The position numbers and the translations under genes are program-made. A DNA stretch of 41,733 bases from Pseudomonadota bacterium (GTDB lineage Bacteria; Desulfobacterota; Syntrophorhabdia; Syntrophorhabdales; Syntrophorhabdaceae), in NCBI GenBank assembly GCA_026388315.1, contig JAPLKA010000111.1, positions 1-41,733 on the forward strand, in the 5' to 3' direction. Every line of letters starts with the position of its first letter. Position 1 is the stretch's first letter. Shown in pieces: positions 1-41,733 of the stretch. The notes beneath the pieces are model-generated. The model did not search any database. It saw only the letters and a list, made by a program, of their open reading frames with translations, and was not told the origin of the DNA.

Positions 1-133
1 ATCTTTATCCATAGAACGACAATATCCTTGCAAATCCCCTAAAATACATCATATCTTTTTATGGTACGGGCACTGCTAAATATAATAATAAAGTTCGTAA
101 AAGAATAAAGATAATGGAAAGGAGGAAGGATAG

Positions 134-472
134 ATGAAAACCAAAAAAGTATCCTTGGTCATATCGGTTTTGGGGTTGATAGCGCTCTGCCTGGTCACGG
201 TTTCTCCTGCTCATGCCTATTCGATACTTGTGTATGGAAGGAAGAGTTGCGGCTTTACGCAGACCATGAGGCAGAACCTGGATAAAAATAAATATCATTA
301 TACTTACTATGATGTGGACAAGAATAAAGCGAAATTATCTGAGATGTGGGATAAAATACATCGCGGCTGTCCGTCATGCTCAAGCACCAGGCTACCGGTA
401 ATGGATCTTAACGGAAAGATACTCATAAGACCGTCTTTTGAAGAGGTAAAGAAGAAGATCGGCCATCCATAG
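134..472 (+). CDS. Exported thioredoxin-fold (glutaredoxin-like) protein
   Basis: A 112-residue protein with a Sec signal peptide (hydrophobic residues 6-22, likely cleavage after AHA at 26-28), so it should act in the periplasm. The mature part has the glutaredoxin order beta-CxxT-helix: CGFT at residues 39-42, then a cis-Pro-like LPV at 87-89 and a short C-terminal helix. A second motif, CPSC at 79-82, precedes the cis-Pro segment and is not part of a usual glutaredoxin. The start is set by a strong AAAGGAGG ribosome site. The fold assignment rests on motif order; thiol-disulfide exchange or a metal-binding role is inferred. The upstream 133 bases are AT-rich and probably hold the promoter, but I cannot place it with confidence. 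Confidence 0.75.
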   Translation: MKTKKVSLVISVLGLIALCLVTVSPAHAYSILVYGRKSCGFTQTMRQNLDKNKYHYTYYDVDKNKAKLSEMWDKIHRGCPSCSSTRLPVMDLNGKILIRPSFEEVKKKIGHP

Positions 473-570
473 ATCCTGAATAAATGTGTTGGACACAAGG
501 CAGAGGACCACGCCTTCAAGCGTTGATGAATGCATTATTATTTGCGCAGCGCGTGTATATATCAGTGCCA

Positions 571-698
571 CGGGCTTGCCCGCGGGAATCTATTACTGGG
601 GCTTGCGTCGCCCCCTCCACCGGCAAAGCCGCCGGAGCCACCCCTTCTGCTCGCAGAAGCTCGCCTGATTCCCACGTACTTGCCCGCGGGAATCTATT
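571..698 (+). repeat. Composite intergenic repeat, copy A
   Basis: Two identical 20-bp direct copies of CTTGCCCGCGGGAATCTATT (575-594 and 679-698) bracket a GC-rich middle with GGGGCTTGCGTCGCCCCCTCC at 598-618. The same middle and flank reappear in the opposite orientation at 5635-5746. The second 20-mer overlaps the end of the minus-strand DUF748 gene and supplies its stop codon (694-696). The wider stretch 473-693 holds no convincing gene. Confidence 0.75.
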
Positions 699-2286
699 CT
701 TCCGGCTGACTCAATTTTTTTTCAAATCCCGGAATGATTGATTTGATGAATGCATTCCGGAGAAGGTTGATGAAAATCTCCCAGGTACTCGTGCCGGGAC
801 TTTCGAGAGTTCCGGAGACAGCGGCTCTGGTCGCCACCTCATTACGGGCTCTGTTTTCGAGAAGCTTTGATATGCCTCCCACCGTCCACACGTAGAGCGT
901 ATGGGAGAGGCTCTTCTCCTGTCTTGAACGACTGTCGTAAACCTTCATGTCTTTGAAGATGGGTTTTATGTAACCGTTCACTTTGTTATCTTTGATCGAC
1001 AACTCCGAATAGAAGGAGAAGAGACCCGATTTGATATCAAAATTTCCGTAGACTCGGAAAAGATCGCTCATAGCCGGCATCTGAGTATTCTCAATAGCCA
1101 CACTGACATTGAAATCAGGATTCTTCGTTTCCGGCCGGAAGGTGCCGGTCACTTTAGTATTGCCCGTTCCCATGAACTTGCCCTTCAATTCGAATGTTGC
1201 CGGACCCTCTGTGATCTGATTGCTGAAGTTTCTCAGGTTTGCTTCCATTTGATCGATAGAGAGGCGATAATTGGGCCGGGTCGTCCTGTTTACGTACCCG
1301 AAATTGCTTGCTTTGATCCTGAGCACCTCTATCCTGATCTTCGAGGCGGGCTCGTTACTCAGTTCTTTTGCCGTGCGCACAACCTGCCGGATCCTTTTCT
1401 TCTCCACGGCCACAGTTTGCGGAAGGTGGAGATAATCAACATCAGCCCCGTTAATGTCCAGATTCTTCAGGTTGACTGCAGTGATATGGGGGTTATATTC
1501 CAGAACTCCCTTTGCTGACAGAATTCCTCTTCGGATGGAAATATTACGGCGGGTCATAATCGGGTTGAAATAGCTCAAATCCATATCACTCAGGTCGATG
1601 CCCGCCTTGGCCCAGGGGTGAGGCTCTCCAAGAAAATTGGCATATCCGTCAACAGCGATTCTGCCTTTCTCGAAAATTCTTCCCTCCAGGTGGATGGGCG
1701 AAGGGTAGACATTGTCAGGATAATGGATATTCCGGATGTTGGAGGCCAGGAAATTGATCCTGTTCATTTGGAGTGGCTTGTAAGGTCCTTCATCCACATA
1801 GGTAACCTCCCCGTCATGGATTGTAAGTGCGTTTATCTTGAGGGGATATACGGACGCGAGGGCTTCCTGCCATCCTTTCTGTTTGAGGGGAACCTTGCTC
1901 TCCTTCTCTTTACGAACATGGGTTAAGTTGATGTAGAACTTCGGTCGGCTGAACGATAAATCACCCACCAGATGGCCGGTGAGCACTTCCCTCCAATGAA
2001 CGCTTGCGTGAAGCCGGTTGATGTTCGCGATGGGCGGATTCGGATTGGCCTCCTGCACCAGAATCAGATTGTCAAGATCCAGAGAGAAGGCGAGGGGATG
2101 GAAATAAGCCTTTCCGATATGGACCGTATATCCCTTCAAATTACTATTGATCCTGTTCTCCATATACCGCCGCAGGGATTCACTGCTTATCAGATAAGAG
2201 AGTGCAACGATGCCCAGGATTACCGCGGCGATACTTGAGAGAACCCAGACTCTCCGTCTGCTTAAATGGAAAAAACTGCTATTCAT
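694..2286 (-). CDS. DUF748 / AsmA-like inner-membrane-anchored protein
   Basis: A 530-residue protein with one N-terminal membrane segment (about residues 12-33) preceded by RRR, then a long beta-rich periplasmic region with no catalytic motif. The succession of segments such as LDLDNLILVQ and the C-terminal beta domain fit the DUF748 family, which belongs to the AsmA-like/bridge-like lipid transport group of envelope proteins. A role in outer-membrane homeostasis or lipid movement is inferred from that family. It is alone on its strand in this region, divergent from the next genes. Its last codons run into the composite repeat, so the natural C-terminus may have been altered. Confidence 0.72.
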   Translation of the reverse strand: MNSSFFHLSRRRVWVLSSIAAVILGIVALSYLISSESLRRYMENRINSNLKGYTVHIGKAYFHPLAFSLDLDNLILVQEANPNPPIANINRLHASVHWREVLTGHLVGDLSFSRPKFYINLTHVRKEKESKVPLKQKGWQEALASVYPLKINALTIHDGEVTYVDEGPYKPLQMNRINFLASNIRNIHYPDNVYPSPIHLEGRIFEKGRIAVDGYANFLGEPHPWAKAGIDLSDMDLSYFNPIMTRRNISIRRGILSAKGVLEYNPHITAVNLKNLDINGADVDYLHLPQTVAVEKKRIRQVVRTAKELSNEPASKIRIEVLRIKASNFGYVNRTTRPNYRLSIDQMEANLRNFSNQITEGPATFELKGKFMGTGNTKVTGTFRPETKNPDFNVSVAIENTQMPAMSDLFRVYGNFDIKSGLFSFYSELSIKDNKVNGYIKPIFKDMKVYDSRSRQEKSLSHTLYVWTVGGISKLLENRARNEVATRAAVSGTLESPGTSTWEIFINLLRNAFIKSIIPGFEKKLSQPEE

Positions 2287-2768
2287 GAAATGTCCCCAAT
2301 TTTATTCCTTGAGTTCCGGTTTCAGAAGAAGACTGTAATCTCCATAGTCGGGACAAATTGCTATAGTATATCGACGTCCGCATGAATCCCCCATACAAGA
2401 CGCACACCGGATTACCCGAGAGATACTACAAGGAATCTCTCCGTTCGACTGGAACGAATTGATACAGGAGCTTGCCGGTTATTGCTGCCTCTTTATCCTG
2501 TTTACATAATATATATAAGCACAATCATCGCTTTTGTCATAAATAATTTCTTGCGGAACAACTGTGCGGTGATAAGTAACATCTAAGTTGTCCTGCCTAT
2601 AAATCAGTATTTTTATGCTCGGCTTTGCTTCATAACATCACCTAATCCCTGTAGCGAAAAAGATGACACGCTCATGCACAAAAGCGCTACAAAATAATTG
2701 TCGGTTCTGCGACAGACAAGAACGATTGCCTGTTGTATCCTGAATACAGAGGTAACAGGAGGTATAAG
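2287..2768. other. Gene-free divergent interval
   Basis: A 482-base spacer between the minus-strand DUF748 gene and a plus-strand run. I see no supported ORF or RNA gene. It contains an inverted repeat TGTAGCG (2650-2656) / CGCTACA (2685-2691) and AT-rich stretches (2505-2520) that could hold promoters in both directions, but no -35/-10 pair is good enough to call. Confidence 0.4.
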
Positions 2769-2990
2769 ATGACGAACAAAATGAAACTGATCTTTGTTAT
2801 TGCGGGCACTGTTTCCGCTGTCTTCTTTGTGCTGTGTACGCCGTTTGCCGTTGATATTGCCGACCAGGTACTCTCAGCAGTTGCGAATGCGCTCGGCCAG
2901 CATGAGGCGCCTACACTTTCTGCTCTGACAGTATTGGTAATTCCCGGTCTGTATATGTATCTTGCCTTCGGGCAGAGAAGATACCCATAG
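2769..2990 (+). CDS. Small two-helix membrane protein, unknown function
   Basis: A 73-residue protein with two hydrophobic segments (about residues 7-26 and 50-66). I do not recognise the family. The start at 2769 is chosen over an in-frame ATG at 2733 because an AGGAGG site lies just upstream (2758-2763); an internal ATG four codons later is also possible. It opens the plus-strand series of envelope genes. Confidence 0.6.
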   Translation: MTNKMKLIFVIAGTVSAVFFVLCTPFAVDIADQVLSAVANALGQHEAPTLSALTVLVIPGLYMYLAFGQRRYP

Positions 2991-3032
2991 CTTAGACTTT
3001 TAGTACTTAAATAAGATAAGGAGGAACTATAT

Positions 3033-3509
3033 ATGAAGAAACAGAACGTATTGAGGATTTGTTTTGCAGTGGTGTTTTTGCTCGGGTTCATAGCCTGTTC
3101 TCTTAATGTGCTGGCTGAGGAGAAGACCCCCGCGCAAAAAGCGTACCAAAAAGGTCTTGAACAGGGGTTGCAGGATTCCCTGGGCATGCCGGTTCTGAAA
3201 GGAGATCTCTGGCAAAAGATGACGCGCGATTCCAAGGTGGCATTTATCTGGGGTTTTGGACATGTGGTGTCAATTGAGTATTACCTGATGGAGAAATACC
3301 CGGAGCTTAAAAGGGATAGTTTTGTATCGAAGGTTGTTGAGGGAATGGCTGATACACCCATGAATGAGGTTGTCGCCCGGGTGGACAGGTACTACGATAT
3401 GCATCCGGATCAGATTGAAAAGCCAGTAACTAATGTGCTCTGGGACCTGATGATCAAGCCGAACATAAAAACGGGCATCGCTGGCCGTCCACTCAATAAG
3501 AAGCCATGA
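3033..3509 (+). CDS. Exported hypothetical protein
   Basis: A 158-residue protein with a signal peptide (hydrophobic residues 9-26, cleavage probably after VLA at 26-28). The mature part is helical, with SKVAFIWGFGHVV in the middle, and is loosely reminiscent of the small exported Rap1a/Tai-type immunity proteins (helix, WGxG turn, helix). That resemblance is weak and I would not name it. A good AAGGAGG site precedes the ATG. It lies 42 bases after the previous gene and 29 before the next, so co-transcription is likely. Confidence 0.65.
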   Translation: MKKQNVLRICFAVVFLLGFIACSLNVLAEEKTPAQKAYQKGLEQGLQDSLGMPVLKGDLWQKMTRDSKVAFIWGFGHVVSIEYYLMEKYPELKRDSFVSKVVEGMADTPMNEVVARVDRYYDMHPDQIEKPVTNVLWDLMIKPNIKTGIAGRPLNKKP

Positions 3510-3538
3510 AAACGTTACAACTAAAAAGGAGATATGAA

Positions 3539-3763
3539 ATGAAACGTATTGTAATTATTTTTGTTATGTTTGCTTTTGTTTTTACCTTTGTCGGATGTGC
3601 AGGAATGAGTAGAACACAACAGACTACACTGAGCGGGGCAGGCATTGGCGCTGTCGGCGGCGGCGTACTTGGCGCATTGGTTGGAGGAAGCCCTCTTGTT
3701 GGAGCAGCCATCGGTGCCGGTGTAGGCGGAGCCGCAGGCTACATAGTCGGCGAGCATAAGTAG
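3539..3763 (+). CDS. Glycine-zipper lipoprotein
   Basis: A 74-residue protein with a lipoprotein signal peptide (FVGC, Cys about residue 20) followed by a Gly/Ala-rich region with repeated GxxxG spacing, the glycine-zipper pattern of small outer-membrane lipoproteins such as the YMGG/SlyB-like group. It probably inserts a helical hairpin into the outer membrane. The start at 3539 follows an AAAAAGGAG site; an upstream in-frame ATG at 3506 lacks one. Its stop codon sits in the stem of a hairpin. Confidence 0.78.
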   Translation: MKRIVIIFVMFAFVFTFVGCAGMSRTQQTTLSGAGIGAVGGGVLGALVGGSPLVGAAIGAGVGGAAGYIVGEHK

Positions 3764-3791
3764 GGGTATATCCGTATTCGGATATGCCTAC
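3760..3791 (+). other. Hairpin at gene end (possible attenuator)
   Basis: GTAGG...ATATCCG (3760-3774), loop TATT, then CGGATATGCCTAC (3779-3791). Twelve base pairs with a small internal loop span the stop codon of the glycine-zipper gene and are followed by an A-rich stretch and the next ribosome site. There is no U-run, so a classical terminator is not supported; processing or mRNA stability is equally possible. Confidence 0.4.
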
Positions 3792-3814
3792 TCAATAAAA
3801 AAGGAGAAAGTAAA

Positions 3815-4717
3815 ATGAAAAAGACGTTTGTACGATCAATGGTTATTATGGTTATTATGGCAGTTTCTATGTTTTTCGCAGGTTCAGGTGTTGTGCAGGC
3901 GCAAGCGGCCGATGAAGCGGGGACCATGTATGTTGTCACGTATGGCAAGGGCATTATACTGACTTCGCCTGACAGCGAAACGTGGACTATTAGGAGTTAC
4001 GGGGCTCAAGTACCTCTTGCCGACGTGGAATACGGTAACGGTACATTTGTGGCGGTGGGCGCCCGCGGTATGATCGTGACAGCCTCACAGGACGGGGCAA
4101 CATGGACCATCCGGCAGTCCGGCGTCACCAGCGACCTCTGGGCCGTCAAGTATGCAAAAGCAAAAGGGATCTTCGTGGCAGTCGGCAGTGCGGGTACGGT
4201 CACCACTTCGCCAGACGGATACACATGGACCAAAAGGGCTAACTTGAGCCCCTATGCCATGAGGAATCTCGCCTACGGCAAGGATAATTTTGTCACCATC
4301 GGCGAGATGGGCTACATCTACAACTCACCGGACGGTATCAACTGGGTACGTCGGGGCAACCTGCAATTTACCGACCACCTCTTTGGAATGGCTTATGCTA
4401 AGGGAACGTTTACAGCCGTCGGGGCAAACGGGAGAATCATGACGTCGCCCGACGACGGAGTAACATGGACACAGCGTTATTCAGGAACGACAGAGTATCT
4501 CTCTGGTATCGCATATGGTAATCAGAGATTTGTAGCCGTGGGTGCATATGGCACGATCGTGACGTCGCCTGATTCATGGAACTGGACCACAGCAATCTCG
4601 GGTTCACAAAGCTGGCTTGGGGCAATTGTTCGTGCGGGTAAGAAATTTATTGCTGTCGGTACGGATGGCACGATATTAACATCGCCAGACGGGATAAGCT
4701 GGTCACCAAAACTCTAA
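3815..4717 (+). CDS. Exported seven-bladed beta-propeller protein
   Basis: A 300-residue exported protein (signal peptide residues 1-32, AQA near the end). The rest is seven repeats of roughly 37-43 residues with the pattern YGxGxFVAVGxxGxIxTSPDGxxWT; the tryptophan step occurs seven times (WTIR, WTIR, WTKR, WVRR, WTQR, WTTA, WSPK). This is the signature of a closed seven-bladed propeller of the BNR/YCF48-like kind. No catalytic residues are evident; binding of a ligand or partner protein in the envelope is inferred. Good GGAGAAAG site before the ATG. Confidence 0.8.
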   Translation: MKKTFVRSMVIMVIMAVSMFFAGSGVVQAQAADEAGTMYVVTYGKGIILTSPDSETWTIRSYGAQVPLADVEYGNGTFVAVGARGMIVTASQDGATWTIRQSGVTSDLWAVKYAKAKGIFVAVGSAGTVTTSPDGYTWTKRANLSPYAMRNLAYGKDNFVTIGEMGYIYNSPDGINWVRRGNLQFTDHLFGMAYAKGTFTAVGANGRIMTSPDDGVTWTQRYSGTTEYLSGIAYGNQRFVAVGAYGTIVTSPDSWNWTTAISGSQSWLGAIVRAGKKFIAVGTDGTILTSPDGISWSPKL

Positions 4718-4742
4718 AAGTAAGGGGAAATACAATCCCCGG

Positions 4743-4776
4743 AAATAGATTCCCCGGTTTACCGGGGGATCTATTT
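4743..4776. repeat. Palindromic repeat, hairpin copy C
   Basis: AAATAGATTCCCCGG (4743-4757), loop TTTA, CCGGGGGATCTATTT (4762-4776): a 15-bp stem with one wobble. The left arm matches the reverse complement of the 20-mer in copy A (AATAGATTCCC...), so this is a member of the same repeat family. It follows the propeller gene and could act as a transcription brake. Confidence 0.7.
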
Positions 4777-4783
4777 AAAAGGC

Positions 4784-4834
4784 GAATCACATGTTATGTA
4801 CAATTGTAATACTGATAGTTCTGTGGCTGCTGGG
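4784..4834 (+). repeat. Duplicated 5' fragment of a small membrane-protein gene
   Basis: This stretch closely matches 5754-5807, which covers the leader and first 16 codons of the small membrane protein encoded at 5761, including GAATCACATGTTAT and the segment encoding VILIVLWLLG. It keeps an ATG (4791) in frame with the downstream BON gene, which would add 27 residues to it. I read it as a partial duplication, not as the real BON start. Confidence 0.75.
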
Positions 4835-4871
4835 ACAGGCTCAAGCCCCAGTAATTGTAAGGAGGAATGCA

Positions 4872-5630
4872 ATGAAAGTAATGTATCATGTAGCTTTGAT
4901 GGTGGCTGTTGTCGCTCTGTTAGCGATCAGTGTGCCTGTGTGGGCGTCCGAGATGGATGACCGCATCGAATCATCCGCAAGGAAGTCCTATGTGTTCAAG
5001 ACCTATCTTCAGGCTAATGATATTAAAATCCAGTCCATGGAGGGCGTTGTTATCTTAACGGGAACTGTCTCCAAAGAATCCCACAAGTCATTGGCCGTGG
5101 AGACCGTGGCGAGCTTGCCCGGGGTCAAGAGTGTGGACAACAGGCTGGAAGTCAAAGGGGAATCCCCCGCTGAGAACTCGGATGCGTGGCTCATGGAAAA
5201 GGTGAGAGCTACACTCGTGTTTCATAGGAGCGTAGACGCCGGTAGCACCAATATTTATGTTAAAGACGGCATCGTGACCCTGCGAGGTGATGCTGCCAGT
5301 AAGGCACAAAAGGATCTGACGACCGAATACACCAAGGATGTGGAAGGAGTCAAAGATGTAAATAATGAGATGATAGTATCCGGGGCTTCTGCAAAGCCAA
5401 AAACAACAGTAGGTGAAGATATTGATGACGCTTCCATCACCGCCCAGGTCAAGATGTCCTTACTCTACCATCGCTCGACCAGCGCCATAAACACTAAGGT
5501 AGAGACGAATAATGGTGTGGTCACATTGTATGGCAAGGCCAAAAACGCATCTGAAAAAGACCTGGCCGCCAAATTCGCCAACGACATAAGCGGTGTTAAA
5601 AACGTAAATAACCGGATGACCATCGAGTAG
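4872..5630 (+). CDS. Triple BON-domain exported protein
   Basis: A 252-residue protein with a signal peptide (residues 1-26, cleavage after VWA) and three BON domains at about residues 28-95, 106-170 and 187-252. Each ends in the characteristic GVxxVxNxL/M pattern (GVKSVDNRL, GVKDVNNEM, GVKNVNNRM), with GxVTLxG in the middle. BON domains bind phospholipid or cell-envelope surfaces; OsmY of E. coli has two and is periplasmic and osmotically induced. The start at 4872 follows AAGGAGG; an in-frame ATG at 4791 falls in a duplicated fragment and would destroy the signal peptide layout. Confidence 0.88.
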   Translation: MKVMYHVALMVAVVALLAISVPVWASEMDDRIESSARKSYVFKTYLQANDIKIQSMEGVVILTGTVSKESHKSLAVETVASLPGVKSVDNRLEVKGESPAENSDAWLMEKVRATLVFHRSVDAGSTNIYVKDGIVTLRGDAASKAQKDLTTEYTKDVEGVKDVNNEMIVSGASAKPKTTVGEDIDDASITAQVKMSLLYHRSTSAINTKVETNNGVVTLYGKAKNASEKDLAAKFANDISGVKNVNNRMTIE

Positions 5631-5634
5631 TCCA

Positions 5635-5746
5635 AATAGACTCCCGCGGCTTGCCCTGGAATCTAGGCTGCGAGCATAAGCGAGCATGAGGGGGAGGCTC
5701 CATTCAGCTTTTGCTGATGGAGGGGGCGACGCAAGCCCCAGTATTT
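5635..5746 (-). repeat. Composite intergenic repeat, copy B (inverted)
   Basis: Read on the minus strand this segment has the same order as copy A at 571-698: ACTGGGGCTTGCGTCGCC, a CCCCCTCC run, a variable hairpin, two GCTCGC blocks, then a degenerate AATAGAxTCCCGCGG palindrome (5635-5665). It sits between the BON gene and the next small gene and ends about six bases before that gene's ribosome site. Confidence 0.7.
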
Positions 5747-5760
5747 GAAAGGAGAATCAC

Positions 5761-5910
5761 ATGTTATCGACGATTGCTGTAATACTGATAGTTCTGTGGC
5801 TGCTGGGGCTGGTGACCGGCTATACGATGGGTTATTTTATTCATATTCTACTGGTTGTTGCCATCATCGTCGTGCTGGTCAGAGTCATTCAGGGGCGACG
5901 AGTGTTGTAA
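5761..5910 (+). CDS. Small lmo0937-type membrane protein
   Basis: A 49-residue protein (MLSTIAVILIVLWLLG... ending IQGRRVL) with two membrane segments, residues 4-17 and 24-43. The IxxVLWLLG start and the GYxxGxxIH turn match the lmo0937/DUF5670 family of tiny stress-associated membrane proteins common in deltaproteobacteria. Ribosome site AAAGGAG precedes the ATG. Its 5' end is duplicated in front of the BON gene. Function in the family is unknown. Confidence 0.75.
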   Translation: MLSTIAVILIVLWLLGLVTGYTMGYFIHILLVVAIIVVLVRVIQGRRVL

Positions 5911-5922
5911 GCGGGAGGTTCG

Positions 5923-6144
5923 ATGAAACCAAAGATCATAATTGCGATCATGCTGATTGCCCTGGGAATCGCGGCATTCGCTTACCAGGGCATTACCTAC
6001 ACAACCAGAGAGAAAGTCGTTGATCTTGGCCCCATCCAGGTGACGGCTGAGAAAACTAAAACGTTGCCGCTGCCGCCCATTGTGGGGGCTATTGCGCTCG
6101 TGGGCGGCATCGTGCTGCTGGTTGCGGGAATAAAGAAAGACTGA
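5923..6144 (+). CDS. Small two-helix membrane protein, unknown function
   Basis: A 73-residue protein with membrane segments at about residues 4-22 and 52-69 and a conserved-looking loop (YTTREKVVDLGPIQVTAEK) that should face the periplasm. I recall near-identical arrangements as unnamed conserved proteins in other Proteobacteria, but assign no function. It starts 12 bases after the preceding small gene, behind GGGAGG, and is probably co-transcribed with it. Confidence 0.75.
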   Translation: MKPKIIIAIMLIALGIAAFAYQGITYTTREKVVDLGPIQVTAEKTKTLPLPPIVGAIALVGGIVLLVAGIKKD

Positions 6145-6158
6145 AACGGAGGATCGAA

Positions 6159-7292
6159 GTGACCATGCTGATGTGTATCACTACCTGTCTCAATATTACC
6201 AGTTACCTGTGCGTCGCCTCTCTCTGCCTCATGCTCCTTTTCCCATCTTCCCCAGCGACGGCTGCGGACAGGGCCGGCGATGAATTTCTGACCGGTTATA
6301 CTTCCTCCATCCTTGAGCGGGATTTACACTGGGAGAGAGGCAGCTATACTTTGAAGATTGTCAACGGGGCTGCCACGATTACCTTGTTTAAAGATGATCC
6401 GATGCGACGGGAGGCGGCCGACAAGCAGCTGCGCAATATCGACGGACTGCATGGGGTAACGATTGTTGTGAAGTCTGCAGACGCTGGCAAGCCGGGAGCA
6501 GTAAACAGGTTTATTGGGATAACCGGCGAAGGGGAAGCCTTTCCGGTGGGCGACCTGTTCCGGCCACTCATCGCCGACCCTAAGCAGCCACGGTTCTTTG
6601 TCGGCATCAACCGCTTCAAATCACCGGGTGGGCGGTACACCATGGCGTCAGTCGGCTTCGGAGAGACATTCGGCATGTACAGGTTCTTCGGCAGCCGTGA
6701 GGGAAACGGCCTGCAACTGAGCGTGGAAGGCGCCCTGTTCGCCCAGTTTAACATGGACACCTCTTCCTACGACCTCATCAACGCGGATTACACCATTGGT
6801 ATTCCAGCTACCTACCGGTATGGCGACAATTCGTTCCGCTTCCGCATTTATCACCAGAGTTCGCACTTGGGGGATGAACTCCTCCTGAGTGCTAATCCTC
6901 CGGAACGGGTTAACCTCAGCTACGAAGCCATTGAGTTCATCTATTCCCGCGAATGTCGCGGATGGCGAGGGTACGGCGGAGGTGAGTACATGATACACAA
7001 GGAACCGGGTGATCTAAAACCAATGAGCGCCCACTGGGGGATCGAGTATCGCGGCAGCAAGCCGCTTGTGTGGAACGGCAGGCCGATTGGCGGGATGGAC
7101 ATGAAGAGCTTCGATGAGAATAACTGGGCCATCGATACCAGCGTCAAGGCTGGCCTCGAGTTCGGTCATCCCAACCCGGGGCAGCGTCGCCTGCGCCTCA
7201 TGGCCCTGTGGTACAAGGGATTTGATCCGCATGGCCAGTTTTACAACAATAGAGTTGAATACTATGGCATGGAGATGTCTCTGGGATTCTGA
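6159..7292 (+). CDS. DUF1207 outer-membrane protein
   Basis: A 377-residue exported protein starting with GTG behind GGAGGATC. Signal peptide to about residue 35 (ATA). Residues 40-100 include a short BON-like stretch (NGAATITL, LHGVTIVV). From about residue 125 to the end it follows the DUF1207 pattern: FRPLIADPKQPRFFVG, VGFGETFGMYRF, then many alternating beta strands ending in MEMSLGF with a C-terminal Phe, as expected of a beta-barrel. The role of DUF1207 proteins is not established. It fits this cluster's envelope theme. Confidence 0.82.
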   Translation: MTMLMCITTCLNITSYLCVASLCLMLLFPSSPATAADRAGDEFLTGYTSSILERDLHWERGSYTLKIVNGAATITLFKDDPMRREAADKQLRNIDGLHGVTIVVKSADAGKPGAVNRFIGITGEGEAFPVGDLFRPLIADPKQPRFFVGINRFKSPGGRYTMASVGFGETFGMYRFFGSREGNGLQLSVEGALFAQFNMDTSSYDLINADYTIGIPATYRYGDNSFRFRIYHQSSHLGDELLLSANPPERVNLSYEAIEFIYSRECRGWRGYGGGEYMIHKEPGDLKPMSAHWGIEYRGSKPLVWNGRPIGGMDMKSFDENNWAIDTSVKAGLEFGHPNPGQRRLRLMALWYKGFDPHGQFYNNRVEYYGMEMSLGF

Positions 7293-7343
7293 TGGAGTTT
7301 GTAGAGGTTAGTTAATGCGGCTTAAACCGCTAAGGAGTTAGAA

Positions 7344-7862
7344 ATGAAAAAACGTATCTACGGAATTATTGGATTGGTCTTCCTTCTCGGGGCACTGATG
7401 CCCCTCGGTGAGATAAAAGAGACAGCCGCACAAGTGCAGGTCGACATCAACATAGGCCCGCCGCCGATTGTGGTTGCCGCGCCCCCGGCGGTGGTCATGG
7501 TTCCCCGCTCCAAGGTCTACTTCGTTCCCGACCCGCATATTGACGTCTTCTTCTACAACGGATACTGGTGGTCTCCACGCGGGAACCAGTGGTACCGCTC
7601 GAGGGCCTACAAAGGGCCGTGGGGGGTTGTGGAGCGGCGTTACGTCCCTGCCCCCGTACACCGTGTCCCCAGGGATTACCGGGTAGTGTACGAGAAGGAA
7701 AAGCACATCCCTTACGGGCAGTGGAAGAAACAATGGAAGAACCAGGCGAAAGCGGAGCGGAAAGAGGACAAGAGGGAGCAAAAAGAGAACAAAAAAGAGC
7801 AAAAGCAGGGTGGCGGACACGGTCAGGGCCAGGGCCAAGGACACGGTCAGGGCAAAAATTAG
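7344..7862 (+). CDS. Exported basic, low-complexity-tailed protein
   Basis: A 172-residue protein with a signal peptide (about residues 1-29), a Pro-rich stretch (IGPPPIVVAAPPAVVMVP), an aromatic core (FYNGYWWSPRGNQWYRS) and a tail rich in Lys/Glu/Gln then GQGQGHGQG repeats. The YNGYWW pattern is frequent in small exported proteins of deltaproteobacteria related to the YXWGXW/DUF-type group. No function can be assigned. The AAGGAG site and 51-base gap suggest transcription with the upstream DUF1207 gene. Confidence 0.75.
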   Translation: MKKRIYGIIGLVFLLGALMPLGEIKETAAQVQVDINIGPPPIVVAAPPAVVMVPRSKVYFVPDPHIDVFFYNGYWWSPRGNQWYRSRAYKGPWGVVERRYVPAPVHRVPRDYRVVYEKEKHIPYGQWKKQWKNQAKAERKEDKREQKENKKEQKQGGGHGQGQGQGHGQGKN

Positions 7863-7885
7863 GCTGAACATGGAGGATCAAAAAC

Positions 7886-8158
7886 ATGCATCTCACTTAT
7901 CGTCATGAATTAATGAAACAGACTCTACTGGCTCCAGATTATGCTGAAACAAATATGCCTTTTCATAGCGGGAATGGAAACGGAGAAGGCACTGTCAATG
8001 GCAGGGTACATAACATGCTCGCGTTAGCCTTCGTTTTCGATACGTGGTTAAAACCTCTGTCCTCACGGGCAGAAAGGCAAAACCCGAGTCCCATTCAGGA
8101 GCACGATCCTTATGTAGAGGGCTTGCTGCGATATCTCCAGAGCCAGAGAAGGGATTGA
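7886..8158 (+). CDS. Hypothetical protein, 90 residues
   Basis: No signal peptide, membrane segment or known motif; composition is ordinary. It is kept because a GGAGG site lies eight bases before the ATG and it follows the previous gene by 23 bases in the same direction. It could still be a chance reading frame. Confidence 0.45.
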   Translation: MHLTYRHELMKQTLLAPDYAETNMPFHSGNGNGEGTVNGRVHNMLALAFVFDTWLKPLSSRAERQNPSPIQEHDPYVEGLLRYLQSQRRD

Positions 8159-8354
8159 ACATAACAGAATGTGGGCAATGCCATACAAATCGGAACATGT
8201 CAATGAAAATAATATAGTAACTACATTAAGGAGAGAAGAATAACGGTATTTAGAAGGGGAGATAGAAACTACATAGTTTAACAAGGCATATTCTGACCCT
8301 GATATGTTTACTATAAGAAGCCAAGGAAGATTCATAAAGAAAAAAGGAGAAAAT

Positions 8355-9074
8355 ATGAAGACAAAAAAATGTGGCTATTGGATTGTAAGAGGTTTGCTCA
8401 TGGGAGCACTGCTTTTCGCCGTTTCCGGAATGGTTTCTCCGATCCGGGCAGATGATGCCAAGGACAGCACGCAACTGGTGGAAAAGGCGAGCATGACCCT
8501 GGAGAACTTTGTCAAGGCCCAGGAAATGGAGGCTTTTCGCAATCTCCTCAAGGATGCGAGAGGCGTCTTTATTGCCCCCCAGATTCTTAAAGGGGCCTTT
8601 GTCGTTGGCGTTTCCGGCGGCACCGGCGTCTTTGTGGTCCGTGACAGGAAAACGGGAACCTGGGCAGGACCAGCCTTTTACACGATTGGCGAGGCAAGTT
8701 TTGGTTTTCAGGCAGGCGGTGAGGCCTCTGAAGTGATACTCCTTGCCATGACCGACCGGGGCATCACGGCGCTCCTTGGGAACAGCGCCAAACTCGGCGT
8801 AGATGTCGGTATTGCCGTCGGGCCGGTCGGTATGGGAGCAGCAGCTTCAACGGCCAACCTCAGCGCGGATATTGTCACTTTTGCCAGTTCAAAAGGATTG
8901 TTTGGCGGAATTGCTCTTGATGGGGCCCTTGTAAAGGTGCGTAACGGATTGAATCAAGCCTATTATCATAAAAAGAAGATCACCCCTACCGATATCCTTA
9001 TCCGGAAAACGGTCACTAATCCTCAGGCTGAAAGTCTGACCAAGGCAGTTGCCACGGCGGTGGAGGGAAAGTAG
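8355..9074 (+). CDS. SYLF (Ysc84-like) lipid-binding domain protein, exported
   Basis: A 239-residue protein with a signal peptide (residues 1-32) and a SYLF/Ysc84 domain over nearly all of the rest: DARGVFIAPQILKGAFVVG, GTGVFVVRDRKTGTWAGPAF, then Gly-rich strands and FASSKGLFGGIALDGALV. SYLF domains bind phosphoinositides or other lipids in eukaryotes; bacterial members are exported and uncharacterised. The start at 8355 follows AAAAAAGGAG. The upstream spacer 8159-8354 shows no gene. Confidence 0.85.
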   Translation: MKTKKCGYWIVRGLLMGALLFAVSGMVSPIRADDAKDSTQLVEKASMTLENFVKAQEMEAFRNLLKDARGVFIAPQILKGAFVVGVSGGTGVFVVRDRKTGTWAGPAFYTIGEASFGFQAGGEASEVILLAMTDRGITALLGNSAKLGVDVGIAVGPVGMGAAASTANLSADIVTFASSKGLFGGIALDGALVKVRNGLNQAYYHKKKITPTDILIRKTVTNPQAESLTKAVATAVEGK

Positions 9075-9130
9075 CGCCAGGGTTGATTAAACTAAGTCAG
9101 AGAGAGATTTGGAGTGGATCTGACAAATCT

Positions 9131-9162
9131 GTACCACCGTATGACGATTCAGTGAGTGGTAC
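9131..9162. other. Small inverted repeat before the DUF3300 gene
   Basis: GTACCAC (9131-9137) and GTGGTAC (9156-9162), a perfect 7-bp pair with an 18-base loop, 19 bases before the DUF3300 start. It may be an operator or leader hairpin; nothing else supports a specific role. Confidence 0.3.
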
Positions 9163-9181
9163 GTGAAAGAGAGGAAAAACG

Positions 9182-10606
9182 ATGACCACAAAAATATGTA
9201 TTAGGACATTGGTATGGTTACTTGTTCTGCTTATGGCAGTACCTCCTGGTGTTTTTGCCCAGAGTGGCGGTGTGTCTCCTGTGTTCAGGCAGGAACAGTT
9301 GGACCAGATGCTCGCCCCGATAGCACTCTACCCGGACTCACTGCTCGTTCAGATACTGATGGCTGCCACCTATCCAATGGAGGTTGTTGCGGCAAATCGT
9401 TGGGCCGCAGCAAACCGGAACTTGAGCGGAGACCAGTTCGCTATTGCCCTGGACCAGCAGGACTGGGATCCGAGCGTCAAGTCGTTGGTAAATTTCCCCT
9501 CAGTGCTGGGGATGATGGACCAGAGACTCGACTGGACGCAGAGACTGGGTGACGCCTTCTTAAGCCAGGAAGACCAGGTCATGGCCACGGTTCAGAAACT
9601 AAGGGCGGCGGCGCAGGCCCACGGTACGCTGCAAAACACAAACCAGCAAAGAGTGGTAACCCAGGGCCAGACTATTGTGATTGAGCCCGTCAACCCGCAG
9701 GTTGTATACGTGCCCGCTTACGACCCCATGGTCGTTTACGGTCCCTGGTGGTATCCCGCCTATCCTCCCTACCATTACTATCCGGTTGGAGCAGTAATAA
9801 TGGGCGTCGGGATATCCTTTGGATTAGGCATAGCCATAGGAATCCCATGGGGTTATGCCTGGGGAGGTTTCGGGTGGAGCCACCATAACGTAGAGATCAA
9901 TGTGTACCGGAACGCTAACTTCAACACTCATATTAACCGCACTATTTACGTCAATCGGTATGGCGATGGGGGGCATGGCACATGGCAGCACGACCCGATA
10001 CACCGAAAAGGTGTCGTATATAGGGATAATGTTGTAGCCCAGCGGTACGGACAAGTGCCTAAGGGTAATCCTGATGCGAGACGTGACGTCAGAGGCCATA
10101 CTCCGGACACTACGGGAATGTCAACGCAGACCCGGAACAAGGGGGACGTGCAGGAGCGTAGAGATGTTTCAGGGGTTAACCGGCCTCCGGTACAGAAAGA
10201 CAAGAGTACTACCGCACGTCAGGCACCGCAACAGCAGAAAGCTCAGGCACCGCAGCAGCAGAAAGCACCCGCCGTTCTTAGCGGTGTCGGCAGCAGTGGC
10301 CGTGAGGTGAAGACACAGAGTGACCGCGGCCTTGCGAGCCGCCAGACTGTGATCACCCCGAAAGCCGGCCCGGCGCCCCGAAGCGGAAACGTAAGTCGTC
10401 CCAGCGGTGAGAAAGCAAACAAGCCGAGTGGTGCAAACGTAAGTCGTCCCAGCGGTGAGAAAGGAAACAAGCCGGGTGGTGCAAACGTAAGTCGTCCCGG
10501 GGGTGAGAAAGCAAACAAGCCGGGTGGTGCAAACGTAAGTCGTCCCAGCGGTGAGAAAGCAAACAAGCCGAGCGATAGAAAGCCTGCCGATGCAGGGCAC
10601 CGTTGA
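9182..10606 (+). CDS. DUF3300 exported protein with repeat tail
   Basis: A 474-residue protein: signal peptide (residues 1-26), DUF3300 domain about 35-230 with the hallmark QLDQMLAPIALYPDSLL and TYPMEVVAANRW, QDWDPSVKSLVNFP, then VYVPAYDPMVVYG followed by a hydrophobic Gly-rich segment (about 200-225). The C-terminal third is disordered, Gln/Lys/Pro rich and closes with four 16-residue repeats. DUF3300 proteins are envelope proteins of unknown function and often sit next to a DUF2950 gene, as here. Confidence 0.88.
   Translation: MTTKICIRTLVWLLVLLMAVPPGVFAQSGGVSPVFRQEQLDQMLAPIALYPDSLLVQILMAATYPMEVVAANRWAAANRNLSGDQFAIALDQQDWDPSVKSLVNFPSVLGMMDQRLDWTQRLGDAFLSQEDQVMATVQKLRAAAQAHGTLQNTNQQRVVTQGQTIVIEPVNPQVVYVPAYDPMVVYGPWWYPAYPPYHYYPVGAVIMGVGISFGLGIAIGIPWGYAWGGFGWSHHNVEINVYRNANFNTHINRTIYVNRYGDGGHGTWQHDPIHRKGVVYRDNVVAQRYGQVPKGNPDARRDVRGHTPDTTGMSTQTRNKGDVQERRDVSGVNRPPVQKDKSTTARQAPQQQKAQAPQQQKAPAVLSGVGSSGREVKTQSDRGLASRQTVITPKAGPAPRSGNVSRPSGEKANKPSGANVSRPSGEKGNKPGGANVSRPGGEKANKPGGANVSRPSGEKANKPSDRKPADAGHR
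10391..10574 (+). repeat. 48-bp tandem repeat inside the DUF3300 gene
   Basis: Nearly four copies of a 48-bp unit, in frame, encoding VSRPSGEKANKPSGAN with a few substitutions (S/G and A/G changes). The high identity between units at DNA level suggests recent expansion by slippage or recombination. The tail is hydrophilic and basic and may be a length-variable surface linker. Confidence 0.9.
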
Positions 10607-10658
10607 TGAGAGTGCGGCCAGAACCACTCACAAATATCCACTTGAGGAGGAATAACAT

Positions 10659-11624
10659 ATGATTCACATGGCTTCATATAAGAAACATATTTCGGTATAT
10701 TGGTTCACTCCGGCGATTATCCTCGTTCTCATGATAACCCTCCTGGTTATTCATTCTCCTGCCAATGCTGCAGCTACCAGGCAGAAGTCTTTCTCGTCTC
10801 CTGAAGACGCGGTGCAAGCCATGGTCAGCGCATTAAAAAGTAATGACCAAAAAGTGCTCACGGCCATCTTCGGACGTGGTAGTAAAAACCTTATTTCTTC
10901 CGGCGACGAGGTTGCCGACAGAGAAAATCGTGAGCGTTTCTTAAGGTCCTATGAGGAAAAGAACAAACTGGACAGGGTGGGAGACAAAAAGGCAATACTC
11001 TATGTCGGAAACGAAGACTGGCCCCTTCCCATTCCTCTTGTGAAGAAGGGTAAATCATGGTTCTTCCACACCAAAAAAGGCAAGGAAGAGATCATTAACA
11101 GGAGGATTGGAAAGAATGAGCTTAATGTCATCCGGGTATGTATGGCCTATGTGGACACCCAGCGGGAATATGCGCTCAAGGATCGCGATGGCGACAAGCT
11201 TTTAGAGTACGCCGGCAAGTTTATAAGCGAGCCTGGAAAGAAAGACGGCCTCTACTGGGAGACAAAGGAAGGTGAGGAGTTGAGCCCTCTGGGACCTTTC
11301 ATTGCGGCCGCCAGGGAGGAAGGTTATGCTACAAAGGGACCCGATGACAAACCTGTACCCTACCATGGTTACTATTACAAGATCCTTACGGCCCAGGGGA
11401 AGAGTGCTCCGGGAGGGGCTTACGACTATGTGGTCAACGGCAAGATGGTTGGGGGTTTTGCTCTTGTGGCCTATCCTGCCCGGTATGGAAGCTCCGGGAT
11501 CATGACTTTTGTGGTGAATCAGGATGGTGTGGTTTACGAGAGGAATCTGGGGAAAACGACGGAAAAGATCGCACAGGCGATGGAAACGTTCGATCCGGAC
11601 AAGGAATGGAAGAAGGTAGAATAA
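10659..11624 (+). CDS. DUF2950 exported protein
   Basis: A 321-residue protein with a signal peptide (hydrophobic residues 17-31, ANA). It matches DUF2950 throughout: FSSPEDAVQAMVSALKSND near the start, GNEDWPLPIPLVKKGKSWFF, YVDTQREYALKDRDGD, PFHGYYYKIL-like PYHGYYYKILTAQG, and the end GIMTFVVNQDGVVYERNLG with F-DPDKEW. The function is unknown; linkage to DUF3300 is common. A strong GAGGAGG site precedes the ATG. Confidence 0.88.
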   Translation: MIHMASYKKHISVYWFTPAIILVLMITLLVIHSPANAAATRQKSFSSPEDAVQAMVSALKSNDQKVLTAIFGRGSKNLISSGDEVADRENRERFLRSYEEKNKLDRVGDKKAILYVGNEDWPLPIPLVKKGKSWFFHTKKGKEEIINRRIGKNELNVIRVCMAYVDTQREYALKDRDGDKLLEYAGKFISEPGKKDGLYWETKEGEELSPLGPFIAAAREEGYATKGPDDKPVPYHGYYYKILTAQGKSAPGGAYDYVVNGKMVGGFALVAYPARYGSSGIMTFVVNQDGVVYERNLGKTTEKIAQAMETFDPDKEWKKVE

Positions 11625-11730
11625 AAAGAGAACGGGGTGGCAGGCCTCGTTGTGGGGGGCGGAGTTCAGTGCAGCACGGTTGAAGGAACGCGGACGTGAA
11701 TGAAGAAGTAATTTCTTGATGATATAGGAG

Positions 11731-13128
11731 ATGAAAACAACCATGTTTTCCCTGCTGTTCTTTCTCTTAATTTCTATCTTAACCCTCAGCGGAGGATGTG
11801 CGACCCTGCCGAACGTTACTGAAACAATCCGCGAGGTGCCGGCTGCCCAGGAACCGCGTCAAATCGCTTCGGCCAAAGGACTGTTATCCCCCAAACAAAG
11901 CAAAGCCCTCATGGAACGATTGCAGCGATCTGTCAACGCGACAGACATGCTGGAACGTTATACTGCCGTAATAGAATCGGTGAGTGAAAGCCCGTTGACG
12001 AAGGGGAACAAAGTCGTGCTGCTCGTTGATGGTGCGGCCACCTATGCCGCCATGTTCAAAGCGGTAGAGAATGCCAGAGACCATATCAATCTCGAAACGT
12101 TTACCATGGAAGAGATTGAGGATGACACGGGTCGCAAGTTTGCTGATCTGTTGTTGCAAAAGCAGGCGGAAGGGGTGCAGGTGAATCTCATCTACGACAG
12201 TGTAGGCAGCTACACTACTCCCGCTGCATTCTTTCAGCGCTTGCGCGATGGGGGGATACAGGTTGTAGAATTTAACCCGATAAATCCTCTGAAGCACCGC
12301 GGAAAATGGCGTCTCGCCATATCGGACCATCGTAAAATTTTGATTGTAGACGGCAAAGCTGCCATTACCGGGGGCGTTAACATCAGCCAGGTTTATTCAA
12401 GCAGCCTTTCCGGAAGGGGAGAAGAGAAAGGGGCGCAGATGCCATGGCGTGATACGGACGTTCACATCGAAGGCCCTGCCGTGGCTGAGTTCCAAAAACT
12501 TTTTCTTGACACGTGGCAGAGGCAGAAGGGTGCGACACTCCCCGACCGGAACTATTTCCCCGATCAGAAGGAAGAGGGAAATACTCTGGTGGGAGTGCTG
12601 GGCAGTGCCCCGGGAGAGGCCAACAGGCTCACTTTCATTATGTATGTGGCCGCCATCACGTTTGCCGAGAATTCGCTCCATATGACAAATGCCTATTTTG
12701 TCCCTGACCCCCAGACGGTAGAGGCTCTCACCGATGCTGCAAAGCGCGGTGTTGATGTAAAGATTATTCTTCCCGGAACAACCGATTCTTCCCTGGCCCA
12801 ATATGCAGGGCAATATCATTATTCCGATCTTTTGAAATCGGGGGTGAAGCTATACAAGCGCCGCAATGCTTTACTCCACGCAAAAACTCTGGTCATTGAC
12901 GGGATCTGGTCGACAGTGGGCTCCACCAATATGGACTCCTGGAGCTTTTCAAGCAGTGACGAGGTGAACGCGGTTATTCTGAGCCGCGAGTTCGCTATTG
13001 CAATGGAGAAGGTGTTTGCCAGGGATCTTGCGGAGTCCGACCATGTTCGATGGGAAGACTGGGAAAGGAGGCCTTTGTTCCTCAAGATCAGGGAGTGGTT
13101 TTCGCATCTATTTGCCCACTGGTTGTAG
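11731..13128 (+). CDS. Phospholipase D / cardiolipin-synthase-like lipoprotein
   Basis: A 465-residue protein with a lipoprotein signal (LSGGC, Cys 23) and two PLD active-site motifs: HRKILIVDG (His200, Lys202, Asp207) and HAKTLVIDG (His383, Lys385, Asp390), each followed by GG/GSTN. That is the layout of bacterial cardiolipin synthases (ClsB/ClsC-like), which transfer phosphatidyl groups between phospholipids. Instead of the usual two membrane helices it is predicted to be lipid-anchored, so it would act outside the cytoplasm, an unusual place for Cls. The AGGAG site abuts this ATG; the ATG at 11743 is an alternative start. It closes the envelope run. Confidence 0.85.
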   Translation: MKTTMFSLLFFLLISILTLSGGCATLPNVTETIREVPAAQEPRQIASAKGLLSPKQSKALMERLQRSVNATDMLERYTAVIESVSESPLTKGNKVVLLVDGAATYAAMFKAVENARDHINLETFTMEEIEDDTGRKFADLLLQKQAEGVQVNLIYDSVGSYTTPAAFFQRLRDGGIQVVEFNPINPLKHRGKWRLAISDHRKILIVDGKAAITGGVNISQVYSSSLSGRGEEKGAQMPWRDTDVHIEGPAVAEFQKLFLDTWQRQKGATLPDRNYFPDQKEEGNTLVGVLGSAPGEANRLTFIMYVAAITFAENSLHMTNAYFVPDPQTVEALTDAAKRGVDVKIILPGTTDSSLAQYAGQYHYSDLLKSGVKLYKRRNALLHAKTLVIDGIWSTVGSTNMDSWSFSSSDEVNAVILSREFAIAMEKVFARDLAESDHVRWEDWERRPLFLKIREWFSHLFAHWL

Positions 13129-13163
13129 GCTGTCGTCGAAAATGGGTTTGTTTAGGTTGTGAT

Positions 13164-14558
13164 TCAAGTGGAACCTGGGTGGGCGCTAATTGGTTTTTCT
13201 CCTGAGAAAAACATCAGCATCACCGAGGCGATAAAACAAAAAACTCCCCCGGCAAAAAAAGCAGTTCTAAAGCCATCAACCGGCACTTTAAACTCGGAAT
13301 AAATCGTCTCCATGACAGCAATGCCCATTGCCATAGCGATGTTCATTACTGTATTAAATACGGCTGACACACTGCCCCTGTTTATATCTGAGGCAAAACT
13401 CATAATGCAATGATTAATCGGTACGAAGAACATGCCATAGGAAGCAGCAAGCATGATAAGATAAATGACGACACCCACGAGTCCGGTGCCAAAGTCAGCC
13501 GCGAACACAAAGCCGGTAATCGAGGCAAAAAACATCGCGAAAGCGGATATCTTATTCGAAGGAACCTTACCGGAAAGGCGGCCGGCGTATAAACCTATTG
13601 GGATATAAACTACGGAAAATACCATTAATAGAAAACCTATCTGCTCAGGGCTTAATCCCTGTTGGGTTAGATAAAAAGGTAAAAGAAAATTCCCACCAAA
13701 AAACATCAGAAACCCAATTATGGTAGATAGAAGCACTATCGCAAATGCTCGCGTGCTAAAAAGCGACATGTCCAAAAGCGGATTCTTGCATTTTTTCTCC
13801 ACAGCAAAAAAAGCGACAAAAGAGATAATGGAAAAAAGTTCACAAGCTAATATTATAGGAGAAACCCAACCATGTTCGCACCCCATGTTCAACGTATAAA
13901 CCAATAAAAATAAACCGGCGGTTGATAGTATGAGTCCGGTAATGTCTAACCCTTGTCCCGGTGTTTTTTCCGGGCCTGCTACATCAGGGATTATCTTGTG
14001 ACAAAATATTATGGCTATTATACCTGCAGGGAGATTGATCAAAAATATCCAGGGCCAACTAAAATGGCTGATGATCAAGCCTCCCGCTACCGGACCCAGA
14101 AGGACACCTAAAGCTGCAGACGTCGTCATAATCGATAAACCCCACCCAACTTTCTCGCGTGGTAAATACAATAGAATAGCGGCATAGGCGCTTACCAGCA
14201 TCATCGAACCACCAAGACCCTGCACAGATCTAAAAACTATTAAGGACCAGAAATTCGGGGATATGCCGCATAGGAAAGAACTTATTGTAAAAATAATCAT
14301 GCCCAGCAAATAGATGCTCTTAAGCTTGAATTGATTGCACAGCTTGCCAAACAACATCACTGCTGAAACCTGGGAAAGGACATACGACAAGGCAATCCAT
14401 GAAGCCTGGCTGACGCTTATTTTGAATACATTAACAAAAGTAGGCATAGCTAAATTGACGATATAGGCATCAAAGCGCACAAAAAAGATGCTCAGAGCCA
14501 AGGCTATAACGGTAAGAATGTAATCCTTCTTAAAGTCCGTCAAATTAGAGTTTTTCAT
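13164..14558 (-). CDS. MFS transporter, DHA2 (14-TM, EmrB-like) family
   Basis: A 464-residue integral membrane protein with about 14 hydrophobic segments. The N-terminal WIALSYVLSQVSAVMLFGKL and the motif C region GPVAGGLI followed by SWPWIFLINLPAGI are typical of drug:H+ antiporters of the DHA2 group. The first helix carries an Asp (FVRFDAYIVNLAMP), as in family members that use it for proton coupling. The substrate is unknown. It converges with the preceding gene and has a long free leader upstream. Confidence 0.87.
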   Translation of the reverse strand: MKNSNLTDFKKDYILTVIALALSIFFVRFDAYIVNLAMPTFVNVFKISVSQASWIALSYVLSQVSAVMLFGKLCNQFKLKSIYLLGMIIFTISSFLCGISPNFWSLIVFRSVQGLGGSMMLVSAYAAILLYLPREKVGWGLSIMTTSAALGVLLGPVAGGLIISHFSWPWIFLINLPAGIIAIIFCHKIIPDVAGPEKTPGQGLDITGLILSTAGLFLLVYTLNMGCEHGWVSPIILACELFSIISFVAFFAVEKKCKNPLLDMSLFSTRAFAIVLLSTIIGFLMFFGGNFLLPFYLTQQGLSPEQIGFLLMVFSVVYIPIGLYAGRLSGKVPSNKISAFAMFFASITGFVFAADFGTGLVGVVIYLIMLAASYGMFFVPINHCIMSFASDINRGSVSAVFNTVMNIAMAMGIAVMETIYSEFKVPVDGFRTAFFAGGVFCFIASVMLMFFSGEKPISAHPGST

Positions 14559-14986
14559 TATTTTTCTCTACTGCCCCAATGATGTTCTATAATTCCTGCA
14601 AAAGAGGGTAGCCGAGCCGTTACAATAAGTGGTTGGCCAAGCACGCCACATCGTATGAGGCTACCCCATAGGGATAGGATACCACTCAGTGAAAAACTGT
14701 GCAAGGAATTACGAATGAAACACCGGTGTCAACAGTAATGAAAAAACCTTTATTGAGAATGAATCTTTACAAATAAACTTACCACATGCAACATTCACTG
14801 TGAATGTAATTGTTGAAATCTCCGTAAAGTCAATAACTACGCTGTTTAACACGATTTCTCTTTTGAAACTTTCTGACGAGATTCAGATGGCAATCTTGTA
14901 ACTCAAATTCCGTGAACCCCTGAACCCTTTTTCCTATTACAAGATACGTTCACGATTCACAGTTTACGACCATCCAGTATCCAGCA
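14559..14986. other. Gene-free interval with inverted repeat upstream of the MFS gene
   Basis: A 428-base stretch with no supported gene. An 8-bp inverted repeat, GGGTAGCC (14606-14613) and GGCTACCC (14659-14666), encloses about 45 bases including a TTGGCCAA palindrome; on the minus strand it lies 48-108 bases before the MFS start and could be a folded leader or operator. The part next to hemW (14940-14986) is simple sequence of the CCAGTATCCAGCATC type. Confidence 0.45.
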
Positions 14987-16099
14987 TCAATCACAAAACA
15001 TCAACGGAAGATGGTCTGCTATAAGGTAACCTTTTTGGGTGGGGATTATTCTGTTGTTGCGAATTGTCACAAGGCGAGATCGTTTTGCGCGCACGAGGGT
15101 TTCATCAAGTGAAGGTTTACCGCTTACATCGCCGAGGGCAACGCCCCGTTTTGTTCTGAAACCAAGGAAGAGGCGTTCCAGCCATAATTGCTCAGGCGAA
15201 AGTGTTTCAAAACCATCAATAGGTTTTTCTCCCCTGGTAAGCGCCTCACAATATTTTTCCACAGACCTGTGATTCCACCAGCGCATGCCATCTTTGAAAG
15301 AATGGGCGGCAGGGCCAAGCCCGAGACAAGGTATGTGCTGCCAGTATTTTTTGTTATGGCGCGATTCATATTTCTGAGTTCTGGCAAAATTGGATATTTC
15401 ATAATGGATAAAACCGTTTGATTTCAAACGATTTGACGTTAAAAGGAATAATTTTCTTTCTTCGCATTCACCTGCGAGGCGGAGCTTCCCTTCTGCCTTT
15501 AATTGCCCGTATGGGGTTCTTTCCTCAAGGGTGAACTGATAACAGGAAAGATGGGTCGGCTCAAAGGTTAATGCATACTCCAGGGTTTTTGTCCATGTAT
15601 CCTCTGTCTGGCCCGGCAGCCCGTACATGAGGTCAATACCATAATTTTTAAAACCGGATGACCTGACAAGATCGATAGCCTTTTCTGCAACAGATGCAGT
15701 GTGCCTCCTTTTCAGAAAAAGGAGTTCCTCATCATTAAAAGACTGGACGCCTATGCTTATCCTGTTCGCCCCGAGAGATTGCAGGAATACCAGTTTATCT
15801 GCTGTAATATCATCCGGGTTTACCTCAATAGTAATTTCCGTATTGTGAGCGAATGCAAAATGTGTCAGGAGGGTATTCATGAGGGTTTCCATTTGCCGGT
15901 TGCTGAGAAGGGATGGTGTCCCGCCCCCGAGATAGAGGGAATCAAAGGCGCTGAATTCTCCCTTATACAGGGCCGCCTCCTTCTGAAGGGCCTCAAGCCA
16001 TGAATCCATTAAAGAAAGGTCTGTTATTGAGTAGAAATCGCAATAGGGACATTTGGTTTTGCAGAAGGGGATGTGAACATAGAGGCCTGGGCGCTTCAC
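14987..16099 (-). CDS. hemW: HemW-like radical SAM protein (heme chaperone family)
   Basis: A 370-residue protein beginning [20 protein letters not shown] with the radical-SAM CxxxCxxC cluster (Cys13, 17, 20), then [21 protein letters not shown] and [14 protein letters not shown], the ordered motifs of the HemN/HemW family. HemW is now seen as a heme-trafficking protein and not a coproporphyrinogen oxidase. I choose a GTG start at 16099 because it overlaps the lepA stop (GTGA), which implies translational coupling, and because the family starts a few residues before GLYxHIPFC. An in-frame ATG at 16234 would lie deep inside lepA. lepA-hemW order is common in bacteria. Confidence 0.9.
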
Positions 16100-17892
16100 T
16101 CTGTATCGGTTTTCAGTACCGCCATGAAGGCGCTCTGGGGGATTTCTACCGAGCCTACCACCCTCATCCGTTTTTTTCCCTTTTTCTGTTTTTCCAGGAG
16201 TTTCCTCTTTCTTGAAATGTCCCCGCCGTAGCATTTGGCGGTTACATCCTTCCGGAATGGCGTAATGGTTGAGCGGGAGATAATTTTCCCTCCGATGGCG
16301 CCCTGAATCGCTATTTTGAACTGCTGCCTCGGTATTTCTTCCCTGAGGCTGTCACACGCCTTTACTGCCCGCTCCCTTGAGCGTTCACGATGAATGATCA
16401 TGGACAGTGCATCAACCTTTTCGCCATTTACAAGGATATCGAGTTTTACAAGGTCACTCTCTCTGTAGTCAATAATCTCATAATCAAATGAACCGTATCC
16501 CTGGGTAATACTCTTTAACTTATCGTAAAAATCAAAGATCACCTCTGCAAGGGGCATATCGAAGGCGATCTCAACCCTCCCTGTCGTAGGATAGTTCAAA
16601 CGCGAATTCACCCCGCGCCGCTCCATGCAGAGCTTCATCACCGCTCCCACGTAGCGCTCAGGTATCATGATACTTGCCCGTATAAAGGGCTCTTCACCCT
16701 TTTCTATTTCTGTAGGGTCAGGATAATACGTGGGGTTGTCTATCGTAACAACGCTTCCGTCAGTAAGATAAAACCGGTATTGAACACTCGGTGAAGTCAT
16801 GATGATAGACTGGTCAAACTCACGCTCAAGGCGCTCCTGGACAATCTCAAGGTGAAGCAACCCGAGAAACCCGCATCTGAAACCCTGACCGAGGGCTGCT
16901 GAGGAATCTTTTTGATATATGAGCGCTGCATCATTCAATTTATATTTTTCGAGGGCATCACCGAGCGACAGGTAGTCATCAGAGGCAATAGGATAAATAG
17001 ACGAAAAGACAACAGGCTTTACCTCCACAAATCCTGGAAGCAGATTCGGAGCCGGATTTGTGTCAAGGGTAATCGTGTCGCCTATCCGCGTATCACTCAC
17101 TGTCTTTATGCCTGCAATGAGATAACCGACTTCGCCTGCAGAAAGTTCTTTCTTTGGCTCCATCTTTAGCTGAAAGATGCCGACCTCTTCGACTTTGTGC
17201 GTTGTGCCCATAGCCATGAGCCTGATGATATCGCCCTGCCTGACAACCCCGTCAAAGACACGGCAACTCACAATAGTGCCCCGGAATGAATCGTACTGTG
17301 CGTCAAAAATCAACGCAGTCAATGGTTTTTCAGTGTTCTCCGATGGCGGTGGTATCCGTTCAACGATGGCTTCAAAAATATCTTCAATACCTGTCCCTTC
17401 TTTTGCAGAGCAGAGTAATGCCAGCTCAGCGTCAAGGCCAAGCTCGTGTTCGATTTCGTCTTTCACACGATCAATATCAGCGGAAGGGAGGTCTATCTTG
17501 TTGATGACAGGGATGATGACAAGGTTATGCTCCATAGCAGCATAGAGATTGGCAAGCGTCTGGGCTTCAACGCCCTGAGAGGCATCAACAAGAAGGAGCG
17601 CCCCTTCGCATGACGCAAGCGCACGGGACACCTCATAGGAAAAATCCACATGCCCCGGCGTATCGATGAGGTTCAATTCAAATTCCTCACCGCTTTTGCT
17701 CGTATAAGGCAGGTTAACCGTTTGACTTTTGATGGTAATGCCTCTTTCTCTCTCAATATCCATATTGTCCAGAATCTGGTCACGGAACTGCCTTGCATCA
17801 ACGAGGTTTGCATGCTGGATGAGACGGTCGGCAAGCGTGGATTTTCCGTGGTCAATGTGGGCAATAATGCTGAAATTTCTAATTTGTTTCAT
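16096..17892 (-). CDS. lepA: Translation elongation factor 4 (LepA)
   Basis: A 598-residue GTPase of the full family length. The G-domain motifs are AHIDHGKST (residues 11-19), DTPGHVDF and NKIDLP; the LepA-specific C-terminal region ends with [21 protein letters not shown]4 binds ribosomes in the elongation phase and can promote back-translocation or assist subunit assembly. The ATG is well placed but I see only weak ribosome-site complementarity. It heads a lepA-hemW operon and diverges from the metallo-hydrolase gene. Confidence 0.96.
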
Positions 17893-18029
17893 AACGCTGT
17901 ATTATTTAACCTATAACTCACAAGAGGTAAATAGTTTTCAAACAGCTCTGTTATTTTTTAGTTGTAAATCCACCCCGTCTTATAAGAAAATGGATAGCAA
18001 CATTCTTTTGTGGTGCAGGGAGGTTTATT

Positions 18030-19010
18030 ATGAGGGTATATTTCTGGGGTACACGGGGTTCGTTACCTGCCTCTGTCTCATCTGAAACAATAAAGAAAAA
18101 GATATTCAAGGTCGTTAAAGCAGCAAGCAGTCTCAGTTTTCACAGCGATGAAGAAATAGAGAAGTTCTTGTATAAAAACTTTACCAATAATAACCTTCCG
18201 TTTTCTGCAATCGGAAGCTATGGCACCAATACGTCCTGCATCGAGATTGACGGCGGCAACGAATTCGTCCTCTGCGATGCCGGTACGGGTTTGAGAGATT
18301 TCGGCAATCATGTTTTGAGAACGATGAGCCAAAGCCACCATCAAAAACCCAATGTTTTCAATCTTTTTATGTCCCACCTTCATTGGGACCATATACAGGG
18401 ATTTCCATTTTTTACCCCTGCCTATATGGCCGGTAACCATGTTAACATTTACGGGCTTCACGAGGAACTGGAAAAGGTTTTTGTGACTCAGCAGGACCCT
18501 CCGTTTTTTCCCGTACCCCTGAAATATATGAACGCCCGGATTACATTCACCGTGCTGGAACCGGGAAAAGAATACGATATTGCAGGCCTCAGGGTGAAAA
18601 CCATACAACAGAATCACCCCGGCAGTTCGTATGGCTACCGGTTCGAGAAAGATGGAAAAAGTGTTGTCTATTCTACCGATTCAGAGCATAAAGACGAGGC
18701 CTATGATGACGATTATCCATTTCTGGATTTTACCAGGGATGCAGACCTTCTGATCTTTGATGCCCAGTACTCGTTGCTGGATGCCATTTCCTTCAAGGAG
18801 AACTGGGGTCATTCAAGCAACATCATGGGCGTTGAGCTCAGCGTAAAGGCCAATGTGAAACATCTCTGCATCTTCCATAACGAGCCGACGCTTGATGATG
18901 AAAGGCTCGACCAATTTTTAGATGACACGAGGAGGTATCTGAGGATTTACGCGGAATCATACCCGCTTCAGATAGACCTTGCCTACGATGGACTGCAGAT
19001 TGAAATTTAG
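18030..19010 (+). CDS. Metallo-beta-lactamase-fold hydrolase
   Basis: A 326-residue cytoplasmic protein. It begins MRVYFWGTRGSLPAS, as in PhnP/RNase Z-like members of the superfamily, has the metal motif SHLHWDHIQGFPFF (HxHxDH), a later QQNHPGSSYGYRF, YSTDSEH (metal Asp) and a final FHNEP. Members cleave phosphodiesters or thioesters; the substrate here is not evident. A GGGAGG site precedes the ATG. The following MetE-like gene begins 13 bases later, so the two are probably an operon, which may point to a joint role in one-carbon or thiol metabolism (inference). Confidence 0.82.
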   Translation: MRVYFWGTRGSLPASVSSETIKKKIFKVVKAASSLSFHSDEEIEKFLYKNFTNNNLPFSAIGSYGTNTSCIEIDGGNEFVLCDAGTGLRDFGNHVLRTMSQSHHQKPNVFNLFMSHLHWDHIQGFPFFTPAYMAGNHVNIYGLHEELEKVFVTQQDPPFFPVPLKYMNARITFTVLEPGKEYDIAGLRVKTIQQNHPGSSYGYRFEKDGKSVVYSTDSEHKDEAYDDDYPFLDFTRDADLLIFDAQYSLLDAISFKENWGHSSNIMGVELSVKANVKHLCIFHNEPTLDDERLDQFLDDTRRYLRIYAESYPLQIDLAYDGLQIEI

Positions 19011-19023
19011 GAGGCAAAGATAA

Positions 19024-20013
19024 TTGATTACAGGAATCGGAAGTTTCCCTTTTACAGACATAGACGAGACTATAGACGTTATTTTTTCAACATCGCAGGC
19101 AATTCCATTCTGGCCGCAACTGCCGAAAAGGTCTCCTGACGAAAATATGTATACCACATTCCTTGAAGGTGTGCCCTCTGTGGTCATTGATAAGACGAAG
19201 GAAACCGTCTTTATGGATACTGAAGACACACAGGGGATAGAGCGGTTCTATGAGAACGTTTATAACGAAAACCTTGAAGCCTTCAGGGTCTCTGAGGAGG
19301 CAGCGCCCGGTTTCTACCGTTTTCTGGAGAGGCTCAAAGAAATTGAAGGCGGTGTAAAGTTCATAAAAGGTCAACTGACGGGGCCTTTCAGCATGGGTTT
19401 AGGGCTGAAGGATGAAAAAGGTAAGCCGGTCATATATAACTACGGTTACTTCGATATTATCAAAAAAGCCCTGCACATGAAGGCAAAATGGATGATTGCA
19501 ACTATAAAGGCTAATTATCCGGGGAAAGAGGTTATTATCTTCTTCGATGAACCTTACCTTGTTTCTTTCGGGTCTGCCTATGTCGCGATATCGAAGAATG
19601 AGACGATTTCCCTTTTAAATGATGTGTTGGGCGGTATCGGGGCAAAAAGGGGTGTTCATTGCTGCGGCAATACGGACTGGTCTGTCCTGCTTAATGCGGA
19701 TGTCGACATTGTAAATTACGATGCCTTTAACTTCCTTGAGACTATCTTTTATTACAGGGAAGATTTGGTGAAATTTCTGGAAAGAGGCGGCTGGGTATCT
19801 CCCGGTATCGTGCCTTCGTCAGAAGAGGTGCTGAAGACACCCCCGGAGGTTTTACCGGATATTTTGAGGAAGTTTTCCGGGCTTATGGATGGCCTTAATC
19901 TGGTGAATAAACCGGAAGATTGGCTTATAACAACGAGCTGCGGACTCGGGAGTCTCAGTGTAGCAGAAGCCAAAAAGGCCATGGAACTGCTAAAAATGTT
20001 CAACGTTATTTAA
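19024..20013 (+). CDS. Core-MetE-like (UROD/MetE superfamily) methyltransferase, paralogue 1
   Basis: A 329-residue protein with a TTG start behind TAGGAGG. It corresponds to the catalytic half of cobalamin-independent methionine synthase. GVHCCGNTDW provides the zinc His and Cys, TTSCGLGS near the C-terminus the last Cys, and FFDEP lies before them. It lacks the N-terminal MetE half. 'Core' MetE proteins in some anaerobes take the methyl group from a corrinoid protein instead of methyl-folate; that donor is inferred. It shares IPFWPQLP, EDMY/ENMY and the terminal motifs with the paralogue at 31313-32359. It overlaps the convergent prmA by eight bases. Confidence 0.82.
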   Translation: MITGIGSFPFTDIDETIDVIFSTSQAIPFWPQLPKRSPDENMYTTFLEGVPSVVIDKTKETVFMDTEDTQGIERFYENVYNENLEAFRVSEEAAPGFYRFLERLKEIEGGVKFIKGQLTGPFSMGLGLKDEKGKPVIYNYGYFDIIKKALHMKAKWMIATIKANYPGKEVIIFFDEPYLVSFGSAYVAISKNETISLLNDVLGGIGAKRGVHCCGNTDWSVLLNADVDIVNYDAFNFLETIFYYREDLVKFLERGGWVSPGIVPSSEEVLKTPPEVLPDILRKFSGLMDGLNLVNKPEDWLITTSCGLGSLSVAEAKKAMELLKMFNVI

Positions 20014-20830
20014 ATACGAAGCCGCACCAGGAATTTTTCTTTTCTGTACGTATCAGGGATAGTGGATGAAAAAGGGGCAGTACATCCTTTTTATTTTTCA
20101 CAAGAACGCCTGAAATCACAATAAAACCACCCGATTTTAAAAGTTTTTTGATGTACCCGGCACGACGGGTAAATGTCTGAATATCAAGGTTTGCTAAAAT
20201 GATATCGTATGTGCCCTTAATGCGGTGGAGGTCAGTACATGCTGTCTCTATCCTGTTTGCGTCATTGAGGGTAAGATTCTTTTTTACGGAAAGGATAGCA
20301 TCCATATCATTATCGACGGCAATAATTGTTTTTGCTCCAAGCACATTCGCATAGAGAGACAAAATACCTGAACCGCACCCGATATCGAGGACCGATTTGT
20401 CCTCCATGTCTATGTGCCTCATGAGCTTGAGCATGAGTTTCGTGGATTCGTGTCTGCCTGTGCCGAAAGCCATCCCCGGCTCAATGACAATACATTTTTC
20501 ACTTTTTCTTTTTTTGTGCCAGGGGGCAAGGATTGTCACATCTTCAATCCTGATGGGTCTGAAATATTTTTTCGTTAACTCTGCATAATCAAGAGATACT
20601 TCTTTCTCCACATTAACGTCTTTAACAGATATATTCGATTTTCGAAGGTAATCGACAAATTCCTCAACATCAGAGGGATAAGCCTTTATGATGACATCAT
20701 CCCCTTTTTCTTCTATCCAGATTCCCCGGCTTGGAAGAATGTCGTATATTCCTTCCGGCAGTAGTTCTTCCGACCCTTTTTCAGCTCGAATATCTACCCT
20801 TATCTTGTATGGTTTTTCCAATGGTTTCAT
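20006..20830 (-). CDS. prmA: Ribosomal protein L11 methyltransferase
   Basis: A 274-residue class I SAM methyltransferase. AFGTGRHESTKLML matches the PrmA signature AFGTGxHxTT, followed by SAM motif I DIGCGSGILSL and AVDNDMDAI. The usual VANIL step reads ILANLDIQ here. PrmA trimethylates L11 in the cytoplasm. It is a little short of the usual 290 residues, mainly in the N-terminal substrate domain. It lies downstream of the HTH regulator gene in the same direction with a hairpin between. Confidence 0.88.
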   Translation of the reverse strand: MKPLEKPYKIRVDIRAEKGSEELLPEGIYDILPSRGIWIEEKGDDVIIKAYPSDVEEFVDYLRKSNISVKDVNVEKEVSLDYAELTKKYFRPIRIEDVTILAPWHKKRKSEKCIVIEPGMAFGTGRHESTKLMLKLMRHIDMEDKSVLDIGCGSGILSLYANVLGAKTIIAVDNDMDAILSVKKNLTLNDANRIETACTDLHRIKGTYDIILANLDIQTFTRRAGYIKKLLKSGGFIVISGVLVKNKKDVLPLFHPLSLIRTEKKNSWCGFVFK

Positions 20831-20860
20831 AGAGGATCTTTTTTATTTCTTCATACATCA

Positions 20861-20917
20861 GTAAGTTAAAAATTATTTTCTGTATTTTTTTGGCAGAAAA
20901 TAATTTTGTAAACTTAC
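20861..20917. repeat. Long AT-rich hairpin between the regulator gene and prmA
   Basis: The arms GTAAGTT...ATTATTTTCTG (20861-20882) and CAGAAAATAAT...AACTTAC (20894-20917) pair over 18 bp with a small internal loop and an 11-base loop. The right arm includes the last codon of the regulator gene. It is too AT-rich for a typical intrinsic terminator, but could reduce read-through into prmA or be a small palindromic repeat. Confidence 0.6.
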
Positions 20918-21801
20918 TTATCCCGTTTATCGGGGTTAGGGAAAACTACACTTCCCGTCCTGGTTATTTCGTAGCCTGTAACATCTTTTATGCGCCCCAG
21001 AAGAGCGGGTTGTTCGAAGAAAGACAGAAAGGTTTTTACATGCTGATACAAGAAATACTCTTTCGGAATGACTAAGTGAAAATCCTCGCTGAAAAGGGGT
21101 ATAAAATCCAGGTCGAGTATATGCGCCACATGCCGGATCCCGAATGCAGTGTCTGTATTGCCCTTGAGGACATTCAGCCCTGCCTGAAAATGCGACTCTA
21201 CCTCATTTGTGTAGCCTTTTATTGCTGCCGGGTCTATGTCTTCTTCGCGGAGCAGGAAGTCGAGGAGGAGTCGCGTTCCTGAGCCTTCGCTCCTGTTCGT
21301 GAACGTTGCTCCTTTTACGGCAATATCCTCAAGTGTTTTGATCCCTTTCGGGTTGTTTTTCTGAATATAAATGCCCTGTTCCCTTGAAAATAGATGAATC
21401 ACCACGTAATCATCTTTTGTCAGATACCTCTCAATATAAGAAAAATTATATTCGCGTTTTTTGATGTCCAGAATGTGGACACAGGACATGGTGGCCGACC
21501 CGTTTTTAAGCGCTTTGAGGCCGTTGATACTGCCTACAGGTGCATAGAAGATTGTGGATGTATGGGCTGCATTGAAAAGATCAATAATCCTTCTTAAGAG
21601 GATATCGTCACTTCCGGCGATGTAAATTTGTTTTTCTCTTTCGGTATTTTCCAGTATCCACCTGTCGATAAGCTCTCTTGTAAAGGCTATTTTCCCGCCA
21701 ATTTTAATGTGCGGTAATTTGGATTCCTGAACAAGTTTATAGATTTTTTTCTCATTTATCTTCAGGTATTTTGACAGTTCTCGCGTTGATAAAATTTCCA
21801 T
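20914..21801 (-). CDS. Transcription regulator: excisionase-type HTH plus PBP-like sensor
   Basis: A 295-residue cytoplasmic protein. The N-terminus (MEILSTRELSKYLKI... to IDRWI, about 45 residues) is an excisionase/MerR-like winged HTH. Residues about 60-290 form a periplasmic-binding-protein-like domain of the type found in oxyanion sensors, with GSINGLKAL, TFTNRSEGSGTR (compare SRGDNSGTN in TupA) and a C-terminal FFEQPALLG. No signal peptide. By context it should sense tungstate or molybdate and control the divergent transporter genes. I prefer the ATG at 21801: ATGs at 21810 and 21825 overlap the -10 box and none has a ribosome site, so translation is probably leaderless. Confidence 0.83.
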   Translation of the reverse strand: MEILSTRELSKYLKINEKKIYKLVQESKLPHIKIGGKIAFTRELIDRWILENTEREKQIYIAGSDDILLRRIIDLFNAAHTSTIFYAPVGSINGLKALKNGSATMSCVHILDIKKREYNFSYIERYLTKDDYVVIHLFSREQGIYIQKNNPKGIKTLEDIAVKGATFTNRSEGSGTRLLLDFLLREEDIDPAAIKGYTNEVESHFQAGLNVLKGNTDTAFGIRHVAHILDLDFIPLFSEDFHLVIPKEYFLYQHVKTFLSFFEQPALLGRIKDVTGYEITRTGSVVFPNPDKRDK

Positions 21802-21808
21802 TGATTCC

Positions 21809-21838
21809 ATTATATCGGAAAACATCAGAGATTTGCAA
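21809..21838 (-). promoter_or_regulatory. Promoter of the regulator gene
   Basis: On the minus strand, TTGCAA (21833-21838), an 18-base spacer and a perfect TATAAT (21809-21814). Transcription would begin near 21802, at the ATG chosen for the regulator. Confidence 0.6.
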
Positions 21839-21862
21839 ATAAGATGTGAGAAATAAATAATG

Positions 21863-21912
21863 GTAATTAATAGTTATAATTAGTACGAATTAGTAATTAA
21901 TAGTTATAATTA
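21863..21912. promoter_or_regulatory. Tandem operator candidate: two 20-bp direct repeats
   Basis: The 20-mer GTAATTAATAGTTATAATTA occurs at 21863-21882 and again, perfectly, at 21893-21912. The start-to-start distance is exactly 30 bp, about three helical turns, so both copies face the same side of the DNA. They lie between the two divergent promoters, 13 bases upstream of the -35 box of the transport genes, a suitable place for binding by the neighbouring HTH protein. Confidence 0.65.
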
Positions 21913-21925
21913 ATGCTGATAATGC

Positions 21926-21954
21926 TTGATTTTTTAGACAAAGGTAACTATTAT
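21926..21954 (+). promoter_or_regulatory. Promoter of the tungstate transport genes
   Basis: TTGATT (21926-21931), a 17-base spacer and TATTAT (21949-21954), a near-consensus sigma-70 pair, followed by ATTAGGCAT repeated twice (21954-21971) and an AGGAG ribosome site before the ATG at 21997. Confidence 0.65.
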
Positions 21955-21996
21955 ATTAGGCATATTAGGCATAATTTCTTTGACAGGAGCGCGTAT

Positions 21997-22854
21997 ATGA
22001 AAAGATGGCGTTATACAGGTTTGGTTTTGCTGTTTTTAATAATTCCATGCATTTCCTGGGCAGGAGACAGTAAATTTATCCTCTTATCGAGTACTATCGG
22101 CCCTATCGATTCGGGCATTGTGGATGTACTGGAAAATAAATTTGAGGAAGAAACCGGTATCAGGGTCAGGCATGTAGGGGCCGGGACCGGGGCTGCATTG
22201 GAGATAGCAAAAAAGGGGGATGTTGATCTTGTAATGGTCCATGCAAAATCTCTTGAGGAAAAATTTATTAAAGAAGGTTTTGGAACCGGAAGGATAGATT
22301 TAATGTACAACGATTTTGTGATTGTCGGCCCTTCCGTTGATCCCGCGGGGGTCAAGGGAATGAAGGGCGCTGCTGAAGCGCTCAGGAAGATTGCAGGTAA
22401 AGGCGCAATGTTTATAAGCCGGGGAGATAAGTCCGGTACACATGTGGCAGAGATGGTCTTATGGGAAAAGGCAGACATGAAACCATCGGGCGCCTGGTAC
22501 AAAGTTTACGAAAAAGGGTCTGAAGGGAACGTATCAACGTTGCGCTACACGGACCAGAAAGGGGCCTATACCGTTATTGACCGCGCAACCTATCTCTCCC
22601 TTCAGAAGGAGATAGGACTTGTTGTTCTGGTGGAGAAAGATAAGGCCCTGCTGAACTATATCAGTCTTATACCGGTCAGCCCGAAAAGGTTTCCCGGGGT
22701 TAATTATGACGATACGATGACCTTTGTAAAATGGCTTACTGCTCCAGACAAGGGTCAGACAACCATAAAAGATTTTGGAAAAGAAAAATACGGCAGTACT
22801 CTGTTTTTCCCGAATTCAAAGCAATGGAGAGAATCTCAGGGATTAAAAGATTAA
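21997..22854 (+). CDS. TupA-like oxyanion-binding protein, divergent paralogue
   Basis: A 285-residue exported binding protein (signal peptide residues 1-23, SWA). It aligns along its length with the TupA at 24213: VGPxxDPAGxKGMK, the anion-binding SRGDKSGTH, YTVIDRATYLSL and a terminal YGSTLFFPN. However the N-terminal TupA signature TTTSTQDSGLL is replaced by SSTIGPIDSGI, so anion contacts near the first loop differ. It may bind a different oxyanion or act as a second, different-affinity receptor. An upstream in-frame ATG at 21913 is rejected because it overlaps the operator and promoter. Confidence 0.83.
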   Translation: MKRWRYTGLVLLFLIIPCISWAGDSKFILLSSTIGPIDSGIVDVLENKFEEETGIRVRHVGAGTGAALEIAKKGDVDLVMVHAKSLEEKFIKEGFGTGRIDLMYNDFVIVGPSVDPAGVKGMKGAAEALRKIAGKGAMFISRGDKSGTHVAEMVLWEKADMKPSGAWYKVYEKGSEGNVSTLRYTDQKGAYTVIDRATYLSLQKEIGLVVLVEKDKALLNYISLIPVSPKRFPGVNYDDTMTFVKWLTAPDKGQTTIKDFGKEKYGSTLFFPNSKQWRESQGLKD

Positions 22855-22881
22855 TAAAATTTCACAAGGAGGTAAGAAAGG

Positions 22882-24177
22882 ATGAAAAAGTTTGTTGTTG
22901 TATTGCTTGCCCTGTTTCTCGCAGTGCCTGCTGTTACCTATGCAGGGAGCGTAACAAGCATGTATGATGTAACCATCGGCGGGTATGTGAAGATGGATTT
23001 GGGCTGGCAGAACCAGAACCTTGGTCCGGATTATTCCGCTGCGGTACGGGGCTCCAGGCCGAACAACCAGAACAAGTATGATGAGTACGGAAGCCTTTAC
23101 TCCTATGCCGGCGAGACAAGGCTGAACCTTGGCATCAAAGGCCCTGATGCATGGGGCGCAAAGACATCTGCCTTTATCGAAGGCGATTTCAGGGGCGCAA
23201 GCATCAGTTCGACGGCAGGCGTATTTGAATTGAGGCATGCTTTCATAAAATTCGACTGGGCACAGGACAGCCTGCTCATCGGCCAGTACTGGAATGACTG
23301 GGGTTACATCCCTTCATTTTTCATAGTCGGGAACGGTGACTTAAACCCTATGGGTCGTGGCAACCGGCAGCCTCAGGTCAGGTGGACACATACATGGAAT
23401 AAGAACTTTTCGGGCTTCCTCGGTATCTATTCCGAATATAACACGCTTGCCGGCGGCACCATCGCAGCAAACACCCAGAATGACAATGCACGGTCACTTA
23501 TGCCCCACTATATGGGCGAATTCAAGTGGCAGACCGACAGTTGCGGAAAGATCGGCCCATGGCTGACACAGTTAGCCTTCGGCGGGTTCTACGGCCAGGA
23601 GAAGAAGACCTATGTCGATACAACGGGCACCAGATGGAATGATGACAATGTGAATTCCTGGTCAATCGCACTGAAAGGCTATATCCCCATCATCCCCGAG
23701 AAAAAAGGAAATAAGGCAGGGGCGCTTGGATTCAGCGGTGCGACCTTCATGGGTCAGAACAACGGCCTCTATTACACCAGCGGCCCGGCAGTATCGTACG
23801 ACGCTGCCCTGAACCCGAATGGAGCATACTACAGCGCCGCAGCAACGGTGAATTACGGCGGATGGGGACAGCTTTCCTATTACTTCACCGATAATATCTG
23901 GATAAACGGTATTTACGGAACATTCTCAAACAACTTTAATCCCAATACCTTCAGGGCAGTTGGCGCTAACGCAATCAGAACCAACCAGCACATGTTTCTC
24001 AACATCATCTACGACGTGAATCCGGCAGTCAGGCTTGGCATCGAATATGCGCGCGTTATGACAGGATATGCGGCATACGGCCCGGGTACCGCAGGTACCG
24101 ATGCAGCCAATGCCAACAACCTCGACAGGTCCGGTACGATGGATTCAGTCAGGATGGCGGCCTGGTATTTCTTTTAA
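22882..24177 (+). CDS. Outer-membrane porin-like protein in the tungstate operon
   Basis: A 431-residue protein with a signal peptide (residues 1-21, TYA) and a beta-barrel pattern throughout: GGYVKMDLGWQNQN at the start, ETRLNLGIKGP, FIEGDFRG, many alternating aromatic strands, and a closing MAAWYFF with C-terminal Phe required for BAM-dependent insertion. It resembles the DcaP/porin superfamily found in anaerobic deltaproteobacteria. It begins 27 bases after one TupA-like gene and ends 35 before the next, so it belongs to the same transcript. An outer-membrane route for tungstate or molybdate is inferred. Confidence 0.85.
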   Translation: MKKFVVVLLALFLAVPAVTYAGSVTSMYDVTIGGYVKMDLGWQNQNLGPDYSAAVRGSRPNNQNKYDEYGSLYSYAGETRLNLGIKGPDAWGAKTSAFIEGDFRGASISSTAGVFELRHAFIKFDWAQDSLLIGQYWNDWGYIPSFFIVGNGDLNPMGRGNRQPQVRWTHTWNKNFSGFLGIYSEYNTLAGGTIAANTQNDNARSLMPHYMGEFKWQTDSCGKIGPWLTQLAFGGFYGQEKKTYVDTTGTRWNDDNVNSWSIALKGYIPIIPEKKGNKAGALGFSGATFMGQNNGLYYTSGPAVSYDAALNPNGAYYSAAATVNYGGWGQLSYYFTDNIWINGIYGTFSNNFNPNTFRAVGANAIRTNQHMFLNIIYDVNPAVRLGIEYARVMTGYAAYGPGTAGTDAANANNLDRSGTMDSVRMAAWYFF

Positions 24178-24212
24178 GGTGTAATGAGGACAGTGAGCAA
24201 AGGAGAATCTTT

Positions 24213-25070
24213 ATGAAACAAATGAGAATTATTCCGGTAATACTAAGCATGCTGCTTGTTTTGACATGTTTTTGCGCCATATCACCCGTTTCTGCCCAGC
24301 AGAAAAACATCATTCTGGCTACAACGACGAGCACCCAGGACTCCGGCCTTCTTGATGTCCTCATTCCTGTTTTTGAGAAAAAGACAGGTTATTTCATCAA
24401 GACCATCGCCGTTGGGTCAGGTCAGGCTATGGCCATGGGGCAGAAGGGAGAAGCAGATGTTCTGCTCGTACATTCCCCTGATGCAGAGGCAAAATTTGTT
24501 GCCCAAGGCTACGGGATCAATAGAAGGCTTGTCATGCACAACGATTATATTGTTGTAGGACCAGGGAAGGACCCGGCAGGCATTAAGGGTATGAAATCAA
24601 CCGTTGCGGCCTTTAAGAAGATTGCCGCCAGAAAGAGCCTGTTTATGTCAAGGGGAGATAATTCCGGAACCAACGCGAAAGAAAAGACAATATGGAAGGC
24701 ATCCGGTATTGACCCTGAAAAAGAAAAATGGTATCAACAGACAGGTCTCGGGATGGGTCAGACACTCAATGTAGCTTCCGAAAAAGGGGCATATACGCTC
24801 ACCGACCGGGGAACCTATCTTGCATTGAAAAAGATGCTTGGACTTGATATATTGACTGAAGGTGATGCAATGCTTCTCAATATCTATCATGCAATAGAGG
24901 TGAACCCTGCAAAATGGCCCAAGGTCAATGCAGCCGGCGCAAAGGCCTTCGCCGATTTTATGGTATCAAAAGAGGTACAGGATATTGTTAAAATCTTTGG
25001 TGTAAATAAGTACGGATCACCGCTTTTCTTTCCTGATGCCGGTAAAAAGGTGGAGGGTCTGGGGAGATAG
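24213..25070 (+). CDS. tupA: Tungstate ABC transporter, substrate-binding protein
   Basis: A 285-residue exported protein (signal peptide residues 1-28, VSA). It has the canonical TupA motifs TTTSTQDSGLLDVLIP near the mature N-terminus and FMSRGDNSGTN around residue 150, plus YTLTDRGTYLAL and a terminal YGSPLFFP. TupA binds tungstate with very high affinity and delivers it to TupBC for tungsten enzymes such as aldehyde ferredoxin oxidoreductases and formate dehydrogenases. An AAAGGAG site precedes the ATG. Confidence 0.92.
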   Translation: MKQMRIIPVILSMLLVLTCFCAISPVSAQQKNIILATTTSTQDSGLLDVLIPVFEKKTGYFIKTIAVGSGQAMAMGQKGEADVLLVHSPDAEAKFVAQGYGINRRLVMHNDYIVVGPGKDPAGIKGMKSTVAAFKKIAARKSLFMSRGDNSGTNAKEKTIWKASGIDPEKEKWYQQTGLGMGQTLNVASEKGAYTLTDRGTYLALKKMLGLDILTEGDAMLLNIYHAIEVNPAKWPKVNAAGAKAFADFMVSKEVQDIVKIFGVNKYGSPLFFPDAGKKVEGLGR

Positions 25071-25123
25071 ATAGAAGCAAGAAGTCAGAAGACAGATTTA
25101 AGTCTGGCCTCAACCAAACTGTT

Positions 25124-25152
25124 CCTGCCTGCGCCTTGGACGAGGCAGACAG
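25124..25152. repeat. GC-rich inverted repeat between tupA and tupB
   Basis: CCTGCCTGCG...GGCAGACAGG forms a stem around TTGGACGA. The sequence type (CCTGCCTG...CGAGGCAGACAGG) recurs in varied form at 26070-26117, so these are probably dispersed palindromic repeats that invaded the operon spacers. Confidence 0.5.
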
Positions 25153-25216
25153 GTGTGATTTGGAAGATTGGTCAATTGGAATTTGTAGTTAAAAAACGGG
25201 AGGATCTGGGGAAATA

Positions 25217-25915
25217 ATGGACCTGATCATTGAAGGAATTAAGAAGGCCTTTCTGCTGTTTATCAGCCTTGACCCCGAGGTAATCAATATCACACTTTTT
25301 TCTTTGAAGGTTTCCGGCATTGCTACTTTTATCAGCCTTTTTATCGGTATCTCTTCGGGTACGGCGATTGCCCTTCTCCGTTTTCCCGGGAAAAAGATTA
25401 TTGTGAGTCTCGTAAACACCGGAATGGGGCTTCCTCCGGTTGTTGTAGGTCTTTTTGTGACGATTTTTCTGTGGAGGAACGGCCCCTTTGGTTTTCTGGA
25501 GATTCTCTATACCCCTTCAGCCATGATTATTGCACAGGCCATTATTGCAACGCCCATAGTGATGGGGATTACCGTTGCGGCGGTACAGCAGCTCCCTGAA
25601 AAACTCAGGTTACAGATTATAGCGTTAGGCGCTACCCGTACCCAGATGGTCTGGATGCTGGTTAAAGAGGCAAAGCTCCCCTTGCTCGCAGCAGTCATGG
25701 CCGGATTCGGCGGCGTCATATCAGAGGTCGGTGCATCCATTATGGTCGGCGGGAATATCAAGGGATATACCCGTGTTTTAACCACTGCAACAGTTATGGA
25801 AACAAGCAAAGGCAATTTCGACATAGCCATTGCCCTGAGTATAATCCTCCTTGCGATGGCATTTCTGGTAAATCTTGTCCTGACATTGGTACAGCAGAAA
25901 CGGAGGCCGAACTGA
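25217..25915 (+). CDS. tupB: Tungstate ABC transporter, permease
   Basis: A 232-residue inner-membrane protein with five to six hydrophobic segments and the permease-ATPase coupling loop LRLQIIALGATRTQMVWMLVKEAKLPLLAA. GMGLPPVVVGLFV and SEVGASIMVGGNIKGYTRVLTTA are typical of TupB/ModB-type permeases specific for tungstate. It lies 146 bases after tupA, a gap largely filled by repeats. The start is at ATG 25217 behind GGGAGGATCTGGGG. Confidence 0.92.
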   Translation: MDLIIEGIKKAFLLFISLDPEVINITLFSLKVSGIATFISLFIGISSGTAIALLRFPGKKIIVSLVNTGMGLPPVVVGLFVTIFLWRNGPFGFLEILYTPSAMIIAQAIIATPIVMGITVAAVQQLPEKLRLQIIALGATRTQMVWMLVKEAKLPLLAAVMAGFGGVISEVGASIMVGGNIKGYTRVLTTATVMETSKGNFDIAIALSIILLAMAFLVNLVLTLVQQKRRPN

Positions 25916-26069
25916 GAAAGGCGAAAGAACTAAACAGTAGACAGTAAGCGCTAAAAAATACGCAACAAAGCAAAGTAGGTATTGTTTCTTTAGTTTCTTT
26001 AGTTTTTCTGGTTATTTAACCAAACAGATCAGAGAAACCAAAGAAACCTGATTAACAAAAATGGCAGCC

Positions 26070-26117
26070 GCAGGTTTTCCCGCCTGTCCCTCGGACCTGG
26101 CGGACAGGAACCTGCGT
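26070..26117. repeat. GC-rich inverted repeat between tupB and tupC
   Basis: CGCAGGTT...CCGCCTGTCC (26070-26090) pairs with GGCGGACAGGAACCTGCG (26100-26117), about 17 bp of stem with a 3-base bulge, 11 bases before the tupC start. On the RNA it would fold close to the tupC ribosome site and could lower ATPase synthesis. The rest of the 212-base spacer holds only simple sequence. Confidence 0.65.
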
Positions 26118-26127
26118 TAAATGAAAT

Positions 26128-26865
26128 ATGAAAAACCAGAAAATCATTCTTGAGGGCAGGAATCTTCAGGTCAAAAAAGGACGCACGGTTATCCTTGACG
26201 TTCCCGGGATACAGATACAGGAGGGGGAGTTTTTGTCAGTTATAGGCCCGAACGGGGCAGGAAAGACTACTTTGCTCCAGGCTTTATGCTGTTTGATGAA
26301 ACCAGGTAGGGGGGAAGTTCTTTTCAGAGGCCGAAAAATAGGTTCAGAGTGCAATCTCATTGATTACAGAAGAAAAGTGACCATGGTCTTCCAGGAACCT
26401 TTACTTTTTGACACGACCGTTTTCAGTAATGTAGCATCCGGCCTGAAATTCCGTGGAATGAGGCAATCAGAGACAGAATCCATTGTAATGGAAAACCTTG
26501 AACGTTTTGGCATTGGCCATCTAAAAAATCGTTCTGCCAGGACGCTCTCAAGCGGAGAAGCACGTAAAACCGGTCTTGCCAGGGCACTTGCATTGAAGCC
26601 AGAGATACTTTTCCTTGATGAACCCTTCGGATCCCTTGATCCGCTCGCAAGAGATAATCTTTACAGCGACCTCGAAAAGATCATCCCCGGGTCAGGATTA
26701 ACTGTAATCTTTGCAACCCATGATTGTGAAGAAGCATTGAGACTATCTCATCGGATAGCTGTAATGAACGGCGGTGAAATCATTCAGGTCGATGAGCCTG
26801 AGAAGGTGTTAAAACACCCCGTCAATAATTTTGTAGCTTCATTTTACCGATTGAACAAATCCTGA
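26128..26865 (+). CDS. tupC: Tungstate ABC transporter, ATPase
   Basis: A 245-residue ABC ATPase: Walker A GPNGAGKT (40-47), Q-loop FQEP, signature LSSGEARKTGLARALA (LSSGE instead of LSGGQ), Walker B ILFLDEPFGSLDP and the switch ATHD. It has no C-terminal TOBE extension, as usual for TupC. With tupB and tupA it completes a tungstate importer in the inner membrane. No clear ribosome site is visible next to the ATG; the preceding hairpin occupies that space. Confidence 0.9.
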   Translation: MKNQKIILEGRNLQVKKGRTVILDVPGIQIQEGEFLSVIGPNGAGKTTLLQALCCLMKPGRGEVLFRGRKIGSECNLIDYRRKVTMVFQEPLLFDTTVFSNVASGLKFRGMRQSETESIVMENLERFGIGHLKNRSARTLSSGEARKTGLARALALKPEILFLDEPFGSLDPLARDNLYSDLEKIIPGSGLTVIFATHDCEEALRLSHRIAVMNGGEIIQVDEPEKVLKHPVNNFVASFYRLNKS

Positions 26866-26869
26866 TTTT

Positions 26870-26994
26870 ATACCAAGTTGCATTCAAAGGCGCATCGAGG
26901 CAGCGACAACGAGCCGACGCAGGCGTACACAGACGTACGTCGAGGAGTGCGAGGAGGAGATAACAAAGATGAGCGAATGAAGGCGACTTGGTAT
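26870..26994. repeat. 125-bp intergenic element with terminal inverted repeats
   Basis: It starts ATACCAAGTTGC and ends GCGACTTGGTAT; the first nine bases (ATACCAAGT) and last nine are perfect complements, with weaker matching further in. The interior is GC-rich and contains an AGACGTACGTC palindrome. Similar intergenic units ending in ACTTGGTAT occur in other deltaproteobacterial genomes (from memory). It has no coding capacity, so it is a REP/MITE-like element. It lies between convergent genes and its last base is the last base of the ArsA-like gene's stop codon. Confidence 0.65.
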
Positions 26995-27974
26995 TACACG
27001 AAAAGGTGATCGAGCATGCGTTTGAGCATAGGGGTGCCTTTCACCTCTGTCTCAAAGAGGGGGATCGTGGCCCTTACTTTGTCTCCGAATATCTCCCAGA
27101 TTTCCTGCATATGATCATCCTGCATCTTTACGCGGTTGCGGACAAATTCAGCCGTATTTTCACCTACCTGGTCTTTCTGGATGATCCCGTTGACTACCAC
27201 ACCACCCACAGGGATGCCGAATTCATAAAACCAGTTGATAAACCTTGTAATAACAGCAATGGGAAGGCTCTCCGGGAGTGTGGCAAAGAAAAAGGCGGTA
27301 AGGTTATTGTCTGTAAGAAGACCCTGCACTTTTGCCATCCTGCCCTTAAACCCCAGCAGGTAGTTCATGAGGGGGTCTTCCTCGTTTTTCTTTGAAAAGG
27401 AGAGCAGCTCCCTTAAAGTTTTTGCCTCGTCCCTGCTTTTCAGCATCTTTTCCACCCAGAGGGAATATACCTTGGACATGCCGAGGAGACGCCGTGCATT
27501 TGCCGTAGGGGCAGTATCAAAAACATAGAAATCGTATTCATTCTTGAACATGATGTCTGTCATATTTTCGAACATGGCGGATTCTTCAAAGGCAGGGTTC
27601 ATCGTGGCGGATTCAATGAAGTCATCGGCTTTGGTTGTAAGGTCTGCAAATTTGAGAAACCAGTTGATCTTTTCGCGGATCTCCCGTTTTGACCGTTCAA
27701 TAGTATCCTTTGTATCGATCTCAAAGGCATAACAGAGCGACTCATCGCACACGGTAACGGCCTTGCCGAATACGTCCTGTCCGTAAAGGTTCGAGAGGCT
27801 GTGGACAGGGTTGGTGGAGGCAAGAAGCGTCTTTTTCCCCTGTTTTGCAGCCCATAATGCTGCCGTTCCGGCAAGTACAGTCTTCCCTACCCCTCCTTTC
27901 CCACCGAAAAAGATATACTTAAGGCCGGGGTGGTCCTTCATATATTGGGTCATACTGGTAGTAATCTGGTTCAT
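26994..27974 (-). CDS. ArsA/Get3-like ATPase, subunit 1 (catalytic Asp replaced)
   Basis: A 326-residue cytoplasmic ATPase of the ArsA/GET3 family. It keeps the deviant Walker A FGGKGGVGKT (23-32) and a switch II-like VFDTAPTANARRLL (151-164). Switch I reads ASTNPVHSL: the catalytic Asp of the usual STDPAHSL (Asp57 of yeast Get3) is Asn55. The second Thr of GKTT is Val33. No arsenite-binding Cys triad is seen (only Cys76 and Cys81). It is the last gene of a cstA-led operon, 26 bases after its sister ATPase. As hydrolysis is doubtful alone, a heterodimer with that sister is inferred. Confidence 0.85.
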   Translation of the reverse strand: MNQITTSMTQYMKDHPGLKYIFFGGKGGVGKTVLAGTAALWAAKQGKKTLLASTNPVHSLSNLYGQDVFGKAVTVCDESLCYAFEIDTKDTIERSKREIREKINWFLKFADLTTKADDFIESATMNPAFEESAMFENMTDIMFKNEYDFYVFDTAPTANARRLLGMSKVYSLWVEKMLKSRDEAKTLRELLSFSKKNEEDPLMNYLLGFKGRMAKVQGLLTDNNLTAFFFATLPESLPIAVITRFINWFYEFGIPVGGVVVNGIIQKDQVGENTAEFVRNRVKMQDDHMQEIWEIFGDKVRATIPLFETEVKGTPMLKRMLDHLFV

Positions 27975-28000
27975 CGTGGAACTCCTTAGCTCACAATTAT

Positions 28001-28987
28001 TTACACGTTACCAAACATGGTAATTGCCAGTTTTTCTATCATCTCAAGCCCCGTAACGTCCCTGTCCATTTCAGGGACATAGGCAAGTATCTGGTTTTTG
28101 AATGTTTCGTCAATGACCTTCAGATATTTTTCCTGCATGACAAAACGGTTCTTCAGATATTCCGGAATCTCCTGCTGTTTCAATGTCTCGGACAAAACCC
28201 TGTTTACCACATAACCGCTTAAGGGGACATCGAATTTGGCAAAAAGTTCTGCCGCCTTCACCGTATCGGTAATAATCATCTGCTCTGCCGTAATCACAAA
28301 AAAGAATGCGGTCTTCTCCTTGTCGGTAAGGATGCCGGAAGACTTATTTATTCTCTCCTTGATGTAGAGGAGTTCATTGAGGATGGCATCTTCATCGAGC
28401 TCTTTATCCCTGCGCATGACAGCGGCAACCTGGTCATATTCCCTCATCTGCTGACGAAGGTTTGTTATTTTATCGATCCATTCGTCATATACAGATGCCA
28501 TGCTCAGATAATAGAGTGCATGTCCAAGGGGAACGAGGTCATAGATGTAGTAGTCATACCCGCCCTTTACCACGATATCCACCACTTCATCAAAGATTGC
28601 GCTCTCTTCCATGGCCGGCTCAGCAGCAGCAGCCTGGATATAGCTCTCTATCTCCTCGGGAATCTTATCCATGCCGTACATGTCCAGAATCTTTTGCCTG
28701 ATCTCCTGTTGATACTCTTTTACCCGGCGGTCGGCATCGATTTCCTGTGCATAGAGGTTCGGCATGATTTCTGTAGGCCCTTTGCCGAAGATGTCCCTCT
28801 TGAATATGTCGCTCAATGACGCCTGCGGGTCCACGGAAAAAACAAGGACACGCTTCCCCTGCTTTGCCAGATAATAGGCTGTTGCAGCGGAAAAGGTTGT
28901 CTTTCCCAGCCCTCCCTTGCCGCCAAACATAATGTAACGCCTGTCAGGATACTGTTCAAAAATTTTTGTCAGTGAAATAGGAACCAC
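28001..28987 (-). CDS. ArsA/Get3-like ATPase, subunit 2 (degenerate switch II)
   Basis: A 328-residue homologue of the next gene with a GTG start. The P-loop is intact, FGGKGGLGKTT (21-31), and switch I keeps the catalytic Asp (SVDPQASLSD, Asp53). Switch II is altered: the family DTAPTGH reads DLVPLGH (150-156). There is no cysteine at all, so a role in arsenite efflux is excluded on present knowledge. EPAMEESAIFDEV matches EEAMSFAE-type segments of the family. Its defects are complementary to those of subunit 1. The start codon follows AAAGGG closely, leaving some doubt about the exact initiation site. Confidence 0.85.
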   Translation of the reverse strand: MVPISLTKIFEQYPDRRYIMFGGKGGLGKTTFSAATAYYLAKQGKRVLVFSVDPQASLSDIFKRDIFGKGPTEIMPNLYAQEIDADRRVKEYQQEIRQKILDMYGMDKIPEEIESYIQAAAAEPAMEESAIFDEVVDIVVKGGYDYYIYDLVPLGHALYYLSMASVYDEWIDKITNLRQQMREYDQVAAVMRRDKELDEDAILNELLYIKERINKSSGILTDKEKTAFFFVITAEQMIITDTVKAAELFAKFDVPLSGYVVNRVLSETLKQQEIPEYLKNRFVMQEKYLKVIDETFKNQILAYVPEMDRDVTGLEMIEKLAITMFGNV

Positions 28988-29003
28988 CCCTTTCTTTTAA
29001 ATG

Positions 29004-29090
29004 CAGTGTTGAGTTATAAGTTTTGAGTGTTAAGTTTAAGGCTCTATTAAAACCCAAAACTCAACACTCAAAACTCAACACTGTTTTTTT
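29004..29090. repeat. Simple-sequence inverted repeat inside the cstA operon
   Basis: CAGTGTTGAGTT...TTGAGTGTT (29004-29032) pairs with AACACTCAA...AACTCAACACTG (29061-29083) with a spacer, followed by seven T on the plus strand. The units ACTCAACACTCAAAACT also occur inside wecB (37326-37357). As a plus-strand terminator it would stop antisense transcription; on the operon strand it is a stable hairpin between the 90-residue gene and the ATPase pair. Confidence 0.6.
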
Positions 29091-29361
29091 ATGCTAACGC
29101 ATCCGTTAAATCTTTTTCCCTCAGCATTCTCCTTTTCCAGGTTGCAATCTGGGGAACAACATAAGGCAACAACCGCAAGGAATAGTACGGCGGCAGAATG
29201 GGAACACCCAGCATATCCCCCATTGTAATGAGGATAAAGAGATGCTCCATGCTTGCCCTCGATTTTAAGGCAAACCGTGCCGAATCGTGGGCAGCAACCC
29301 CGTATACGAATTCTTTAATTGCCTGGAAAAAACCGCCTTTTTTCTTTTCTTCATCTCCCAT
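29089..29361 (-). CDS. Small conserved protein between cstA and the ArsA-like pair
   Basis: A 90-residue protein: a charged Lys-rich start (MGDEEKKKGGFFQAIKEF), then SMEHLFILITMGDMLGVP, PPYYSLRLLPYVVPQI and an ending WKRRMLREKDLTDALA. One hydrophobic stretch (about 41-57) is too short for a confident membrane helix. The EHLFxLxxxGxxLGxPxxxxYYxLxLxP pattern resembles, from memory, a small family found next to ArsA-like ATPases in Actinobacteria that ends in Cys-Cys; this one lacks the cysteines. It may link the transporter and the ATPases. Good operon spacing (55 bases after cstA). Confidence 0.7.
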   Translation of the reverse strand: MGDEEKKKGGFFQAIKEFVYGVAAHDSARFALKSRASMEHLFILITMGDMLGVPILPPYYSLRLLPYVVPQIATWKRRMLREKDLTDALA

Positions 29362-29416
29362 AATACATACTCCTCAAAAAAGTATTTCAAATTCGAAATC
29401 CGAAATTTAAACCAAT

Positions 29417-31102
29417 TTACACCTTCGCTGCTGCTGCCTGGTTTTTCATTGCCCTGTAACGGTTGAAGGCCTTAAACCCTTCCCACCCTAATATGAGTGC
29501 AGCAACAACAAGGAAGAGCCCAACGAGGCCCATGAGTGTATTGCCAATGAGATCCCGGCCCTTTACAGCACCGGAAAGAACCTTCTGGAGCAGGCTGTAG
29601 GACGTGAATAACAGCGCCGCTATGGTGGTGATAAACATGAAGATCATGGGCCAGAACGTCCATGCCGCCGGTTTCCCTTCGGACATCAGCCATGCAGTCA
29701 TAAGCATTAAAGCAAGGGAAGCCATCAACTGGTTTGCCCCTCCGAAAAGCACCCAAAGGTACTGCCACCACCCGGTAAGAACGAGCACCATACCAAGTAT
29801 GCTGGCAATGAATGTTCCCACATGGGCATTCCTGAATATGGGACTTATATCACTTAAAAGTTCCGATGTAGCAACCCTCATGAATCTGATAACAAGTTGC
29901 ATAATCGTAACGGCAAGGACGATCATCATGACGCTGCCGTAAGAACGACCCAAATTGGCAGGAAGCCCGAGGGCTCCCAGGAATTTCGCAACACCTCCTG
30001 CAAAGATAGCGCCCGGACCTTTTACGATAGCAGCTCCATATTCGGCAGGTGAGGCATAGATTGTACCGGCAATAATTAATGCGAACAAGGCAAGCATCAT
30101 CTCCACAAACATGACCCCTGCGCCAACAGGCCGTGCATCCATCTCGTTTTCCAGTTGCCTCGCTGTTCCGGAGCTTGATACGATGCTGTGCCAACCGGAA
30201 ATGGCGCCGCATGCGATTGTGACGAACATAATGGGCCAGATAGGACCGATCTTGATAGAAAAACCTGTATAGGCAGGAAGAGTAAAGTTAGGATGAATGA
30301 TGAAAACACCGATGATCCCGAAAAAAAGTCCAAGGAAAACAATATATGAGGCAACATAATTAATGGGAAGTGCAAAACGCCAGATGGGTAAAACCGCTGC
30401 AAAATAGCAGAAGACAAATGCTGCGATTGTCCATACAACCCTGCTGTTGGCAAGGTCTGTACCGAGGATCTTATCAGAAGGCGCAACGGTTCCGACCCAT
30501 ATACCGATGAGGGAAATAACTACCGTGACGACAGTTGTGAGGATGATATCTTTTTTCCACCTGTAAATCATCTGCCCTGCAAGGACACCGCCTATAGTAA
30601 GAAATAACCATGCCATAGGGGCTGCCTTTAATGCAATGGCTGTGCTGACAACAACGTTACCAAAGGCCCCTGCAATGAGAAGCAGGTAGAAATAAATAAA
30701 GGAAAGGAGGATGACCCTCGCCCTTGGCGATATCAGCCTATGACTCAAGCCCCCGAAAGAGGCGCCATCGTTGCGCATGGCAACCACGGCGCTGGAATAA
30801 TCCTGGACCCAGCCTATGAACAATGCGCCGCCGAGTATCCATACGAGTGCAGGAAGCCACCCCCACTGGATCGCGATGATCGGTCCTATAATCGGGGCCG
30901 CACCGGCGATTGATTTAAACTGGTAACCAAAAAGAATGTTTTTGCTTGTTGGCATGAACTCTACCCCGTCCATATACATCTTTGCCGGGGTAGCCCTTTT
31001 CGGGTCAGATTTGATGATTTTTGTATCTATGTATTTTGCGTAGTAACGGTACCCGATAAAGGCGACAATAAAACCTAAAATCAAGACAACTATTGCATTC
31101 AT
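29417..31102 (-). CDS. cstA: CstA-family carbon-starvation transporter
   Basis: A 561-residue inner-membrane protein with about 15 hydrophobic segments. GYQFKSIAGAAPIIGPIIA, GWVQDYSSAVVAMRNDG, SGWHSIVSSSGTARQLENE and the final helices are diagnostic of the CstA family. E. coli members transport pyruvate or peptides under starvation. This is the shorter type, without the extended C-terminus of E. coli CstA (about 700 residues). In a syntroph a role in pyruvate or amino-acid exchange is plausible but not shown. It heads the operon and has a clear AAGGGGGT ribosome site. Confidence 0.92.
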   Translation of the reverse strand: MNAIVVLILGFIVAFIGYRYYAKYIDTKIIKSDPKRATPAKMYMDGVEFMPTSKNILFGYQFKSIAGAAPIIGPIIAIQWGWLPALVWILGGALFIGWVQDYSSAVVAMRNDGASFGGLSHRLISPRARVILLSFIYFYLLLIAGAFGNVVVSTAIALKAAPMAWLFLTIGGVLAGQMIYRWKKDIILTTVVTVVISLIGIWVGTVAPSDKILGTDLANSRVVWTIAAFVFCYFAAVLPIWRFALPINYVASYIVFLGLFFGIIGVFIIHPNFTLPAYTGFSIKIGPIWPIMFVTIACGAISGWHSIVSSSGTARQLENEMDARPVGAGVMFVEMMLALFALIIAGTIYASPAEYGAAIVKGPGAIFAGGVAKFLGALGLPANLGRSYGSVMMIVLAVTIMQLVIRFMRVATSELLSDISPIFRNAHVGTFIASILGMVLVLTGWWQYLWVLFGGANQLMASLALMLMTAWLMSEGKPAAWTFWPMIFMFITTIAALLFTSYSLLQKVLSGAVKGRDLIGNTLMGLVGLFLVVAALILGWEGFKAFNRYRAMKNQAAAAKV

Positions 31103-31197
31103 GTTTTACCCCCTTCCCTTTAAGGATTTCAAAAAATACCACTCATACATTTTACTTTTAACATCCTGCCGCTGTATACATATTGTGTTTTAATATT

Positions 31198-31225
31198 TCT
31201 ATATTTTGTGCAATGATATTGTCAA
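31198..31225 (-). promoter_or_regulatory. Promoter of the cstA operon
   Basis: On the minus strand, a perfect TTGACA (31220-31225), a 16-base spacer and TATAGA (31198-31203). The leader would be about 90 bases. No CRP-like palindrome is evident nearby. Confidence 0.55.
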
Positions 31226-31312
31226 CTAAAATATTGTTTTTGTTAGTAAAAAAGATAACAAATACATTTTAAAAAATTGACAACCGTAATATATTACTGT
31301 TAAGGATTTTAT

Positions 31313-32359
31313 GTGGCTAAACGTTTAAAATTCAGCGGGGATTTGTGCACCACGGCCATGGGCATTATGCCGCACGAGGATGTTCATGCAGCGCTTGATC
31401 TTGCTCTCACCATGGACATTCCTTTCTGGCCCCAGTTACCACGATTATCATTTTACGAGGATATGTATGTTCAGGCAATGGAAAATTTTCCCGGTGCTGT
31501 AATTGATGAAAGGCATACAAGGATTTATGTTGATACAAACAAATTTATTGACGATATCCCCCGATACCTTGATAATGAAGACAATCCGGCATTTTTCAGG
31601 TTGTCTGACAGGTATTCACCTGTGTACAGGGAGTTTCTCTCAAAAGAACTGCCTCATTTTACATCAATCAGAGGGCAGGCCATAAGTCCTGTCAGCCTCA
31701 CACTGAAAGTTGTTGACGAGAACGATAAACCTATAGTTTATAATGATGAAATGCGTTCCCTTGCATTCTCTTTTATTCAGAAAAAGGTAAATGCCCAGTA
31801 CAGGGAACTTAAAGAAAAGAACGAGAAGGCCTTTGTCTGGGTCGATGACCCAGGGTTGGAGTTCATTTTTAATGCCATGTGCGGATATGACAGCATGAAG
31901 GCAAAAAAAGAGCTGACAGAGTTTTTTGACGGCATCGAAGGCCCGAGGGGACTCCACCTCTGCGGACGGCCTGACTGGGATTTCCTCCTGTCATTGAATA
32001 TCGAGATACTGTCACTCAATGCATACGCCTTCGGAGACACCTTTGTTACATATCCGGGTACAAAGGATTTTATCGAGAAAGGGAACATCGTAAGCTGGGG
32101 GATTGTGCCCACATATTTTGAGGAATTTTCACAGGAGGATGTTAAAACCATTTCGAAAAGGCTTGAGGCAATGTGGAAAGTGCTGGGGAAAAAAGGACTT
32201 GATATGGGTTTAATTGTAAAAAACAGCATGCTTGCTCCGGCAACATGCAACCTCCTTAATCCTGATAAAACAGTTACCGTTGAGAGTTCATTCAGGTTGC
32301 TCAGTGAGCTTTCGAAGCACTTGAAAGAGAAATACAGGAAGGAAATTAAGAATTATTAA
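31313..32359 (+). CDS. Core-MetE-like methyltransferase, paralogue 2
   Basis: A 348-residue protein starting with GTG behind TAAGGA. It is a UROD/MetE-fold protein like the one at 19024, with IPFWPQLPRLSFYEDMY, VDDPGLEF, RGLHLCGRPDW (zinc His and Cys) and APATCNLLNP (last zinc Cys). There is no N-terminal MetE half. The zinc set looks intact, so it could activate a thiol for methyl transfer, from a corrinoid protein by analogy with core MetE of other anaerobes. It is divergent from the cstA operon; an overlapping ATG at 31311 is out of frame. Confidence 0.82.
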   Translation: MAKRLKFSGDLCTTAMGIMPHEDVHAALDLALTMDIPFWPQLPRLSFYEDMYVQAMENFPGAVIDERHTRIYVDTNKFIDDIPRYLDNEDNPAFFRLSDRYSPVYREFLSKELPHFTSIRGQAISPVSLTLKVVDENDKPIVYNDEMRSLAFSFIQKKVNAQYRELKEKNEKAFVWVDDPGLEFIFNAMCGYDSMKAKKELTEFFDGIEGPRGLHLCGRPDWDFLLSLNIEILSLNAYAFGDTFVTYPGTKDFIEKGNIVSWGIVPTYFEEFSQEDVKTISKRLEAMWKVLGKKGLDMGLIVKNSMLAPATCNLLNPDKTVTVESSFRLLSELSKHLKEKYRKEIKNY

Positions 32360-32366
32360 AACGGAT

Positions 32367-32394
32367 TACGCATCACGGAATACGCATCACGGAA
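32367..32394 (+). repeat. Two-copy 14-bp tandem repeat
   Basis: TACGCATCACGGAA occurs twice in tandem in the 51-base spacer before the NAD kinase gene. It belongs to the simple-sequence type seen in other spacers of this window. Confidence 0.6.
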
Positions 32395-32410
32395 TACAAA
32401 AGGTGTTCAT

Positions 32411-33262
32411 ATGAAGAAAATCCACATTGTGTGCAAGAAAAAAAAGGATGATGCAATAAAGCTTGCACGGCATATCATTGATGAATTCGGAAAAGACAAT
32501 GACATATACCTGGATGAGGAGTCAGCCCGTTCCTTAGGGTACGAAAAACAGGTAGAAATCGAGCATATCGGTGAAGGTGCCAATTTTATTATAGTCCTTG
32601 GAGGGGACGGCACTCTCCTGAGTGTCTCAAGACACGGAAGAGGAAATGATGTGCCAATCCTCGGCATAAATCTGGGCAGCCTTGGTTTTCTTACGGAAAG
32701 TTCCGTGGAGGAGCTACCTGCCATGCTTAATGCAGTAATAAAGGACAGATACAACATCTCAAAGCGGATTATGATAGATGTGAGCGTAAACCGTGAAAAT
32801 GAAAAGGTCTTTGAATTTACCATACTTAACGATGCGGTAATTACCAAAGATGCCCTTGCACGGATTATTGATATTGAGACATATGTGAATAACGATTATC
32901 TCGCTACCTTCAGGGGAGATGGCCTCATACTCTCAACGCCTACCGGTTCTACAGGATATTCCCTCTCAGCGGGGGGTCCAATCCTGTATCCGTCTCTGAA
33001 AAACATTATTGTTACACCCATTTGTCCCCACACGCTCACAAACAGACCTATTATCCTCCCGGAGAATACCAAAATAAGGGCTATTTTACTTTCCAGGGAT
33101 GAACGTGTTGTACTCACATTAGACGGACAGATCGGATTCCCGCTTGAATATGGCGATGAAGTAGTAGTAAAGCAGTCGTCACGTATCGTAAGCCTCATCA
33201 AGTCTTCATCAAAGGGATACTTCGAAATATTAAGAACAAAATTGAAATGGGGGGAAAGGTAG
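32411..33262 (+). CDS. nadK: NAD kinase
   Basis: A 283-residue cytoplasmic enzyme that phosphorylates NAD to NADP. It shows FIIVLGGDGTLLSVSR (GGDG nucleotide motif), GINLGSLGFLTE, FRGDGLILSTPTGSTGYSLSAGGPI and HTLTNRPIILP, all standard for the family, at normal length. It heads a plus-strand run in which the next genes overlap or nearly touch (recN starts two bases after its stop). Confidence 0.95.
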   Translation: MKKIHIVCKKKKDDAIKLARHIIDEFGKDNDIYLDEESARSLGYEKQVEIEHIGEGANFIIVLGGDGTLLSVSRHGRGNDVPILGINLGSLGFLTESSVEELPAMLNAVIKDRYNISKRIMIDVSVNRENEKVFEFTILNDAVITKDALARIIDIETYVNNDYLATFRGDGLILSTPTGSTGYSLSAGGPILYPSLKNIIVTPICPHTLTNRPIILPENTKIRAILLSRDERVVLTLDGQIGFPLEYGDEVVVKQSSRIVSLIKSSSKGYFEILRTKLKWGER

Positions 33263-33264
33263 GA

Positions 33265-34884
33265 ATGCTTACCTTTCTCAGGGTGAAAGGTTTTGCCATC
33301 ATTGACGAGTTACAGGTTGAATTCGAGAACGGCTTTAATGTAATCACCGGAGAGACCGGTGCGGGAAAATCCATAATCATCAATGCCTTGTCCACATTAA
33401 TGAGTGCAAAGGTGTCCTCTGAGATGGTAAGAAGCAACGTGCCGCAGGCAGAGGTAATGGGACATTTTTTCAAAGGTGATGAAGAATTTATTCTGAAACG
33501 GGTTATCAATGCATCGGGAAGATCAAGGGGGTTTCTCAATGATGACCCGGTCACATTGGCCAAACTGGAAGATCTGGGGGAAAGACTTATCAATATTTAC
33601 GGTCAGAATGAATTCCAGGATCTCCTCGATAAGGGAAGTTACATCGGGGTCATAGATAATCTTCTTTCGCTCAACAGCGAAAGGGGCGCCCTTGCCGTGA
33701 AGGTGAAAGAGCTTAAAGAAGTCAGCACAAAACTGGAAATAAAGAAAAGAGAGGTAGACGGCAGGGATAAGGAGAGCGCCTTACTGGAATTCCAGATTGA
33801 TGAGATTGAGAGGGAAAATATAAAACAGGGCGAGGAAGCGCAGATACGTGAGCAACTCAAAATCCTGAAGGATGCGGAGAAGATTAAAAACTGCCTCCTG
33901 GGGATTTCAGAAGGTCTTTATGAGGGTGACGGTTCTGTGCATACGATGTTCAGGACATGTATGGCCTTGCTCAAACCCTTTAGTCATATCGAAGCAATCG
34001 AAGGATTAAAAAAAAGGATCGAATCAGTCTCCTTTGATGTGGAGGAAATCCTCATTCATGTTAAGGAAATAAAAAAAAACCTCTCCGTCGACTCTGATGA
34101 ACTTCAAAACCTTGAAGACAGGTTATCAAGGATATATATACTCAAGGAAAAATACGGAAAGACATATGAGGACATCCAATCCTACAAAGAGGCGGCTGGA
34201 AAAAGACTTCTCTATCTCAGAACATTGTCAACGGATATCACAGAGCTTGAAAACAGAAAGGCATTGCTCGCAGAAGAAACCGGGGAGCTTGCTGAGAGGC
34301 TTTCTGCGGCAAGGCAGGAAGGCGCCGGGAGGGTTGAAAAATTGATCATCAGTGAGCTGGGTTACCTCTCCATGGAAGGTATACAATTCACAGTTTCTGT
34401 TGCCGATAAGGGCGCCATTGATGAAGAAGGGAAGGATGACATAGAGTTTTTAATAAGCACAAACCCCGGAGAACAGCTTAAGCCTCTCAGGAAGATTGCG
34501 TCCGGAGGAGAATTATCGAGGATTATGCTCGCCATAAAGCGGGTTATTGGCGGTGATGAGGAAAAAACCCTTATATTTGATGAGATTGACGCAGGTATTG
34601 GAGGTAGAGTAGCAGACCTTGTTGGTAAAAGGTTGAAAGAACTTGCAAAATATCATCAGGTAATATGTATTACCCATCTCCCCCAGATTGCCGTATACGG
34701 GGATCATCATTTTCTGGTGGAAAAATATCAAGAGAAGGACACAACAACAACAGGCATACGGAGACTCCCGAAGGGTGAAAGGATTTCTGAGGTGGCAAGG
34801 ATGTTGGGAGGTATTACCATTACTGATTTAACAATCCAAAAGGCAGAGGAGATGTTGCACAATGCTGAGAAAGGCGTCAATTAA
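33265..34884 (+). CDS. recN: DNA repair protein RecN
   Basis: A 539-residue SMC-like ATPase: MLTFLRVKGFAIIDELQVEF at the start, Walker A GETGAGKS (29-36), a long coiled-coil middle (about 150-360), LKPLRKIASGGELSRIMLAIK (ABC signature) and TLIFDEIDAGIGG (Walker B). RecN acts in double-strand break repair and cohesion. The start at 33265 matches the family; an in-frame ATG at 33247 lies inside nadK. nadK-recN adjacency is widespread. Its end overlaps the next gene by 23 bases. Confidence 0.95.
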   Translation: MLTFLRVKGFAIIDELQVEFENGFNVITGETGAGKSIIINALSTLMSAKVSSEMVRSNVPQAEVMGHFFKGDEEFILKRVINASGRSRGFLNDDPVTLAKLEDLGERLINIYGQNEFQDLLDKGSYIGVIDNLLSLNSERGALAVKVKELKEVSTKLEIKKREVDGRDKESALLEFQIDEIERENIKQGEEAQIREQLKILKDAEKIKNCLLGISEGLYEGDGSVHTMFRTCMALLKPFSHIEAIEGLKKRIESVSFDVEEILIHVKEIKKNLSVDSDELQNLEDRLSRIYILKEKYGKTYEDIQSYKEAAGKRLLYLRTLSTDITELENRKALLAEETGELAERLSAARQEGAGRVEKLIISELGYLSMEGIQFTVSVADKGAIDEEGKDDIEFLISTNPGEQLKPLRKIASGGELSRIMLAIKRVIGGDEEKTLIFDEIDAGIGGRVADLVGKRLKELAKYHQVICITHLPQIAVYGDHHFLVEKYQEKDTTTTGIRRLPKGERISEVARMLGGITITDLTIQKAEEMLHNAEKGVN

Positions 34885-35323
34885 GGATATAAAACAGATA
34901 CACAGTATCGTGAATACGGCCGCATCAAATGGTGAGATGTTGCCGAGATCGCTGGGCGAATTGTACGATAACCTGAGGGATTATTTCGTTTACGTTGAGG
35001 ATGGGAAGATTGCCGGTACAGGCGCCCTCCATATATGTTGGGAAGACCTTGCCGAGATACGGTCGGTCTGCGTTGTGGAATCATCAAGGAGGACGGGGAT
35101 CGGCCGGAAACTCGTGAATGCCTGTCTTGAGGAGGCAAAAGAATTCCAGGTAGACAGGATATTTCTCCTTACCTATCAGGATGGATTCTTTAAAAAGTGC
35201 GGCTTCAGTGTTGTTGACAAAAAGGATCTTCCACAGAAAATATGGTCGGACTGTATTAAATGTCCCAAGTTCCCCGAGTGTGATGAGATAGCAATGGTTT
35301 TGGAAGTGAAAAGTGAAAGGTGA
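34862..35323 (+). CDS. GNAT acetyltransferase, probable short N-acetylglutamate synthase
   Basis: A 153-residue GNAT protein: MLRKASIKDIKQIHSIVN, then DLAEIRSVCVVESSRRTGIGRKLV (acetyl-CoA loop RxxGxG) and FLLTYQDGFFKKCGF, followed by LPQKIWSDCIKCPKFPECDE. That Cys-containing ending is what I associate with short ArgA-type enzymes of deltaproteobacteria, which start arginine synthesis by acetylating glutamate. Substrate assignment is by recall and not proven. Its last six codons and stop lie in a simple purine-rich repeat, so the C-terminus is probably repeat-derived. Confidence 0.8.
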   Translation: MLRKASIKDIKQIHSIVNTAASNGEMLPRSLGELYDNLRDYFVYVEDGKIAGTGALHICWEDLAEIRSVCVVESSRRTGIGRKLVNACLEEAKEFQVDRIFLLTYQDGFFKKCGFSVVDKKDLPQKIWSDCIKCPKFPECDEIAMVLEVKSER

Positions 35324-35392
35324 AAGGAGCGGAAAGGGGAAAGGGGAAAGGGGAAAGGATAAGTCCTCCGACCTCAAACCTCAAACCTCAAA
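35306..35392 (+). repeat. Purine-rich simple repeat, then CTCAAAC repeats
   Basis: Runs of GTGAAAG and GGGGAAA (35306-35358) are followed by three copies of CCTCAAA (about 35371-35391). The beginning lies within the acetyltransferase coding sequence and provides its stop. Confidence 0.7.
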
Positions 35393-35410
35393 CATATTTT
35401 GGAGTTTATT

Positions 35411-36715
35411 ATGGATTATGAAAAGATAGCCGAAAGAATGGGCAATGCCTTCGATAGCTGGGAGCTTTTCTTTTTAAAAGAAAAGACGAAGAAGTACGAA
35501 TGCAGGGAAAAGGAATTGTACGGTGTGGAATTGAAGGAGGAAAATGGCATCGCCCTGCGGGGCATTAAAGATAGCAGGATGGTCTTCACATACACCTATG
35601 AAAACAGCGATAAAGCCGTCGAGATACTACTTGAGAACAGTAAAGCGCTTTTGCCTTTTATGGAGAAAGATGCCGATGCAGGGTTCCAGGAAAAGTATGA
35701 AGGCTACCACAAACTCGACATTTATGATAATGCGGGTCTTGCCTGTGACGATGGATACAAGACTGAACTGCTCATAGACATGGAGAAAACTATCCTCGAT
35801 TTTGATAAGAGGATCGTGGTTACAAGAAATTGTGAGCTCCAGGAAAGCGACATTCATGTGATGATGATAAACTCCAACGGTTTAAGGGCCGCATCGAAAA
35901 AAACGCTTTTTACCCTGTTTGCAATGGCTGTTGCAAAAGGCGAAGACGAAGTCTCATGGTATGACTGGCTGTGGGATCATACCTTCACCAATATTAACGC
36001 AAAAACGTTCGGAACAGAGGTAGCACAAAAAACAATTTCATTTCTCTCGAGCACACAGATCGATACAGGTATCTATGAGGGGATTTTAACCCCACAGGCC
36101 TCCTGCGATATGCTGGAAATGCTCTCTCAGTCTTTTCTCGGTGAAAGCCTTTATAAAGACAAAACAAAACTCAAAGGCAAAGAAAATACAAAATGTTTTT
36201 CAGAGGTCCTCAATATTATGGATTCAGGCCTGAAAGGCATGGACAGTTTTCCCTTTGATGGAGAGGGTACGCCTTCCGGGGAACGGTATATTGTGAAGAA
36301 TGGCTGCTTTACCTCCTTTCTTTATGACAGCTATTACGGACGTAAATTCGGTTTACCGTCCACTGGAAACAGTGTAAGATGGGGCATAAAAGAGCCTCCG
36401 AAATGCGCCCCAAGGTGTTTCTTTATCGAAAAGGGGCAGCGGGATATAATGAGCAGGCTTACTACAAACGGGGTTATCATCGAGGAACTGATGGGAACAC
36501 ATACCGCTAACCCCATAACAGGGGATTTCTCGTTGGGTGCAGTAGGTTACCTGTGCAGGAATGGTGAAAAATTGCCGTTTAACGGTGTTATTTTTTCAGG
36601 TAATGTATTTGAATTATTGAACAATGTGAGAGAGGTGGGGAATGATATAAGATTCTATGGAACCTGCGGCTCCCCTTCCCTTTATGTTGAAGGAATAAAA
36701 ATCAGCGGGATATAA
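35411..36715 (+). CDS. PmbA/TldE-family protein
   Basis: A 434-residue member of the TldD/PmbA fold. [12 protein letters not shown] in the middle, then [31 protein letters not shown] and [16 protein letters not shown] near the C-terminus are PmbA/TldE hallmarks. No HExxxH zinc motif is present, which fits TldE, the non-catalytic partner of the TldD protease that processes modified peptides and degrades unfolded ones. No tldD lies in the window. The start at 35411 follows TTGGAG; a TTG at 35399 is an unlikely alternative. Confidence 0.87.
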
Positions 36716-36716
36716 C

Positions 36717-37862
36717 ATGAAAAAGATACTTCTTGTTTTTGGTACACGTCCGGAAGCGATTAAAATGGCGCCTGTTGTCAATAAGCTGAAAGAATACAGC
36801 GAGCATTTCACCACTATAGTGTGTGTAACGGCCCAGCACAGGGAGATGCTTGACCAGGTACTTTCTATTTTCAACATCACCCCTGACTATGATTTAAATA
36901 TCATGCAAAATAACCAGAATCTCTTCGATATTACCACAAAAGTCCTGAACGGGCTTAAAGGGGTTTTTGAAGAGGCAAAACCCGATCTTATCATGGTGCA
37001 GGGCGATACAACCACAGCCTTTGTTGCAGGTCTTGGGGCATTCTATCTAAAAATCCCGGTTGGTCATGTGGAGGCAGGCCTGAGAACATATGACAAGTAC
37101 AGTCCATTCCCTGAGGAAAAGAACAGGCATCTCCTCAGCGCCCTCACCGACTACCACTTTGCACCTACTGAATGGAGCAAGTCGAACCTTTTGAAAGAAA
37201 ATGTGCCGCCGGAAAGGATATGGGTAACGGGAAATACGGTGATAGATGCGTTAATGACAGTCAGCAATCGTCAGTCAGCAGTCGTCAGTCAAAAAAAATG
37301 GCTAAGGTATTTTGATAAAGAATTTAACTTAAAACTTAACACTCAACACTCAAAACTGATCTTAGTCACCGGTCACCGCAGGGAAAGCTTTGGAGAAGGA
37401 TTTGAAAATATTTGCCATGCCCTCAAGACAATTGCCCGTGAAAAAAAAGATGTCATGATTGTGTACCCTGTTCATTTGAATCCGAATGTCCAGCGGCCGG
37501 TAAAGGCGATACTGAAAGGTATCGATAATGTGTTCCTGATAGAACCCCTTGAATATGAACCATTCATATTTCTCATGAATGAATCCCATCTCATTCTTAC
37601 TGATTCCGGGGGCATTCAGGAAGAAGCGCCATCACTCGGAAAGCCCGTTCTTGTCATGAGGAACACGACGGAGAGACCCGAAGGCATTAAGGCCGGCGTT
37701 GTGAGGCTCGTTGGGACTGAAAAAGAGGACATTATCCGGAATACAATGGAACTGCTTGACAACCAGATACTTTACAAAAAGATGTCTCAATCGGCGAATC
37801 CATACGGGGATGGAAGGGCATCAGAGAGAATAGTGGATATACTTTTACGAGTAATTGTGTGA
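36717..37862 (+). CDS. wecB: UDP-N-acetylglucosamine 2-epimerase (non-hydrolysing)
   Basis: A 381-residue cytoplasmic enzyme making UDP-ManNAc for surface polysaccharide. [13 protein letters not shown] at the start, [50 protein letters not shown] and [22 protein letters not shown] are the family motifs. It begins one base after the pmbA-like stop. A stretch of about 35 residues before LVTGHRRE ([12 protein letters not shown]...LNTQHSK) is encoded by simple repeats of the type otherwise seen between genes here. Confidence 0.94.
37259..37357 (+). repeat. Intergenic-type simple repeats inside wecB
   Basis: GTCAGCAATCGTCAGTCAGC... (37261-37290) and AACTTAACACTCAACACTCA... (37326-37357) lie in frame in wecB. 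The second matches the units of the 29004-29083 spacer repeat. They encode a variable linker ahead of the UDP-binding half. Confidence 0.65.
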
Positions 37863-37949
37863 TTGAGTGATTGAACTGCTATTTTATACAATTACTTAAT
37901 TGCTTAATCGCTTATTCATTTGCATCATGGAGTAGTTGAAAAATAGCTT

Positions 37950-39062
37950 ATGAGAGTAGTTTACGCCATTCGCCATGTAGGTATGACCGGGGGAGTTAAG
38001 GTCTTTTTCCAGCATGTCGAGCTATTGAGAAACCTTGGCCACGAGGTTCATCTCGTTGCAAGGTACATTGATGAGACATGGGGATTCAGAGTTACGCCGG
38101 AGATAGTTCCTTCATTTGATGATACACATATCCCTGAAGCCGATGCTATTGTTGTGACAACTCCGAAGGATGTTGAAGCCCTCTGGAAGGTGGCGAAAAA
38201 GAGGGGGATTCCACTCTTTCATTTTATGCAGGGCTTTGAGCCCGATTATGTCCTCGAGAGAATCCACGGTAAGGTAATTCCTGACAGGTTTCACGGAAAA
38301 GACATAACTACAAAGATACAGTACATGAAAAAAATCTGGGGATGGAAGAGGAAGCTCAAAAGATTTGATGCACTTTACAGGATTCCCTCAATAAAAATGG
38401 CCATATCTCCCCACCTTGTCCAGGGGGTTGTGAACAGGTATGGCATGGAATGTTATCTCCTCCCCAATGGGATTGACCCGAACGTCTTTTATCCAAAAGA
38501 GAAAGGGCTCGATTATTCCGGCACATTGAGGATACTCTCCGTAGGCAATGCGAATATAGAATATAAGGCGATACCTGACATCTGGAAGGCTGTAAAGATT
38601 TTGAAAGACCGGGGTGAGAATGTTTTTCTAACGAGGGTTTCGCCCACTGCTATTCCTGAAATTGAGAAAAATGCCGGAGTAGTTGACAGATTTTTTGTGA
38701 AAATATCCGAGCAGGATATGGCAGACCTCTACCGGGAGAGCCACATCCTCATATCAGCCTCCACAGAAATCGAAGGTTTCGGGCTGCCCCCTGTTGAGGC
38801 TATGAGTACAGGAACACCGGCAATACTCACGAGGGTTTCACCGTTTCTCGCTTTTGATACCGGCCATGATTATGCCTGTTTTGTCAATGTCCACAAGCCG
38901 GAAGAGATTGCAGAAGGGGTGATTGCTATAGCGCGGGACAAGACATTACGGGACAGACTTGTAGCGAGAGGGTTTGAGATTGCAAAGAAATATTCGTTGG
39001 AAATGGTGGGGGAACATCTGGAAAAAATCCTGCAAAAACACGTTACTGAAAGGAGAATATGA
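37950..39062 (+). CDS. Glycosyltransferase, GT4 family
   Basis: A 370-residue GT-B enzyme. The N-terminus MRVVYAIRHVGMTGGVKVFF has the Gly-rich acceptor loop; LLPNGIDPNVFYP is the linker between domains and EIEGFGLPPVEAM is the EX7E retaining motif. It probably adds a sugar to a lipid-linked or surface glycan, in keeping with the wecB upstream. The exact sugar and acceptor are unknown. The 87-base spacer before it is simple TTAATTGCTTAATCGC-like sequence and shows only a weak ribosome site. Confidence 0.87.
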   Translation: MRVVYAIRHVGMTGGVKVFFQHVELLRNLGHEVHLVARYIDETWGFRVTPEIVPSFDDTHIPEADAIVVTTPKDVEALWKVAKKRGIPLFHFMQGFEPDYVLERIHGKVIPDRFHGKDITTKIQYMKKIWGWKRKLKRFDALYRIPSIKMAISPHLVQGVVNRYGMECYLLPNGIDPNVFYPKEKGLDYSGTLRILSVGNANIEYKAIPDIWKAVKILKDRGENVFLTRVSPTAIPEIEKNAGVVDRFFVKISEQDMADLYRESHILISASTEIEGFGLPPVEAMSTGTPAILTRVSPFLAFDTGHDYACFVNVHKPEEIAEGVIAIARDKTLRDRLVARGFEIAKKYSLEMVGEHLEKILQKHVTERRI

Positions 39063-39065
39063 ACC

Positions 39066-39776
39066 ATGCTTATCGATAAAAATGCACCAGGAACCCAGGA
39101 GAAGGTATTATCGATCCTGCAAAAAATGCCTCCCGGGAAAATCCTTGATGCACCGTGCGGAGAGGGGGCATTATCCCAGCATCTTATCAGTAATAAGTTT
39201 GATGTTTTTTGCGTAGATATCGATGAAGCCTATTTTAAACTTCAGGGTGTTCCTTTCACGAAGGTCGATCTCAACAAATCGCTTCCCTTTGAAGACGGGT
39301 ATTTTGACTATGTGGTTTCCATCGAGGGTATCGAACATCTCGAAAATCCATTTTCATGTATCAGGGAATTTGCAAGGGTACTCAAACCGGGAGGCAACCT
39401 GATCATTACAACCCCCAATATCATGTCAATTAAAAGTCGAACCCGTTTTTTCTTATACAGTTACCACGATTTCTTCCGTTTTATTGATATTGATGATAAT
39501 TTCCGCCATACCCATCCCGGATATACCCATGAACATATCAACCCCATGACCTTCATGGAACTGAGATATGCCCTGCAAAAGGCAGGATTTCACGTAATAG
39601 GCATACATACGAACCGCTTTGTTACACCAAAAAAATGGGGTATCATGTATCCCCTCATCAAATCTCTGGTTATTCAGAAAACCAAAAGACGTTTGCCGAA
39701 AGATAAAGATTTAGTATCAAAGGAAATTCTTGAAGGGGAAATACTTATACTTCACGCCGCAAAACAATTTTTCTAA
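39066..39776 (+). CDS. Class I SAM-dependent methyltransferase
   Basis: A 236-residue protein with SAM motif I ILDAPCGEGALSQHL and acidic loop VDIDEAYF, then FDYVVSIEGIEHLENP and ARVLKPGGNLIITTPNI. This is the Methyltransf_11/23 type often found in polysaccharide loci, where it may methylate a sugar or lipid carrier product. It starts three bases after the glycosyltransferase stop, so the two are one operon. Its end overlaps the convergent gene by four bases. Confidence 0.87.
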   Translation: MLIDKNAPGTQEKVLSILQKMPPGKILDAPCGEGALSQHLISNKFDVFCVDIDEAYFKLQGVPFTKVDLNKSLPFEDGYFDYVVSIEGIEHLENPFSCIREFARVLKPGGNLIITTPNIMSIKSRTRFFLYSYHDFFRFIDIDDNFRHTHPGYTHEHINPMTFMELRYALQKAGFHVIGIHTNRFVTPKKWGIMYPLIKSLVIQKTKRRLPKDKDLVSKEILEGEILILHAAKQFF

Positions 39777-40489
39777 CTTCTCTTTCTGCATTTCTTTATG
39801 CAGTTCTTGCACATAAGGTTTGCATTGTATAATTCATAAAACCTTTCCGGAAATCTGGAATAAAGATATTCCCATTGAACGATAGTAACTATGGACAAAA
39901 TCAGAATGGAATATGTCCAGAAGGAAGGGGCATAAATTAAAGGTGAAAACGCCATAAGGTATCCCCAGTTGTTAATTCTGCAGGAATTACAGCATTTGTG
40001 CTGGATAATAGTTTTGAACGGACACCAGACCGTAATACAGAACTGGTCCATAAAAATGAAGAAGACAACGATGATGCACAGCCACATCGTGTTCAGTAAC
40101 CCCACAACATGCCAGAAACCCATCATGAGAACAAGCATCGTCCAGTATACGGCAGACCGGATTGCACCGAAATTCATTTTTTTTATATAATCTCTCAATT
40201 TTTTCTGCTTCGCGGGGTTATCTTCCCCTGCACGTACAAAATTCCTTCCATATATCTTTCCCAGGTTAATTTTCGAATTCATCTGAGGGATCAGCCTTTT
40301 AATCAATATGAGGATGGTGAGGAGCCACAAGACATGATAGACCCTGAAGAACAGGATTTTATAGGTAAATAAAACCGTAAGGACGTCGGGGTAAAAAATC
40401 GCAAAAAACAGCGATGCTATTAAAATAATTCCTTTGATAATGAGTTTATCTAACCCGCCGTTGATGGACATGATTTTAAAGTTTACCAT
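39773..40489 (-). CDS. Cys-rich polytopic membrane protein, unknown function
   Basis: About 238 residues with roughly six hydrophobic segments. Two Cys clusters lie toward the C-terminus: WCPFKTIIQHKCCNSC between membrane segments and CKNCIKKC at the extreme end. The spacing suggests metal or iron-sulfur binding on one face of the membrane. I cannot name the family; similar unnamed membrane proteins occur in anaerobes. The start is uncertain: I take the ATG at 40489 because AGGA lies five bases upstream; ATGs at 40522 and 40471 are alternatives. Confidence 0.7.
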   Translation of the reverse strand: MVNFKIMSINGGLDKLIIKGIILIASLFFAIFYPDVLTVLFTYKILFFRVYHVLWLLTILILIKRLIPQMNSKINLGKIYGRNFVRAGEDNPAKQKKLRDYIKKMNFGAIRSAVYWTMLVLMMGFWHVVGLLNTMWLCIIVVFFIFMDQFCITVWCPFKTIIQHKCCNSCRINNWGYLMAFSPLIYAPSFWTYSILILSIVTIVQWEYLYSRFPERFYELYNANLMCKNCIKKCRKRS

Positions 40490-40573
40490 AACTATCCTGA
40501 AGTTTCTCATTAAAAACGGCAAAGCATGGCTTTCATTGACTTTTGACTGTTCTTATGCTAAAAAACAAAATAA

Positions 40574-40651
40574 CGGTGGGTGTAGCTCAACGGTTAGAGC
40601 ATCAGGCTGTGGTCCTGGGGGTTGAGGGTTCGAGACCCTTCACTCACCCCA
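40574..40651 (+). tRNA. tRNA-His (GTG)
   Basis: Complete cloverleaf: acceptor GTGGGTG/CACTCAC with the extra 5' G (-1) opposite C73 that marks tRNA-His, D arm GCTC/GAGC, anticodon arm TCAGG-CTGTGGT-CCTGG with anticodon GTG, T arm GAGGG-TTCGAGA-CCCTT, and an encoded CCA end (40649-40651). Confidence 0.96.
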
Positions 40652-40710
40652 ATATATTCGCTATAAATCAAGAATGGCACAAAAAAGCTGGAAAAGATGA
40701 GGATCCTTCG

Positions 40711-41187
40711 ATGAAGAACACGGTCCTGCTGTGGACAATCATTTTGGCATTTATGCTTTTCTCCCATTCACAGACGTATTCAGCTACAGCAGACACGGAC
40801 AATAGGAGGGACACGGTGGAAGAGGAGATTTGGGCATTGGAAGAGGCGTACTTCGCAAACCTCTATAAAGCAAATTATGAGGGGGTACTTGCCATTGTGC
40901 ATAGTCAATTCCTTGGATGGCCGGGCGCCGTGCCGCAACCGATTGACAGAGAAGAAAGTGCTCGTTTCATGAAGCAATTAGTCCCCAAGCCCACTTCATG
41001 CACTTTCGAGATTGAACGAGCCGGTATCCGGTTGCTGGGAGAGGTCGCACTGACTCAATACATCATTCACGTCAATTGCAGTGACACCGCCGGTGTGACG
41101 CAAACACAATCATCGCGGATAACCCATACGTGGGCAAAAGAGAGCGCTTGCTGGAAATTGCTGGGGGGCATGAGCTACGATAAATGA
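40711..41187 (+). CDS. Exported NTF2-like (SnoaL/DUF4440-type) protein
   Basis: A 158-residue protein with a signal peptide (hydrophobic residues 5-18, cleavage near TYSATA) followed by an NTF2-like cone: EEEIWALEEAYFANLYKANYEGVL, FLGWPG, then beta strands ending HTWAKESACWKLLGGMSY. Such proteins bind small molecules or catalyse simple reactions; nothing indicates which. The ATG at 40711 is preceded by GATGAGGA; extending the frame upstream would run through the tRNA gene and is rejected. Confidence 0.75.
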   Translation: MKNTVLLWTIILAFMLFSHSQTYSATADTDNRRDTVEEEIWALEEAYFANLYKANYEGVLAIVHSQFLGWPGAVPQPIDREESARFMKQLVPKPTSCTFEIERAGIRLLGEVALTQYIIHVNCSDTAGVTQTQSSRITHTWAKESACWKLLGGMSYDK

Positions 41188-41719
41188 GCCGATTTAAAAA
41201 AACCTATCAGAGAAGGTTTACTCAGCTATCAAAAAGTTTTTCCTGCCATAGCGCAATTCATTGTATCCTTTTTATCATGCCGTATTAATATTCAATGTTC
41301 CGTGGAAGAGTCCATTTTTAACTTTTAAATCTATCGAAACCAATCCACTTTTATTTTTAAGATGCCAGAACATAAGAAAATATTTGTATTTTCCGTGTTG
41401 CAGGGTTAGAATTTCAACAAAACAATAATATCAAAAAAGACATGATAAATCTTTTTTATTTTGCCGCAGACGGACGCAGACAAAAGATGGACGGTATTTT
41501 ATATCGGCCGCCGACCTGGCGCCCGATATACTCCATGCCCTTCGGGCAGAATGAAAATGTAATGTATTCGCCCATTAGGGCTGAATATTTTGGCCCGCCA
41601 TTGTCGGCGGGGCAAAAAACAGAATTGCTTGTCCGCTCCTGTCCGCCTTTGTCGAGCGTAAGCGGGCGGCAAAATATAGGTTTTGATAAAACCTGAATTT
41701 AAAAAGGGGAGGAAATAAT
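41188..41719. other. Gene-free interval with MITE-like inverted repeats
   Basis: No supported gene in 532 bases. 41188-41456 is AT-rich without visible structure. 41457-41676 is bounded by perfect 11-bp inverted ends TATTTTGCCGC / GCGGCAAAATA and contains a 12-bp hairpin TTTTGGCCCGCC / GGCGGGGCAAAA (41588-41617, one mismatch) and a small TGCCCTTCGGGCA palindrome. A reading frame at 41442-41696 crosses these repeats and is not credible. Confidence 0.5.
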
Positions 41720-41733
41720 ATGGCGACGAAGAA
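41720..41733 (+). CDS. Start of a gene cut by the window edge
   Basis: GGGGAGGAAATAAT precedes an ATG followed by GCGACGAAGAA (M-A-T-K-...). The strong ribosome site and spacing make a real gene start likely. Too little is present to identify the product. Confidence 0.6.

Follow-up and report, generated by a model that had tools for sequence, protein, structure and literature searches.

A fixed, asymmetric pair of ArsA/Get3-like ATPases encoded with CstA and CstX

Introduction

Most work on ATPases of the ArsA/Get3 type concerns dimers that are symmetric or nearly so. ArsA homologues have been found in 26 operons with the transporter CstA, 24 of which also encode CstX, a protein of about 90 amino acids; according to the proposal made there, CstA is energised by ArsA and CstX links the two (Castillo & Saier 2010, PMC2963123). 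The same study described adjacent ArsA pairs in two organisms, 25–31% identical, observed that, in single-domain proteins, only Asn can stand in for the Asp of the SxD motif and suggested that the ArsA proteins are homodimers (PMC2963123). An open-literature search found no later work on the link between CstA and ArsA. E. coli CstA and the small protein YbdD jointly import pyruvate (PMC5847655), and the CstA relative BtsT of E. coli is annotated as a pyruvate:H+ symporter.

We compared these systems with a locus in a stretch of 41,733 nucleotides (the window) from a bacterium placed in the Syntrophorhabdaceae (Desulfobacterota). An earlier note, made from the sequence alone, had proposed that two neighbouring ATPases encoded there show complementary loss of catalytic residues.

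Results

A CstA–CstX operon that ends in two ATPase genes

The window contains a run of four genes on the minus strand, encoding a CstA-type transporter, a putative CstX (called CstX below) and two ArsA/Get3-like ATPases, here called B and A, with the pair at the end of the run (Table 1). Both ATPase reading frames were found on that strand where the earlier note had placed them. Scans for promoters and terminators gave results at chance level.

Table 1. Genes and sequence motifs of the four-gene run in the window
Feature	Position	Strand	Evidence
CstA-type transporter (561 aa), heading the four-gene run	29417..31102	-	Pfam PF02554, 462.6 bits
CstX / cory-CC-star-like 90-aa protein (sm90)	29089..29361	-	NCBIfam NF041419, E=3.1e-9, under cut-off
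Subunit B, ArsA/Get3-like ATPase, GTG start	28001..28987	-	PF02374, 244.6 bits; TIGR00345, 233.9 bits
Subunit A, ArsA/Get3-like ATPase	26994..27974	-	PF02374, 212.1 bits; TIGR00345, 207 bits
B P-loop GGKGGLGKT, signature and Walker lysines	28898..28924	-	
B Asp53 in SVDPQA, kept catalytic switch-I Asp	28829..28831	-	99/99 orthologues
B switch II DLVPLGH versus DTAPTGH	28520..28540	-	DLVPLGH 98/99, DLAPLGH 1/99
A P-loop GGKGGVGKT, intact, signature and Walker lysines	27879..27905	-	
A Asn55 (AAC) in STNPVH, catalytic-Asp position (yeast Get3 D57)	27810..27812	-	97/97 orthologues
A switch II DTAPTAN, Gly-His to Ala-Asn	27498..27518	-	95/97 orthologues; one DTAPAAS, one gap

Other genes of the window lie on either side of this run. 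Positions 20914–26865 hold an uptake cluster of the tungstate/molybdate type, in which the genes of two TupA-like binding proteins flank a porin-like reading frame, along with a permease, an ATPase and a divergent HTH_17 and PBP_like regulator; the ABC ATPase gene of this cluster is convergent with the ArsA pair. Two paralogues that are 30% identical, at 19024–20013 and 31313–32359, presumably resemble cobalamin-independent methionine synthase/UroD-type proteins, as judged by eye. The second has no significant Pfam family, and one of the two adjoins cstA divergently.

Both subunits belong to the ArsA/Get3/TRC40 family

A and B each represent a complete protein of the GET3/ArsA/TRC40 family, with scores against TIGR00345 (Table 1) above its cut-off of 135 bits, and are 33% identical to each other. 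The deviant P-loop GKGG[VL]GK with its signature Lys was present in all A orthologues (97/97) and all B orthologues (99/99). The AlphaFold model of A (pLDDT 81, from an alignment of 32 sequences, with a helical subdomain of low confidence) matched Get3 over its length, and the top Foldseek matches were the archaeal Get3 structures 3ug7 and 3zq6. Superposition with VIA-align gave Z 29.8 for 3zq6 (rmsd 3.1, 278 aligned), Z 28.8 for the Get3(D57N) complex 9ns5 (rmsd 3.7, 289 aligned) and Z 24.1 for the M. tuberculosis Get3-like A and B structure 6bs3 (rmsd 4.5, 274 aligned). Profile and fold thus keep A in the ArsA/Get3/TRC40 family, as a variant. These genomes also encode a third ArsA-like group (loci L155–L160 and L163), which has a DCAPTGE-type switch II and open frames of about 400 amino acids.

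A has lost the catalytic aspartate and B has retained it

We compared A and B with 22 other ArsA-like sequences (21 distinct genes, one being present twice, as L131 and L162) at the columns common to at least 20 of the 22. Both subunits retain the P-loop glycines, the signature lysine (K26 in A, K24 in B), the Walker lysine (K31 in A, K29 in B), the switch-I Ser, the switch-II Asp and Pro, and Asn262. At these conserved columns A deviates at Asp55, which is Asn, and at Gly158, which is Ala; B deviates at Val27 of the P-loop (Leu), at the Ala-His of switch I (Gln-Ala) and at Thr154 of switch II (Leu). The motifs that the earlier note had read, STNPVH with Asn55 and DTAPT in A and SVDPQA with DLVPLGH in B, are all present at the locus, codon 55 of A being AAC. 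The note left out the loss of Gly-His in A, whose switch II continues as DTAPTAN. Neither subunit therefore has the DTAPTGH form of switch II, which is not strictly family-defining, as other members carry DCAPTGE or DTPPTGL. Some of the switch residues altered in B vary elsewhere too, in ArsA-like proteins with these two motifs or with DTAPAGH. The A-loop region is consistently unlike between the subunits, PLFETEVKG-like in A and PEMERDVTG-like in B, and is highly variable among other ArsA-like members.

In yeast Get3, Asp57 positions the attacking water (PMC10248533). The D57N protein holds ATP bound without hydrolysing it (PMC12506534), which agrees with the block of hydrolysis that the earlier note ascribed to this change. 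Given this role of Asp57 and the phenotype of its mutant, A is very probably a binding-only ATP site. Judged by its sequence, B is missing no residue known as catalytic, although its switch regions appear remodelled. Of the proposed complementary loss, the part concerning A therefore stood, as A has lost the catalytic Asp, and the part concerning B did not.

The altered residues are fixed across orthologues

The idea that the substitutions might be fixed in orthologous pairs was borne out. No canonical member was found among 97 A orthologues, all with Asn at the position of the catalytic switch-I Asp, or among 99 B orthologues, all with that Asp and DL(V/A)PLGH, although both sets were defined by profile score, so that distant pairs with other residues may be missed. 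In the 22 other ArsA-like sequences, the Asp was present in every case and DLVPL in none. B-like loci were collected from genomes of the species and from related genomes with six B peptides as seeds, none of which covers the catalytic Asp or LVPLGH (one, GYDYYIYD, stops at the switch-II Asp), and there was no selection for Asn among the A orthologues. Asn55 is encoded by AAC in 55 A genes and by AAT in 42; in B, Leu151 and Leu154 are each encoded by six codons and Val152 by four. Residues were held while synonymous sites turned over, a sign that purifying selection maintains the altered states of A and B, and fixed residues with variable codons reflect neither chance nor sequencing error.

The orthologue records are labelled as Desulfobacterota/Thermodesulfobacteriota, Chloroflexota, Acidobacteriota, Bacillota and others. 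By these labels the four-gene set is present in at least four bacterial phyla, although nearly all of the records are metagenome bins and some labels may be wrong.

The two genes occur together and may stem from one duplication

A lies directly downstream of B at 80 of 80 loci, usually with a gap of less than 50 nt. In a sample of 297 Desulfobacterota genomes, 31 encoded both A and B, and one other genome had a B that is cut by the contig end; neither gene was found without the other wherever contig ends allow. Such co-occurrence and adjacency are as an obligate heterodimer would require. No fused A–B gene was present in the loci read.

In a maximum-likelihood tree, A formed one clade (100/100) and B another (100/99), and the two clades were sisters (100/97) with similar internal groupings. 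This topology is consistent with a single duplication that may have given rise to A and B before they spread. Long branches were flagged in the tree, including the join of A and B, and the place of the A+B clade among ArsA groups is unsettled, so that the single-ArsA operons described below cannot be taken as direct ancestors.

The pair accompanies CstX and CstA

CstX is encoded upstream of B at all 80 loci. At 55 of the 66 loci that extend far enough to reveal it, a same-strand CstA lies upstream; of the 11 others, six have a full CstA nearby on the other strand, one has a partial CstA further upstream and four have none in view. This operon type, published in 2010 (PMC2963123) and also left out of the earlier note, likely gives the role of the pair. 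CstX of the window scored 36.7 bits against NF041419 ('cory-CC-star'), which is under the cut-off of 80, and had no Pfam match; its size and place fit CstX. A profile of its family also detects the small protein of single-ArsA operons. CstX is about 89–98% identical across related genera. AlphaFold predicted only helices for it, at a pLDDT of 56, which is not a reliable model. A plasmid search for CstX found none.

Two copies of CstX are present at 16 loci. Many paired operons (L145–L148, L067, L070, L072, L075 and L077) carry CstX as a tandem duplicate, encoding two divergent CstX proteins along with two ArsA proteins. The duplication of CstX hints that the coupling subunit, too, may be asymmetric, matching the ATPases.

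The window's own genome also encodes a second CstX-like paralogue (GDLxGLPLxPPYYSMRLLPY; contig C53:45646-45888; L138, about 5524–5901) that stands alone: its gene lies just upstream of a Fur-type regulator, and neither CstA nor ArsA is encoded within roughly 5 kb of it. It is found in many relatives (L139–L144 and L149). We dropped the idea that CstX might be remotely related to E. coli YbdD/YjiX, for which we found no support: HHalign of the single YbdD sequence against the CstX profile gave a probability of 0.9%, on a GhPxxxxY fragment alone, and PF04328 found nothing above its cut-off in 26 related genomes.

CstA operons with a single ArsA keep canonical sites

We found single-ArsA operons with CstA and CstX in seven instances in the window's phylum and one on a Cytobacillus plasmid. 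In all eight, the ArsA protein has SxDPAH together with DTPPTGL or DTAPTGH, so the complementary change is specific to the paired form and not to the association with CstA. The Cytobacillus operon came from a plasmid search for ArsA, which additionally returned three haloarchaeal ArsA genes without CstA. A C-terminal Cys-Cys was rejected as a marker of single-ArsA operons, as the Cytobacillus CstX ends in CC and the Desulfobacterota ones do not.

Discussion

From these sequences we lean towards a reading in which A and B form an obligate heterodimer whose A site would hold ATP and whose B site would hydrolyse it, gating or energising CstA through CstX; we infer the heterodimer, the site that hydrolyses, the coupling to CstA and the substrate. 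A and B would be the halves of one ArsA/Get3-type ATPase, made together with CstA and CstX from one operon, each supplying a P-loop and a signature lysine to a shared interface. At the A site, where Asp has become Asn, ATP would be bound without hydrolysis, and the bound nucleotide would have a structural or regulatory role. In B, where the catalytic Asp is kept, ATP would be hydrolysed, and the remodelled switch loops of B may match those of the partner. The dimer would close on two ATP molecules and open after one hydrolysis event at B. This cycle could be passed through CstX to CstA to drive or gate the uptake of pyruvate or of a peptide-like substrate, as suggested by E. coli CstA. CstA relatives without ATPases, such as BtsT, are secondary transporters, so the transporter type does not require ATP.

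A wider reading is plausible, although we stop short of calling it likely: the pair may be an ArsA-family equivalent of asymmetric ABC transporters, an obligate heterodimer with one ATP-locked and one hydrolysing site, may render CstA, an importer of the secondary-carrier type, ATP-driven or ATP-gated through CstX, and may descend from a symmetric ATPase whose gene duplicated and whose copies diverged in complementary ways.

It is unlikely that both sites are dead or nearly dead for hydrolysis, in which case the pair would be an ATP-locked scaffold or energy sensor that gates CstA by its occupancy with ATP or ADP and is no motor. B has three fixed changes in switch II (T, A and T to L, V and L), QA for AH in switch I and an A-loop (PEMERD) unlike that of A (PLFETE), so that B too could be inactive. 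However, B retains the Asp and, except for the P-loop Val (Leu in B), the other family-invariant residues of the nucleotide site, and positions 2, 3 and 5 of switch II are variable in other ArsA-like proteins. NifH, which belongs to this superfamily as well, is an active ATPase despite its DVLGD motif, which further counts against inactivity of B.

We regard as equally doubtful a Get3-like targeting or assembly chaperone that would shield a hydrophobic segment of CstX or CstA and deliver the protein to the membrane, with no role during transport. In fold, A most resembles Get3, and CstX has one short hydrophobic stretch, but this segment is central (about residues 39–59) and marginally hydrophobic (maximum 1.5). 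In addition, the CxxC zinc motif was present in 0 of 196 A and B sequences. The stretch equivalent to the Met-rich helix of archaeal Get3 is hydrophilic in both subunits of the window over its first 20 residues (mean KD −1.4, versus about 0), a part in which the model of A has low pLDDT.

Single-domain Get3 proteins are homodimers, a precedent for A and B as separate homodimers with distinct jobs that are merely co-transcribed, and homodimers were also the guess of Castillo & Saier (PMC2963123). We consider this improbable here, as the two genes were found only together wherever contig ends permit, both sites of an A homodimer would be dead, and a single crystal structure entry, 6bs3, covers Get3-like A and B of M. 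tuberculosis, going by its title. Finally, the pair is almost certainly not a two-gene version of the ATPase that drives arsenite pumps: despite the family-level likeness to ArsA, both proteins are, as the earlier note held, no pump ATPases, being single-domain, without the Cys113/172/422 triad (A has two Cys, Cys76 and Cys81; B has zero, as the note had it) and scoring 102–105 bits against an ArsA equivalog cut-off of 650, and no ars genes were found among the window ORFs examined.

In this pair, a mutant of the D57N type has become permanent in one of the two ATPases and has been kept across several phyla. The one-working-site design that we favour can now be compared with single-gene CstA operons that have canonical sites, and it sharpens the 2010 proposal that the transporters driven by ArsA proteins are not limited to arsenite pumps. 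The organisms concerned include anaerobic syntrophs and Chloroflexota, whose carbon uptake is little understood. New here are the asymmetric pair in its fixed state and the way in which it differs from single-gene operons; CstA–CstX–ArsA operons were known (2010, PMC2963123). We found no biochemistry of any pair member in the literature.

Among known systems, the CstA–CstX–ArsA operons (PMC2963123) share with this locus CstA, single-domain ArsA homologues of about 330 amino acids and the absence of arsR, and their CstX of about 90 amino acids is matched here by a CstX-like protein of that size. The study treated the ArsA proteins as one class and reported neither the pairing of a fixed Asn half with a fixed DLVPLGH half nor the contrast with single-ArsA operons (PMC2963123). 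Get3/TRC40 shares the fold and the P-loop, and A carries by nature precisely the substitution of the yeast laboratory mutant D57N (PMC12506534), but the window pair consists of two different subunits, lacks CxxC and appears to lack the signature of a hydrophobic cargo helix. The ArsA proteins of E. coli and L. ferriphilum are alike in having two nucleotide sites per dimer or pseudodimer that drive a separate membrane transporter, and unlike in being one polypeptide with a Cys triad and canonical motifs in both halves (partly PMC2963123).

The closest solved Get3-like pair is BagA/BagB of M. tuberculosis (Rv3679/Rv3680; PDB 6bs3–6bs5), two Get3-like proteins, numbered as neighbouring genes, that were crystallised together as Get3-like A and B. 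An open-literature search found no paper on their biochemistry. The window proteins differ from them, scoring 33–54 bits against NF053622/NF053621 (38 and 54 against a cut-off of 400, 33 and 39 against 521), and we rejected their membership of these families. Heterodimeric ABC transporters such as TAP and TmrAB combine one consensus and one degenerate ATP site. They belong to a different NTPase class, of which A–B is not a member, and serve as a working analogy for the pair.
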